From positions 19,953,501 through 20,017,500 of the forward strand of contig OX485805.1 of assembly GCA_950295325.1 (NCBI GenBank): a stretch of DNA of 64,000 bases, in the 5' to 3' direction. Below, one piece after another: positions 1 to 64,000 of this stretch; position 1 is the stretch's first letter; each line of letters starts with the position of its first letter. The position numbers were made by a program, and so were the translations under genes. The notes under the pieces were generated by a model. That model was given only the letters and a program-made list of their open reading frames with translations. It made no database searches and was not told the origin of the DNA. The stretch comes from Polytrichum commune. Its lineage: Eukaryota > Streptophyta > Polytrichopsida > Polytrichales > Polytrichaceae.

Positions 1-1300
1 TTTGCATATGGGTTGGAAGAGACTCTTGCCTTTGAAAATTTGCATTAATTTCAAAACTTGAAAATAAATTGTGATTGTTTTGGTTAAACTTTGTGATAGC
101 AATTTCCAAACCTGTGGAAAATCAGCCCAATTTCACACCTGTACTACACTTGTGCGAAATTGCTTGAGTCAACGGAAATAGGTATATGTACTCTAGTAGG
201 AAAAAGTAACCATTTAAGAACCCACCATGGCACCGAATGAAAAGCTGGCTGGACGACTTTAGTGCTCAAACTCGCAGTTTTGTTTAGGTGTGCAGATGCA
301 AAGCAGCATCCCTGCACCTTGCTGGCGCGGGATCATAAGTGCCAACAATGTTCTCCAATGCTTCCCACTTGCATGGCCTTGAATGCGCTCAGAAGATTTT
401 GTCCGGGACGTCCAAGGAAACTCATAAACTATGCAAGCAATTAAGCTTTGGAGGGCTTCGGAGGCGACATTGAGGAAGGTGAGCAAACTCTTCTGTACCC
501 AGTAGTTTCGGGCCTAGTGCAGCCACCTACCTTCGTAGTTGCGATGTGGTGCGGGTCAACTCAAAGTACAAGAGGTTGGTGCAAGCATTATATCTCCAAG
601 CATGTAAGCTCGCCACCTACGTATATAATAGTACACCTCGCCTCTCGGCTTATGAAATCGTGTCAGGAACAAAGTTTTCAGGTTTTCCTGAAAGCCGAGA
701 TTGAGAGACTCAACTTAATGGAGCCTCTGGTGCGGCGGGTCATGGCCATGGGTTTCCTTTCCCACAAGAGTAAACAATTGCGATGTTCTGACAGTGTAAT
801 TAGTAGGTAAGTATGCGTAATGTAAAGACACCGTCATATGGTGACAGTGGTATGGAAGGAGCAGCAGGAACTGCTCTCTGACAGATGATGAGCATGGAGA
901 TCTGCTGAATTTCTGGAATTGCGGTTGGTGGTACAAGATCCAACCGGATGGTGCAGTAGTACTGGGAGATTGGAAGAAGGAAGCCCCTTCTCCCTGTTTA
1001 TGTGGCACATTCGTGTACCTACTCACCTAAAACTCTTGATGAGATTCTTGAGCTGGGTTTGGGTTTTCCCCCCAGGTCACCTACCTGGGGGGAGGGATTG
1101 GGCGATCGGTACATACATAATACATGCGAGGAGATGGATATGCAAGCGGTTGCTTCCAGGGGTCTTGCGAACTATTAACTTGCATTGATGAGTTTTGAAA
1201 GAAAGAAAACTTACAGTTATCGCATGGGCTCGCCACTGACACGCTTACGTCTCCACCTACCACCGCAGGCTGCCATAATTCCAGAGTCAGCCGCCCCAAA
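1..1300. other. no gene recognised; upstream region of the LTP gene
   Basis: I see no convincing gene here. The open frames are short, overlap on both strands and resemble no family. The last part (about 1200-1300) is the proximal promoter of the lipid-transfer gene. Confidence 0.5.
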
Positions 1301-1307
1301 TCCCAAA

Positions 1308-1315
1308 TATAAAAG
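1308..1315 (+). promoter_or_regulatory. TATA box of the lipid-transfer protein gene
   Basis: The sequence TATAAAAG lies 132 bases before the chosen ATG at 1447. Transcription would start near 1340 and give a leader of about 100 nt, a normal arrangement for a plant gene. The call rests on sequence and position only. Confidence 0.6.
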
Positions 1316-1446
1316 CGCGACCGCAGTCTGCAGCAATACACAGCTCTCCATAGTGGAGTACTCGATCTCCTTTGCAACAGCATTGACAGATACCAAGCAC
1401 AAGATTTTGCAGAGGCTGGAGTAAATTGTGGCAGAGTAAGATAGCG

Positions 1447-1927
1447 ATGGCGTCCCAAGCTCAGCTGGCTGCCTCGTGCATGGTGGCGCTCCTCGTCATC
1501 GCCGGAGCCTATGAAGCGCAGGCTGCTTGCAACAGTTTGTCGCTATATCCGTGCCTTCCGTATACCAAGGTAGCGCAGAACCCCAGTAAGCCTTGTTGCA
1601 ATGCCATCGCCGCCCTGGGAAGCGGTCAGACGGGTGCCAACTGCCTGTGCAGCGTGATGACCTCCGACACGGCTCGACAGGCTGGTGTCAACCAGCAAGT
1701 CGCAGTCGGCATGCCCCACCGATGCGGCCTCCCAGTGCCATACCATGCAGTCTGCAACGGTGAGTGAATTGATAAAATTCATCAACCTTCATGAACTGCA
1801 TTTCCATCCTGTTCCATACACGGAATTTGTGGTTCTTGTTCTTGCATCGTATGTGTTCCTGTATGAATTTTGTTGTGACTTGGAAATTCTGTGCTCTGCA
1901 GGCATCAAGGTGCCCGGAGGTTGGTAG
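1447..1927 (+). CDS. non-specific lipid-transfer protein (type D-like), secreted, two exons
   Basis: The product is a 112-residue precursor from exons 1447-1759 and 1902-1927. Residues 1-26 form a signal peptide with a hydrophobic core (LAASCMVALLVIAG) and a likely cut after AQA. The mature part has the eight-cysteine motif of plant nsLTPs: C-7-C-13-CC-14-C-1-C-24-C-9-C. Four disulphides would enclose a hydrophobic cavity for acyl lipids, and the protein acts in the apoplast or cuticle. The first spacings resemble type 2 and the last ones type D (IV). The intron begins GTGAGT, ends CTCTGCAG, and interrupts the glycine codon just after the eighth cysteine; splicing gives the tail GIKVPGGW. Without splicing the frame stops two codons after the donor. 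I chose the ATG at 1447 because it places the signal peptide at the N terminus and has a good context (GCGATGG); an in-frame ATG at 1426 would add seven residues (MWQSKIA). There is no C-terminal hydrophobic tail, so no GPI anchor. Confidence 0.88.
1760..1901 (+). other. intron of the lipid-transfer protein gene
   Basis: 142 bases with GT at 1760-1761 (GTGAGT) and AG at 1900-1901 after a pyrimidine-containing tract. It is phase 1 and T-rich, as plant introns are. An intron close to the last cysteine is usual in type D LTP genes. Confidence 0.85.
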
Positions 1928-1989
1928 ATGGTTCCAGCGGGCCGCGGTGTGATCGACCAGCTAGCAAGGGAATGGAAATTTCTAGAGAC

Positions 1990-4300
1990 ATTCAACAGAG
2001 GATGAGTAGATGTAGAATTTTAGCACTACCGTGCAGTTGATGCGTTGGCGCGCTCAATGTCTTTGTAAGAGGCAACTATGAGGTTTTGGTGAATTGTTGT
2101 AAACAAACAATTTTTGGAGACACTACCATGACATGTTTTTTGTGAAGCTGTCGCCAACCATTCCGTGGGTCTGACTCGCATGAATTGGTGAATATTTCTC
2201 GAACACCACATCTTGTCCGCAGTCCTTGTTTTAGCAAGCGTGTGTGTGAAGGGTTTGTGATGTGAACGGCCGGAAAGTTTTGTCCTCGGTCGTTAACGTC
2301 ACCATCAAAAGCTTTGTGATCATCAGCGACATTTCCATGGACCCACTGCCGAAATAGATAGCAAATTGGACAGGATTCATTAGAAGCTTGAGCGACTTTT
2401 CATTTCCATCACCCATTGTGATGGTTATCATCCCTTCCCGAGTTCCTGTGCGTTGATTTTCTTGCCAATGCAGCTGCTTCGTTGCTTCCGTAAGTGCTTG
2501 TGGTGATGCCGCTTACCTTCAGGACAATGAATGGAGGGAGATGTGAAACCATGAACAGGAAGAATGGCAAAACAAGTCACTCGTTTGCAATTCTCCTCGT
2601 GTATGGACAGGTTCCTCCATGCTATATATGTTTGCTAATCAAATCAAAATGACGCTGCACCTGATGAACACCGTAGTTTCCAGCACTTTCATGAATCTTG
2701 TTCTTGCACAACTTGAGTGACCAATGGAAACACTCTTTCTAATAGGGAAAGTGAGGAGGATGGGAGATGACTATACTGGATCGTATGCAAAGGTACTTAA
2801 TGGGTGTAGCAGTGACTATATAACTTACTAGACAATTGATTCAAACTTTGAGACATGGAGATTTTCGGAAAATCCTTTTGAAGATCATATCAATCTTATT
2901 GCAGCTTGTTCCTGACAATGGAGAGGCAAGTACACTGGGTGTGGCGCCTCTTCAATGCTGGCAGCAGTCGTAGTCGTAACGTACCAACGGCCGGACCAGT
3001 TCAACCTGATTTCCCGAGAACATATTCCTGAACTGACTGGTCGTTGCCATAGTCAAATGGTTCAGAAGATATTTCGTTAATTCCCAGAGGATTGTGCTTT
3101 TGAAATTGCCCCCGTGTCTAGATGATTAGGAGCATGTCACTTTTATAATTGTCACTATGGGTTCAAAGTGTACTCAGATAATGTGACATTGCATCACAAT
3201 TGATGCATAACCTAGTTTGTACAGTTCTTTGCGTATGTGTGTAAACAGTTGTGATGTGGGCAAAGAAGCAGATGAATGCACATTATTGGAAGATGTATCA
3301 TGTATCTCAGACTTTCATACCTCAGAATAACTACCACTTGTCACACAACTACATCAAAATGTTGGTAAGCTTAGAACAGATTCTAGGAAACTGTTTGAAA
3401 CAGGATGCAGTATAAGAACTCTTATCAATCATTCATATTTTCTCCATCCATGCCCAGGCGAAGGTATATCAGAAATGAAATGTACATAACATGGCAAATA
3501 TATTGGATTATTATAATGGTGACACACAACTACCAAATAACACAGAAATCTATGTAAGTATTCAGGGAAATCATCCGCAGGTTATAGACTGCAGTAATCT
3601 GTGCTCCTGGCGAGGAACATTCATGTCATCTTAGGTCAAACTGGCAGCTTAACAAGAATTCGGCTCCCTTTGTATACCTATATTCTCGGCAGCCAGCTTG
3701 TCATGGTATCTCCAAACCACTTTGATTTGTGTAACGTCTCATATCAGTATTGCCATTTACAGGCTGTCAACTGACGCATTGTGTTGTTGGTTGCCAGATG
3801 AATATCTGGTGCACACACTGTCACCAGCCTAGCACTTCAGGCAGTTTCTGAACATTTGAGTACACTAACTGTTTGTAGGTTGTTGGTATCTCCTACAAAG
3901 GGACAGATACTCTCATGTGATTCTCAATTTCCACCATATGCTTGTGATACGCAACCCAAAGGATTCATAATTTCACACTAATTTCAACAGCCTTCCAAAA
4001 CTTAGATTTAAGAGACATCCTACAGGCTGCCTTCATTGTTGAGATAGTCTGTCTGCCAGACTCGGATAGAAGATTCAATCACGTAACCACTACGTAAGAC
4101 ATACTTTGCAATACCGAAACGAAGCAGGTGCAGCTCCTCAAACTAACTGGACAACTCCCTTCCACTGATGCATTTCGCCTAAACCTGCAACAAAAATAGG
4201 ACTTACGACATCACAAATCCAACTCACCGCATCACATTCGTAATCCAAGAGGGGCATTACATCCCTCTATCATAAGCAAAACCCTGCTTCACATTGTCCA
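1990..4300. other. intergenic region, no gene recognised
   Basis: This is the interval between the convergent LTP and MYB genes. It presumably holds the 3' ends of both. I found no conserved ORF, RNA gene or clear repeat in it. Confidence 0.5.
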
Positions 4301-4680
4301 GTTCAGCAGGTAAGACTAGGTTGCCAAAGGAAGAAAAATCTGTGAAAATCTGTCACATTCCCGGTTAAATATACAAAGTGCTTGGTGCTCCTATACAAGG
4401 GACTAACACTGACAGACGCTGTCATCAGGCTGATGGGAAAATGTACATCACTCGGAGCTCCTGCACAAGCTTTTGCCTGCCTAAATATGTACTTACACCA
4501 TCCGCATGTGTGTCTCGGTCGCAATCAATTGCAAAGGACCGACAGGCCCTTTGCTGTAGCCGACAGACTGAATCCGTCTGTTGTTGGTGGTGACCCTTCA
4601 TCCCCATCAGGGTCTAGGTCAGGAAGAGTCGAAGACAAATGGAGAGAATTGGGAACCAAGAATGAGCACCCGTGAGCTAG

Positions 4681-6054
4681 TTAGTTTGATCCCCTTGCTT
4701 GACGAGAGGTCGGAGCAACCGACCCATGATGATACTCTGAGTGGCTTGCAAAATCGGGCGCAAAACCTCGGAATGGGGGAGGCATGCTACAGGAAGACTT
4801 GTGCATGGCGGCCATGTAGCTGTGGACCTCCTTTGCCACCATCTCCCGCATCATGGCCAGTATTTCTGCACTCACCGCAGTGTCAAGCTCATGCGATATC
4901 ACAGGACGAGTTTCGGCCGGTGGGACGTAGCAGGGTTGTTGCACTGGAATGCCTGAACGAACAGCTCCTGCAATATTTATGCCATCCGCCGCTGCACAGG
5001 CTGTTGGATTCGAGAAGCTCGTTGCTGCAGTGCCATCTCCGTGCTCAGGAACCTGGGGCAGGTCCTGACATTTGCTCAGAAGTGGACAGGGCTGCAAGGG
5101 CACGAGTGGAGGAGAGAAAGGGGATTGAATAGACAGATCAATCGGTGGGTGTGAGGGAATGATTTGCAATTGCCCCAACAATTCAGGGGCAGAGTTTTGC
5201 CTCGAAAGCATTTCTCGAGGTTTACGAAACACGGATTCGGTCGTATTTCGGTCACTCTTCGGCGAAGCGGAGGCACCACTCCCTGGCAAAGACAAGCAGA
5301 GAGAAGTGGTCGGATCCATCCTGCCAACCTCATCACCCGAATTCGGAGCTGCACTCTTACAAAAAGTGGCGAATGCAGAGGGCCGGGCCAACGGACGGAA
5401 CACTTGGGGAACCAATTGCTCGGAGCCAGTGGGACTCTCGGGGTTCCAATTGAGCTGCTTCAACCGGTGGGAGGAATCAACCTCCCAGGAGCTTGAATCC
5501 TCCTGCACACTGCCATCGGTGGAGATGGAGACAGAAACCTCGTTGCTGCTGTTGAGCTGATGCCTGCGGCCATCCATGTCCATGCTATCACCTTCTTCGG
5601 TCTCCTGAGACATCTGCTGCTGCTGCTGCTGTTGCTGCTGGCAAACGTTATAATTTCCATCCTCGCTAATCTCAGCGCGAGATTTCTCGGAGAGATGCCT
5701 GCGGCGGAGGGTGGAGTTCCAGTGGTTCTTGATGGCATTGTCAGTGCGGCCAGGAAGGAGGCGGGCTATGGTGGCCCATTTGTTGCCGTGCAATGTGTGG
5801 GCATGGATGATGGCGGAGTCCTCCGCAGATGTGAAGGGACGGTGCTGCACATGGGGGCTCAGCTGATTGCACCATCGGAGACGGCAAGATTTGCCTGACC
5901 TCCCATGGATGCCTTTACTGATCAATGACCAGTTGCGAGCCCCATACCTTTCGACGAAGCGCTGCAACGCAACGTCCTCCTCTGGACTCCATGGCCCCTT
6001 GATGCGGTCGATGACTTCCTCGCTGCAACTACCCCGGGGGGATGTCAATTTCAT
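4681..6054 (-). CDS. R2R3-MYB transcription factor, subgroup 22-like (MYB44/70/73/77 type)
   Basis: Uninterrupted 457-residue ORF for a nuclear DNA-binding regulator. R2 spans about residues 18-66 (Trp at 22, 42 and 61) and R3 about 71-117 (Phe74, Trp93, Trp112), with the typical R3 segment [20 protein letters not shown]. After a nine-residue polyglutamine run (139-147) the C-terminal half carries subgroup 22 features: [17 protein letters not shown] (209-225), the LxLxL-type EAR repressor motif LCLSL (252-256) and the conserved helix [15 protein letters not shown] (about 403-417). Known relatives act in ABA, auxin and abiotic-stress responses and usually lack introns, as here. Start: an extension to 6090 would begin with TTG and has a TGA two codons before it, so the first in-frame ATG is at 6052-6054. 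The protein is longer than the usual 300-400 residues, mainly in the linker between LxLxL and the C-terminal helix. The exact paralogue is not resolved. Confidence 0.9.
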
Positions 6055-7274
6055 GCCCGCAGGGCAACTCACCACCACCTCCCTCTTCAAAACTCACTCA
6101 CAGCAGATCACAACCCACCCACCGGCTTGCACACAGGCACCACCTCGATCTTCCCCCCTTCCTTCACAATGGTGCTCCTGTGCAGCGAGATCGGCCGATC
6201 ATGTAGGGTGGTGAACTCCCTCGTTCACAGAGGCAGAGGACGGTGTGAGACATGCAAAATTCGGGGTCCAGGGTTCTGAGTAGACCCGAACCCAAGGAGA
6301 TGAAAGCTTCCGTTGATTCTTCTTGCCTAGGGGAGGGAGAGACTCAACCGATCAAGTCGCAAAATTGACAATTGGAAGCTCCTTCTTCATTAGTGAATTC
6401 TTTGAAGCACAGGATATGCTCTTTCTTTCTGTCTTTCTTTCCAACTAAGCTGCCAAGACACGTGCTTGATCCCTGAAAGCAAACTCCAGGAAGAATTTAC
6501 ACCACTCCTTACATGCAACGAGGGGCAAACACCCCACCCCAACAACCAAAAGGTGATCGACAATGATGCAAAACTTAACCTCGGCAGACCAAGACCACAC
6601 ACCAAAAATTGGTCTTTTCGCCCACAATACCCACTCACATCAGCGACAACTGCTTAACCTACCGAATCCCGCAAGACCTCCTTCTCCGACACACGTTCCG
6701 ACCACAGAATCCTGACACCCGAGCTCGAGAAGAATAACTTCCACTACCTGTATCGGTGTGGCAACCCAAAACCCCCAGTTTCACACGGCTTCAGTTTCCC
6801 GGTCTACTCTCAGTATGTCCACAGAGGAACAATGGCCTCCCTCAATCATTCATCAGCTACAGCAAACACCAAAACCAAGCGGCAACGCTCTCACCAAACA
6901 GAGAGATTGGAAAGATGGGGGAGAACCATATATCTTACTGATCCCCAAAATTGTGAAGCTTTATCCTACCACAAACACCACTGTCAGCTTCATCAAACAC
7001 CAGACCACCAAAAGACCAAAAGCTTCAAACACAGAGTTTGGCAACCGCCTTCAAACAGAAAGTGGGGGATTGTAGAGGGGTTGCAGAGAGAGAGCGAGGC
7101 AGAGTGAGAGAGAGGTGATGCTGATCCCAAATTTGTGAGGGAACTTTTTCCTATTGCTACTGAGCTGAGACTCGCTGCAACGTTTGTATGTATGTACACT
7201 TGTAGAGCAACGTAAAGTCTGCCTCTCTAACTTAAGTTAGTGCGGTTGTCGAAGCTCGTCTGGGTTATGGTGCT

Positions 7275-7345
7275 TCTCCCTCTCTCTCTCTCTCTCCCTC
7301 TCTCTCTCTCTTTGTTTGTAATAAAGGACTTAATAAAGGACTTGG
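7275..7345. repeat. (CT)n microsatellite and AATAAAGGACTT duplication
   Basis: A CT/CCCTCT tract at 7275-7312 reads GA-rich on the MYB strand, about 1.2 kb upstream of the MYB start. Directly after it AATAAAGGACTT occurs twice in tandem. GA/CT tracts are common in plant promoters and 5' leaders, so a regulatory role is possible but not shown. Confidence 0.7.
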
Positions 7346-7397
7346 ACTAGGTGAGGTAACCTTGTCACCGTTAAATACCGGTCACCCCTAGCCTATA

Positions 7398-7409
7398 CCC
7401 CCCCCCCCC
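7398..7409. repeat. poly(C) tract, 12 bases
   Basis: Uninterrupted run of 12 C, one of several long G/C homopolymers in the window. Confidence 0.9.
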
Positions 7410-9473
7410 ACTACTGTATGACTCTGTCTCTGATGAGCTTCACCACATGAGTGGGGTTAGATGACCTGTATCTCGCGAATGATGCCGTGCATCCCACCAT
7501 GACCTCAAAAGCGTCGAAATTTGGTTTCAACAGTAAAAGCGCAATTCCAACACTAAGGTGTATATTTGAAGGTGGTAGGCAGACCCATTTCCGATAACTA
7601 CTGAAGCAAGTTGACATAAGTGTGGTCCCTGTGTGATAGTGGAGTGATTTTCTTTGATAGCACATTGTATACTTCTTCTTTTGAAAAAAAAATCACAACT
7701 CATTTTGAAGTAATGGAAATTGTAGTAAATTGTTGAGGGCATGATTCTCTCCCAACTCATATTCACAGCATAAGTGGACTTATTGATATACGAAATGTTT
7801 AGTATATCTAGTGCCCTTTTTAAGGGATTCGTGTTTGTTTGAACTTAACTTTTTCTGTCACGTTGAACTCCTTGATGGCTATAACTCCTCTCTTACATGG
7901 TCATTACTCATTTATGGTATTTCCAACTTAGAGAATGACGACTGCATGTGTGGAACTTCTTAGATTTAGAGGACTATGTGTATTTAGATTGGGTGATGAT
8001 TAGAAATAGATTTGTCTTCCATTTATATTTGACCTTGTTTGGACACTTCCAACTCCATGGACAATATCAGCCGTTGGATTGGATCAAGGAATATCCCATT
8101 TGGTTAGTAGTAGTGAAACTTGAACATTGTCATTTCAAGTTTCATAATCAGAGGTGGGCTGCAAAAATCATAAGGTCAGTGTGAATATTTCTTTAGTGAC
8201 CACACATTAAATCCTCTCAGTTTTGTTGATTGTTGAACCTAGAATGGTGTCTATAGATTGAGCATTTAATCTAATCTCATCATGACAAGAATCTTTTTTA
8301 TGTATGTTCTTAACAACAAAACCAACCATGCATGTACGATTCAAATGTTGATGCTTGATTAAGAAGAGTGACCACATGATTAGAGACATGACCTTGATTT
8401 AAATCGAGCAGTTCTATAAGACAACAAGATTAGCATGCTTGTTAAGCAACCCTGCTAAAGGCTACTTCACACACAAGACTGAAGGCCCGTGTCCATCGCA
8501 ATCATTGGTCGAAAAGGCGGAGATCATCCAAATTCACTTTACACTTGAAAGTGAAGGCCTAAAGGTTCAAAGAAAATTTCATGAATGAAAAAACTATATG
8601 GAGCCCTACATGGCGGACTATGGATAAGGTTTTATGGTCTGCCGGAGTTTGTGTCAAACCCACCTTGAAGAGGTAGGCCTAACGCAATTCCACCAAACCT
8701 TGACAATCAAACAATTGTCATTGGTTGCCAGAGTTACTTTAATATCATTGTCCAATTTTTTTTTAAATCAGTCCGTATAGTTAAAGACCGGACAAAGGGT
8801 CATCTCTCCCAACCATCCACAACTCCAAGTTTTTGGAGCTTGCTAGTATGTGTGATTGTAGTAGATTTTTTTTTAACTAATTGTTTATCCTCAATGGCTC
8901 ACAAGATGGCAGTAGTTCCAAACCCAACAATGGAGCCATGTTTTTCCTTGGATGACATGGAATCGACCACAAATTGGATGCATGGACCCTCGTTGACAAG
9001 TAAAAATTTCAGCAATTTTCAATTATTCCATGATGTAAATTAGAAGTGGTTGGATTTCAAATGCCACCAAACGTCAAAGGTAGTGGAGATGTGATCATAG
9101 AAGGAAAGATGGACAAGACCACCATAAAGGAAGAATATTATATTAAAAGAAAAGAGGTAGGGCATCAATCTCAAAATTGGAAAGAGCACTCAAGAAGAAG
9201 ACAAAGAATGACGCAATTGAGTTGGGCGATATGGAAGGTGAAGAGGAGCTCCCTAATAAATAATGACAGTATCCGATTGAAATCTTAGTTGTAATCTGCA
9301 GTGAAATGGAAGAAGAATCTGGAAAATTGGCAAAAAGAAAGAAAGAAAAAGTACGTAATAGTTTGTTTGAATAAAATTGTAAAAGCTACAAAAGGTTGGA
9401 TTTAGATTGGGCCTTCTAAAAGGCCCTTTGCTTCTTGCCATGGGCCCTTTCCTCCCATTGCATACTTAGTATT

Positions 9474-9552
9474 TGGTGCACGAGTGGGGAATCAAACTCT
9501 AGATTTTGTGGCTTGCAGCCAAGGCCTTTATGATGGCTTAGATCACCGAACC
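9474..9552 (-). repeat. tRNA-like sequence (decayed SINE head or tRNA pseudogene)
   Basis: On the minus strand this reads like a tRNA: a CTTGGC-TGC-AAGCC anticodon-arm-like segment, then AGAGTTTGATTCCCC resembling a T-arm and B box (consensus GGTTCGANTCC). One arm base is missing and the D-arm is poor, so it is not a working tRNA gene. It lies inside the Harbinger element and would be a later insertion. Confidence 0.45.
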
Positions 9553-10544
9553 TTTTTTTTCAAGTCGATAGAGCTTTGGACATATTGTATTTAATCCGAT
9601 ACCAGTTTATTTTTATTTTCAATATTATATGTGGCCATGAATGTATGCTAGCTTACTCTAGTTTTTAGTACTACCTTACTCTATTTTTTAATGGTTGTAC
9701 GTGAGGAGAAATGAATATTTGGATTAAGCTTCACGCTCATATGGTTTTAAGTTTGCACATTTTTGGAAAGACCTAGCTAGCTTGTAAGAGTAAATACAAG
9801 GTACTTCTAATTGAATAAAAACATGACAAATGTTCAAATAAAATTTCAAGACATGATAAATGTGAATGTTAGTACTATGAGTAGATGAATATGTGAAATG
9901 AACAACGTATAAGTGGGGATCAACTAAATGTCAGCAAGTGCTAAAATGGATAATGGATAATTAGACAATCAAGACATGCAAAGAAATTCATATGAAGGGA
10001 GACCACCTCCAAATAATAATAAAATACAACAAAAAAACCAACAAAAAAAATCTCAAAACAAGATGAAATTTTTCATGAAACAAATAGTCAATAATTATTT
10101 TAGATTCATAGCATATCCTCAGGCTACAACATATTTATTGAAGAATATAGATGCTCATATGTCCATATTATTTTAAAAAAAACTACAGCTAATCATCTAT
10201 TTATATCATATTTAGTATTTATCTCATGAAATTCTATTTTTTTTTTAAATTTATATTTTTCATAATGATTTGGCTATTGCTTCATGTATTTTTGTAGCCT
10301 CTAGAAATATTTTTCATTTTTTTCATTTTCTTTCATTAAAAAATCTAGTCTTTTTTTCAACCTCCTCACATCTTTCTAGACTATTTTTTGTACTAATGAT
10401 ACCTCCTACTTTGCCTACAACTATCATTTTAGTTTTAATTTCCTAACCTTCTCTTAATGACTCAATGTCTAATGTTTTGGGCAAATGTATTTCGGCTTTT
10501 TCTATTAATTTCCTATCAAATTTTGTCCCTGCTTATTGTACACA

Positions 10545-11400
10545 TATTGTGTGGCACAATACATGTAGCAAGTATATGAGTTGTATATTGTGAAGGCACA
10601 TCAACCCTTCTCATAATATTTTTCCATCTTTCTTCTAGATTCATGAAAATATGTTCTACGCACATACGAATAAAAATTTCAATAAATTTCAATTAGCTTT
10701 ATAATCTTCTAAATCCTCTTGACAACCTTTGAATGAGTTGCAAATCTACGGTCACATTGGATATGTGCAATCTCATATGAGTTTATAAGGTTAAAATTTA
10801 CCTTTTATACATTTTCTTTCAACTTCTATCTGTTGAAATATTGTCTAATTGTGCGTGCTTCCTGCCCATTTGAATTCGTAATCCCAAAACACGCATTTTG
10901 TGTCAAAAATACCTTGTAGTAAAGCCGAGTGAAATAACTTTGAATAATAATAATCTTCTCCCCCAATTACATGTGCAAGAATTGGAATGTGGGATCCATC
11001 AATTATTCCGATATCATGAAGAACACCATGAAGTGTTTGAAATTCTTGTACTAAAATCCTAAATTGAATTGGACTTGGAAATTGCACACAAATGGGTTGC
11101 AAATGAAGTTCTCATACCAATCTACCTAAAAAATTATACTTTTAGCCACCCCGTACACCTCTCCTACGATACACAACGTATTTCCAATCCCAAAACTTTG
11201 TAATGACGCTACAATTCTACTCTCAATTGAAATCGCCTCTCTCATATGTGTAATAATCCTCTACAAATACCGACCCAACCTCTCATAAAGAAACTTGAAT
11301 GTATTATGAGGTACACAAAGTCTTTGCTTGAACATTTTTTCTATGAAAAAAACCCAATAATAATCCATCGGTGCTCTTCTTTCCCATTCCTCATCAATGT
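10545..11400 (-). pseudogene. HARBI1-like DDE transposase, broken
   Basis: Conceptual translation of the minus strand gives a recognisable plant PIF/Harbinger transposase. The N-terminal helical part includes FKFLYERLGRYL and later SLQSFGIGNTL. The first catalytic Asp is in GIIDGSHIPI and is followed by EDYYYSKLFHSALLQGIFDT. The second catalytic Asp should lie in a GSTHD motif, but GSTHN is seen and a stop follows at once. Further on, CTYPM, CNSFKGC and the region of the third acidic residue (CA-stop-NIF) can be followed through several stops. The longest intact piece is 85 residues (10845-11102). It is certainly non-functional. Confidence 0.8.
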
Positions 11401-11649
11401 AAACTACCAAAAACAAAAACAAAAAAAGATAAACAACGAGTGAGGTAAGGCTGCCCCTCCTTTTCCCACCAATAAAATATACAATGGTCCCTCAACACGG
11501 CCCATTCTCAATTCACACTACGCTTGAAGGCCCGTGACTACACGAAACGGCCATCCCAACGCCCACGGTCCGGCCTTTGGATGAGAGTCAAGGGCCCTCA
11601 CCATTACATGGTCACGGCCCTTGGCTCGTCGTGTGTGAAAGTGGCCCTA

Positions 11650-12585
11650 AAACATAGTTTCATCACCCGTGAATCCTTGCATGTATCCAAATTGGGGATG
11701 TTTCTGATCTTCTTCGCATGTGAGTTGATCTGTGAAGGCTGAGTGATGCCCATCATGTGTAACCACAAACGGCTCTAATGTTAGTCGAGGGCAGTGAAGT
11801 GGCACAACGTTGTTTTCGACATCATCGCTGTCAAAAACGGCCTTCGATCGACATCATCGCTGCCATCGCAATGTGAATGCACTAGTGCGATGGCATTTTA
11901 GGGTTTGCTACAATGAGCCCCCGCTAACTTGGAGCGATTCCTGGTGAATCCAACGATTTGGCCTTCCCAGCCTTTACACCTGGATGGCACATGCGTTGTA
12001 ACTGATTCATTCCATTGCCTAGATTGTCATATGCACACAATCTTGGAGACACAAGTGTGGTGACACCCTCGTAAGTAAGTAAGGCTACATATATACTGAG
12101 GTAGAAATACCCTGACCCGTGAAACTAAGGTGATTTGCATTGAAGATCTGGTCTGACAATCATGAGATGATTTCCCAAGATAGACGAGAAGGATTCATGA
12201 AGATTGCAGCTTGTTTCATGTTTTTCTGTTCTATACAAAAAATGCTACAATTTTTCAAAGTGGAAAGCTGTCAAACTCCTACTTGTTCACTAGATTCTTC
12301 CTACACCGAACATGGTAATTCGCATTTTCATACAGATGATCGCCTAACTCGGTTACCTCATGAGTACATTAACACTTGGCTCCCATTGGCTACAGTAAGT
12401 GTACACGCATTGAAGTTGTCGTTGAGCTATGATCGGTTTTAGAAATGGCACTTCACCATTATGACGGCGGTCTAGTGCACGGCTAGAGGGTGGTTAATGG
12501 GTTATGGTATTTCTACCTTACATGATCATACTATCGAAGGACTCGTAAACCTAAAAGCGACACGATGCAAAGTCGTTCAGAATGG
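11650..12585. other. non-coding stretch without a recognised element
   Basis: Flank of the Harbinger element. There are short ORFs without family resemblance, and I could not define a repeat boundary here. Confidence 0.4.
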
Positions 12586-12589
12586 GACC

Positions 12590-13000
12590 GAACCTCTTCT
12601 TCGAGGGACTCTTCTACTAAGACCTCTTGGTGCTCGTGCTTGTCTTTCTTGTGTCGGATCTACTTTTGAAAGTCAAGTGAACCTCTTCGGGCCTCCTTCT
12701 TCTTCAATCGTAGTTGTTGTTTTTTTTGAAAAATCGTTAGAGTTTAGAAGAGGTTTTTCCCATGGGACCCGTCACCCGGTTGTGATCCTGGATCGACCTA
12801 TGCAAGACTAGCTTGCTCCACCCATCCTAGGGTAGCCAACTAGGAAATTGGCTTCTTGTAACCGGACAATTTATTTTTGCCTAGCTTGGATGACTTTACC
12901 GAGATGCTCCCAAACTGATTCTTTGGCCAACTCACATGGAGTTTGATTCGGAGGCTCCACGAGTAACTTTATTAGCCAACATATCGTCGTTGAATCCAAG
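12590..13000. repeat. dispersed repeat, copy 1 of a three-copy family
   Basis: It shares with 39250-39620 the core ATCCTGGATYGRCCTAT, then GCTAGCTTG and TCCACCCATCCTAG, and with 15110-15470 the surrounding GGGACCCGTT and ACTAAACCCATGG-type stretches. No ends or ORF could be defined. An LTR or LINE remnant is possible. Confidence 0.6.
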
Positions 13001-14480
13001 GATCACCCCAATTCGGGCTTTCGGAGCTTCGTAGATGGATTGCATTTGTTTGGTGAACGATGTCATTGTTCATATCGTATCATCAAATGACCTCACACTA
13101 GAAGAAAATTGGTTCAGTACAACCATCTGTCGCAGCTTGTTCATTAGCAACTCATGCGTTGCAAACTCATAAAGAAATCATGTCGGTCATCAACTAGAGG
13201 ATTTTGGTTGCGAATTCTCCCACCAAAAAAACACACACGCGCGCGCAACCAAAAACCTCTCGCAAAAAACCAAGATGATTCATTTATGTAGTTTCCTTGC
13301 CGTGAATCACAATGGACAAGTTACAACAAAATGATCATACTTGACAAGTTTCCTTTCTAACGTGAAGAGTCTTTGAACGTTGACACAATACACGAAAGAG
13401 CGTCAATAACCACGTTGTGGGTGCATTCCTACTCTATAAATCATCCCAAGAGGAAGATAATAGAGGGTGCTTGTTAGTAGGTGGGAGAATAGGGTTTTAG
13501 GGTTTAGGGGTGGGTTGGGGGGGGGGGGGGGGTGAAACCCTAGGCCTAGGCACCCCCAAAGTTTGGGCTTCTTTTTGAGATTCACAGTTGGAGGACGGCT
13601 CACGCTCGGTGCATCATGTCGTGAGCTCTAGCTACCAACCCCATCTATGGTTGTCGTAAAGCTTAAAAAGTTGCTTCAGAGCAGGGACAATCGTACTCTT
13701 CATCCTTGTCATCACTCAGTACACCGGATTGTCAGAGTTTAACTAAGTTAACATAGCCACCTGTTTTAGCTAATTCGTAACTTATCTTAGGTGCCCCAAT
13801 TCGCGTTCAATGCACTTTCTTTGGGTTAGTATAATTCAATTAAAAGGGATAGAGCTTTTTCATTTTTATTGATTTGTTTTTTCAAGATAGAAACGCTAAC
13901 GAGTCAAAGAGGATTGTAATAAGGGTGAGTTTTCGTGTAGGTTGTTTGCCCACGATATTCTAAGTAATAATGGGACGGAGGTATTTCATATTGTAGATAA
14001 GCACAAGCCGTCAACTAACCACATTCTGGTGGTCTATTAGAATGTGGAGGGCCGTGGACTTTCGTGCATCCACTAAAGCACTTTTTAACCTACAAATGTT
14101 GGTTACCGAAGGATTGAAGACTAGTTGTAGGAGGAGGAGGAGGAGGATGTTTTAACTTAGAGGAGAAGGTTAGTAGGTGGACCCGTATTTGAGAAGATGA
14201 GAGTAGCTAGTTGGCACATACGAACCTCAACCCACCAAATTCTAGCTACATTTGAGCGGGTTTGTCCTTATTCCCACTAGAATATGGTGGGCGACCAACC
14301 TACAAGGAAACTCACCCTAAGCTTTACCATCCTCACAATGCGTAACACAACAGTGATGCCAAAAACCCACACCCACATGGGCCTAGGACATCTCTGTATC
14401 CCCAACTTGAAAAGATAGAGCCATGTCTATCATAAAATGAAGTGAAGCTAAATTGAAAGTCCATAAAGGCAACATGCGTA
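13000..14480. other. non-coding stretch with poly(G) tract
   Basis: No gene seen. It contains a 16-base G run at 13517-13532 next to a GGGTTTAGGG-like segment, and a short GGA repeat near 14130. A trace of the neighbouring repeats may be present. Confidence 0.4.
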
Positions 14481-14840
14481 TGGGACTAGAAGTAGATTAA
14501 GATGGTGACAAAAAGGTTAATTCCCTAGAGTAATGGAGTGCACTAGCCTCTATGAGATAGAGGCCAATATCAACTTGATGATCCAATTAAAAGATAGATT
14601 TAAGACTACCAAATACTACATTTTGAATTAGAGAAAATAAAACGAATTGCTTTAAAAGTCTAGGATGCCACAAGGCTTATGGGACTAGAAGTACATCAAG
14701 GTGAGGCTAATTCCTTGGAGTAAGGAGGTGCATGGCCTCAATAATGCAGTGACTAATATCAACTTGATGATCTAGTTGAAAGAATGACTCGGGGTTGCCT
14801 AATACTACGTTTTGAAATAGGGAGGGGAGCCTATCTCTAA
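14481..14840. repeat. tandem duplication, period about 199 bp
   Basis: A segment starting TGGGACTAGAAGTA recurs 199 bases later. Both copies continue with a GGTGCA/GAGTGCA segment and ATCAACTTGATGATC and end near a TACTACRTTTTGAA stretch. Divergence is moderate with small indels. Confidence 0.7.
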
Positions 14841-15109
14841 TGGAGTTCTACAAGGGACATTCCAACACAAAGTGTGCCTCATTTTCAAATGTATTTTCAA
14901 AGCAAAACTGATAGAGGATTTTGTCCCTAGAGATTGGGATAGTCAACTACTGGCAAATTTCAATGGCAAGTCTACGATTTGAGGTGCGGAAAGCCCCAAT
15001 GAATGTAGAGGGCACACTCCAACACAAAATGTGCCTCATTGTTAGCTACATAGAGTTCTCCATAATGTCCCTAAACGAGGGATGAAACTGTGGGTTTGAT
15101 CCTTCTTTG

Positions 15110-15470
15110 AGAAAACTTTCTATAAAGAGCTCGTTAGCTTATTGTGTACCAGAAGCTATTTTGAAAGTTGGGTTCAACTTTTGGGACCTCCTCTTCCCAC
15201 CTCTCAAACTTTAAGAGAATGTTAGGATCTAACATAAAGTATATGCATGGGACCCGTTATTATAAATCATGAATTGACGTCCACAAAACTAAACTTGACC
15301 CACCGGTCCTAGTAAGACAACTTAGACGACATATTTGTAATCAAATCATCAAGAAAACTTGAGCGACTTTGTGTTGATTTTCATAAACTCAGGATTTGGG
15401 GACTAAACCCATGGTTTCATCTGCTTGACTCTACGAATAACTCTATTGCAAGAGTAACTAATCCACATAA
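15110..15470. repeat. dispersed repeat, copy 2 of a three-copy family
   Basis: Begins near AAGAGCTCGTTAGC and ends near GGGACTAAACCCATGG. The same landmarks in the same order occur at 39270-39570 (GAGCTCGTGAGC to GGGACTAAACCCATGG) and partly at 12590-13000. Confidence 0.6.
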
Positions 15471-15528
15471 TTACTACAACCCTATATATAAGTGCATTGA
15501 TACAATAAGTGGCCTTCACACACAAGTT

Positions 15529-16480
15529 GTAAGCAAGTTAGGTAATGTGGAGACTGAAGCTGCACCCATTGCACCAGTGCAATGAACGGAGAGAGCCAAC
15601 CGCTAGTGACGGATGCACCGGTTGAGTTTGAGGAATAAACTGGTTGAAGAAGTCATCAAGACTTCAGGAAAATCACAGATCGTTTAAAGGAATCTATGGA
15701 ATATATCTCAAATCAATAAAGAACAGTCACAACATGTAACCAAATGGACTTGGAAACACTGGTTAGGTTGTAAGCAAGTTAGGTTATGTGGGGACTGAAG
15801 CTGCACCGATTGCACCAGTGGTAACGAACGGGGAGGAGATCGAGCCAACCGTTAGTGATGGATGCACCGGTTGAGTTTGGGGAATGAACTGGTTGAAGAA
15901 GTCATCAAGACGTCAGGAGAATCACAGATCGATTAAATGAATCTATGGAATATATCTCAAATTAATAAAGATTAATCGCCGCATGTAACCGGATGGACTT
16001 GGAAACACTAGTTAGGTCATAAGCAAGTTCTGCACCGATTGCACCAGTGGCAATGAACAGGGAGAGATTGAGCCAACCGCTAGTGACGGACGCTCCAGTT
16101 GAGTTTGGGGAATTAACTGGTTGAAGTAGTCATCAAGACTTCAGGAGAATCACAGATCGATTAAAGGTATCTATGGAATATATATCAAATTAATAAAGAA
16201 TAATCGCAGCATATAACCAGATGGACTTGGAAACACTACAGTAGTTGGGTCGTAAGCAAGTTCTGCACCGATTGCACCAGTGGCAACGAACGGCGAGAGA
16301 TTGAGCCAACCGCTAGTGACGGATGCACCGGTTGAGTTTGGGGAATTAACTGGTTGAAGTAGTCATCAAGACTTCAGGAGAATCACAGAGCGTGTAAAGG
16401 AATCTATGGAGTATATCTCAAATTAATAAGGATTAATTTGATCGCAGCATGTAACTTAACGGGATGGGCTTGGGAACACT
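15529..16480. repeat. satellite-like tandem array, four units of about 240 bp
   Basis: Unit starts (TAAGCAAGTT) lie near 15530, 15771, 16020 and 16253. Each unit carries TGCACCRATTGCACCAGTG, GATGCACCGGTTGAGTTTG, GTCATCAAGACTTCAGG and a segment like CATGTAACCRGATGGACTTG. Units 3 and 4 share a loss of about 23 bases near their start, so they descend from one another rather than from unit 1. Diverged single copies in reverse orientation occur at 20825-21060, 21085-21420 and 57575-58140. Confidence 0.85.
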
Positions 16481-16704
16481 CGGATTTCGATCAATCATGG
16501 CCTCGGAAATCTCCCCGGGCACTGCACCGGTGACACACACACACTCAACCGTCCCAGCTCCTCCACTACTAAACTCACTGGCGGCACTGCTGCAGGAGGA
16601 ATTTTCCAGCTTTCATCTGCCCCACACCAGCTGTCCTGGGAGTTATTTATTTCTGTCAGCTCCAATGACCAACCGTTTCAAACTAACAGTCAGCAATACC
16701 TAGT

Positions 16705-17950
16705 TAACACCCGCAGGTGTCGCCGCAATTTATGATAAGTTGAGGGGCACTTTTAGACTGGAGCTTGAGGGCCCCTGACCGACCTTTGAATCCTATTCTA
16801 CAACAGAAGTTAGCGCTGGTGATGAAAAAGGCCAAGAGCGAGCGAGCATCCCTCCCACTCCCACTTTACACACGAGCTGGAGGAGAAGCGACAACTCTCT
16901 GAAAAACTTGCAGGAACTCCTGCATGACATGCAATGGGTAACAATTCATGGTCTATGAGGTTTTGCGTCTAGCTAGTTGAGAGACCACAATACCTCAAGT
17001 TTGTCGAGATTTTTTTTATTTTTTTATTTTTTTATTTTTAAAAAAAAGTCTCTTTAAAAAAAACACACGGTTTGGGAAGGAGTCTTGGCCCACTTTTTAC
17101 ATTTTATAGTGTTCATGGGGTGTTGGAACTCCCCCCAAAAAGTGAAATGAAGGGAAGGCATTTGGCCTTGGCCATCACATGGTAATGTAAAACTGATTCT
17201 CTTGTCAAAACTTTGAGCGCCTTATTTTGGGTGCCTTCAAAAGTTTGCCATGATATTTTTTTTTTATGTAGTCGTCTTTTGCCCAAAGTCAAGCACCTAC
17301 CTTTCACCTCTCCAAATTTTTGGACTCCAACCCACTCGAACACTCCTCAAACATTACAAAATGTCCAAGAGTGCACCAAAACGTCCCTACCAAACCATTA
17401 CTTTTTAGGAGAGGCTTTGAAAATAACTCTACTATGGCTTAGTGTGTGTAGAAAGGTCCACATCGATACAATAGTAGTGAACACAACATTTGGTCGAGAG
17501 TGCATTCGCACATTTCTTTACACTGCGGTTGGAGACTAGACGCACGACCACACAAAACTCAATCTCAAATTTCCATGCTACGACCTTCAGGTGACTACAT
17601 TGAATATGATATTTTGTGTCACTTGCTATTTGGAATTGCGCAACACTATAACTATTTACTGTACATTTTTTATTTTATTTGTTTACCAACAAAGGTCGAA
17701 TCATTCACATCTTTACTTGGTAAAAAATATATCAACAATGAGAAGATATAGGAACATGTGACTCCGAATAGTAAGTGGCACTAAACATCATATTATAGTG
17801 TAGTTTCAAGGACCCTCACAACTTCACAGTGTGACTAATTGACCCTAATTAAGTGCATTAAAACTGAACTCTCTCTCTTTCTCTCTCTTTGAATTCCGGC
17901 ATGACTTGATAGTTATGTGGCTATAGGGAATAAGAGTAATTGAAGATGGA
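16705..17950. other. non-coding stretch without a recognised element
   Basis: No gene recognised. An A/T homopolymer patch lies near 17010-17065. Around 17757 the sequence GACTCCGAATAGTAAG resembles the inner end of the palindromic MITE family at 36167 and 59089, so a fragment of that family may end here. Confidence 0.35.
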
Positions 17951-17988
17951 GGTGGCAGACCAAAGCGCTCGCCTCCGTTACATAGTAA

Positions 17989-18552
17989 GGGCCGCTTCAC
18001 ACTGTGGCCAAAAGTTGAGAGGCCGTCGATTTCCACCAATCAGGTTGCAAGAAACCAAGAACTCAGCCTCTCGACCTTGCACACTAAGGCCAAAGTCCAA
18101 AGGCCGTCGTAATTTAAAATGCTTACTTTTTTTTACGAAGGCGATGGACTCTCGAAGGAAGTTTGGGTTAGACAGGAATGGAAATCCCAACTATGGTCGA
18201 GAGGCCATCGGTTTTTTTTTTCATAAAAAAAAATCCATCATTGACAAGATCTTGGCCGTTAGATTGGAGGGGTTGTTTTGGGCAAGGAATAAAGTGGGAT
18301 GCTCCTTTGGGTTTGGACTCTGGAGGCTTCACACTATGGCCATCCAAGTCGAGAGGCCGTGGGAGTTCATGGCCAAAGGTTTGAACTTTGGGCTTGGCCT
18401 TTGGAGGCTTCACACTGTGCCTGGCCGAAGGATCCAATTCCCATATTTTTATTGGCGATCTATTTCCAACCCGTTTCTTCGGACTCTCAACAAAGTTGGG
18501 CCATTCAATCCCACTGCCTCTCGACTTGGATGGCCATAGTGTGACGCGGCCC
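17989..18552. mobile_element. Harbinger-type MITE, 564 bp, with TAA target duplication
   Basis: The ends are inverted repeats of about 40 bases: GGGCCGCTTCACACTGTGGC on the left and GGGCCGCGTCACACTATGGC read from the right. Both are followed by a segment containing CGAGAGGC or TGAGAGGC. TAA flanks both ends (17986-17988, 18553-18555), as for PIF/Harbinger. Inside, the terminal motif (GGCTTCACACTRTG) recurs at about 18325 and 18405, so the element grew by internal duplication. The open frames across it are not coding. Confidence 0.85.
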
Positions 18553-19098
18553 TAAGAAGGTGGCCTTGAGCTTAGAGCGTACACTCTAAACTCCGTAGTA
18601 TCACACATGTGGCAACCAAAGTGCATGTGATATTTCGGGGGTTTGCAGTGTTAACATGGGTATGTGATACTATAGAATTAGTGTAGCATGTGACATTATG
18701 GAGTAACACAAAAGAGATGTGAGGACAATTTGAATTCGTTCTCCCGTCACCTGCGCTATTGTGGTCCACTCCACTTGGCCTTCCTAGGTGATGTGGTAGA
18801 CGCATGCACCAACATTCAACAAGTGGCAGAACAACAACAATAAGAAGGTGACACTCCACATGTTGACACATGGCGCAATGCGAGGGTGTGGGTTGACTTC
18901 TTGGGCGGTTTGCAGTAATGACAAATTTCGTGACAAAAGGGAGAGAAACGTGACAACAATAAGGAATGAGATTTGAACTACGAGCATCCGTTCCCTAGGG
19001 TTTCGGGATATTAAAGAGTGCGTGACATTATGGAGGTTGATATTACAAAGTTTAAGGTGTAGCATCCTGCTGGGTGGGCTCATGGATGTGGCACAATG

Positions 19099-19449
19099 TT
19101 CAAGATTGAAGTCTTCAATGCCCTTCAAATGCGATTCGGCCCTTCAAATGTGATTCGGCCCTTCAAAATGCAACCCCAAATCGAGAATGAAGAAGTCACT
19201 TGAAGTCCTCAAATATAATCTACCCGCCACAAGAACCAACAAGCATACTTGGACATTGCCACTCCAAGAAGTGGAGTTCGATGGTTAATTCTTAATTCTT
19301 CACATCGTACTGGAACACATGTACCATATAATTCATGCACAAGTTTTGTATTTCATTTCTATATTCCTGGATTTGAACGAACTCTTAAACCAATAGGCTG
19401 AAATGTGAAAGCCCTTCAAAATGAAACTCATGTGAGGACTTCAATCTCG
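19099..19449. repeat. possible small inverted-repeat element with CCCTTCAAA motifs
   Basis: The ends read TTCAAGATTGAAGTCTTCA and, inverted, TTCGAGATTGAAGTCCTCA. Near the left end two exact-length 19-bp units (CCCTTCAAATGYGATTCGG) stand in tandem at 19121-19158, and CCCTTCAAAATG recurs at both ends. The same CCCTTCAAA motif is repeated in the MITE at 57792-58090. I see no clear target duplication. Confidence 0.4.
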
Positions 19450-19475
19450 AACGCTGGTGTGGCAGCAGCAGCTGG

Positions 19476-19535
19476 CGCAGGCAGGCAGGCAAGCAGGCAG
19501 CTAAGAAGCGGAGGCGCAGGCAGGCAGGCAGCAGT
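19476..19535. repeat. (GCAG)n/(GGCA)n microsatellite
   Basis: Two GCAGGCAGGCAGGC tracts separated by about 20 bases. Confidence 0.85.
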
Positions 19536-19616
19536 ACGACAAAGGGAGTCCAGTGGTTTTGCATGGTCGCAAACTAACTTAAACTGGGGTGTCAGGGCAG
19601 TGCCCACGTACAAACA

Positions 19617-19725
19617 ATTTACTTACTTACTTGCTTGCTTACTTACTTGCTTGCTTACTTACTTACTTGCTTGCTTACTTGCTTGCTTACTTACTTACTT
19701 AATTACTTGCGAGCGAGCTTGCTTG
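19617..19725. repeat. compound tetranucleotide microsatellite (ACTT)n/(GCTT)n
   Basis: About 100 bases of alternating blocks of TTAC and TTGC units. A related GCTTGCTTGCTAGCTAGC tract lies at 19963-19984. The leucine/cysteine-rich translation of this tract is not a protein. Confidence 0.9.
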
Positions 19726-20728
19726 CTGGCTGCTGCTGCTGTTGCCTCGAGTTTCGAAAGCTCCTCATGCAGCAGGCAGGCTAGGCAGGGGTGGAAAAGA
19801 GGGGAGTCAATGGCCCAGGCTGTTACGCTTTTCATCAGCACAGCCTGGCTGTCTACTGCTGCTGCTGTTGTAAGTGTAGTTTAATAGGGCTACGCCTACT
19901 ACTGTATTCCCAGTACACAACTACCCAAACTTGCACTCATTTGTGTGTGTGTGTGTGTGCGTGCTTGCTTGCTTGCTAGCTAGCTACTTGTGTAGCTGCG
20001 CCTGCAAGGCAAGTAACGAGTTAGATTGAGGAGTTAGAGGTGAGGTAAGGTTGTGGTGGAGACCACAGTCCCGGGGAGTTCTTTGCAAAAAATCGGTACA
20101 TTTCCTACCTTTCATAAAGAGGTTTGGATTTTTTTTTTGGGGGTTCTTTTTACGCAGAATCTACCGAAAGCCATTTTTTTTCTTTTTCTTTCTCAGCTGG
20201 ATTTTTATGTTTACCTTTATCGTTCAGTGGTTTTCGTGGCTTCTGAATTTTACTTCGGTACGTTTCCGAAGTTGTGTATGGAAAGTCGGGTTTAGGGTTT
20301 TTATTTTATTTTATTTTGTAAAAGAGAATTGAAACCACAAGAGTAGAAGCGGAAGGTTAGAGCAGGAATGGGGTAGAGAGAAGAGTCCCAATGGGGGGAG
20401 TGAGGTACTTTGTCTGAGGGGCTCGAACTCTTCTTATACTCGTGAGAGAGGGTCCCTGGCTGTTTAGAGCCTCGAAACCCTAATCGGCCCAATGACAACA
20501 GAGCCAACCATAATAGCCTCCATGGTTTCTAACCTTACAACTCGAGTATTACCCTAATAGAATTATCCGCCCTATCCCTAGTCCCTTCGACCCCTATGAT
20601 GCCTCAACTGGGCCACATTGCCGGTCTATTCTCCTTTGAACCAGTCGATTTCCGACCTCGACAATTTTACATCGGATCCTCGCCCTAATCATTGCGGACT
20701 CATTAGGAAATCTACAAAAAAATCAGCT

Positions 20729-20820
20729 AGCTCGTAACTAAACCTCATTACTCCCCATACATCGATGAAGACCTAGCTCGTAACTAAACCTCATTACTCC
20801 CCATACATCGATGAAGACCT
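20729..20820. repeat. exact tandem duplication of 46 bp
   Basis: Two adjacent copies (20729-20774 and 20775-20820) start AGCTCGTAACTAAACC and end CATCGATGAAGACCT. They are identical, so the duplication is recent. Confidence 0.9.
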
Positions 20821-20824
20821 AGTG

Positions 20825-21060
20825 AGCGGGGAGGTTTTTGGGCGTAATCGGTCGAAACCCTATTACTGTTTCCAATTCAACCCAGTTACATGTTGACATC
20901 TTTCCAGGTTTTTCTTTATTATATTGAGGGAGCATTCTGTCTGTAGATCGATCAATAACTATCCTGAAGCCTTGCATTTAATTTGAACCGCTCATTTCTC
21001 AAGCTCAACCCATCCATCTGTGTTCCTAGCTGTCGGCTCTCCCTGTTCATTGTGTAGGCC
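20825..21060. repeat. single reverse copy of the 240-bp satellite family
   Basis: Landmarks in reverse order compared with the 15.5 kb array: CCCAGTTACATG, TTCTTTATTATATTGAGG, TCCTGAAGCC, CAAGCTCAACCCATCC, CTCCCTGTTCATTG. It is more diverged than the array units are from each other. Confidence 0.7.
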
Positions 21061-21084
21061 TGAACCCAACAGAAAAAACAGTGT

Positions 21085-21420
21085 CTGGGGAGGATTTTGG
21101 GTATGATTGGTTGTTATTCTAGTGTTTTCAAGTCCAACCGGTTACATGTTGACATTTTTCAGTTTGTTTTAATTAGATTGGGGGGATATATGGCTAGGGC
21201 GAACCAACCTGTATATTGGTTCCTTGGAGGCAAGGGTTTAGGCATCCAACAAGGAACCAGTGTATGGATGGTTGGTTCGCCCAAATCGGGGTGTATTCAA
21301 CAAATTCCTCTAGAATGATCGGTAATCTTCCTGAAGTTGTGAACTTCAACTTGTTCTTTTTCAAAAGCAACCAATTCATTTGTAACTAATTGTTGGTTCT
21401 CCACGTTCGCTGTAGAATAG
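21085..21420. repeat. second reverse copy of the 240-bp family, interrupted by a hairpin insert
   Basis: It starts TTTTGGGTATGATTGG, has AACCGGTTACATGTTGACA, and after an insert continues with AAATTCCTCTAGAATGATC and TCCTGAAGTTGTGAACTTC to a CTCCACGTTCGCTG end. The insert is the hairpin listed separately. Confidence 0.7.
21197..21282. repeat. 86-bp inverted repeat inserted in a repeat copy
   Basis: GGGCGAACCAACC at 21197-21209 is exactly inverted at 21270-21282, and GGTTCCTT further in is matched by AAGGAACC. The sequence folds into a long hairpin. The sister copies of the host repeat lack it, so it is an insertion. No target duplication is certain. Confidence 0.7.
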
Positions 21421-21789
21421 TAAGCGATGAGCATGGTTCTTTATTATTAGGTTTCCAAAGTTTTTGTATTATCTTATTTGCGAGTTCAAGGGGATTCCAA
21501 CACGTCTAAGATCGCATCGTCTGAACACCACATGCAAAAGTTGTAAGGGTTGGAAGTTTCATTGGTAGGTGACCTTGAAACCAAACCAATATCAAGTGTT
21601 TAGATTGTGTAAATTTTCCATAATTAGTGTGTTCCTATTGTGAGAGGATTCCAGGTGCTGAATCTTAGTCACGTGTCGGTTTTGGATATGTTTACCTTAG
21701 ATGATGCCAAACCCATCATTTTCGGGTGTTGGTCTTGGCATTCTCTACTTTAGGAGCCGGACTTATGCCACCCCTGGCCATCCAATAGT

Positions 21790-22415
21790 CGAAAACTCGG
21801 TCGTAAACAACACAATTCCAACTTCCAAATAATTACTTTCTTCAATCAACATACTCAATTTAGATCCCTTGTAGATTGCTCATGTCAATTGTACAAGCGT
21901 GATGTTTGGGACCATGTTTTCTACTACAATGATTGTCATACATTGTGGCTTACCATGGGCAACCCTATTGTGTGGCCACAATATACACCATGAAGTAGGA
22001 AAATACTGTGTTACTTTAGTTACATGTTTCATGCCCCCATGGTATATCACCCCCTTCCCAAAGATTGGAAGTCATTCAATGCACATCAATTTCAATCCAA
22101 TTGAAACATTGTAGCTTGCAACACATACGTCTAATGTTAAATACCGTGGGTGGTAATTAGCATGCACCCCACATTATGATCACCAATATATTTTTATTTT
22201 GGAAATAAGCTCAACAATACAACCTTACTATCGAGGATAATTAGTGTAGTAGGAAACATGGTCCCAAGCAACACAATTTCAAACTCCAAACAATGACGAC
22301 AACTTCACTTGATTGAAATGCCAAATCTAAACCCCTCATAGATTGCTTGTGCCAATGTTACAAGCATATCGTATGTGATTTGTATTGATTGGGACCATGC
22401 ATTCTCTTAGCAATT
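21790..22415. repeat. pair of direct repeats, about 465 bp apart
   Basis: The segment at about 21790-21925 (ACAACACAATTCCAACTTCC ... GATTGCTCATGTCAATTGT ... GGGACCATG) recurs at about 22255-22415 (GCAACACAATTTCAAACTCC ... GATTGCTTGTGCCAATGTT ... GGGACCATG). They could be an old tandem duplication or the direct ends of a short element. Confidence 0.6.
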
Positions 22416-22680
22416 CTCAACCTAGTTACATTCATCATTTTAGTAGAGCACCTTCATCCGTAATGAATGAGTAGAGTCATCCATCATTCGTCCATAAGTA
22501 TTAAGGGGGTTCCAGTTGAATAAACCCCCCATAAGTTGAAAACCAATTCACCGGTTCACTCCATATGGGTCCCACAATATCAATTTGGAGTCTCTAATGA
22601 TTTTTTTAAATAAAATAAAATATCCATTAAATAAAATAATCACTTGTCCCCACATTGAAGTGGCTGTAAATTCTTGTGTT

Positions 22681-22872
22681 GTTGGTCCAAGATGACCTTA
22701 AATACCGGATGATGGTGGAGAGACACCCAAATCTCAAGGAAAAGGTTGGCGGTTCGAATCCCGGCTGTGAAATTTCCTCTCTACTTGACGGAAAACTTGC
22801 GAGGTGGTGAACTGCCTCATGTGCTTTGGCGCTGGCATGTCGGCCTTTTGTCTCAAAATAAAAAATAAAAAA
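22681..22872 (+). mobile_element. tRNA-derived SINE, copy 1 (192 bp) with 14-bp target duplication
   Basis: The body begins GTTGGTCCAAGATGACC, has a weak A-box region (GATGATGGTGGAGAGA, near 22709) and a perfect pol III B box GGTTCGAATCC at 22751-22761. It continues with CTACTTGACGGAAAAC and ends in an A-rich tail of AAAAAT units. TAAATTCTTGTGTT flanks it on both sides (22667-22680 and 22873-22886). The structure is that of a SINE inserted by target-primed reverse transcription. A sister copy lies at 35931-36088. Confidence 0.88.
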
Positions 22873-23042
22873 TAAATTCTTGTGTTATTGTGGGATGATG
22901 GGGTTCCGATGATGAATCTTATTGCTTTATTGAGTCTAATTATTCATGAGCCTTTTATGACTATGTGCATATTGTTTTGGGAGGAGGCGGGGCCATGTAA
23001 TGATGGCTTTTTGTGTGCATGGTGTGCTATTAATTCCGCCAC

Positions 23043-23054
23043 GGGGGGGGGGGG
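23043..23054. repeat. poly(G) tract, 12 bases
   Basis: Uninterrupted run of 12 G. Confidence 0.9.
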
Positions 23055-23099
23055 CATTATGTGCACATTAAGAAACTACGTGTGATAAAAGTTTCCTAC

Positions 23100-25060
23100 C
23101 CCCATATTATATGCTATTAATAATTGAAATAGTCATGAGTTTATACTAGAGATTTAAAACTATGGACAAAATATTTTGTACATTGTTTGAGATCTTTATT
23201 CATTCTCCTTTTTGTCGTAGTACACCATTTATGGTATCTAGTGTCACGTGCATAATAGTTTCACTTACCCTATTTTGAGGCATATGCTAGGCTATACTAA
23301 TGATCAACAAACTTCAGCATTAGTGTCACCTCATGACACTTGGCGTTCGAGTGTGCTTATTAACATTGGCACGAGTATGTTTAATAATGTTATGAGGTGT
23401 ATGCTTATGTTACACAATGGGCTACAAGTTGACTAAAGTGTACACAAATGGCACTTGCTCATTAGTATGCTCAAGAATATATTCCTCGCGCATTCAATTG
23501 TAAAAACATGACACATGCCATTATTATGCTCAATAACAATTTCTCCTTGCATTCTAAAACGCAAGACTATCAACTCAAGTATCCCAATGTGCTACACTAA
23601 ATGTGATAGTATAAATAAAATTTCACTTAAGAAGTTACTTATGTTGACAAATAGTATTATAGCATCAATTAAAAGACATGGCACTTTGAGATTATTGGGC
23701 ATCTAGTTTAGGGCCCTTCATAAATAATGTACATGACACCAAATACCATAAACAATGTAGAAGTTTTAGTTGACATTTGTGTCATTTTAGTTAGAAACAA
23801 TATAATTTATACAAAGAAGAGGCCACTAGCATTTTCTCCCATGTATTAATACCCATGTACATTCATTCAAGGAAAAATTTATAAACTTGTGACCATTTTC
23901 GTGATGCATCTAGAAGTATGAGTTTCATTTTTATCGTACGTGGCCTTGAACTCGACAAATGGACTGACCCCCTTGGGAGTTAATTGTTGAGTGTCAAGGC
24001 CAAAATGTTAGCATTTTAGGGTTGCCTAAGTATTGAGTGTGCCCAAATTTTGGTATTTGTGTGACTTCTGTGTTTGTTATTTGATGGGTTGTCTATAATT
24101 AGTTGGAGAGTTTGAGGTCATGTTGTCATTACCAACCATTTGTGTGCATAGTTAAATTTGGGCTTTTCAATGCTTGATTACATAATGATATTTAGATTCA
24201 TAACAATGTTATGTAGAATCAAAAATATTCCACAAAATATTTTCAGATATTTTCCACATTTAGAGTGAATGTGGGGAATATATGGGAATATTCTATAGAA
24301 TATTGTCAATCCCACATAACATTATTACGGATATGAATAATGTTATGTGATTGTGCTACTTCAATCTTTCTTATTTTTTGTAGGTCCCATATCAAATCGT
24401 CGTGCACACTTGATGTGGGGTGGCTTGCAAGCTAATATGGTGAGGTATGTGTGATGTGGAGAAATGGGAATATTTCGTCGTCCGGGTTTGGGCTTGTTCT
24501 AAGCTTGGCTACGTTGTCCATTATCCATTGCCGGAGATGTCCATATGCGCTTTGTTTTTTGCACATGGGTTTCATGGGGTGTTTTTTAGGAGGTCCATTG
24601 TGGCTCTGAACAATAGTTTATCTAGGTGGTTGTGTTGGGAGAATGGGCGTTTTATGTGGTTGCAAATAATGTGGAGGCTATTGAGATTGTTTGTAAAGAT
24701 GTAGATTTTGATGGTTAGGCTTTTGTGTGTTCTAGACATAGGAGGATTGTAGAGGGAAGCTAAGACATGAGCAATGGGTGATGAGTGATAACACATGAGT
24801 AGTGAGCAGTAATATGTGAGCGATGATGCTAAATTTAGTATATTCACACAAGTTTAAGGAACATCTTCTTAAATTGGTACTCATTTTAGGGAGATTTTCA
24901 CTCATAAAGTATTGATATTTTGATTGAACAATAGTGATAGGGGCCTTTAACCATGGATACTTCTAAAACATGTTAGTCCATTGCTAGTTTTTATTATAAG
25001 AATGTACGCTAATACATGTCAAATAACAACATTCTCAAGCATGTAGCTAAACATAAACAC
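23100..25060. other. AT-rich non-coding stretch
   Basis: No gene recognised. Around 24200-24360 there are several overlapping palindromes built on CATAACATTATT/ATGTTATGTG and GGGAATAT/ATATTCCC, which suggest a small foldback element, but I could not define its ends. Confidence 0.4.
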
Positions 25061-25068
25061 TTCGCACA

Positions 25069-25474
25069 TTACTCACACACTACAAAACTAGTAAGATAAA
25101 GTAGCCGCACGACCTCGTTATACGTGTAGGTTGGAGCATGAATGAAATTGTTGCTCTCATAATCCACCTTGCCTTTTAAATCTAAACACATAACAAAGAT
25201 GTTTGTGGTATATCCATTCCCCTTTCTTTCCCAAAACATGAGATGACATTTCCATGAAGTCAAGGCATGTGCAATGCGGTATGTCGTCAACTGTGACATG
25301 GTATACGATGTCCCCCTTGGAGACAATAATGATAAACACTCCAAATCCATGATATGGAATGGCAGTGACTTCAACGACATAGTGATTGTTCATAAGTCCG
25401 GTGGTCTTCTATTTGTGTTTGTGATTTGCTATCAATGTTGATAGGTTGCAGCGGACGAACTTCTCAAACCTAGA
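25069..25474 (-). pseudogene. SWIM zinc-finger ORF remnant
   Basis: The minus strand reads RFEKFVRCNLSTLIANHKHK, one stop, then KTTGLMNNHYVVEVTAIPYH and further to HVTVDDIPHCTCLDFMEMSS and WIYHKHLCYVF. The CxC ... xKH pattern is that of a SWIM zinc finger (CxCx(n)CxH), with the third Cys replaced by His. A frameshift near 25190 moves the reading to KVDYESNNFIHAPTYTYNEV and a stop. SWIM fingers occur in MULE and FAR1-type transposases and in DNA-binding proteins of unknown role. In this setting a transposon origin is likely but not shown. Confidence 0.65.
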
Positions 25475-25749
25475 AGTTGGGTGGCATCTGGGTTTGGTGT
25501 TAAACAAAAATGCAAGCGAGGGATTGGGAGTGTGGCATTTGTAGAAAGCCTACGATGAGGAGAAAGAGCCTCCCTTTATTGCGATTGGAATTGGAGTATT
25601 TGAGTGCCAACACCTCCACCCTTGAGAGATTGGTACCTATCTTCACCACCCATGTGCTGGGTAATATAAGCCAATCCAACACATGTTTCTTCTTGTTGCC
25701 ACTCACACGACACTTGATGTCATCATGGATAAACTAAAACTTGTATTCC

Positions 25750-27540
25750 ACATTGTTGGTGGAGCCCCAGGGGTGCACCTTTTGTTAAAAACCAAGAATT
25801 ACGTGTGTTTGCAACACACTCTAAAAGCCCCTTATATACATGTTTCCATATGTAAAATGAAGCAATACACGTAAAATTTCAATGATAATAGTACACGTTA
25901 TAATATGTCGACATCATTTTTTTACATTCATATATAGTTATTAATATAAGTATACAAAGATAGCTTTGAATAATAATGAACCCCTATCATATGTATAATG
26001 TAAAACCCTAGGATTCATTAATAAAATCATTGAAGGATTTTTTTCATCCCCCATATGTAATTTATAAGCATTTAGGTCTATAATAAATGTCATAGAAGCT
26101 AATGCAATCATTGTTTCTAAATTTATAGTCAAAATGATTTGTAAGATCGTAAGTCCAATTATTGTTGGTTCCTTTTTGATACTCCCAATAAACCAAATCT
26201 TGATTGGAGCTAAATGTATTGGTCTACCACTTTCTTCTTCTTCATCTTCTTTTACAATTCTATCTTTAGGTGTGCTAAAAAAACACACTTTGTGATCACA
26301 ATCAAAATTTAATATAGTATCACGTGCGATTTGTGGTGGTAAGGAGTTTAGGCTTCACATATAATATGCTAGCCTTAATCTAAGCCAATAAATCTTAAGA
26401 TTAAGTTGGATTGCCATTCAATTGTCTAGCAAATGAACTTTTGGAAATTCTAGACTCCCCTACCTCTACATAAGCCACATTGCACTTTACATTAGATCGG
26501 GAAGGCATTTCAATATTTTTATGTTCATCAATTAGAACATCCAAGGCATGTCCAAGCTCCCCTTGCAACTCCAAATCTTCATGTAAATAATTTTCAACCT
26601 ACGATTGTATCAATTCTATCTCTATGACAACATCCGTGCACGTGTTTGAATTGTCTTCTCCAATACTACAATTTTCCTTGTTACCGCTTTGTGCACTAGA
26701 ATCATCAATCATTGTGTGATCATAATCACACTCCTCATCCTCCTCCATACCTCCAAATAAATGAGCCTCAATAAGTGACCTTACCATACAAGTACAAATG
26801 TTGTATATTTTATAAAGATCTCCATACATGTGCATAACTACGAGTTATAATTTATGTAACATATGTATATGTAGTACAAAAAAGTTTAAATTAATATCCA
26901 TTTTGTGCACTCACATATATTCATACATGTCATGAAGCATGTTATGTGAATTTGAGGGCCCACCCTGCCCATTTTAGGATCCCCTCATGAGCATATGACA
27001 ACACATAGCATGCATAAAACTAAACTAACATAATTCTTGAAATCTTGAAAAATAGTTGCAAAGTACCGAGGAACTATTTTTTGAGATTTCAAAAATTATT
27101 TTTCATCCTTCATTTTATATTTATTTATTATTGGATATTTTCACTTTCAGTAGGTCATACATGATCCTTGCCATTCATGGTTGGTCTTCTTGTGTGTGTT
27201 GTGACCCTTTAAGGGTGCGCACATGGCCAAGTTAAGATCTTTTAAAAGATAGCACAAGGGTGGGACCCCCCCCCCAAACCCAAAACATTCAATAGTGTGG
27301 CCTTGGTGTGGAGGTGTGGATTAAAGGCCAACCCCTATCCATATTAGGATCCCCTCATGAGCATATGACTCCTTCACAATACTAATATTTTGATTTACTG
27401 GAAATCATTTCTTGTTGTTTGTATTTTAGATTTTTCCTTTGTGGTGGTCGTACTAGGAGTATGGTGTCATGCGTCCACTTCCAATGGCCTTATTGAAGGT
27501 GGATGACACTTTGACTCATATAGGAACTTTGAGGAATACA
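25750..27540. other. AT-rich non-coding stretch with acidic minus-strand ORF fragments
   Basis: Minus-strand frames at 25941-26288 and 26599-26835 contain acidic runs (KEDEEEESG and MEEDEECDYDHT). They may be pieces of one decayed ORF but match no family I know. A near-identical 30-base segment (TTAGGATCCCCTCATGAGCA onward) occurs at 26975 and again at 27345, with a 10-base C run between them at 27266-27275. Confidence 0.35.
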
Positions 27541-27671
27541 AATTTCAATTCATTGAGTAGCGAGGTCCATATGAAGCCAATTTTTAAATCAAAAATTTAT
27601 ATCCCTATTTGTCAATTGGTTTCATTGTTTTTTTTATCATATTGATTTTGCACGTCGACGTGTAACTTTTA

Positions 27672-29236
27672 GATAATGAATTTGTGAATGGTTATAGGGA
27701 GGGTCATAGGATGTTGTACGTTTCACCTGACAAAAATGGGAAATTTATGGATATCATTGATTTTGACACTTGATATAAGCACTAGCCATTATGCAATGAA
27801 TTATTTGAAAAAATATTAAAAATCATAACAACAATTTGAAGTCTACTAAGAAGATGTTCTATGTTTGAGAGGGAAAGTACGGAGTCATTGCTTGGCAACA
27901 ACATATTGATAGGTATATAGTGAATGCAAAGAGTGGCATTAAGCAATTGATTGCATAGTGTTGGAATTTGTTGGTTTGGTGGTCATTCTTCTCCATACCA
28001 TGCATGATGTCAATAGTTAATTTTCACCTTTTTGTATTTTTATATTTTATGTTTGTCTATGTCTAGATTCTAAATGTTATACATGTTTGTTTTGTATGTA
28101 GTGTCACTCCATCCGGGCTAGTTTGTTTAGTGTTATTGGAGAAGACTTCCATGTCCACAATGATACACAATAGTACAGATGTGAACCCGCTTTGTTGAAA
28201 ACATTCAAATTTGTGAAAAGATTTAGTATCTTTAATGGCTAGTAATTTCAATTAAAAAATATATAACACCTTTGTTGCTACATGGTGTATGATTGAGATG
28301 AATTGCTCATTACATGACTTTATTGCTATGTGGGGAGCGGACGGAAGAGAAGGTTTCTTTGGAGTTATGCAACTTTGGAGGTTTTGATCGTATAATTGTT
28401 GAATTGCTAGAAGGCTTGCTTGTGCTTGGTGTTTCTTCTCCACCCATTGCAGTCCCTTTTGAATGACCATAACAACAAGGACATTGAGGCTTTGTTTGAA
28501 TTTGCATCTACACGTTTCACTAATGATGGCCTTTTGTTTTTGTATGCCCATGAGAAGAAACGTGTTAGGGACGATGTAAAGGCCTTCTCAACCTCTTACA
28601 ACTTTTGGTTGCGGAAAGATTGGTGGGCTTTAAGCAAGTTGTCATTGTAGTCTCCACTCAATACATCTTTGACAATATTAAACTCTATGTTATGATCCTT
28701 CTATCAGTTCTTCCTTTTCGTAATTGTCAACTTGGATTATTAATCTGCTATACAACCTCGAATGCTAGGTAATATCTTTCAAACTCATTGATTTCACATT
28801 TTGTTTCATTCCCAAGTCCAAGTTTGTTTTCCAAAAGAAGGGAACAATGTCTAAGGTTGATGTTCAAGCTTTGGACATGTACTTCAATATGATGTCGGCA
28901 AGCACACAATTGATGAATGGGAAGCCCCGTGGAGAGGTGGAGGGGAGAAGGAAGTTGAAACAATGCAAATCCTTATTAAGGCTTTGACAACTTTAGGCTA
29001 TGTTGTTCTAGATGCTTATGCTTCTACATGTTGGTAATTTTAATTTCTTAAGTTCATCATGCAATATAATTTCATTGTGGTGTTGTTTGTGGCTTGTGCA
29101 AATTTGTTGACTTCTAGCTATTTCAATGGCAGGTGCATCTATTCATGCTTGCAGATATACAGGCCAACATTTAGTCCTGTATGAGGAGGACTCTACAATG
29201 TTCGATGCCATCCTATCCCCATTGCAAGATGCATAA
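27672..29236 (+). pseudogene. beta-class DNA N4/N6 methyltransferase-like ORF, broken, with intron(s)
   Basis: Pieces in plus-strand order: GHRMLYVSPDKNGKFMDIID (27.7 kb); a block near 27860-27950 with EGKYGVIAWQQHIDRY, which faintly recalls a ParB/sulfiredoxin-type xGxxRxxAW motif; ALFEFASTRFTNDGLLFLYA and KKRVRDDVKAF (28.49-28.6 kb) preceded by a degraded proline motif where (D/N/S)PP(Y/W) is expected; FVFQKKGTMSKVDVQALDMY (28.8 kb); ETMQILIKALTTLGYVVLDA (28.95 kb), an SAM-binding motif I of the VVLDxxAxTG type; and after a GT-AG intron (about 29030-29131) IHACRYTGQHLVLYEEDSTM. The order catalytic motif IV before motif I is that of beta-class methyltransferases. Stops and a frameshift near 28945 make it a pseudogene. 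It could come from a mobile element or a host gene. Confidence 0.5.
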
Positions 29237-30452
29237 CCAACTTTGCTTTTGGTGGGTTTATTTCCTAGAATGCCTTCATCGAATCTAACGAAGAGCTTAT
29301 CAAAAAGGTTGCAAGAAAAAATTGTTTGAGTATCTCAGTTAATAGTTTGTCCTTGTATTGTATCGATTTCACCTCTGGAGCTTTGAAATGTGTGGTTGGA
29401 CATTGAGTTTTGTGACTTTATTTTGCCCTAAATTTTTTTTTTTAAAATCTCATCACAGTCCAAAGGTTTTGCATATACATGTGTAGAGGGTTGCTTGGAT
29501 GATGATGGAGTCAGCGTCGCCAATTCTTCACTGTAGATCAAGATGAATTGCTCGCACCCCTGGTGTAGATGACAAGGTAATGAGTGTAATGATCTTGATT
29601 GCTACGCTAAATTGGTTTAGCAACATGAAGTTAGTTCACAATGCCATCCATTATACATGTTTGAGTGGATTTGATATGATTGGATTTGACTAAATTGGAT
29701 TGTTGGATCAATGTACATTTATTTGTGTGACCAATTTATTCTTGTACTACCATCTATGCCCAAATTTGTTTTTTGCTTTCTTCCTTCGATGCCTACAACC
29801 ATTCATGTTTTAAACCCTTCATACTATCTTGAAAAAATGATAGAGTATGCTCAATACTTGATAAATTCTTGCATGTGTTTAAGAAAGTGGAAGTTGATTC
29901 CATGAACAACATTTGATTAATTTTTCATCCCCTCATGCCAAGCGTGTAATTGTTGAGTTTGACAGTCCATTTCGGTATTCATCAACCCCGCTCAATTTAT
30001 TATGGGCCCCACTCAATTTATTGTGTATGAAATATGTTATGTTTATGCCTAAATACTCTGGTTATGATATAGAAGTGGACTTAGTAGCAAAAACATTTCC
30101 TCCCTTGCTACTCATGTCTCACCGCTCACATGATAGCACTCCCCGAGGACTGCATTGAGTAATGCTCTTAGTATGTTTGGGTACCACGAGAGTTTTCTAT
30201 TATGGTCATCTCGTTGTATTTCTATATACTCTATAGCTAATAATATCACATGTGGCATCCTCATTAGAGGGTGTGAAGGAGTGGTTAGTATAGAAGCTTT
30301 GTAGTGGTGGATTTTTATGAGGTTTGGGAGCATAAGCATTTGTAAGTAGTGGGAAGTATTGAGTTTTTTCCACAAAACTTCACAATTTTACTTATATGTT
30401 TGGTGGAGTGCTTTGGAGTAATATTGGGTTGCATGTGTGTGTGGGTGTTTGA

Positions 30453-30470
30453 GGGGGGGGGGGGGGGGGG
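30453..30470. repeat. poly(G) tract, 18 bases
   Basis: Uninterrupted G run just after a (GT)n-like stretch. It could form a quadruplex and may vary in length. Confidence 0.9.
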
Positions 30471-30699
30471 AGAATACAAATATTGGATATCATGGATGGT
30501 CTTTAAAAGTGTAATTTTATGAACCATCATCTCTACACAAGATTGCGTTTTTGTTATCTATCAAACCATGTTGTATATAATTTGATTAAGCATTGATACA
30601 TGTTTTCATTCAAAAGGCTTGCTATGATTTTTTCCATGATTATTTGAAATCAAAATCTTACATAGCACATCTTTTTGGCATGCCCACATGGATATAATC

Positions 30700-30721
30700 T
30701 TCATATATCTATATCTATATC

Positions 30722-30751
<30 letters not shown>
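30700..30751. repeat. (ATCT)n/(AT)n microsatellite
   Basis: ATATCT units pass into ATCT units and then into an (AT) tract. Confidence 0.9.
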
Positions 30752-30752
<1 letters not shown>

Positions 30753-32050
30753 CTTTTATTTTCTAGAACAATGGAGATTGAAGGTTGTCTATCTTTGTTC
30801 ATCTCAATATTCACAAGTATCCTAAACCCTTAACAGCTAAGAGAAAAGGGTTCAACTTTCATAAGTCATATTTTTGTGTGTTGAGATCCAACATGAAATG
30901 ATGTAATGAAGTTGGGGAGAGTGACATATCAATATCAAGCAACTACATGATGGTTTATTTCCCATAGAAAGAGGTTGCAACTAAAAACTTTGATAATCTA
31001 CAATTGCTTGTCGAAAAGTTCATAGTACACAACCTGAGTGCTCCCCATAAGCAAGGACTCCCGAAATTAAAGAATACTTATAATCATGTAATACATGGTC
31101 CTACAAAAGTAGCCAAAGAGTTGTGTAATGTTATAGAGTTTTGTATAAGGAAATGCAAAGTCAACTCGATAGCTCTTTCACATGTGGACAGTTCTCGAGG
31201 GCCAGAGGGAATCATCACATGCGAAAGGACCTCTCATTCATCCAACATATAAGCCCTTCAAAATAGTATGAGCTCTAGGTCACTTTATTTATTTTCATAG
31301 TTGATTCGACATAGGAATTAGCTACAAAATCCTCGAAATAGTCTAGTTGAGTTCATTTGAGATGAATCATCTACAAACTTATAAGAGGTAAAGTTGTTAT
31401 GCTTGCATGGATGATAAACACGCTCGTATGCGACAAATTCCCTCTTGGCGTTTCCCGAGGACGGGAGTCTTAGAAAGCTTTTACATTTGAAACGTATTAG
31501 GGTGAGTGTGCCTATTACATTGCATTGTGCACTTTTCCCAATGTATAAACTTGGAAATGTATTAGGATTTGGTCAGACTCATAACTTGGCTACAATCACA
31601 AGAGTTCAATAGTAGTGTTGTCATAAGTCTTTGGAAATATAATGGCTTCTTAATTCCCGTCACTTGGTCATATACCTTGGGGAGAATACAAGGATAGGAT
31701 GCCATGAACCCCATATTTCAAATCAAGATTGGTTGTCTTAAAAACTACATTCATCAGTTCAATTAGTATGGAATTCGTTTGAACTCACACAAATGTTATG
31801 TTTTATTTATAAGAAATGATGCAAACTTCTTGAAATGTAACATAGATAAACACTTAAATGTGCTCTAAAGTTAAAAAACAGAGTTTCATGGGTGATTAAA
31901 AAATCGCTTAAAAACATATAAAGCATTACGTGATTTCAAATGAGAAGACTATGCAGTTTCACAAAATTTGGAATGCTCTCTTAAAACAACTCAATAGAGA
32001 TGAATCAATTACACACGTGTAGCATAACAACAACAATATGCAGGTACTTA

Positions 32051-32608
32051 GGGTTGCTTTACACCATGGCCATGAAGTCAGACCATGGAAGATGGCCATT
32101 TCCCACAGTCCAATTTCTTAAAAAATAATAATTTACAAAGCCTTTGAGCCCCTCACTTGGTGTAAACTGAATGTGGACCAAGAAGATGACCAAAAAGTGA
32201 ATGTGTTGTTTTTTTTTACATATACCCAAAAAAAAGGCAGTTTTGAAAAATAAAAATAAAAATCAAGTTTGAGCATTCTCTTGTCTTCTCTTGTCTTCTT
32301 CTTCTCTTCCCCTATATTTTTATTATTAAAAAAATCATTAAATTTTATTACAACATCATTTCTTTGTCATGGGCCCTTGCTTTTCTCTACTAGAGCACCT
32401 CTTTTGCCTCTCCCACCACAAAACCTATTGGACCATGTCAGTGGATAATGTAGGCCTCAAAATATGTCTTTTGGGGACCTCGAACTCCATGATCCCTCTG
32501 ACATTTTTTCCTCAGTGTAAACCGAAGTGGTCCGGGGACGAGTTCAACAACCAATCACATGCTTTATAGGCCTTGGGACGACTTCATGGTCCATGTGTAA
32601 ACAACCCC
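32051..32608. mobile_element. Harbinger-type MITE, 558 bp
   Basis: Left end GGGTTGCTTTACACCATGGC and inverted right end GGGGTTGTTTACACATGGAC; both continue into an ATGAAGTC segment. The flanks are TTA (32048-32050) and TTG (32609-32611), a 3-bp duplication with one change. The ends share the GC(T)TTACAC character of the other Harbinger MITEs here. The short ORF inside is not a gene. Confidence 0.7.
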
Positions 32609-32609
32609 T

Positions 32610-33410
32610 TGACTTCCTTAATGACCCATTGACATGAAGTTCAAGCCAAGCAAACAATTTGTGCCGGCGCCGATTATTATAACTTTGTTGGTGGGTTCAC
32701 CTACCTAAAGGTTGACACCGGCACATTGCTCATAGCATTTCATGATTGTATCTCTCACTCTATATCTCCGATAAGGCCGTGTTCAATTGCCTCAAGATAC
32801 TTCCATGTAGAGTACAAATTCATAATTTCCAAAAACTAATTTCAAATGAAGATCACACGTTGATAGTATGAAAAAACATCACATGTCACAAATGAACACA
32901 CCCCATTTATGGGCCGGTTTATACACCACTAACCAATGACCATGACCACCGTATCTAAAATCTCTTGTAAGTTCAAAAATGGTGGCGGTCCCACTTCATT
33001 TTACACAAGGTAAGCTAAAATAAAAGTGACCATGTCAAAAAAAATGGATGAGAGAGTGATATGGCATTTTATAGAAACCCTATTTTTAGACAATCTAATG
33101 TTGAGATTTTTATTTTTATTTTTAAAATTCCATTGAAAATACTACATCCCAGTCTAAGTCCACTTTACGTTGTGACGTGTGACAAAGACTTCTAAAATGT
33201 GACGTGGATTTCTCTTCATCATGGTCTTTGGACTTCCAATCATGACGGTGATAAATCATAAATTGTTTTCTCTTGCAGGCACTAGTAACGTGTAGGCAAC
33301 GTCCCGGAGTGCTTCCACACTATGATTGGTTTATATTGGGTTTAGACGCAAATCAACTATAAATTGAAGCCCACACCAAACATAACAATATTCAAGTTTC
33401 ATGGGGTTGT
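32610..33410. other. non-coding stretch, possible decayed repeat
   Basis: GGGCCGGTTTATACACCAC at about 32911 looks like another Harbinger-type left end, but I found no matching right end. Confidence 0.3.
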
Positions 33411-33414
33411 TTAA

Positions 33415-33769
33415 GCCCCTGGCTAGATTATATCTTCATTCAGCTGGGCCCCGCCTTGCCACACCTCTTTCATTGCATGGTCTTCTTGCTCGCACTTTTG
33501 TGGGAACTCTTCCCTGTTGGGAACCAATGTGACAATACCCGGTCACTTAAGCCATCAAACTCCTCTGGTATGTGAATGAACTCCATCAATTAACTTGGGA
33601 ATAATGAAAGTGATGTCAACTTGAATATTTGTAATTTTGATAAGGTATCGTCACATTGGTTCCCAATGGGGAAGAGTTCCCACACAAGTGTGAGCAGGTA
33701 GACCATGCAGTGAAAAAGGCGTGAGAGGGGCGGGGCCCAACCATATGAAGATGTGATCTAGCCTGGGGC
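33415..33769. mobile_element. long-armed MITE (Mutator-like), copy 1, 355 bp
   Basis: Two inverted arms of about 125 bases enclose a loop of about 100. The arms start GCCCCWGGCTAGAT and include TTGGGCCCC-like, GGGAACTCTTCCC and GGGAACCAATGTGAC segments. The flanks are GTTGTTTAA (33406-33414) and GTTGTTTCA (33770-33778), a 9-bp duplication with one mismatch. Long arms and 9-bp duplications are typical of Mutator-like elements. A second copy lies at 37960-38319. Confidence 0.8.
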
Positions 33770-33789
33770 GTTGTTTCACACCTCTTGAA

Positions 33790-35130
33790 TCTCTCACAAA
33801 CTATTATAGGTAATAGTTAGTATTAAGGTGGACCTAGACATTTTGAAAATCCAAAGTTGTCCATGGTGGAAATTCAATATGTCATGATTAAATATGCGTC
33901 ATTGTTATTGTGGATTTAATTTGTAATTTTTCAATGATTTGAATTGGACACTTAAGTTTATGTAAGAAAATCACACATGAAATTAGTTTTCATTGTGAAT
34001 TTCATTTGATCATAAGGGGTGGCCCCAACAAGGTTCTATACTCGACGTTGAACAACACATAAAAGAGAGGTTTGCCAACAACATCATCTTCATTCAATCC
34101 CGATTTCCCAAGGAAGTCTAGTTTCGTTTGGATCTCGATCAAGAACATATCTTGATTCATTTCATATTTACTTTTTCAAGTGAAGTTGATGAAGAGTGAG
34201 CATGAAGGCTGTCAAAAACCTCCTTTGCAAGCCTCCCGAGTCCTCCTACAACCCGGCCCACCTAGCTAGCTTCACGTATAGTCACCAAGGAAAACCGGCC
34301 CATTGAATCCGAGGGTTGGAAAGCGAACAATTCTCCCAATGCTTCTAAGCAATTTAACTAAACATTGTGAAGAAGCAAGAGCGGATTTTATATCGATTTT
34401 TCCAAATTACCCACATGTATGTCATGCTCTTAATTAGTTGCTTCCCACGTTGGTTTTTAGAGCACGACCCAACCGATTCGTACAAGGACGTTAAGTACCG
34501 TGACTCCCACGCACACCCAAACAATGGAGATGTGTCTTGAAGAAGGACCTCTTTTTAATTGACATAAATGGCCGGTAGTTATAAGGCCCACCACATGAAG
34601 TCACGGATTTTGACCACATGTGTTGAAAGGCCCGTAACCGCTTCTAACTAGAAATTAAAAACAACTTCCACATCGGCAACTTGATGTTGTTACCCACCAA
34701 TCGGGAAGAAAGAAAGAAAGAAAGAAAATGCAACTCTTGCACGACTTTATAATCAAGGGCCACCAAGGTATGTGTGTGTTATTCGGCTCTTTTTTCATGT
34801 TCTCCAACTTCTACCGATTAGATCTACATAATAAAAATTTGTGTCACATTATTAGCAAATCTATAATGAAACATCTGCAAGAATCAGATTGGAAATCGGA
34901 CCTTCATTAATTTAGTTCTGTGATTATTGAAAGTGCATGTGTTGTTGATTCCGTAGCTGGATACATAGGTCCTCCCAATCATGTTCACTAATGAGTGCAT
35001 AGTATTCAATAATATTCGAAGACGTAGTCCAATTTCTTTTAGAACATGTGTTTTTTATGGTGTTTGCTCTTTGATCCTCACTGAAGCACACACCAATTGA
35101 ATGTAGGGGTCCGATTAAGAAGAGGAACCA
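33790..35130. other. non-coding stretch
   Basis: No gene recognised. A (GAAA)n microsatellite of five units lies at 34706-34728. Confidence 0.45.
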
Positions 35131-35131
35131 A

Positions 35132-35639
35132 AGGCCTCGTACACAAGAGAGCTTGAGGGCCCGTGGGCCCGTGTCATACAAATGATGTGATTGGTTGAGA
35201 AGGCGGGGACATTCCAAGTTCACTTTACACTGGACCTAGAAGGCATGAGGGACCAAAGATGTTTGGATGAATGAAACAATCTAAATGGCTTCTTACATGA
35301 CACCAAGTGGATAATGTTTCATGGTCTACTAGATGTTGCGTTAAGATCCCATCAAAAAAAGGTGGGTCTAACAAAAAAACTAAGGACTTTAGAAAACAAT
35401 TAGATTGTTGTTAGCTCTTAGAAATATTATAATGTCATGTTGGGGTCCCGGATTACGTATTGGTCTCGATTGTCCATAAAATATGTTATTGTCCCTCAAC
35501 TTGGTCCACTCTCACTTCACACCAAACTTAAGGACCCATCAATTACAAATTGAGGATTTTTTTTAATTATCTCCCAATGGTACGGCCTTTGGATGATTCT
35601 CAAGGACCTTTAGGTCGTGGTCCATGTGTAAAGCGGCTC
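35132..35639. mobile_element. Harbinger MITE, 508 bp, deletion derivative of the 8459-11647 family
   Basis: Left end AGGCCTCGTACACAAGAGAG and inverted right end GAGCCGCTTTACACATGGAC. The flanks are CAA (35129-35131) and TAA (35640-35642). The left ~330 bases follow 8459-8800 (GGCGGGGACATTCCAAGTTC against GGCGGAGATCATCCAAATTC) and the right ~150 follow 11470-11647 (TGGTCC..CTCAACTTGG, CGGCCTTTGGATGA). The element thus keeps the two ends of the autonomous element and lacks its middle. Confidence 0.75.
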
Positions 35640-35930
35640 TAAGTTATGAGTCCAATGAAGAAAATCTTAAAGTGCACAAAATCTTAAATGATCACGGAAT
35701 TCTTGTGATCAATTCTAGGTAATCAACTTACTCCAAGAAATCATTGGCAATGAGAGGAGATGGATGTTGATGGAACCATGGGGAGCCATTAATCATGTAG
35801 TACCCTCTTCGATCCTCAACCTCGTACACAGCAGACATAATTAATTAGATGTAATTGAGTCAAAATAGATGAAAATGTGATAAAACTCTTGTTGGAAGAT
35901 GATCTGCTTCTATGTTATATGGAGTTTTGT

Positions 35931-36088
35931 TTGGTCCAAGATGACCCTAAACTACTAGATGATAGTGGAGAAGTACCCACACTGAACAGAGTGGTTGGCG
36001 GTTCGATTCCCGGCCATCAAATCGTCCTTCTACTTGACGGAAAAACCAACCACGTGGTCAAAGCGCCTCCTATGTTCCAAATATATAC
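35931..36088 (+). mobile_element. tRNA-derived SINE, copy 2 (158 bp) with 12-bp target duplication
   Basis: Begins TTGGTCCAAGATGACC like copy 1, carries GATGATAGTGGAGAAG at the A-box position, the B box GGTTCGATTCC at 36000-36010, and TCTACTTGACGGAAAAAC. ATGGAGTTTTGT flanks it at 35919-35930 and 36089-36100. The 3' part is shorter than in copy 1 and the tail is an AT stretch. Confidence 0.85.
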
Positions 36089-36166
36089 ATGGAGTTTTGT
36101 CAAGATTACTTTAGGTAGAATTGATTCGTCTTCTCAATGGGAAGGTTGGGGGCTGCTAGCTTTACA

Positions 36167-36392
36167 CTGCACTGATTATCCCGATTAGTGAGTGTCACCA
36201 TGTGGAGCTTCGCAATGCAAGAACGTCTTACTCATGAGCTCAATTTTTACTAACGGAAGTTCAATATGTTGTTAAGATATTACAGGAACATAAATAACTT
36301 TGCTTGGTAAAATATTTCATTCTCATATAATAGTTATAGCACACTGTGTAACTCCGAATAGTAACACACACTAATGGGGATAATCACTGTAG
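36167..36392. mobile_element. palindromic MITE, copy 1, about 226 bp
   Basis: The inverted ends share CTGATTATCCC/GTGATTATCCC, then ATTAGTGWGTGT, and CGGAGTTAC/TGGAGCTTC, about 45 bases in all. A copy with the same architecture lies at 59089-59320. The target duplication is unclear. Confidence 0.7.
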
Positions 36393-36399
36393 AGAGTTT

Positions 36400-37950
36400 G
36401 AGAGTTTGGAGTTGAGAGCTCAAAAGAGGGAATCTGCTTATCGGCATGGAGCTTCTTACTCAAGTTTGTTCAGATGGATCGATCAATAGATGGATGGGTG
36501 GATCCAAAGGAGCAAAGCATGGACAAAGTGGATCTTCACCTCATGTTAAGGTAAGTGTGCCTAAAGTGGACACTACTAGGATTCCAACATATGTAGAGGT
36601 TTGACAATCCAAGAAAACTTACATGAACACATTAGCAAATCCAAATGAGGAACATGAGAGTTGGTCTTGTTATTTTGCGAATGAAAGTGAATATCTTATG
36701 AATTCTTGAAGTGGGATCATAGATTTTCTTAAACGATGTTCATTTGGATATGTACATTTTAGACTTGAATATGTACTTATATGCTAGAAACAATTTAAGA
36801 TCATGAACCATGTTAGGATTACATACCTTGTCGAGAGTCTTTGGGGATGGGACATATCCTATGTGTCAATAATCAAACAAACAAAACAATTAGGAGGATG
36901 GTGGGGAGTCTTTCTATTTCTAAAACATAAAATACCTAGGAAATTGTGTTGAGTATTTGGCACCTCAAAATTGTCTTATCTTAGGCCAAGGTTAAGGTTC
37001 AAAACCTTGTAAAATTGGGAGCTTTCAAGGGTGGAAACTATGCGATGTGTCTATAACGCAAACAAGCAAAATAATCAAGTGTGCAGTGGATGGCTTTTTA
37101 CATGGGAGAGCTCGAGAGCATTAATTTCAGAACTCAAACAAAGGAGCGTATTGTTAAAGAAGTTTTTATTTTACCCCTCTTTGGTAAACTTTTGTTGTTC
37201 TTTCTCTACCGTAAATCCTTTACCACCAGAAATCACCTGCTACCAGTTTCACAGTACTAAAATGTCCTACCTCGCTAATATTGCGAGAGGCTTGCTTTGC
37301 TAATACTCCTCCAACTACCAGTAATTATGTCCACACAACTGCTAACTAAGACATTAAATAGTATCCTATACCACTCCACATGTCACTACTGTAGTTGGAA
37401 GTTAACCCTAGGACGGGATAGTAAAGTATACTATGGGTGTATGGTTCACTGTTATGTTATATGAGTATCTTGTTCCATATCAAAATGAAGATCGACCTTT
37501 ATGTCTTTAATCAATTATATAGGTTCTCCTAATTACGTTAAATATATAGGATCTAGACCGGGTTAACAAATTGTAAACTCGTATTCCAATCTCTTGTCAA
37601 AAAATGTCATTTGATGTGTATTCTTAGTTTGGGGTGTTCACTCTCTATATGTTTTGGCACCCACGTGCATCCGAAAGGTATTTCATTTGGGGGGGGGGGG
37701 GTTGTGAGTAATACCCTTAAAATAGAAACGTCCATATAATATTCAAAATGTTCCATTGCTACCAAAGGATATTCTCTCATATGTTTTTGCGAGATCCTTT
37801 GTTATTCTAAGAGTCTTAATTCTTTCACTTACAGTCTATAAACAATACTCTATCTTTAAACTCACCTATATTTGTAAAAATAATGATAGTTGACCCCCCC
37901 TGGGTTATGAGATCCACATCTAGCGCACACACCATTAGAATATAGGGGTC
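36400..37950. other. non-coding stretch with a 13-base poly(G) run
   Basis: No gene recognised. The G run is at 37689-37701. Confidence 0.45.
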
Positions 37951-37959
37951 CATCGAAGG

Positions 37960-38319
37960 GCCCCAGGCTAGATCACATCTTCATTCAGTTGGGCCCCACC
38001 CCTCCCATGTCTCCTTCACTGCCCAGTCTTCCAACCCACACATGTGTGGGAACTCTTCCCCGTCGGGAACCAACCTGACAATACCCGGTCAAAATTACAA
38101 ATATTTAGGTTGACATCACTTTCATTTTTTTCCCAAAGTCAACTAATAGAGTTCCTTCACATGCCAAAGGAGCTTAATGGCTTAAGTGACCATGTATTAT
38201 CACATTGGTTCCTGATGGGGAAGAGCTCCCACGCAAGTGCGAGCAGGAAGACCAAGCAGTGAAGGAGGCATGGGAGGGATGGGGCCCAACCGAATGAAAG
38301 ATGTGATCTAGCCTGGGGC
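37960..38319. mobile_element. long-armed MITE (Mutator-like), copy 2, 360 bp
   Basis: Same architecture as 33415-33769: GCCCCAGGCTAGATCACATC at the left end is exactly inverted at the right end. The arms include GGGAACTCTTCCCCGTCGGG and GGGAACCAAC/GGAACCAATGTGA. The flanks CATCGAAGG and CATTGAGGT match at six of nine positions, as expected of an aged 9-bp duplication. Its arms agree better with each other than those of copy 1. Confidence 0.8.
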
Positions 38320-38429
38320 CATTGAGGTGAGTGACCGAATTAGGCCCTCCTTATGTGACGTTAAATAGTTACGCAGAGGTTGGGAACACTAGGGTTTTGA
38401 TCGATCATGCTTCAAGAAACAACACACCA

Positions 38430-38770
38430 AATAGTGTGTTTAGTGTCTTATGGTATGTAGTGTCAATGTGGTAGCTTTTCTTACGACACTTTCTTACGAC
38501 CTAATTTACAAATACTGATTCTCCCAACTTACTTTCAGCTCATCCACTGTTGGTGTAGTCTACGAATCTCAACGATTCCATAACAAAAGACTGTCATGCA
38601 TGGTTGAAAGCGGGATGAGAAATCGTTTCGTAAGCGACAATAATCGCCGCATTGCAAACACATAATGCCCAAAGCCTTTCACACAAAGGAGTGACAAATA
38701 ATGGTAGGTTTACATTCAGTGTTGGCGAGAGTACTGCAGCAGCAGCGCCTGCGGTTTACACTTAGTATTG
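38430..38770. repeat. repeat related to the element at 53389-54024
   Basis: Shared landmarks are GTGTTTAGTGTC..ATGGTATGTA, GATGAGAAATCGTTTCGTAAG, GCGACAATAATCGC and GAGTGACAAATAATGGTAGG, then TTCAGTGTTGGCGAGAG. Its sister lies at 53389-54024. Confidence 0.6.
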
Positions 38771-39249
38771 AACAGGCAGGCTAGGGCATACAGAATTGGG
38801 CCACACTCAAATACAAAGTTTGGGCTTCAATGTTGCCGTATGGCGATGAAGCTCTCGATCGGAGTGATTGATTAATGTACGTCTGTCTGAAGGAGGAAAG
38901 GAAGTGGCCTGGGGAATGGTTTTTGCCGGTGGTGATGGTGGTACTACTACTCCTCCTACTATCACCATTGAAGGGGCCTATCATGGAATAATAAAACGTT
39001 AGTACTCTCCACCATGCACATCAATTACTGAGGAGTGCGTTGTAGCCCAACAAAAATGATGAACATGCAGGCAGTGTCCTTCCTTGTTAAGTTACTCCAA
39101 AAAGGGAGAGCATTGAGGAGGAAGCCCTGGCAATATCCTAGTCCGATCATTCGCAAAGATTTGTGTGTGCCTTGGTTTATAATACAGTTGTTCGTAAAGC
39201 CCCTCCAAGGAAGGACAAAACCTTGGGGTGGGGTGGATCCTTCCTTGTT

Positions 39250-39620
39250 TGAGAACACACCTTAACTAAAGAGCTCGTGAGCTCGTCATTTCGTTGTGTA
39301 TCGGAGCCTTTTTTGAAAGTGGGGTGAAATTTTGGAGCAGTGAGAGAGTGTGGGGAGTAAAAACAGGGTGTGGGCATGGGGCCCGTTGTATTGGATCCTG
39401 GATTGGCCTATCCGAGGCTAGCTTGGTCCACCCATCCTAGTAGGACAAGTTCAAAAGCCGGTTTTTGGAAAGCCTGGCACCACTCTTTGTGTGTGATAAC
39501 TTAAGCGTTGAGGAAACTTGGGTGGGTTTGTGTTGATTGTCATGAACTCGTGGTTTTGGGACTAAACCCATGGCTTCAATTGCTATGCTTTACGAACTAC
39601 TTTGTTGACCGAGACTTGTT
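39250..39620. repeat. dispersed repeat, copy 3 of a three-copy family
   Basis: GAGCTCGTGAGCTCGTCATT, GGGCCCGTTGTATTGGATCC, GGCTAGCTTGGTCCACCC and GGGACTAAACCCATGG match the copies at 12.6 and 15.1 kb in order. Confidence 0.6.
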
Positions 39621-39815
39621 TGTGAAGTCCTGGCGTTGAATTTCGATTGAGTTCGCTAAAACGTGAGTTTGAGAGCTTGTGAATACAAGAATCCAAGTTC
39701 TCTTAAAGAGTGGTGTCATTGTGACTAAAACTAGGTTTCTCGTCCCAAGGGCATACCCTATCTTAGAGCTCTCTCAACATTTTTTGGGATGACAAGAGGA
39801 GGTTCAAGAAGTTGC

Positions 39816-40290
39816 CACGGGTAGATCACTTAGTGCATTTTAAAAACAACGTGCGGCATAATATAGAGAGGATTAAAATCATTTGAAATAAAAATTATAA
39901 AGGAATTCCAAATAATGAAGGGGCCATTAAATGTAGACAATCCCATTACAAGTAAGTTAGATGGACATAAAAAGTGGGCCATTGTTTTTTTGTAAAATTA
40001 ATATAGGGGCAGAAGATAAGGATCCTAGAAGGTATGTTTAGGACTCACGGGGATGGATGATAATTGGGAATTCCGTCTGTCCAAAATTACTTAAAAGGAA
40101 TATAGAATATAAAAAAATGCAGTGACTTGGACAATATAAGTAATGAAAGGGTGCAAACAAATGGGCCATTTTTTAAATTTAAGTAATCATAGGGAGGCTT
40201 TAATTCAGCCCTTGAAGGTAAATAGCCCCAAAAAAAAAAACCCCCAACCGCACGTGGTGCACAAAAATGCCTTAGAGTGATCTACTTGTG
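39816..40290. mobile_element. hAT-like non-autonomous element, 475 bp, perfect 8-bp duplication
   Basis: Left end CACGGGTAGATCACT and inverted right end CACAAGTAGATCACT. Further in, CAACGTGCGG is matched by an inverted ACCACGTGCGG. GAAGTTGC stands directly on both sides (39808-39815 and 40291-40298), an exact 8-bp target duplication as in hAT elements. Its left half matches 59497-59720 and its right half 63120-63324. Confidence 0.82.
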
Positions 40291-40299
40291 GAAGTTGCA

Positions 40300-42395
40300 C
40301 AAAACATTCAAAATAGTTTCCAAAACATGATGAGCTAATAAGCTCTTAATTAGATTTTTGATTTTGATTTTTGAGTTTATTTCTCAAAGAAATATTAGAT
40401 CCATAGTTTCATCCTTCTTTGAGGGACTTTATAGATAAGTCTATTGGTGGTCCATCACAAATGTAGAGTAGAGGGTGCTAAAATTTCACATTAGGCAATG
40501 TGTAGAGCTCCTACTATTGTATAGATAAAACTACAAATGCTCTGGTTGGTTAGCAATTTAAAGGGTATTCTAATACCCCAAAGTACTTTCATTTGGATTT
40601 TCATATGTGAAGGGACTTGAGGTTAAGGTGTTGAACATACTCCAAGTCATTAGCATGTATTTATTGTACAAGATATTAAGGTTTTGGACGGGGTGTTGAT
40701 TTTAGCACCCTCTACCGTAGTGGTCATCACTCCTCCTTCATGGAAACCTCCACATTTAAATTGATATCAAATCCAACTAAAATGTTCGTATGAATGTGAG
40801 CATAATGCTCCAAGAATACATTGGCTTACCGAACGGAGAAGGGGAGTTGTAGAATGTTATGAACATGTTCAACAACCATGTAGGTTACCACAACTCGTCA
40901 TGAAGAGGAATTGAAATTAGGGTTACATGCAACAATGGTCTTGATTTGTTCTAAATCAAAGTCATTTGAATGAGTCCTTATTTTCTATGTTTATGGGTAC
41001 ATTTACTCGATTTAGACAATGAAATTAATAAATTGGTTTATTTCATATGAAATCATTTTTGACATCATCAACTATATATTACCTCAAACACCTTTGCATG
41101 ATGCCTTCAGACCCACAATGGATTTATGACCTTAACTGATTGAGTGGGGTGAAACCTAAGATAGTCAAGTTCATTTGTATAGTTTTTCACAAAAACTTAA
41201 GCATCTAAGATTCAAATTGTGTCTACATTAGTTGAGTGAGTCAATCACAAATGTGGGGGAACTATTTCAGAGTGGACCAACCTTTCCTTTTTTAAACATT
41301 TAATAAATGACGATATCCATTGGAGTGATGAGGCCACATGTCCATGATACTACAAATTTCATCCAAATATGGACAAATTGTTGTGAATTTTTTTTTTAAT
41401 TAGGATGATTTCGACAAGTTCATTCATAAGAATGATGTAATTGATTATCTATATTTATGTTTCAGCATCTGGCCTTTTTTGCCTAAAAAATAGGGCCGAG
41501 ATGGACCCCCTTCATCCTTGAGGAAAGGTTAATGTGGAAATTGTGGTTGCGAAATAAGAGCCCTCTTGGCCAATAGCACATTGTTCCACAAGTGCATTGA
41601 ACCACGGACGGACAAGATCTTTGTCAATGTCAACATACTTCAAAAAGTTGTATCATGATACCCATCATTGGCCGCAATGGAGCAACTTCCCTTTTATGTT
41701 GTAGACTCTTAAAATATTGATCTACGTACTAGATGCCCCAAAGCCACAAACCTCATATGCACCCACACAACCTAGTACAAGTGCAAAAAAAAATCAAAAG
41801 ACTTAAAAACTCTTTTGGAAGTTACAACCTTACAATGTACCTAAGAAGTCCCGAGTGTGGTAGGCAACCTGTTATTACAAGTTAGGCCAATTTGTTACAA
41901 TGTTCTCCCACTACATTAAACCACATTTGTTGGGCTCAAATAATATTATGAGATCAAATGGGCATGCTTCCATGTGTTGGGCATCCCAATAAAGAAAAAC
42001 ATATTTCGCTGATATTGGTGAAGCTTTTGTTGGTATCTTCAATTATATTGTTGGTTGAGCATTTCCATGTGAAAGTGGGGGGGGGGGGGGGGGGTATGAA
42101 ATAGTAGATTTTCCTTGTTGTCAAACATGTGAGTTGGAATGTCGTCATCATCGCATTTATATATTTTGAATGTTAAAGGAAATTGTATATCTTGATGCTG
42201 GATTGACACTTTATACCTTGATGTTTTAAATGAACTATAATAAAAATGTAATATTGACTAAAATAAACAAGAATTTGTTGTGAAATACGAGAATTGCATG
42301 TCCAAACCAACATGTTTATGAAAATTTGTTAAAGGATTTTTTTTTAATATTAGTAATTACATAATAGAAGTAGTAAAACCTTCAGCTTAAGTTAC
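40300..42395. other. AT-rich non-coding stretch with poly(G)
   Basis: No gene recognised. An 18-base G run lies at 42077-42094. Around 40399 a short segment resembles 15089 (CATCCTTCTTTGAG), a trace of the dispersed repeats. Confidence 0.45.
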
Positions 42396-42397
42396 GT

Positions 42398-42754
42398 TAA
42401 TAACCTTTTAAAAGGATCTAGCTTTTGTTTCACTTAGGATAAGGTCGTGTGTTTTGGTAGGTGTAGGAGCCAACGTAGGGTTTTCATTGATAAGGTTGAA
42501 TCAGCTACTTGAAGGTAGAGCTCAATATGTGAGGGGTCAGAAGTTGAACCACGACAATGGTCCTTATCAACTCGACCCACTTCACCATACCCAAGATGTA
42601 TGGTGTAAAACCATTATTGTGGTAGTTTTTGCAAGATTGATAGAGTAACCTTAAAACTAAATACTTTTGTGAACAATGTGTGTATATGCATGTGTGTATA
42701 TCATTGTATGATTTCTAAGAGTGTCCAATCTCATCGTCCGTGTTAGCGTTAACA
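42398..42754 (+). repeat. 5' LTR
   Basis: It aligns with 50117-50484: TTTGTTTCACTTAGGATA, TGTTTTGGTAKRTGTAGGAG, CACCATACCCAWGATGTA, TGTAAAACCATT and GTGTCCAATCTCATSGT occur in the same order. The copy begins TAATAACC where the 3' copy has TGATAACC, and ends AACA. The exact left border may be a few bases off. Confidence 0.8.
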
Positions 42755-42775
42755 TTTTGGCAACCATGCTACGGA
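42755..42775 (+). other. candidate primer-binding site
   Basis: TTTTGGCAACCATGCTACGG starts right behind the 5' LTR. It resembles a mutated TTGGCGCCGTTGCC-type site as used by many plant Ty3/gypsy elements. The match is imperfect. Confidence 0.4.
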
Positions 42776-43179
42776 TGAAATTTAAGGACTACACATCGAT
42801 AGAAGCAATGACATGCAAATAAACGACTCATGGAGACTTCAAGCGAAAAACCGGACAACGTGGATCAACAACCTGTCACCTTGGGCTCACCAAAGATGAA
42901 AACTCATGAAGTTTCTACGAAAGAACCATACAAGGCAATGAATGACATCACTGAGCAATTCCACAAACTGAATCATCTGTTTAAATGATTTGAGAAAAAA
43001 CTAGGCAACAAACAACGACCTTAATCAGGGACAAAGAAGTAACAACAACCATTGCATCACAAAACACGGTACAAACTACACCAACCATTGTACCTCATAA
43101 TTAACCTCCACAACCTTGGGCTCCATTGCCCCCATATTGGGCTTGGCCATTTTTTGATACATCGACACTACCCTTCCAA

Positions 43180-43441
43180 CGCCGACTTGAGTTTACCGTT
43201 TCACCGAACTAAACACTTGTACCCATTTTTTGATAACGGGGTAGATTCGGATGCTCATGTCGAGGCATTCAACATCGTAGCCACGTTGAATGGTGTGGAC
43301 ACACCCATGGATTGGAAAAACATCTTCGGAACGACACTAAGAGGAGCATGTGTCGATTGGTATATCAACTTTCTATGCGACAAACTAGTCGCAATATTGG
43401 ATGTTATGGAGAGACAATTTTACAAGCGATCGCAACGTTAA
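43180..43441 (+). pseudogene. retrotransposon gag remnant
   Basis: The frame reads PFFDNGVDSDAHVEAFNIVA, then TLNGVDTPMDWKNIFGTTLR and GACVDWYINF, the typical capsid-type core of plant retrotransposon gag (D-AH-EAF ... W--IF--TL-G-A--W). It ends with a stop after MERQFYKRSQR. Confidence 0.7.
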
Positions 43442-43643
43442 ATCAAGCGATGAAATAACTACAAAAAATGTCTAAAATCAAAAAATTAACATTGAAATTG
43501 TAGACGACTATTACTCTCGTTCCCTCAAATTAAGAGACTTGTTGTTTAGCATACCCGATGAGTTTATACTAAAAGTATAGTTCCGAGCATGTCTTAAATC
43601 ATGGGTTCAGCAAGGCATGCTTCCATTACCATACACACGTTAT

Positions 43644-43771
43644 GAGACTCGTGCGTAGCATGCACATTAATTGAAGAATGGGATATGAGACTCATTCCTA
43701 GCATGCGCATTAATTGAAGAATGGGATATAAGGCTCATTCGTAGCATGCGTATTGATTGAAGAATGGGGTA
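43644..43771 (+). repeat. 43-bp tandem repeat, three units, within the gag region
   Basis: Units starting GAGACTC or AGGCTC at 43644, 43687 and about 43730 share TAGCATGC.CATTAATTGAAG and AATGGGATAT. They probably arose after the element died, or in a non-critical part of gag. Confidence 0.8.
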
Positions 43772-45289
43772 CTTCCGATGGATGGACAGCAAGTAAAACA
43801 TCCTTCACTTTGCCTCTCACCTGCTCTATCTAAGGCAAAATGCACCCAAACAACCTCGTTGGTTCAATCCTTCCGATCCAAAAAATAGACTTACATAATA
43901 ATAGTGATAAATATACGTCGGCAACAAATATAAAGGGTGAGGAGATAAAATGCCACGCAATCCAAACCAATAGGCGACTTACCAACACACTTGCTCCTTA
44001 CCCACCATACGCCTACGATGTTTTGTATGAGTAGGACCACGTTGCAAGATTGAATGTCCCATCATCCATGAACAATGGGAAAAATATTGTACGGGCCATA
44101 ATGTAACTCAAAGAGGAGGAGTGACCATACTTGAGACAAATGACAACCCACAAATACGTTAAACATCAAGTGCTCCATAGGCATGACTTGATCATAAACA
44201 CCGACCACAAAGTTTATGAAACCACGTGAACCCATTGAATTGTTCACCAAAACTTATTGGTGAGATTAGACATGGTGCAAGAAGAATGTACACAACAATT
44301 ACAACAATAAGCACCCACATGGACATTCGAGACTCGCAAAGCTCTTGGAGTGGATAGAAGCCACCCAAACCATCCCTTGATATCCTTAACACCTTCACCA
44401 ACACAAGTTGATATGCAAGACTTATTACAACACCTTTGCAAATTCCGTTAAAATAGATGTTGCAGCTATGCCCTAAATTACTCTCACACATCCAATGTCA
44501 GACGAATTCATCCACAAATGACATCAAAGTCAATCACCATGCAACATTAGTGCGAATGCCATTGGCAAAACTCTTCAAATTATGTAATGGTAGATGGAGG
44601 TTTTGGCATCAATGTTGTGTCATAACACTTCTAGCACTAAATAAATATTCTCAAACCGGAGAAAAATGATTCATCATTTGGATGGCCAAATCATTTAAAA
44701 GTTAACCCACTAGGCATCCTACGCAATGTTAAAACAAGTATCCAATGTATCATCATCCTAGTCACATTTGCAATACTCAAATTACCTCCCAAGATGCAAT
44801 ACCAAATCATTTTGGGACGATTGTAGTTAAGAGATATGAATGCTACACAAGATTGGAACAACAAACACACTCACAATTGGACACAATAAACGTACTATCA
44901 TCCCCCTTTGGAGACATATATCCACAAAGACGACACAAACTATTCGAGGATAAATTGGCGGTGATTACTCGCAAGATTATAGCGAGGAAAAGAACAAGTA
45001 TTGTTAGCACTTAACCTGAGCTTTCTCCGATTGCCAAACTTGATCTCTCAAAATCATTGAAATAACCCACAACCATACACATCCTCCACAATTATGACCC
45101 ATAATACTCAACCAAATACATGTCAATGAAGGTCTCGCACACCAAAGGTTACAACACACTCAAATTACAAGGTGGTTTGTCAACCCAAAAGAAAAGATCT
45201 AGTTTTTGAATGTTGCTTTAGATGAACATCCCAAAAATATCAAGATAGACGCAAAAGCATCAGAGAAATTAAAGAGCAAGCAATTTGAT

Positions 45290-46330
45290 TATTTCATAAA
45301 TACAAGGATGTCTATGCTTGGGGGCATGAGGATTTAAGAGGCACATCATCGTCATTAGCGGAGCACCAAATTGACCCCAAACTTGGGACAATACCAATCA
45401 AACAAAGATGCTATTGCATGAACCCAAACTATGCACTCTTGGTCAAGAAAGAATTAGACACTAAAAACTTGTGGCTGCAAGATTCATATTACACATTGAT
45501 GCCTCTCCGTGGTTATCATCGATGGTCGTCATACCAAAGAAATCATGAGCATTACATAAATGCATTAATTTTAGAAAATTAAACATGGCTATTAAAAAAG
45601 ATCACTATTCTCTCTTGTACATGGATGATATTATAGACAAGGTTGTAGGCCTGTAATATATTCATTCATTGATTTTTTTTAGTTATTACTAGTAAATTCC
45701 AAAAAATAGAGTAAATAACCATGTTTATCATTGATTGGGGCCCGTTTCAATTCAAACACATGCCCTTGGGTGTGATAAATACGCCCATGACAGTTTCAAT
45801 TTGTGCCCAAAAGAAGATGAACATGCCCATGACATTGCAACGGTTGATAGAAACAATATTTGATATGTTCCTACAAAAACAAAAACAATATATAATTATG
45901 ATTATAATATGTTTGGATGATGGGACCATTTATGAAACAACCAAAAAAACACATCCAACACTTAGAGCAATCTTGCAAATGTGCCAAAAACACAAAGTAA
46001 GTTTGGATTTGGAGAAATGTATGTTTCTATTCTTCTTGGGTTTCTTGGGTGTGATGAACGCTTCCATGACATTGCAACAGTTGATGGAAACAATATTTGA
46101 TATGTTCCTAGAATAATAATAATAATAATAATAATGTATTTGGACAATGGGACCATTTATGGAACAACCAAAGAACAAACACTTAGAGCAATCTTGCAAA
46201 TGTATTAGACACAAAGTAAGTTTGAATTTGGAGAAATGTATGTTTTAATTCTTCTTGGGGCTTATCTTGGGATATATTGTTTGCAAAATTGGTAAGCTTC
46301 TAACCCAAATACTATTTGCAATATCCTCCA
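45290..46330 (+). pseudogene. reverse transcriptase remnant with internal tandem duplication
   Basis: The frames read YKDVYAWGHEDLRGT, EHQIDPKLGT, NPNYALLVKKELD, SSMVVIPKK and FRKLNMAIKKDHYS, then FIIDWGPFQFKHMPLGVINT, and the catalytic region as ICLDDGTIY, followed by KVSLDLEKCMF. All are landmarks of Ty3/gypsy RT, the DD pair being catalytic. Stops separate them. About 225 bases around the catalytic motif are duplicated in tandem (45816 on and 46053 on), and in the second copy the motif reads LDNGTIY. Confidence 0.82.
45816..46260 (+). repeat. tandem duplication, period 237 bp, across the RT catalytic motif
   Basis: GATGAACATGCCCATGACAT at 45816 and GATGAACGCTTCCATGACAT at 46053 begin two parallel stretches that run through ACAATATTTGATATGTTCCT, GGGACCATTTAT and GAGCAATCTTGCAAATGT to GGAGAAATGTATGTTT. 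In copy 2 the part after TGTTCCTA has become an (AAT)n microsatellite (46113-46134). Confidence 0.88.
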
Positions 46331-46559
46331 AATACAACCACTAAAAGACCAAAAATATTTACAACAACTCATGGGCCTTGCCCAATTCAATAGAATGTAC
46401 ACTTAAAACATCGCCCAAATCCTTTGGCCAATTTCATGGCTTAACCGCCCTTACTATAACTTTGTAGAACATTGGGATGAGTTAGCCTCTCAAGCATGTT
46501 GTAAACCAAACAACTATACACCAATCATCTGGTACTCATCTCCCCAAGATGGGACTTAC

Positions 46560-46960
46560 CTTTCTGGGTGCACATGGAGGCCTCCAACAAAACCCTCAAA
46601 GTCATGCTCACAAAAAATCCAACGTGCAAAGCGGACCAACCAATCACGTATTTGAGTTGGCTTCTCACCAACATAGAAAAAGACTACTCCACAATAGAAT
46701 GTAAAGCCTTAGCGATGATCTACATGGTCAAAAAATTTCCGTCATTATTTGTTGGGCAAGTAATCCCAATTTGTGGTGGGCCATCATGTGTAGCTTATAT
46801 TTTTGATCAACTAACTTGTGGTAAAAGGCCGACCTGTTGTTGGGTCATGTTGCACATGGATTTCAAACTTGAAATCGTTTACAATTCGGGCAAGTTGTTG
46901 TTGATTATCTATCACAAAATGGCTTACCTTCAAAGACTTCACACAATGACTTAGACAAAT
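46560..46960 (+). pseudogene. RNase H remnant
   Basis: LPFWVHMEASNKTLKVMLTK, ADQPITYLSWLLTNIEKDYS and TIECKALAMIYMVKKF follow the RNase H domain of Ty3/gypsy (the usual D-AS---- G--L, Y-S--L---E-NY---E-E-LA). FKLEIVYNSGK near 46860 is the usual tail before the integrase. The first catalytic Asp is replaced by Glu (MEAS). Confidence 0.78.
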
Positions 46961-47214
46961 TTCTAGATGCATATGTCTCATCCATTGCCAACCTAGACCA
47001 ACGAACCAAAGACATTTGACAGGTCCTCAAAATGGACGTGGTGCCTCCTAAGAACAACCTCATCAATATTGCACTTCCATTCACAATCATCAACAATGTG
47101 ATATTTAAACGAGGCATTGACTAAAAGTTATGGCGATAGCTTTCACCTATCGATGTTGAACTTGTCAAAGCATCAGAGCCCAACATTTCCCTTCGAATTT
47201 GTACCCATACCCAG

Positions 47215-47380
47215 ACCATGACCATCAGCAGCGACCTATGCCCACCCATGCCCACCCATAGCATGACATGTGTCCACTCATACCCACCCATGCCCACCCA
47301 TAGCATGAATGTGTCCACCCATGCCCACCCATGCCCACCCATAGCATGAATGTGTCCACCCATGCCCACCCATGCTATTC
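47215..47380 (+). repeat. CCCACCCATG minisatellite
   Basis: Repeats of CCCACCCATGCCCACC and CATAGCATGAATGTGTCCAC in higher-order units of about 50 bases. A second expansion of CCCATGCCCACC with AATATCGCACCCA units lies at 47605-47720. They sit between RNase H and integrase. The Gly/His/Trp-rich opposite frames are artefacts. Confidence 0.85.
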
Positions 47381-47774
47381 AAATTGCGCCCATGTATTCA
47401 AAAATTGCACCCATATATTCAAAAATTGTGCCAATGTAGTCAACCTTGCCCAGTGGCTTTTGTATTTTGGAGCTTTCAACTTCACTACTTTGAGAAGAGA
47501 AAGTCATAAGGGGTTAGTAGAGTAATCCAACATGTAACACAATCCGGTCCTCCACGCAACCGTCGAAAGCATTTGAATGAGAGCTCATCCAATATGCTTT
47601 GCTATAGCCCATGCCCACCCATGAAAAATAATATCGCACCCACGCCCACCCATGCCCGCCCATGAACATAATATCGCACCCATGCCCACCCAAAACCCAT
47701 GGGCATGGGCATGGGCACCCAATGTTGGGCTCTGCAAAGCATGGTTGCACCCGATACTGCCCTTAGCGCCATTT

Positions 47775-48375
47775 CTAGAATGGAGTGTAGACTATATGAG
47801 CCCAATCGCTATATACAAAATAAATACATTATTGTGGCAACCAATTATTGCATGAAGTGGGCCGAAGCCAAAGCTATCCGAATCAACATGACCAATGTCA
47901 TGATACAATATCTTTGTGATTTTTTTAGTTTTTTTTTTGTCGATTTGGATGTCCATTAGAAATAGTGTTGGACCAAGGAGCTCACTTTGTGAACAATGTT
48001 ATATCCACCTCTCTAGTTAATTACATAATTAAGCATCCCGTTTCCACACATTATTATTCACAAGGCGTTGGCCAAGCCAAATCGACAAACAAGATGTTGG
48101 TAACTATGATCACAAAAGTGGTCAATTTTAGTAAGAACAATTGGGACGATTGTCTCATCTCCGTGTTGTGGGCTTACCAAACAACATACGAACTCACCAC
48201 CAAGTATATACCGTTCGAGTTAGTATTTGGTACACAACTAATGTTGCCATTCGAAATGTTGGTGCCCACATTTACACGTATGTCACCAAAAGATTACAAG
48301 CTAGAAAGCGTCCTCGCCATGTGTATCAATGATCTACACCAACTCAAAGAATGGGAGAACAAGAAAATCAAATAG
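47775..48375 (+). pseudogene. integrase core remnant
   Basis: EWSVDYMSPI (first catalytic Asp), YIIVATNYCMKWAEAKAI, a frameshift near 47958, then DQGAHFVNNV (second Asp), HPVSTHYYSQGVGQAKSTNK (Lys where the third catalytic residue Glu is expected), WDDCLISVLWAYQTTYELTT and PFELVFGTQLMLPFEMLVPT. This is a clear Ty3/gypsy integrase. The changed third catalytic residue and the frameshift make it inactive. Confidence 0.85.
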
Positions 48376-48379
48376 ACCT

Positions 48380-50110
48380 TTAAAGAAAATAAGACATATA
48401 TTCCATGAACAAAAAAACTCCCAAATCGTGTCAAAATAGAGACTTGGTGTAGTGGTGCATGCACGATTAGAAAATCAAACCGTCAAAGTTTCATAGAATT
48501 TGGGAAGGTTTTCATCAAATTACACTAACTCTACCCAACAACACCGCATTATTGGTATGTGAGGACAAGTTTAATGATTGAAGTTTGGTAATCAACTTTC
48601 ATAGACTCTTGGTTTTGAATGATATAATCACCTCAACATTTCCCACCTCCTCAATACATTTGACTCGATTATCATCACTTGCTTCTAGGCCAGTTACCAA
48701 TGACGGCCGCCAACAATTCTCATCCCACCATCTACAACACAACCTAATATCCCTACACCTATGCCCACACCAACCCAACTTAGCCTCACTTTACCAATTA
48801 GCCAAAATTTACTCACCAACCCGCTACCACAACATTATAAACAAAACCCTAAATCCACCCCATCCCACTTACTCGATTCGAGACAAAACACCAACTTCTA
48901 GTCACCTTGTTGCCTCACCTCCCACTTTGCCATTTCTAACTCCCCATTACACACTTACCACCTCGATTTCACACATCTTTCCATAGTCACAACCGTTCAA
49001 ATTAATGCCATATGTAAACCCTCACAACTCCACATTGATGAATTTTGCAGTGCACACCACCACGTTGAAGTAACATCACTTGGTTTTGAATGGTAGGTCT
49101 CGAGGAGCTGGACCACAACATTTCCCAAGAGGTAATCAAACCCTTGTGCTGAGTTTTTCAATTGTTTGCTACGCCCTCTTGGCAAGAAGTCTTTTGAATC
49201 ATGTAGCGACATTATTAATGGTTGTTGACCACAAAATTTTAGAAACAATCCTTAACATGGAGAGCGGCGGGGAGTATCGCTACACCAAAACCCACCCAAA
49301 ACAAAAGTAACCCCACCTCACTGATGTCATCTCCGACTCGTAGAGGACAAACAATCAAGTGCACTTGGAAAACTACGTGTCAAGGCTACAAAAAAACAAA
49401 CAAGAAATGTTTCATTTGCATAACGGGCATACTTGGCATCATTGTAACATTATCATCACTTTGGAACCGATTATCTTAGCAGCCAAAGGATGCAAATAGA
49501 TTGGCCATACATTGTAGACATTGTTGTTTGAAACAACAATAGAAAAATTGCTATCAGATTGTTTTTAATGATGTTTGTCAAGAGAACCCTCTGTGATGCC
49601 ACTTACTAAAGATTCACACATAGTTTGGGTCAACAAATTTTGCCATGCACAACCAATTACATCCCTTTGTCATTGATTGGTGTTAAACAAAGCCACAAAC
49701 AGACTAGAGGCAATGCCAACACATCTTGAACCGCACATGAAATTTTTGCACAACTCAAAAATATGGAGGCAGAGGAAGTCTTGTTCTGGCTATAGCTAGT
49801 AGTCAATACTTAATCTCAATCTTGGACTAAAGTAGTAGCATACATAGGCCAGTTGTTATTTGATTTAAGAGAAAAAGAAAAAAATTATTTTAGAAGTGTA
49901 TCTTAACAAGAAACCCAAATAAGTAGGCTATTCATAAAACTAAGTCGAAGTAAGGTACTTTCACAACAAGATTTGCGTCCAACTTGCATGGAGCACCAAA
50001 AATCGGATGAAAGAACTCAAATATTTCTAACAATACAAACTAAAGGTCGCCAAATAAGAGAAGCTCGAACCCAAATCACAAGCAGCCCTTGCAAGCACCA
50101 CATCTTTCAA
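48380..50110. other. 3' non-coding part of the retrotransposon
   Basis: No recognisable domain after the integrase. It is C-rich on the plus strand at 48640-48990. I see no clear polypurine tract before the 3' LTR. Confidence 0.5.
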
Positions 50111-50116
50111 CGTTAT

Positions 50117-50484
50117 TGATAACCTTTTAAGAGTTTTGGCAGTTTGTTTCACTTAGGATACGTCCGTATGTTTTGGTATATGTAGGAGCTAACACATGGT
50201 TTTTGTTGGTAAGGTCAAATCAACTACTCAAAGGTAGACCTCAAGAGACGAGGGGTCAAAAGATTGAATTGCCGTAGTGGTCCTTAATTATCAATTTGAC
50301 TGACCTCACCATACCCATGATGTACGATGTAAAACCATTGATGTGATAGTTTTTGCAAGAATGACAAAGCTACATTAGAATTGAATACTCTTGTAAACAA
50401 TATGTGTATGTGCATGTGTGTGTATCACTGTCCGACTTTGTAGTGTGTCCAATCTCATGGTTTGTGTTAACTAAAGCATTAACA
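50117..50484 (+). repeat. 3' LTR
   Basis: Starts TGATAACC and ends TTAACA, giving the canonical TG...CA borders. It aligns along its length with 42398-42754 with many differences. Confidence 0.8.
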
Positions 50485-50643
50485 AAATTTAATTCTTTTC
50501 CCACACAAAAAAGATATTTACCTTATTTTGGAATAAAGGTAATCACAAGGATTTCACGTTAACATTCGTCACATCATGTCTTGTAACGGCGACGTGATGC
50601 CAAATCCAAAAACAATATGTCAAAAGGGGGGGGATTTACCTTA

Positions 50644-51095
50644 GGGGGTAAAATGTTGATTGATGGCGAGCAATTGACAAGCTAAGTGGACAGCTTGACA
50701 AGTATCGACTTCTATATTATTCGGTTGCTTCATATTAGTTGCCCTAGTGTGTTAACGATTGGCGAGTAGTTGATTTCTAAACTAGTCAACTACTACTGTA
50801 CAATCAACTTCAATAATGACCGCTTTAGAGCAATCGCCTTAGTGTGGTGATTGTTGGCGAGCAGTTAACCTCTAAACTCGTTGATTGCTACCATGTAGTC
50901 AATTTCAATGACGAGTTCTTTAGAGTAGTTGCCCTACTATGTTGATTGTTGGCAAGCAATTAGCTTTTAAATTCATCGACTCCTATCCTAGAGTTGATTT
51001 CAATGAAAATTGCTTCAAAGCAGTCACCTTGGCGTGTCGATTGCGCATAAGTAATTCTATGCCCAAGTCAACTACAAAGCGAAACTCCTACATGT
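50644..51095. repeat. 95-bp tandem array, about 4.5 units
   Basis: Unit landmarks TTGCCCTAG, TCGCCTTAG, TTGCCCTAC and TCACCTTGG at 50739, 50834, 50929 and 51024 are exactly 95 bases apart. Each is followed by a GTTGATTGTTGGCGAGCAG-like segment and TCAATTTCAATGA. A truncated unit precedes them. The array starts 160 bases after the 3' LTR. Confidence 0.85.
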
Positions 51096-51099
51096 TCAA

Positions 51100-53385
51100 C
51101 TCCAAAGTGTGCAGTCGACAAAGTAGGTGGCTACTCATGAGCAATTACTATGTCGACTGCATGTACCCCATGGACATGTGGCGTCCATGGGTTGGATGGG
51201 GAGGGGATCACATCCAATTGACACCCTCCCTATGGGTATATATGGCCCCCACTTCCATTCCACCCCCACTTTGCCCTTGCTCCGGTGGGTCCTTGTTTGT
51301 TGATCTATTTCCATTAGGAGACAAAGGTGAGTTGGAGGGCCCAGGTTGTGGGTTTATGTTTAGGAAGTATGCTTTGTTGCACCACATGGAAGTACATACA
51401 TACATTCTCCATTTCACGTGTGACATCACAATCTATTGCAACCATTTTGTCCATTAAAAACAGGGGATAGCATTATGAAACAATACCAAAACTGTGGTAT
51501 TTTTACATTGATATGTGGCATATGTTCATCACCTCCGGTCCACTTCCGTATGGAGGTGGGGGCGAGGGGCATTGTGGTTAAGTTATCGTGCTCTGGTCTT
51601 TGTTTGTTGGATGCAATTGCTGAATTACATCTTATAAATGAAAATAGTTCAATGACTTTCTCATTGGAAAGTGAAAGTGAAGGGTATATGTGATAAAGGC
51701 CTATCTAATTCATGTTTTATACTTTGTATAAAATGTGGAGGCATTTATCACAATAATGTGAAGACTCGGTATAAATACATGAGTCTATTTTCTAGTTGAC
51801 CGTTAGAATATGTACAATTTGCTCTCATTATAATATTTGTGTATATAAGGGGGTTTAATTTGATACTGACCCACGCACGTCAAGAAGAGTCTATCCCTGG
51901 GAGATGTAAATAGTAAAATAATGTTTATGTGTGTTTCTACTCTCCCTCATGGTGGTTGCCATGAAACTTTATCATCAAGCAAGAGCTAAATATCTTTCTC
52001 TTTGAGTTGGGACTTCACCAATCTTACATAAGATTTCTCAATGCACTCAATCGAATTTTGACAAATAAAATACTTCTTGATGGATTCAATTGTGTTTGAT
52101 AAACTAACTCAAATAAATTGTATTGATACAAAATTTGAGATGAATCAACCATCAACCTATAGCCAAGATATTTTTACAATACCGCATTTATCTTGATAAG
52201 ATTGGTGGGCATCCAAGTCGAAGAACAAGGCATCCAACCTTGATCCTAATGATGCCCTAATCAAATACTCTCCTAAAAACGTCAATATTGACAACATAAA
52301 TCCATAAAATACTTCAACCCAAAACCAACATTGAACCTAAAATCAACATTATGCAACACAATTATGCATTCATGGGTTGATTTACAATCAACATCCACCA
52401 CCAAAAGAAACTATTCATTCAAGTTTGCTCCTTGAGAAGCCAACATCTCTATTCTACGTTTTTATCATTATTTAGAAAACTTCAAATGGATAAACGTGAT
52501 AAACAATGTTGGTTTTAGGTTGAATGTTGGGCGTGAGTACACTATAGATTACCATTTATTCCACGGTTTCCCTTGGCACGTTAACTCGGATTCCCATACC
52601 TTGAAGTGTGCACAAATTAACTAGCACAACTTGTCAAGTGAGCGTCCTAAGTACACTTAATTAAGTTTATGATCTCAAATGGACACCTACATTTGAGTGG
52701 AGTATGCTCGAGTGTAAGTCTTAAAACGGACGCCAAAAAGACACATGTTTAAAAGAGATTGGACTACATGTTCGAAACTTGTGAACCACTAGTTCCAAAC
52801 ATAACAGTCCACAGAGTTGGCCAAATAGAGAGAATGCTCATTTTAACAATGAGCAAATGTATTCATACGAGCTCCAAAAATCACAAATAAAGTACCTATG
52901 GGCACGATTTCAATTTGCTCATCTTCTCACACTTCATTGCGTGTTCCATAGCCTACGAGAAGTGGGTGTATCGAGAAAAGTGTCCATTTAAGACCCGCTA
53001 ACCCTAAGTTAAGTAAACGGTTTTGGTTGTGAAAGCCAAGCAACAAGGCAAGCCTGAGCCGGAGCTCATGATGGCCTGACAAATATAAGAGGCTGGAGAT
53101 CCCCAAGGTACCATTTCAAAGAGCCAGGAGAATGTCTGTAAAGACCTGAAGGTCATCCAACGGCCCAGATAGCATGATGTGGTCCCATCTAACGGCCCAG
53201 GGTGGGCGACGTGGAGGTCTCCACTACTTGGGAACTGGGAAGCCAACTAACTTGCAAGGTTACCAATAAATCTTGCATGGTTGGAACTTGGTACACTAAA
53301 TTGTCCTATTAGTGAGGGTTGCCATTTAATTGGAGCTAGAACGTTTTACCAAGAACATCACTATTTACCCAAACAACATAAGTAC
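51100..53385. other. non-coding stretch
   Basis: No gene recognised. A small palindrome, CCATGGAC/GTCCATGG, lies at 51168-51190. At 53030-53240 a GC-richer patch contains CATCYAACGGCCCAG twice. Confidence 0.4.
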
Positions 53386-53388
53386 ACT

Positions 53389-54024
53389 AAATACGATGTT
53401 TAGTATCATGTGGTATTTAACAGCTGGGGATTTGTGGCGCTCACTAAAAATCATCCATCCAAGATATCGTGGATGAAGTGGCTCCAATAAAAAAAGCCTC
53501 CCTATGGGGTTGAGGGCTGAGTCATTCGAATGTGACATCACTAGACTAATTCGGGGCCTTTGACTCTATTTCCGGAATCAAATTGCCCAAAAATATCCAT
53601 TTAGATGATTCCTGTGTTTTTTTCATCCGCACGGATGATTTTTAGTGAGTGCCACGAATCCCCGGCCATATTTAACGTCACTATGGTAACTTTTTGGATG
53701 CCACTTCTTATGAACAAGTGGAACAAGTACTGGTCATGGAGGATGCATGAGTTCATCCATTGACCAAAACCCTACCTTCTCTTGTCAACAACTTGTGATG
53801 AAATGTTGCCATGGATGATTGAATTTTGGATGAGAAATCACTTGGTGAGAAGCGACAGTTATTGCAACATGGTAACTCTATAATCCCCCCCCCAAAAGTT
53901 TACAAGGAATGACAAATAATGTTGGGTTAACATTTAGTGTTGGTGACACTACACCGCTGTTTATAATTGGCATTGAGCAAGATGATTAGAAACAGTGACA
54001 CTAAAATACCGTATTTAGTGTAAC
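53389..54024. mobile_element. inverted-repeat element hosting a nested MITE
   Basis: The ends read TACACTAAATACG (left) and, inverted, TACACTAAATACGG (right, near 54022), each continuing to a TTTAGTRTC. TA borders both ends, so a TA duplication is possible. A relative without the nested insert lies at 38430-38770. The superfamily is not certain (Tc1/mariner-like or CACTA-like). Confidence 0.5.
53421..53668. mobile_element. hAT-like MITE, about 248 bp, nested
   Basis: Inverted ends GGGGATTTGTGGCGCTCACT and GGGGATTCGTGGCACTCACT, each followed by AAAAATCATCC. TATTTAA(C) flanks both sides (53414-53421 and 53669-53676), a 7-8-bp duplication. It interrupts the older element at 53389-54024. A related left end occurs at 63350. 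Confidence 0.78.
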
Positions 54025-54029
54025 GGGTA

Positions 54030-55185
54030 GGCACACCGGAGAACATGATATACCTTAATTGGTAAATAACGATAATGTTTATAGCAACACGTAACTCATG
54101 GGACAATTTAGTGTTCCTTAGTGGCATGTGTGGTGGGGCCCGGTGGGTGGGGAGGGGATAACTTATATGCACAAAACACGTTCTTGGTTTGTTGGTACTT
54201 GAAAAGCTCAATACAAGTGCCGGCATCTCAAGGCGCAACCCAAACTAAGCTATGGTCGTCATGGGCCGATCATATGGTTGTGAAGAGTGGCGCTTTCTTT
54301 TGCGGCTCATTGCTTCTTGGATTGGCGAGACTTTCCCACTTTATGGAATGCGCCAAAACCTCGGGCATTTGTGCCCCGAAAACATGGGGCTTAGGTTGAA
54401 GTCCGTGTGTGTAGTTTATGCTCGTTTGGGTGCTTTCTCGTTACTATTTAATCATGGAGAAATCATGTGATGCAAGGCGTTTTGATACTTATAAGTCGTA
54501 AATCTCAACAACTTCCATGTATGGTGCACAACCGGACCAAAAAAGAAAACATAAATCTCTTCTCCCCCTCCCCAAGAAATGGTTCACATTCATATATATA
54601 TATGTATATATATATATGTATGTATAGAAATGCCTCGGTGCATTGTTGAGCAACTCTTTCCATGGAATTGGACTATTCCTCGGATGACCACTTTTATTAA
54701 TGCACGTAATTAATACAACAAGGGTGCTTCTTGTTCGCCTCTTACTAAATGTGTTGAGCTCTTTAGAGTCCACAACTTTGATGTGGTTGTCATGTAACCA
54801 AAATCTTCCGTTTTAGGACATGGTTGTGGTATTGGGAGGTACTATCGAACAATATGGCCCATGTAGTACTTGGCCTTGGTACCCGTGCACAACGAAGAGC
54901 TCGGAATTTGCAAATTCCACCTTGGTACCGTAGAGGGTGCTCTATCTCATTGGTACTAGTCTCCCACATGGGATTCAAGGTCTCCGCAAGTGTGTGATTG
55001 ACACGTGGTAAAATGTTTTTTTTTTTTGAGGGGGGGGGAATACATCTTTCTGTTGTTGAAGTAAAGAGCCCTCTATAATAGTATTGTTTTGCAAGCTCAC
55101 AATGTGGCATGTTTCTTACGTACACAAAACTTCTTACCGATTGGGTACTCCCAGGGAGCAATGGAAAGATGCAGACCTTAGACAG
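54030..55185. other. non-coding stretch with AT microsatellite
   Basis: No gene recognised. An (AT)n/(GTAT) microsatellite lies at 54590-54627. Confidence 0.45.
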
Positions 55186-55187
55186 TT

Positions 55188-55910
55188 GGCCAACTAGCAT
55201 CACCTAGCTAAGTTTTCTAGGCCCCTATTTGTCACTTCGCTTTTACTAGCTAGGTTCACCGAACCTATGATTCCTACTTAGCTTTAGCTAGCTAACTTTT
55301 CTGGAATTCTCATTTTCACTCACCTTCAACTAGTTAAGAAGTTGTGTGACATGCATATTCATTCTAAACCAAAGAGGAGTCCATTCAAAGCAAAGCAAAG
55401 CAAAGCAAACAATATGTATTTGGTTGTATCGCTCTCAATTGGCTTTGTGTTTTCATGTTGTTGCACGAGGAAATTGAAAGGCTTAAAATCAACACATATC
55501 GTTGGCATCCTCACTTTCGACTGGCATTGGTGATAGATCATAATCTTCATCATCGTCATCGTCATTATCATCATCACCTTCTTCAGTTTCATTATCATCG
55601 GAATTGTTAATGTCATTTGGCAACTCAAGATGAGATGGAATCATGGTGTTCCAAATCGAAGATTCCTCGACAACTGTTGTATTATTAGGAATCGGGCTCC
55701 TCTTCAGTTTCAAAAACATCGTTTCTTCAACGAGTCTAGGTTTGTTCAATGTATATTACAAATTCCAACTAGATATTAGCTAACTTTCCTCGCCCAGATT
55801 ATGACACTTAGTTTTAGCTAGCTATTCTTCGGAGCCACCCAATTTCTACGTAGCTTTAGCTAGTTAGAGCTTTTAGCTAGCTAAATAGTTGCCCACATAG
55901 TTAGTTGTCC
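55188..55910. repeat. TTAGCTAGCTA-rich segment with inverted ends
   Basis: TTAGCTAGCTA and close variants occur repeatedly near both ends (55190-55300 and 55760-55900) in both directions, as subterminal repeats of DNA transposons do. Between them, on the minus strand at 55489-55749, is an 86-residue frame ending in an acidic run (EGDDDNDDDDDEDYD) produced by an (ATC)n tract. It may be the tail of an element-encoded protein but is not recognisable. Confidence 0.45.
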
Positions 55911-55914
55911 AAGG

Positions 55915-57570
55915 TTTGGAAAGATGGAGGATTCCATGTTAGAATTGTCGAAGGTCTTGAAAGACTATGGCAAAAGGAAGCTATTGCATACAAACATACC
56001 TCTCATCCTTTCAACATAAAAACTTGATCCACGATAAGTTTGTGGTCGGTTCATCTCAAGTGACTTTAACTATAATAATTGAAAATTATGAAGCTAATTT
56101 TGGTGTTTAAAAAAACATACGATCTACGGATCTGGAGTTTTATTTTGGATGAATGAAAGGTAAGCTTGTGTGGATAATTCCTCGTGCCTTCGCTCATAGC
56201 CTAGGTCTGTAAGCATGCCTTAAACTTATATATGAATCTAGGATATGCCCTTGAGTGAACCGCCTCTTATTTACATAGATGGCATCATCTATCTTTCTTT
56301 TCCCCCTCTCTAGTGTTAGGTTGCCTCACACTAGTTTATTCAACACTTCTTTGGATATTTGTCACCACATTAATAATAATAAAAACACGCAAAATATTTT
56401 TTCATTGTGGTTGCCATTTGGATTGGTAAACAAAGTTATCATTTTTGTTAATCTGATTTTGATTCAAGGTAATTTGCATAGGGAAAGAGGCAACCTATTT
56501 GCAAAGGCAACCTAATTGCACATATTAGTGTACCCTAAGATATGTGAAGAATGATCTTATAATGGATACTCACCCCATTCATGAAAAACGTGGTAATTGC
56601 ATTCATCGTAGATCAGGGAGACCGTACACTCCTATCCACTATAGATTTGTATATCTTATCTTTCAACCAACATTTAAGCATATTTGGACAAACCACTTGT
56701 CCATAGATAATAAGGACGTGCACTTGTGGGCACAAAAACATCAAACGACGACAACAAAAGCAACATCACAACAACTTCGAATGTGTGTGTTCCATGTTTG
56801 CCAACCACCATATTTGTGTGGTTTTGCGTTTTAGTGTACGTCATATTGGTTGTTAGAATTGTTCAGAATTCATGCATAAATCCAAATGTACTTCAATCCT
56901 AGTTCTTCATCCACAAGATAGTAGTCGTATTTGCATGCCATCACCTTACATTTTTTACAGTGGCAATATGAAAAGTTGCCTTTGAGAAACCTTCATTTAG
57001 AATCATGAAAGTAGATAGGCCTATTATGGACGCCCTTCAATTAGTAACGTGGGGAAAAAAAATCTTCTAGCAATGTCATTTTAGAACACAACACAAGGAT
57101 ATTCGCATACGGTAACCACTTTTGGAAAGGGTGTCCGTAATAGGCCTCTCTACCGTAGGTATGTCGTGCCCTCATAGACGTTAGGGATAGAAGCTTCCAT
57201 CTTGGGAACAAGTGAGGTGGCTTTATTATGCTACTATCCCAATTGCTAGAGTATCAAATATGAAGTAGTGTCATTGTTGCTCGTACAACGTAATCGAAAG
57301 TGAGACACACTTTGTGTTGAAATGCCCCCTTTACAACTCCATCAGCAAAAGACCCAAAAAAAAATAGAGGTTCCCCCCCCCCCTATTTCACAAAGTAGCG
57401 TTATATAATCTCAAATCAACCACCAATTTGACCGTTGTATTGATAGTAAACAATATAAACAAAGACCATTGTGTCTTCAAAACTCTAGGAAATTAACCTT
57501 TTTGATCCCACTTAGATCGATTTCAATACATGCATTTCATTGGGACTTCATTGTGCGATCCACTTGAGTG
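55915..57570. other. AT-rich non-coding stretch
   Basis: No gene recognised. An 11-base C run lies at 57373-57383. Confidence 0.45.
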
Positions 57571-57574
57571 GTCC

Positions 57575-58140
57575 ATGGAGATTTTTGGGGTGTTATCGGT
57601 CAAGAATGAAGATCCTAGAGCTTGCATCAACTCCAACCGGTTACACGTTCCGATCTTTCGGTTTTTTCTTTATTAATTTGGGGAATATTCCATAGATTCC
57701 TCTAACATGATGGGTGATTTTGCTGAAGTCTTGAACTTCACCTGGTTATTTCTCAAACTCCACCGGTTCATGTGTAACTTATAAAGCGGGCCAAGGAGTA
57801 AATTTGAAGGGCTATTACCCTTATTTTGGGGTCCAGCCCTTCACTTTCCCTTCAAAATATTTTGCAACCCTTCAAAAAGGAAGGGTTAATTTTCTATAAA
57901 CCCTTCAAAATGAACGGCAAAAAAAAAGTAACCCTTCAAAAAAAAAGTAAACATGATAATGTGCACTTTCAACGAAAACTTCAATACATACATGAAGGGC
58001 AATTTTTGAGGTAACCCTTCATTTTGAAAGGGAAAGTTTTGAGTTACCCTTCCCTATGAAATACAAGCAACCCTTCAAATTTATGCCCTGAATTAAGCGG
58101 GCGGTTCTTCCTGTTCATTGAACCAGCTCCTTAAATGCTC
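57575..58140. repeat. reverse copy of the 240-bp family, interrupted by a MITE
   Basis: CCAACCGGTTACACGTTC, TTCTTTATTAATTTGGGG, TCCATAGATTCCTCTAAC and GCTGAAGTCTTGAACTTC match the reverse of the 15.5 kb array. After the insert, GGTTCTTCCTGTTCATTG continues the match. Confidence 0.75.
57792..58090. mobile_element. hAT-like MITE, 299 bp, with CCCTTCAAA subterminal repeats
   Basis: The ends CAAGGAGTAAATTTGAAGGG and (inverted) CAGGGCATAAATTTGAAGGG agree at 17 of 20 positions and begin CARGG as many hAT elements do. AAGCGGGC stands on both sides (57784-57791 and 58095-58102), with four extra bases (AATT) on the right. Inside, CCCTTC (mostly CCCTTCAAA) or its reverse occurs at least seven times. 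It interrupts an older 240-bp repeat copy. Confidence 0.75.
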
Positions 58141-59085
58141 TTGACTTCAACTTCGACGCATTGATTTCTTCGCAGCCTTCGATCCCAGTAAATTAAACGA
58201 AACAAAAAAACGAGGCCCCAAAAGCAAGTACTTAACTTTAGTCTTAATTAGTGCGATAAGCAATGGTCCTCTGCACCTAATTAGTATGTATGTAGCTTTG
58301 TCCTGCCGATAAGCTTAGTTTTGAGTGCGAATTTTGGTGAAATTTTTGGGACACTCCATTCATTTCTTTCGGGCTTTAAGTTAAACACTGCACCCCCTCT
58401 GACACCGTACTTATAGTCAAGTTAGGGTGTGCCTGGCCTTCGAATTCCAAGAAGGTGCAATTTAGGTTGCCCCACACTAACATATTGACATTCCACACTA
58501 TTTTTGGTTGAACACAACCACATAAACAAAATATACCGTGGCTCTCTAGCAGCTTGGGCAGAAAATAATTCATTTTAGTGGTGTCTAAAATTTTGGAAAA
58601 TTAATTTCGTTGAGTGTCCATAAAAGAAAAGAAATAACAATCAAAGACTGCCTGAAATCACATTAATGCGTGAAACCCTGACATACAAGTAAAAACAAAA
58701 CTTTGGAGTAAGGAATGTTGGTTAAGGGAAGTGTTCAAGTTAATTGTAAACGCCATAGATAAAATTAGGAAAACCATCCATGAATTATAGAGTTGACTTG
58801 GATGAATGTCTAACTTATGTTAAATTGTTTTTTAATATGCCTGGTTTTAGAAGGAAAAAATTGGGCTGCCTCATTTTTTTGCACTTTAATTAATTGTTAG
58901 GTAGAAAGGTGTCCAAGCTAGAGAACTACGGTAGTCATTCTTATTTTCAATTTGAGGTTGTTATAAGGATAGATAAACAAAGTAATAAGTTTTTGTAACC
59001 TAGTTTTGACTCAAGGTACTTTGCATGGGTACAAAAACGACCTATTCATGAAGACAACCTATTTGCAAAGGCAACCTAATTGCAC
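58140..59085. other. non-coding stretch
   Basis: No gene recognised. Confidence 0.45.
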
Positions 59086-59088
59086 ATA

Positions 59089-59320
59089 CTACACTGAATA
59101 TCCCAATTAGTGTGTGTTACTATTCGGAGTTACGCAACGCTTTATCTAGTTATTGAGAATGTAATATTTTACTAGGAAACGTCAATTGTATTCGAACAAC
59201 AATGTTTGAACAAGTTATTGAACTTTCGTTAGTAAAACTTCAGCTCCTGAGTAAGACGTTATGGCACTATGTAACTATGAATGATAACACACACTAATTG
59301 GGATAATTAATGTAGTGTAG
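59089..59320. mobile_element. palindromic MITE, copy 2, about 232 bp
   Basis: Left end CTACACTGAATATCCCAATT, inverted right end CTACACTACATTAATTATCC; both continue into ATTAGTGTGTGTTA and end near AGTTAC. Its middle (TTACTAGGAAACG, TGAACTTTCGTTAGTAAAA) matches the middle of 36167-36392 in the opposite orientation. Confidence 0.72.
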
Positions 59321-60339
59321 AGAATTGAGGATTGGAGATGGATGAATTGCGGGAGAAGTGGGCCATTCATCCTACTTCACCAAGTTTTCAGACATAATCA
59401 AATCATAATCAAATCAATTCAGGTATACCAAAGACCAACATGTAAATTAGCTTCGATATTACATACTATTGTCATACATTTGAAGCCACTAAATTGCCCG
59501 GGTAATTCACTTAGTGCATTTTAAAAACAACGTGCGGCATAACATAGGGAGGATTAAATTTGTTTGTAATAAAATTTATAAAATAATTCCAAATAATGTA
59601 GTTTCCATTAAAAGTAGGCAACCCCATTACAAGTAAGGTAGGTAGGTTTAAAATGTGAATCATTCCTTTTGTAAAATTAATATAGGGGTTGAAACTAAGG
59701 ATCCTAGGATGTATGTTTAGTAGGATCGAGTTTGTACGCATGCCTCATGAGGGATGGATGAAAAATGGCTCATCGTTTGCCCAAAAATGGATGAAAATTG
59801 TTGCGGCTTGCACTGCCGTTTGTAAAAAAAATCCTAGGGTTTTGTTTTTTCCTCAAGTCCGGTGTGTTTTTGGCAACTTTTTGTTGAAGCTCCTCGTTGT
59901 TGAAGCTTATAGTAGCAAAGTCCAAGAAGCATATCTTGTTGTAGTTGGTTTAGGGTCTTTTTTGTAAAGTCTTCTTTGTAGTTGTTTTAGGATCAAGGGC
60001 GGGCGTGAAGCTTCATGTAGGGTTTTGGTTATCTTGGTTGAAGGTCTTATGGTTGTTTTGGAGGCGGTTTAGGGTTTAGAGTTTCTGTGTGCAATTTGTG
60101 ATTGATTGTTCCGCTTCTGTTGGCATGGTTGTGTTGGTGTTCATGGATGGCAACTCAAGTGAAGATGTGTACTATGGAGGGCGATTCCATTGTTCCGCAA
60201 TATTATAGCAAGTTCAAGGTTTTTGAGGAGGAAACGTACGCCTCACTCATAGTTCGTTTGGAAGAGAAATCAATGGTGGAATGGCCGTTTGAATTTTGGA
60301 CAATGTGGATAAACGCAAGTTCTAGTAGGAGGTGGAGGG

Positions 60340-60985
60340 TTACATAGGTTTGTTTTTTTTTTACATACCCTAAACCCACCTGACAAACTTGCGGGGAACC
60401 ATAGGACTTCTGCATAGTTGCAATGGTTGCGGTTTTTTTGGGCAACACGGTGGAATTTGGTGCATTTCAGCTCGCACATGCCAATGTTGTTGTGTTTCCT
60501 CGATGCTAGCGTGCATTTTGAGGGTTGGCAATCATCGATAGCTTCGACGCCCGCATGCAGCTGCTGCATAAGTCGTGGGTTATAAACAACCTAATGCCTG
60601 ACCACCTTTGCACGAGCTCTTTTGCATGTAACGAACCTCTATGCAATTCTTCAACGTATTGTAATGGACATGCCTTGACATAACGGACCTCTATGCAATC
60701 CATATGCACCTCAAGTCAGGCTAGCTGCAAGAATTTTTTTGTCCGTTATGGTGATAGTTCGGTTGACAATGTGGGAGTCTGGGTAACCCCTACTCTTAGA
60801 TCTCGACGTTTGTATGTTTTTTGTTGTCGTAAATCTCTTGTTTCTTCAGTGCATGATTAGACACTAAGGTATGGGACGAGGTTACATAGGTTTGTTTTTT
60901 TATACATACCCCAAACCCACCTACACAAATTTGTAGAGAATCACATGACTTCTGCATAGTTGCAATGGTTGTGGTTTTTTTGTGT
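60340..60985. repeat. direct repeat pair of about 105 bp
   Basis: The segment 60340-60445 (GGTTACATAGGTTTGTTTTT, CATACCCTAAACCCACCT, GACTTCTGCATAGTTGCAAT) recurs at about 60877-60985 with few changes, 535 bases on. Confidence 0.8.
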
Positions 60986-61079
60986 GTTTGGGTCAGATTT
61001 TTACGGAGCGGATGTTATGTTTGTGAATACAAGCTTACTCTTGTTGTGTTTCCACCCTAAGACTTCTTTTTTAAATGCA

Positions 61080-62640
61080 TGAAGGTGTCAGCCCTAAACC
61101 CCCACCCTTATGCATCGTAGTCCGGGTGAGAGCCTCAGGCTAACATGTTCGCAACCAATGCCACCATTCTGGTAATTGGCCTAATGCATTCACCATGTAG
61201 GCATAAAGAAAACACCACGCTTTATTGAAGACACACGAGGTCCACAGTATTTAGAAATACCATTGTACCTAATGCCTATTACCAAGCAGGTTCAGTCATA
61301 GAACCCACTTGATGCTAAACCCAAAGCCCTAAATCCCACTTCCAGTAGCCCTTCCGTGATAGGGCTTCCCCCATTCTACTAACTCACACCCTACCCTTAA
61401 CTTCAATGCCCACTCCCCCCTAAGCACAAGCTAATTTACTAAATCCACATCTAAGCAATGTGACTAATTACTGCCCTCATGCTAATCCCACTCCCTTGTT
61501 CGGCCTCCCTTCTGTTGCTCCAGGGCACAGTGGCCAGCAACTAGCTGGTACCTGGTGGTTATAGCCCCTCCTCGCTGCCTCTGCCGAGACTTACCCTTCG
61601 GTGGCCCAGGCTCACATGAGCAGGGCTCTTAGCTTAGGTCCGAATTCCATTCACCCAGCTTCGGGTTTGCTGGGACGTCTCCTTCCAGACCCGGCCCAGA
61701 CCTGGTACTCTGAGTTGAGGTGGACCTGATTCAGCTGCGAGACCTTGAAGTCCTCGGCAGAGGGCCCAGTCATCGATTCAAACTTCCACCTTCCAATTAA
61801 GCAGACACTGCAGCCACCAGCCACTCCTTGTGCGTGAATACTGCCCAATCTCGGCTTCAGAGTAGCATCACAACTGTCACGGTAGCCCTGGCCTTGCACG
61901 ATTAAGCAACCGCCTGCCCACAGTGCTCGAATGCATTGAATCTTCTCCCCTGCATTATAGATCAGTTGACAGGGCATTCGGACTGGGAGGTGCAGAATTC
62001 AGACAGAGACTTGGACGCGGTTTGGCATGCAAGAAGAGCAAGGAGGGCGGCTGACCATCTCCCCCGAACCCGAGTCGGTCGAGCCCAACATTACCATCCA
62101 CCCCGCTCCGCTCCTCTGTAATCGTAATGTGCGCTACCCCGCCCCTGATTTACCATCACATTATATAATTCGAGCTTCTGTAAACAGGCTGCCCAATTCC
62201 CCTTTTGGGAGGGGCCTTACACCTTCCCTACACCGCGGCATCTCCGAGGTAGTGCCTCATCTCTCGCCGCAGACCGCCCTTTTTCGCAGCTCCGCACAGT
62301 TCCTCCTCGAGGGGTACCCCCGACGCTGCTCCCGACGCCAACTTCTTCCAACAGAACCCAACCTTCTTCGGGGTCCCAGCTCCTTCCCTCTCTGCCGTTG
62401 ACCTCCCCTGTTTTTTGAGTGTCCCCCCTGGCCTCTCTCCCGAGCCCTTGTGGCCTCAGCCTCTAAAAGTTATCCATTTAGCCTTAACCTCGTCCAAAAC
62501 GAACAATACTAGAGTCTAATTCCCACAGTAGCAATTGGCTTCACCTCATTAGCCTTAGGGGTTACTTACCCCTCAAGACTTCCCCATTCCTCCCACTAAA
62601 CTCCTAGGCGACGAACAACTCCTTCCTAATTCTCCAATTC
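61080..62640. other. GC-rich block of unknown origin inside the hAT-like element
   Basis: About 1.5 kb with much higher GC and CpG content than its surroundings. The minus strand has a 108-residue open frame (61651-61977) that I cannot assign, and a CAATAAAG polyadenylation-like signal near 61220. Candidates are a captured host gene fragment or an LTR-like insertion. I could not define its ends. Confidence 0.4.
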
Positions 62641-63346
62641 AATTCAAATCCAAACAAAAGAATATCACTTTTTTTATCTTTTTATATAATTGCTATAAAA
62701 TCAAACTCAAGTTTTAATGAATTTTTAAGGGTTAAGAACACATGTGGGCACCGTTTTGGGCTCATAGAAGGTTATGTTTTATGGGCTATAAAATTGCAAA
62801 TTCTAAAACAAATTCTAAACTACATTATGGTTAAGTGTCCTTGTATTCTTCATCACTTGCAATTATATGATATCATTCAGGTTATGGTCTTGGAATGACA
62901 TGCATCATGTTATCACACTTGTTCTTCTATGATGTGGGTTACAATACACATATGTTGCACAAATTAAGATTTGTTTTGGTAAGCACAAGTTTTTTACATG
63001 TATGATAAGTTTTTGCACTCAATTTTTTAAATGGTATCTATGTTTTATGCCTTTTTGTTGTCATTATTTTCCCACCACTTTTGCATTGCATACACTTTTA
63101 AATTAATTTTCTTAACTAAAAGGATTGTAGACTACAAAAAAATTGCAATGACATGGGCAATATAAGCAATGGTAGGGTAAAATAAAAATAAATAAAAACC
63201 ATTTTAGAGAATTAAGTAATTACACGGAGTTTTTAATTCATGCCTTGGAGGTAAACAACCCTTAAACAAATACCCCTCCACCACACGTGGTGCACAAAAA
63301 ATCCTATAGAGTGACCTACCTGAGCTAATGTATGTTTATGGTACAT

Positions 63347-64000
63347 AATGCTTGGGGATTGTGGCGTATATATAAATTCATCCATACTATTTCCGTACAA
63401 ACAAACTTCATACATGGTAGAGATTAATTGATTCCAACTAGACCCCACAAATGACTAATTTAGGGTTTTTGATATCATTTGTGAAATCGATTCATCTAAA
63501 AATGTAACTTTCTTGTTTATAAAAATAGTTCATTGTGTTTTCACCTTCTCAATGGATATGTTCATGTGAACACCACAAATAGTTGGTGTTGAGCATACAT
63601 ACCTTAGTTACATGAAATCATTCAAGAGTAAATGAAAAATGTGGAACTTTTCTTGTTGATGGGATGATCAATCAAATACGCATATATTTGATAAATCATA
63701 GTCGTATTTCCATACTTCTATTGGGTATTGTGGCTGCAGTGTTGAGTATTTTGTTAAGGATTTAGTAGTGTTGTAGAGGTTCGATGTGGAATCACAACTA
63801 TCTAATATGGTGGTGGATAACTAACTACAAGTTCACCAACTATCACGGTCTCTTACTCAAAATCAATTCTCCAATTCATTTAGTCATGTGGGTATCAAAG
63901 CTTCTTCAACGTGCCCGAACACCCTTATAAGGTAGATGGTACAAAAACCAACACCCTAAAATCTTTGCACAATAAATGCCCCCGGAATTAGAGAATGTCC
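63347..64000. repeat. sequence related to the 53421-53668 MITE
   Basis: GCTTGGGGATTGTGGCG and AAATTCATCC at 63350 match the left end of the nested MITE. About 100 bases on, TGACTAATTTAGGG and GATTCATCTAAAAATG resemble its interior. The right end is not seen in the window. Confidence 0.5.

Follow-up and report, generated by a model that had tools for sequence, protein, structure and literature searches.

A probable 3' end of a dead beta-class DNA amino-methyltransferase gene, split by a predicted intron, in land-plant-like DNA

The locus and its surroundings

The locus described here lies in a window of 64 kb (the whole stretch of DNA that was analysed), which resembles land-plant DNA and contains a two-repeat MYB gene (Myb_DNA-binding, 2.4e-34) and a gene for a lipid transfer protein (LTP_2, 9.8e-12). 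Besides these two genes, one predicted spliceosomal intron at the locus itself is a feature of eukaryotic type. The first-pass annotation placed the locus in a 'transposon desert', a loose expression in view of a decayed LTR retroelement at approximately 42.4-50.5 kb of the same window (42424-50480; direct repeats 7.7 kb apart, reverse-transcriptase RNase H domain). Inside this retroelement, short tandem-like repeats (47226-47390) and an internal duplication (45816-46175) are present. A segment of approximately 4.9 kb (33446-38298) is foldback-element-like, both of its ends being palindromic and forming inverted and direct repeats of each other (I1, I2, I4, I5, D7, D11), and four tandem copies of approximately 200 nt each, with 68-92% identity to the reference copy, are found at 15528-16437. 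The most notable repeat near the locus is a 55-nt direct repeat just 5' of it (26945-26999 and 27315-27369, 82% alike), the 26-nt identical core of which has no other match in the window at up to 3 mismatches.

On the minus strand, the region 25069-26354 contains open stretches of 106 codons (25069-25389) and 137 codons (25941-26354), which look protein-like by eye and match no Pfam family. A partner gene was sought in the minus-strand frames of 23.0-27.45 kb; none was recognised and no Pfam family was matched. A scan of 26.3-27.7 kb for bacterial promoters yielded no more than was found in shuffles, and searches of the window with Rfam (gathering score) and for tRNAs yielded no hits. The features of the locus are as follows.

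28945..29029 (+): exon part with the motif X-like EKEVETMQILIKALTTLG and the first half of motif I (YVVLDAYAST); profile match from column 181 of 248
29030..29132 (+): predicted GT-AG intron interrupting motif I (103 nt, phase 1), picked by the profile alignment
29133..29236 (+): exon part with the second half of motif I (ASIHACRYTGQH), the motif II-like LVLYEEDS, the protein end and the stop; profile match to column 242
28861..28944 (+): open frame continuing 5' of the matched part, which by itself matches no family
28769..28905 (+): possible continuation in a different frame (...KSKFVFQKKGTMSKVDVQALDMYFNMMSASTQLMN), read from the translation; no Pfam family, continuity presumed
28462..28647 (+): candidate central part of the methyltransferase domain (NDHNNKDIEALFEFASTRFTNDGLLFLYAHEKK onward), suggestive only (13.0 bits)
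27457..28240 (+): upstream blocks, partly read earlier as ParB-like; no Pfam family, ParB profile not above the rest of the window

The spliced frame is open from 28861 to the stop (90 codons). All peptide blocks quoted in the first-pass annotation were found in the plus-frame translations of 27869-29200, namely EGKYGVIAWQQHIDRY (27869-27916), PPIAVPF (28440-28460), which is a proline motif upstream of motif I, LFEFASTRFTNDGLLFLYA (28492-28548), GYVVLDAYAST (28996-29028) and IHACRYTGQHLVLYEEDSTM (29141-29200).

Profile scan and the predicted intron

The main profile was built from 23 beta-class N6/N4 amino-methyltransferases from viral contigs, named phages and plasmids: 164 loci with a methyltransferase frame were reduced to 17 sequences by clustering at 55% identity, 6 sequences from named phages were added, and locus L167, in which the gene is split in two, was excluded. 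The scan is a dynamic-programming alignment in which frameshifts, stops and GT-AG introns are allowed at a cost, and it involves no joining by hand. The best match of the whole window was at 28945-29233 (+), with a score of 43.5 bits, no frameshifts and one phase-1 intron. The matched segment (profile columns 181-242 of 248) covers the end of the domain that binds AdoMet and comprises only a motif X-like stretch and motifs I and II. Fewer than 70 residues are matched, whereas the spliced piece used in the searches described below has 75. The match stops at column 242 with the stop codon directly next to it, which is consistent with a C-terminal motif I, i.e., with the permuted order. A stop codon just 3' of motif II is expected from that order, decay being the alternative origin of the stop.

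Regarding the controls, when the 64-kb window was shuffled 60 times (order 2), the maximum score was 24.8 bits (mean 18.9, sd 1.7), and the Gumbel estimate for the 43.5-bit match was 5.5e-9 per strand. The flanking DNA, when scanned alone, reached 17.9 bits (downstream) and 16.3 bits (upstream), and the minus strand reached 17.2 bits. Two extra peaks, 29.5 bits at 29603 and 21.9 bits at 29963, represent tails of that one alignment and were gone when the downstream DNA was scanned alone; a second copy was not found within the 64-kb window by the profile scan. Under four penalty settings the locus scored 37.5-46.5 bits and the remaining plus strand 16.3-18.3 bits, and 200 column-permuted profiles applied to 27-30 kb reached at most 21.3 bits. 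The best score with introns disallowed was 33.2 bits. A second, broader profile (17 sequences, 10 of them also in the main profile) yielded 39.1 bits and the same intron (maximum of 40 shuffles, 23.6 bits). A 7-member profile, made from sequences outside the main set, had its top score in the window at the same place and with the same intron, but this score (18.2 bits) was not separated from those of 40 shuffles (mean 18.6, maximum 22.8).

The predicted intron at 29030-29132 outscored all other GT-AG pairs of 28841-29240 (197 in total). It was chosen by the alignment itself, cuts motif I and leaves a spliced frame that is open to a stop, with C as the residue at the exact splice junction. The earlier reading of GYVVLDAYAST and the post-intron IHACRYTGQHLVLYEEDSTM as the methyltransferase motif region is borne out, the two blocks being joined by this intron with profile scores far above chance. 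The raw, unspliced frames of 23.5-33.5 kb have no methyltransferase match in Pfam on either strand, the sole match at E up to 1 being COX5B (0.38); the identification depends on two frames being joined across the predicted intron.

It is very improbable that the likeness arose by chance in non-coding DNA. Far lower scores were obtained in each of the 60 shuffled windows, in the rest of the real window and with each of the 200 column-permuted profiles, and the profile continues in register from one exon to the other over the predicted GT-AG intron; what speaks for chance is that curated thresholds were missed in the library searches and that the 7-member profile fails to set the locus apart from shuffles.

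Family libraries, missing parts and decay

The family libraries agree weakly with a methyltransferase identity. Regarding the exactly spliced piece of 75 residues, the best Pfam family was N6_N4_Mtase (PF01555), with an E value of 0.0088 at profile positions 165-218 of 221, followed by DUF3898 (E 0.2). The expected match to the N6_N4_Mtase profile is thus present as the best Pfam family, but it misses the curated cut-off (16.4 versus 26.7 bits). PF01555 was matched by none of 7 shuffled versions of the spliced piece, two of which gave chance matches (best 0.078). Neither of the single exons matches PF01555, and the second exon matches DUF3898 at 0.019. A longer hand-joined piece (junction C) matched PF01555 with an E value of 0.029 and, in PHROG, three families, all of them methyltransferases (best 3008, 'DNA methyltransferase', 1.9e-4; others 0.01 and 0.029); the match to PHROG 3008 covers residues 138-207 of the piece, inside the spliced open frame. 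NCBIfam yielded one family, the DNA methyltransferase PRK13699 (E 0.006, 16.3 bits versus a cut-off of 244).

The tblastn query was the hand-joined piece with G in place of C at the junction. It hit 340 weak phage records, of which 227 were Mycobacterium records (mostly outside the 20 matches listed); among the 20 matches listed, 17 were annotated as methylases and 3 were without annotation, the best E value being 0.05. Plasmids yielded 6 weak records (4 annotated as methyltransferases, best E value 0.02). No relatives were found in viral contigs scanned with pieces of the remnant. A motif pattern occurred in 16 stretches of genome contigs, none of which had an open frame of at least 60 codons matching a methyltransferase profile at E 1e-3. 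Solved structures gave 4 matches, all with E values of 0.54 or worse, and blocks other than GYVVLDAYAST and IHACRYTGQHLVLYEEDSTM gave no significant family match.

Motif I is common to Rossmann methyltransferases, and with fewer than 70 matched residues the locus might derive from some ordinary eukaryotic methyltransferase gene, now dead, whose likeness to the beta class is confined to motif I, candidates being METTL4/MT-A70, Trm11-like, N6AMT and RsmH-like enzymes. In the 4mC methyltransferases of Marchantia, which are reportedly RsmH-like, motif I lies close to the N-terminus. However, the match at the locus takes in the motif X-like stretch 5' of motif I and finishes at a stop, PF01555 was the sole methyltransferase family in Pfam for the spliced piece at a maximum E value of 10 (HMMER filters remove most matches above 0.1), and the PHROG and NCBIfam matches are DNA or plain methyltransferases of phages or prokaryotes. 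Descent from an ordinary eukaryotic enzyme appears unlikely.

The first-pass annotation described a decayed beta-class N4/N6 methyltransferase with motif IV before motif I. This description is supported for the 3' end (motif X-like, I and II), while the motif IV half does not rise above noise. The pattern of the catalytic motif IV is D/N/S-P-P-Y/F/W. The N-terminal half of the main profile scored 12.45 bits on 28201-28950, and 83 of 200 shuffles were as good. The best upstream match of the broader profile, NDHNNKDIEALFEFASTRFTNDGLLFLYAHEKK at 28462-28560, is at the position expected after motif IV and scored 13.0 bits, a score also reached by 42 of 200 shuffles. With a longer stretch 78 of 200 shuffles did as well, and with a shorter one 23 of 200.

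A ParB-like pattern, seen by eye in the upstream blocks (27457-28240), was dropped because the ParB profile does not rise above other parts of the window: it scored 15.3 bits in 26.5-29.3 kb versus 17.6 bits elsewhere, with 18 phage and viral-contig sequences in the profile and the rest of the window as the benchmark, a setting in which a divergent domain could escape. ParB was not matched in these blocks by Pfam, and their PHROG matches were only to families of unknown function (E 0.016 or worse).

The frames of the upstream blocks shift repeatedly and contain stops, and motif I has lost some of its glycines. This copy is a pseudogene, the broken, intron-split tail end of a gene. The CpG ratio is 0.37 in 27450-29240 and 0.20 in 28839-29233, compared with 0.55 in the whole window, 0.43 and 0.42 in the flanks, and 0.66 in the MYB and 0.76 in the LTP reading frame. 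The low ratio at the remnant fits a long exposure to cytosine methylation and is not peculiar to the locus.

The gene may also have been the cargo of a mobile element (a transposon, a retroelement or a giant-virus-like insertion), perhaps as a ParB-methyltransferase fusion; this is compatible with the main reading, and we regard it as possible though doubtful. Phage enzymes in which ParB_N is fused to N6_N4_Mtase occur (locus L003), eukaryotic retrotransposons with C5 DNA methyltransferases are reported (PMC5890265), and the window is rich in repeats. However, no LTRs or long direct or inverted repeats flank 27-29 kb (among the direct-repeat families listed, 20 of 31), and the repeats that bracket it are just pairs of 20-35 nt (D2, D7, I2, I8 and others), mostly AT-rich and imperfect, and are taken as chance. 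Pfam shows no family of transposases, integrases or viral proteins in the six frames of 23.5-33.5 kb, and the lack of a second profile copy in the window and the noise-level ParB score also count against cargo. Decay could conceal element ends around the remnant. The proposed carriage by a mobile element, as opposed to residence as a host gene, is unsupported and not disproved, with neither a transposase nor convincing transposon ends found nearby.

Interpretation and closest known systems

As judged from the comparisons above, the segment 28945-29233 (+) probably belongs to a dead gene, of which it is the 3' end and whose product would have been a beta-class (permuted) DNA N4-cytosine/N6-adenine amino-methyltransferase. 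The reading that fits best, and also the simplest, is that of a dead relic of a captured enzyme gene of this class that once resided in a plant nucleus. The intact ancestor would have bound AdoMet with the 28945-29233 segment and would have transferred methyl to exocyclic amino groups of DNA; its source may have been a prokaryote, a phage or similar, and the intron would have been gained in the eukaryotic nucleus. Beta-class N6/N4 amino-methyltransferases are best known from bacteria and phages. Gain by transfer is suggested by these usual hosts of the family, which are also stated in PMC8885841. There are hints, then, that the plant lineage once gained a DNA-methylating enzyme of bacterial or phage type. 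The wider proposal of a multi-copy, intron-bearing beta-class family with a divergent N-terminal DNA-binding domain, carried by an undescribed element and writing 4mC or 6mA in plant nuclear DNA, is unlikely.

Enzymes of this class seem rare in eukaryotes, in line with a statement on the bdelloid enzyme in PMC8885841. The presence of a predicted intron in motif I of the remnant suggests that the gene was kept in the plant lineage long enough for introns. It raises the testable question of whether a working copy is present in living relatives, and whether their DNA contains 4mC or 6mA.

A literature search (titles and the starts of abstracts, with subscription literature mostly outside its reach) found no report of a plant nuclear gene of the PF01555 family. 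Regarding phages, the ParB-N6_N4_Mtase fusion of Streptococcus phage Javan128 (QBX23397.1) shares with the remnant the C-terminal order and spacing of motifs X, I and II in an alignment, whereas the phage protein has a clear ParB_N (5.8e-10) and a whole N6_N4_Mtase domain, and ParB and motif IV are undetectable in the remnant. PHROG 3008, its best PHROG match (1.9e-4), is a phage protein family that is matched at profile positions 144-213 of 244, i.e., in the C-terminal part only.

The retrotransposons with DNA methyltransferases (PMC5890265) are a further case in which eukaryotic genomes gained such an enzyme, but theirs are C5 cytosine methyltransferases on identified retrotransposons. For the 4mC methyltransferases of Marchantia (Walker et al., via PMC12344493 and PMC8885841), PMC12344493 describes a bacterial source and a land plant as recipient, a description that parallels the proposed history of the remnant. 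The closest documented case found is N4CMT of the bdelloid rotifer Adineta vaga (PMC8885841), a permuted PF01555 enzyme with conserved introns for which a bacterial origin was argued. N4CMT is common to bdelloids, is fused to a chromodomain, was shown to make 4mC and is stated in that source to have no eukaryotic homologues; a chromodomain was sought with Pfam in 23.5-33.5 kb around the remnant, with no match. Both N4CMT and the remnant represent a permuted beta-class amino-methyltransferase of PF01555 in a eukaryotic genome, with one or more introns, whereas the remnant is dead, partial and located in a plant.
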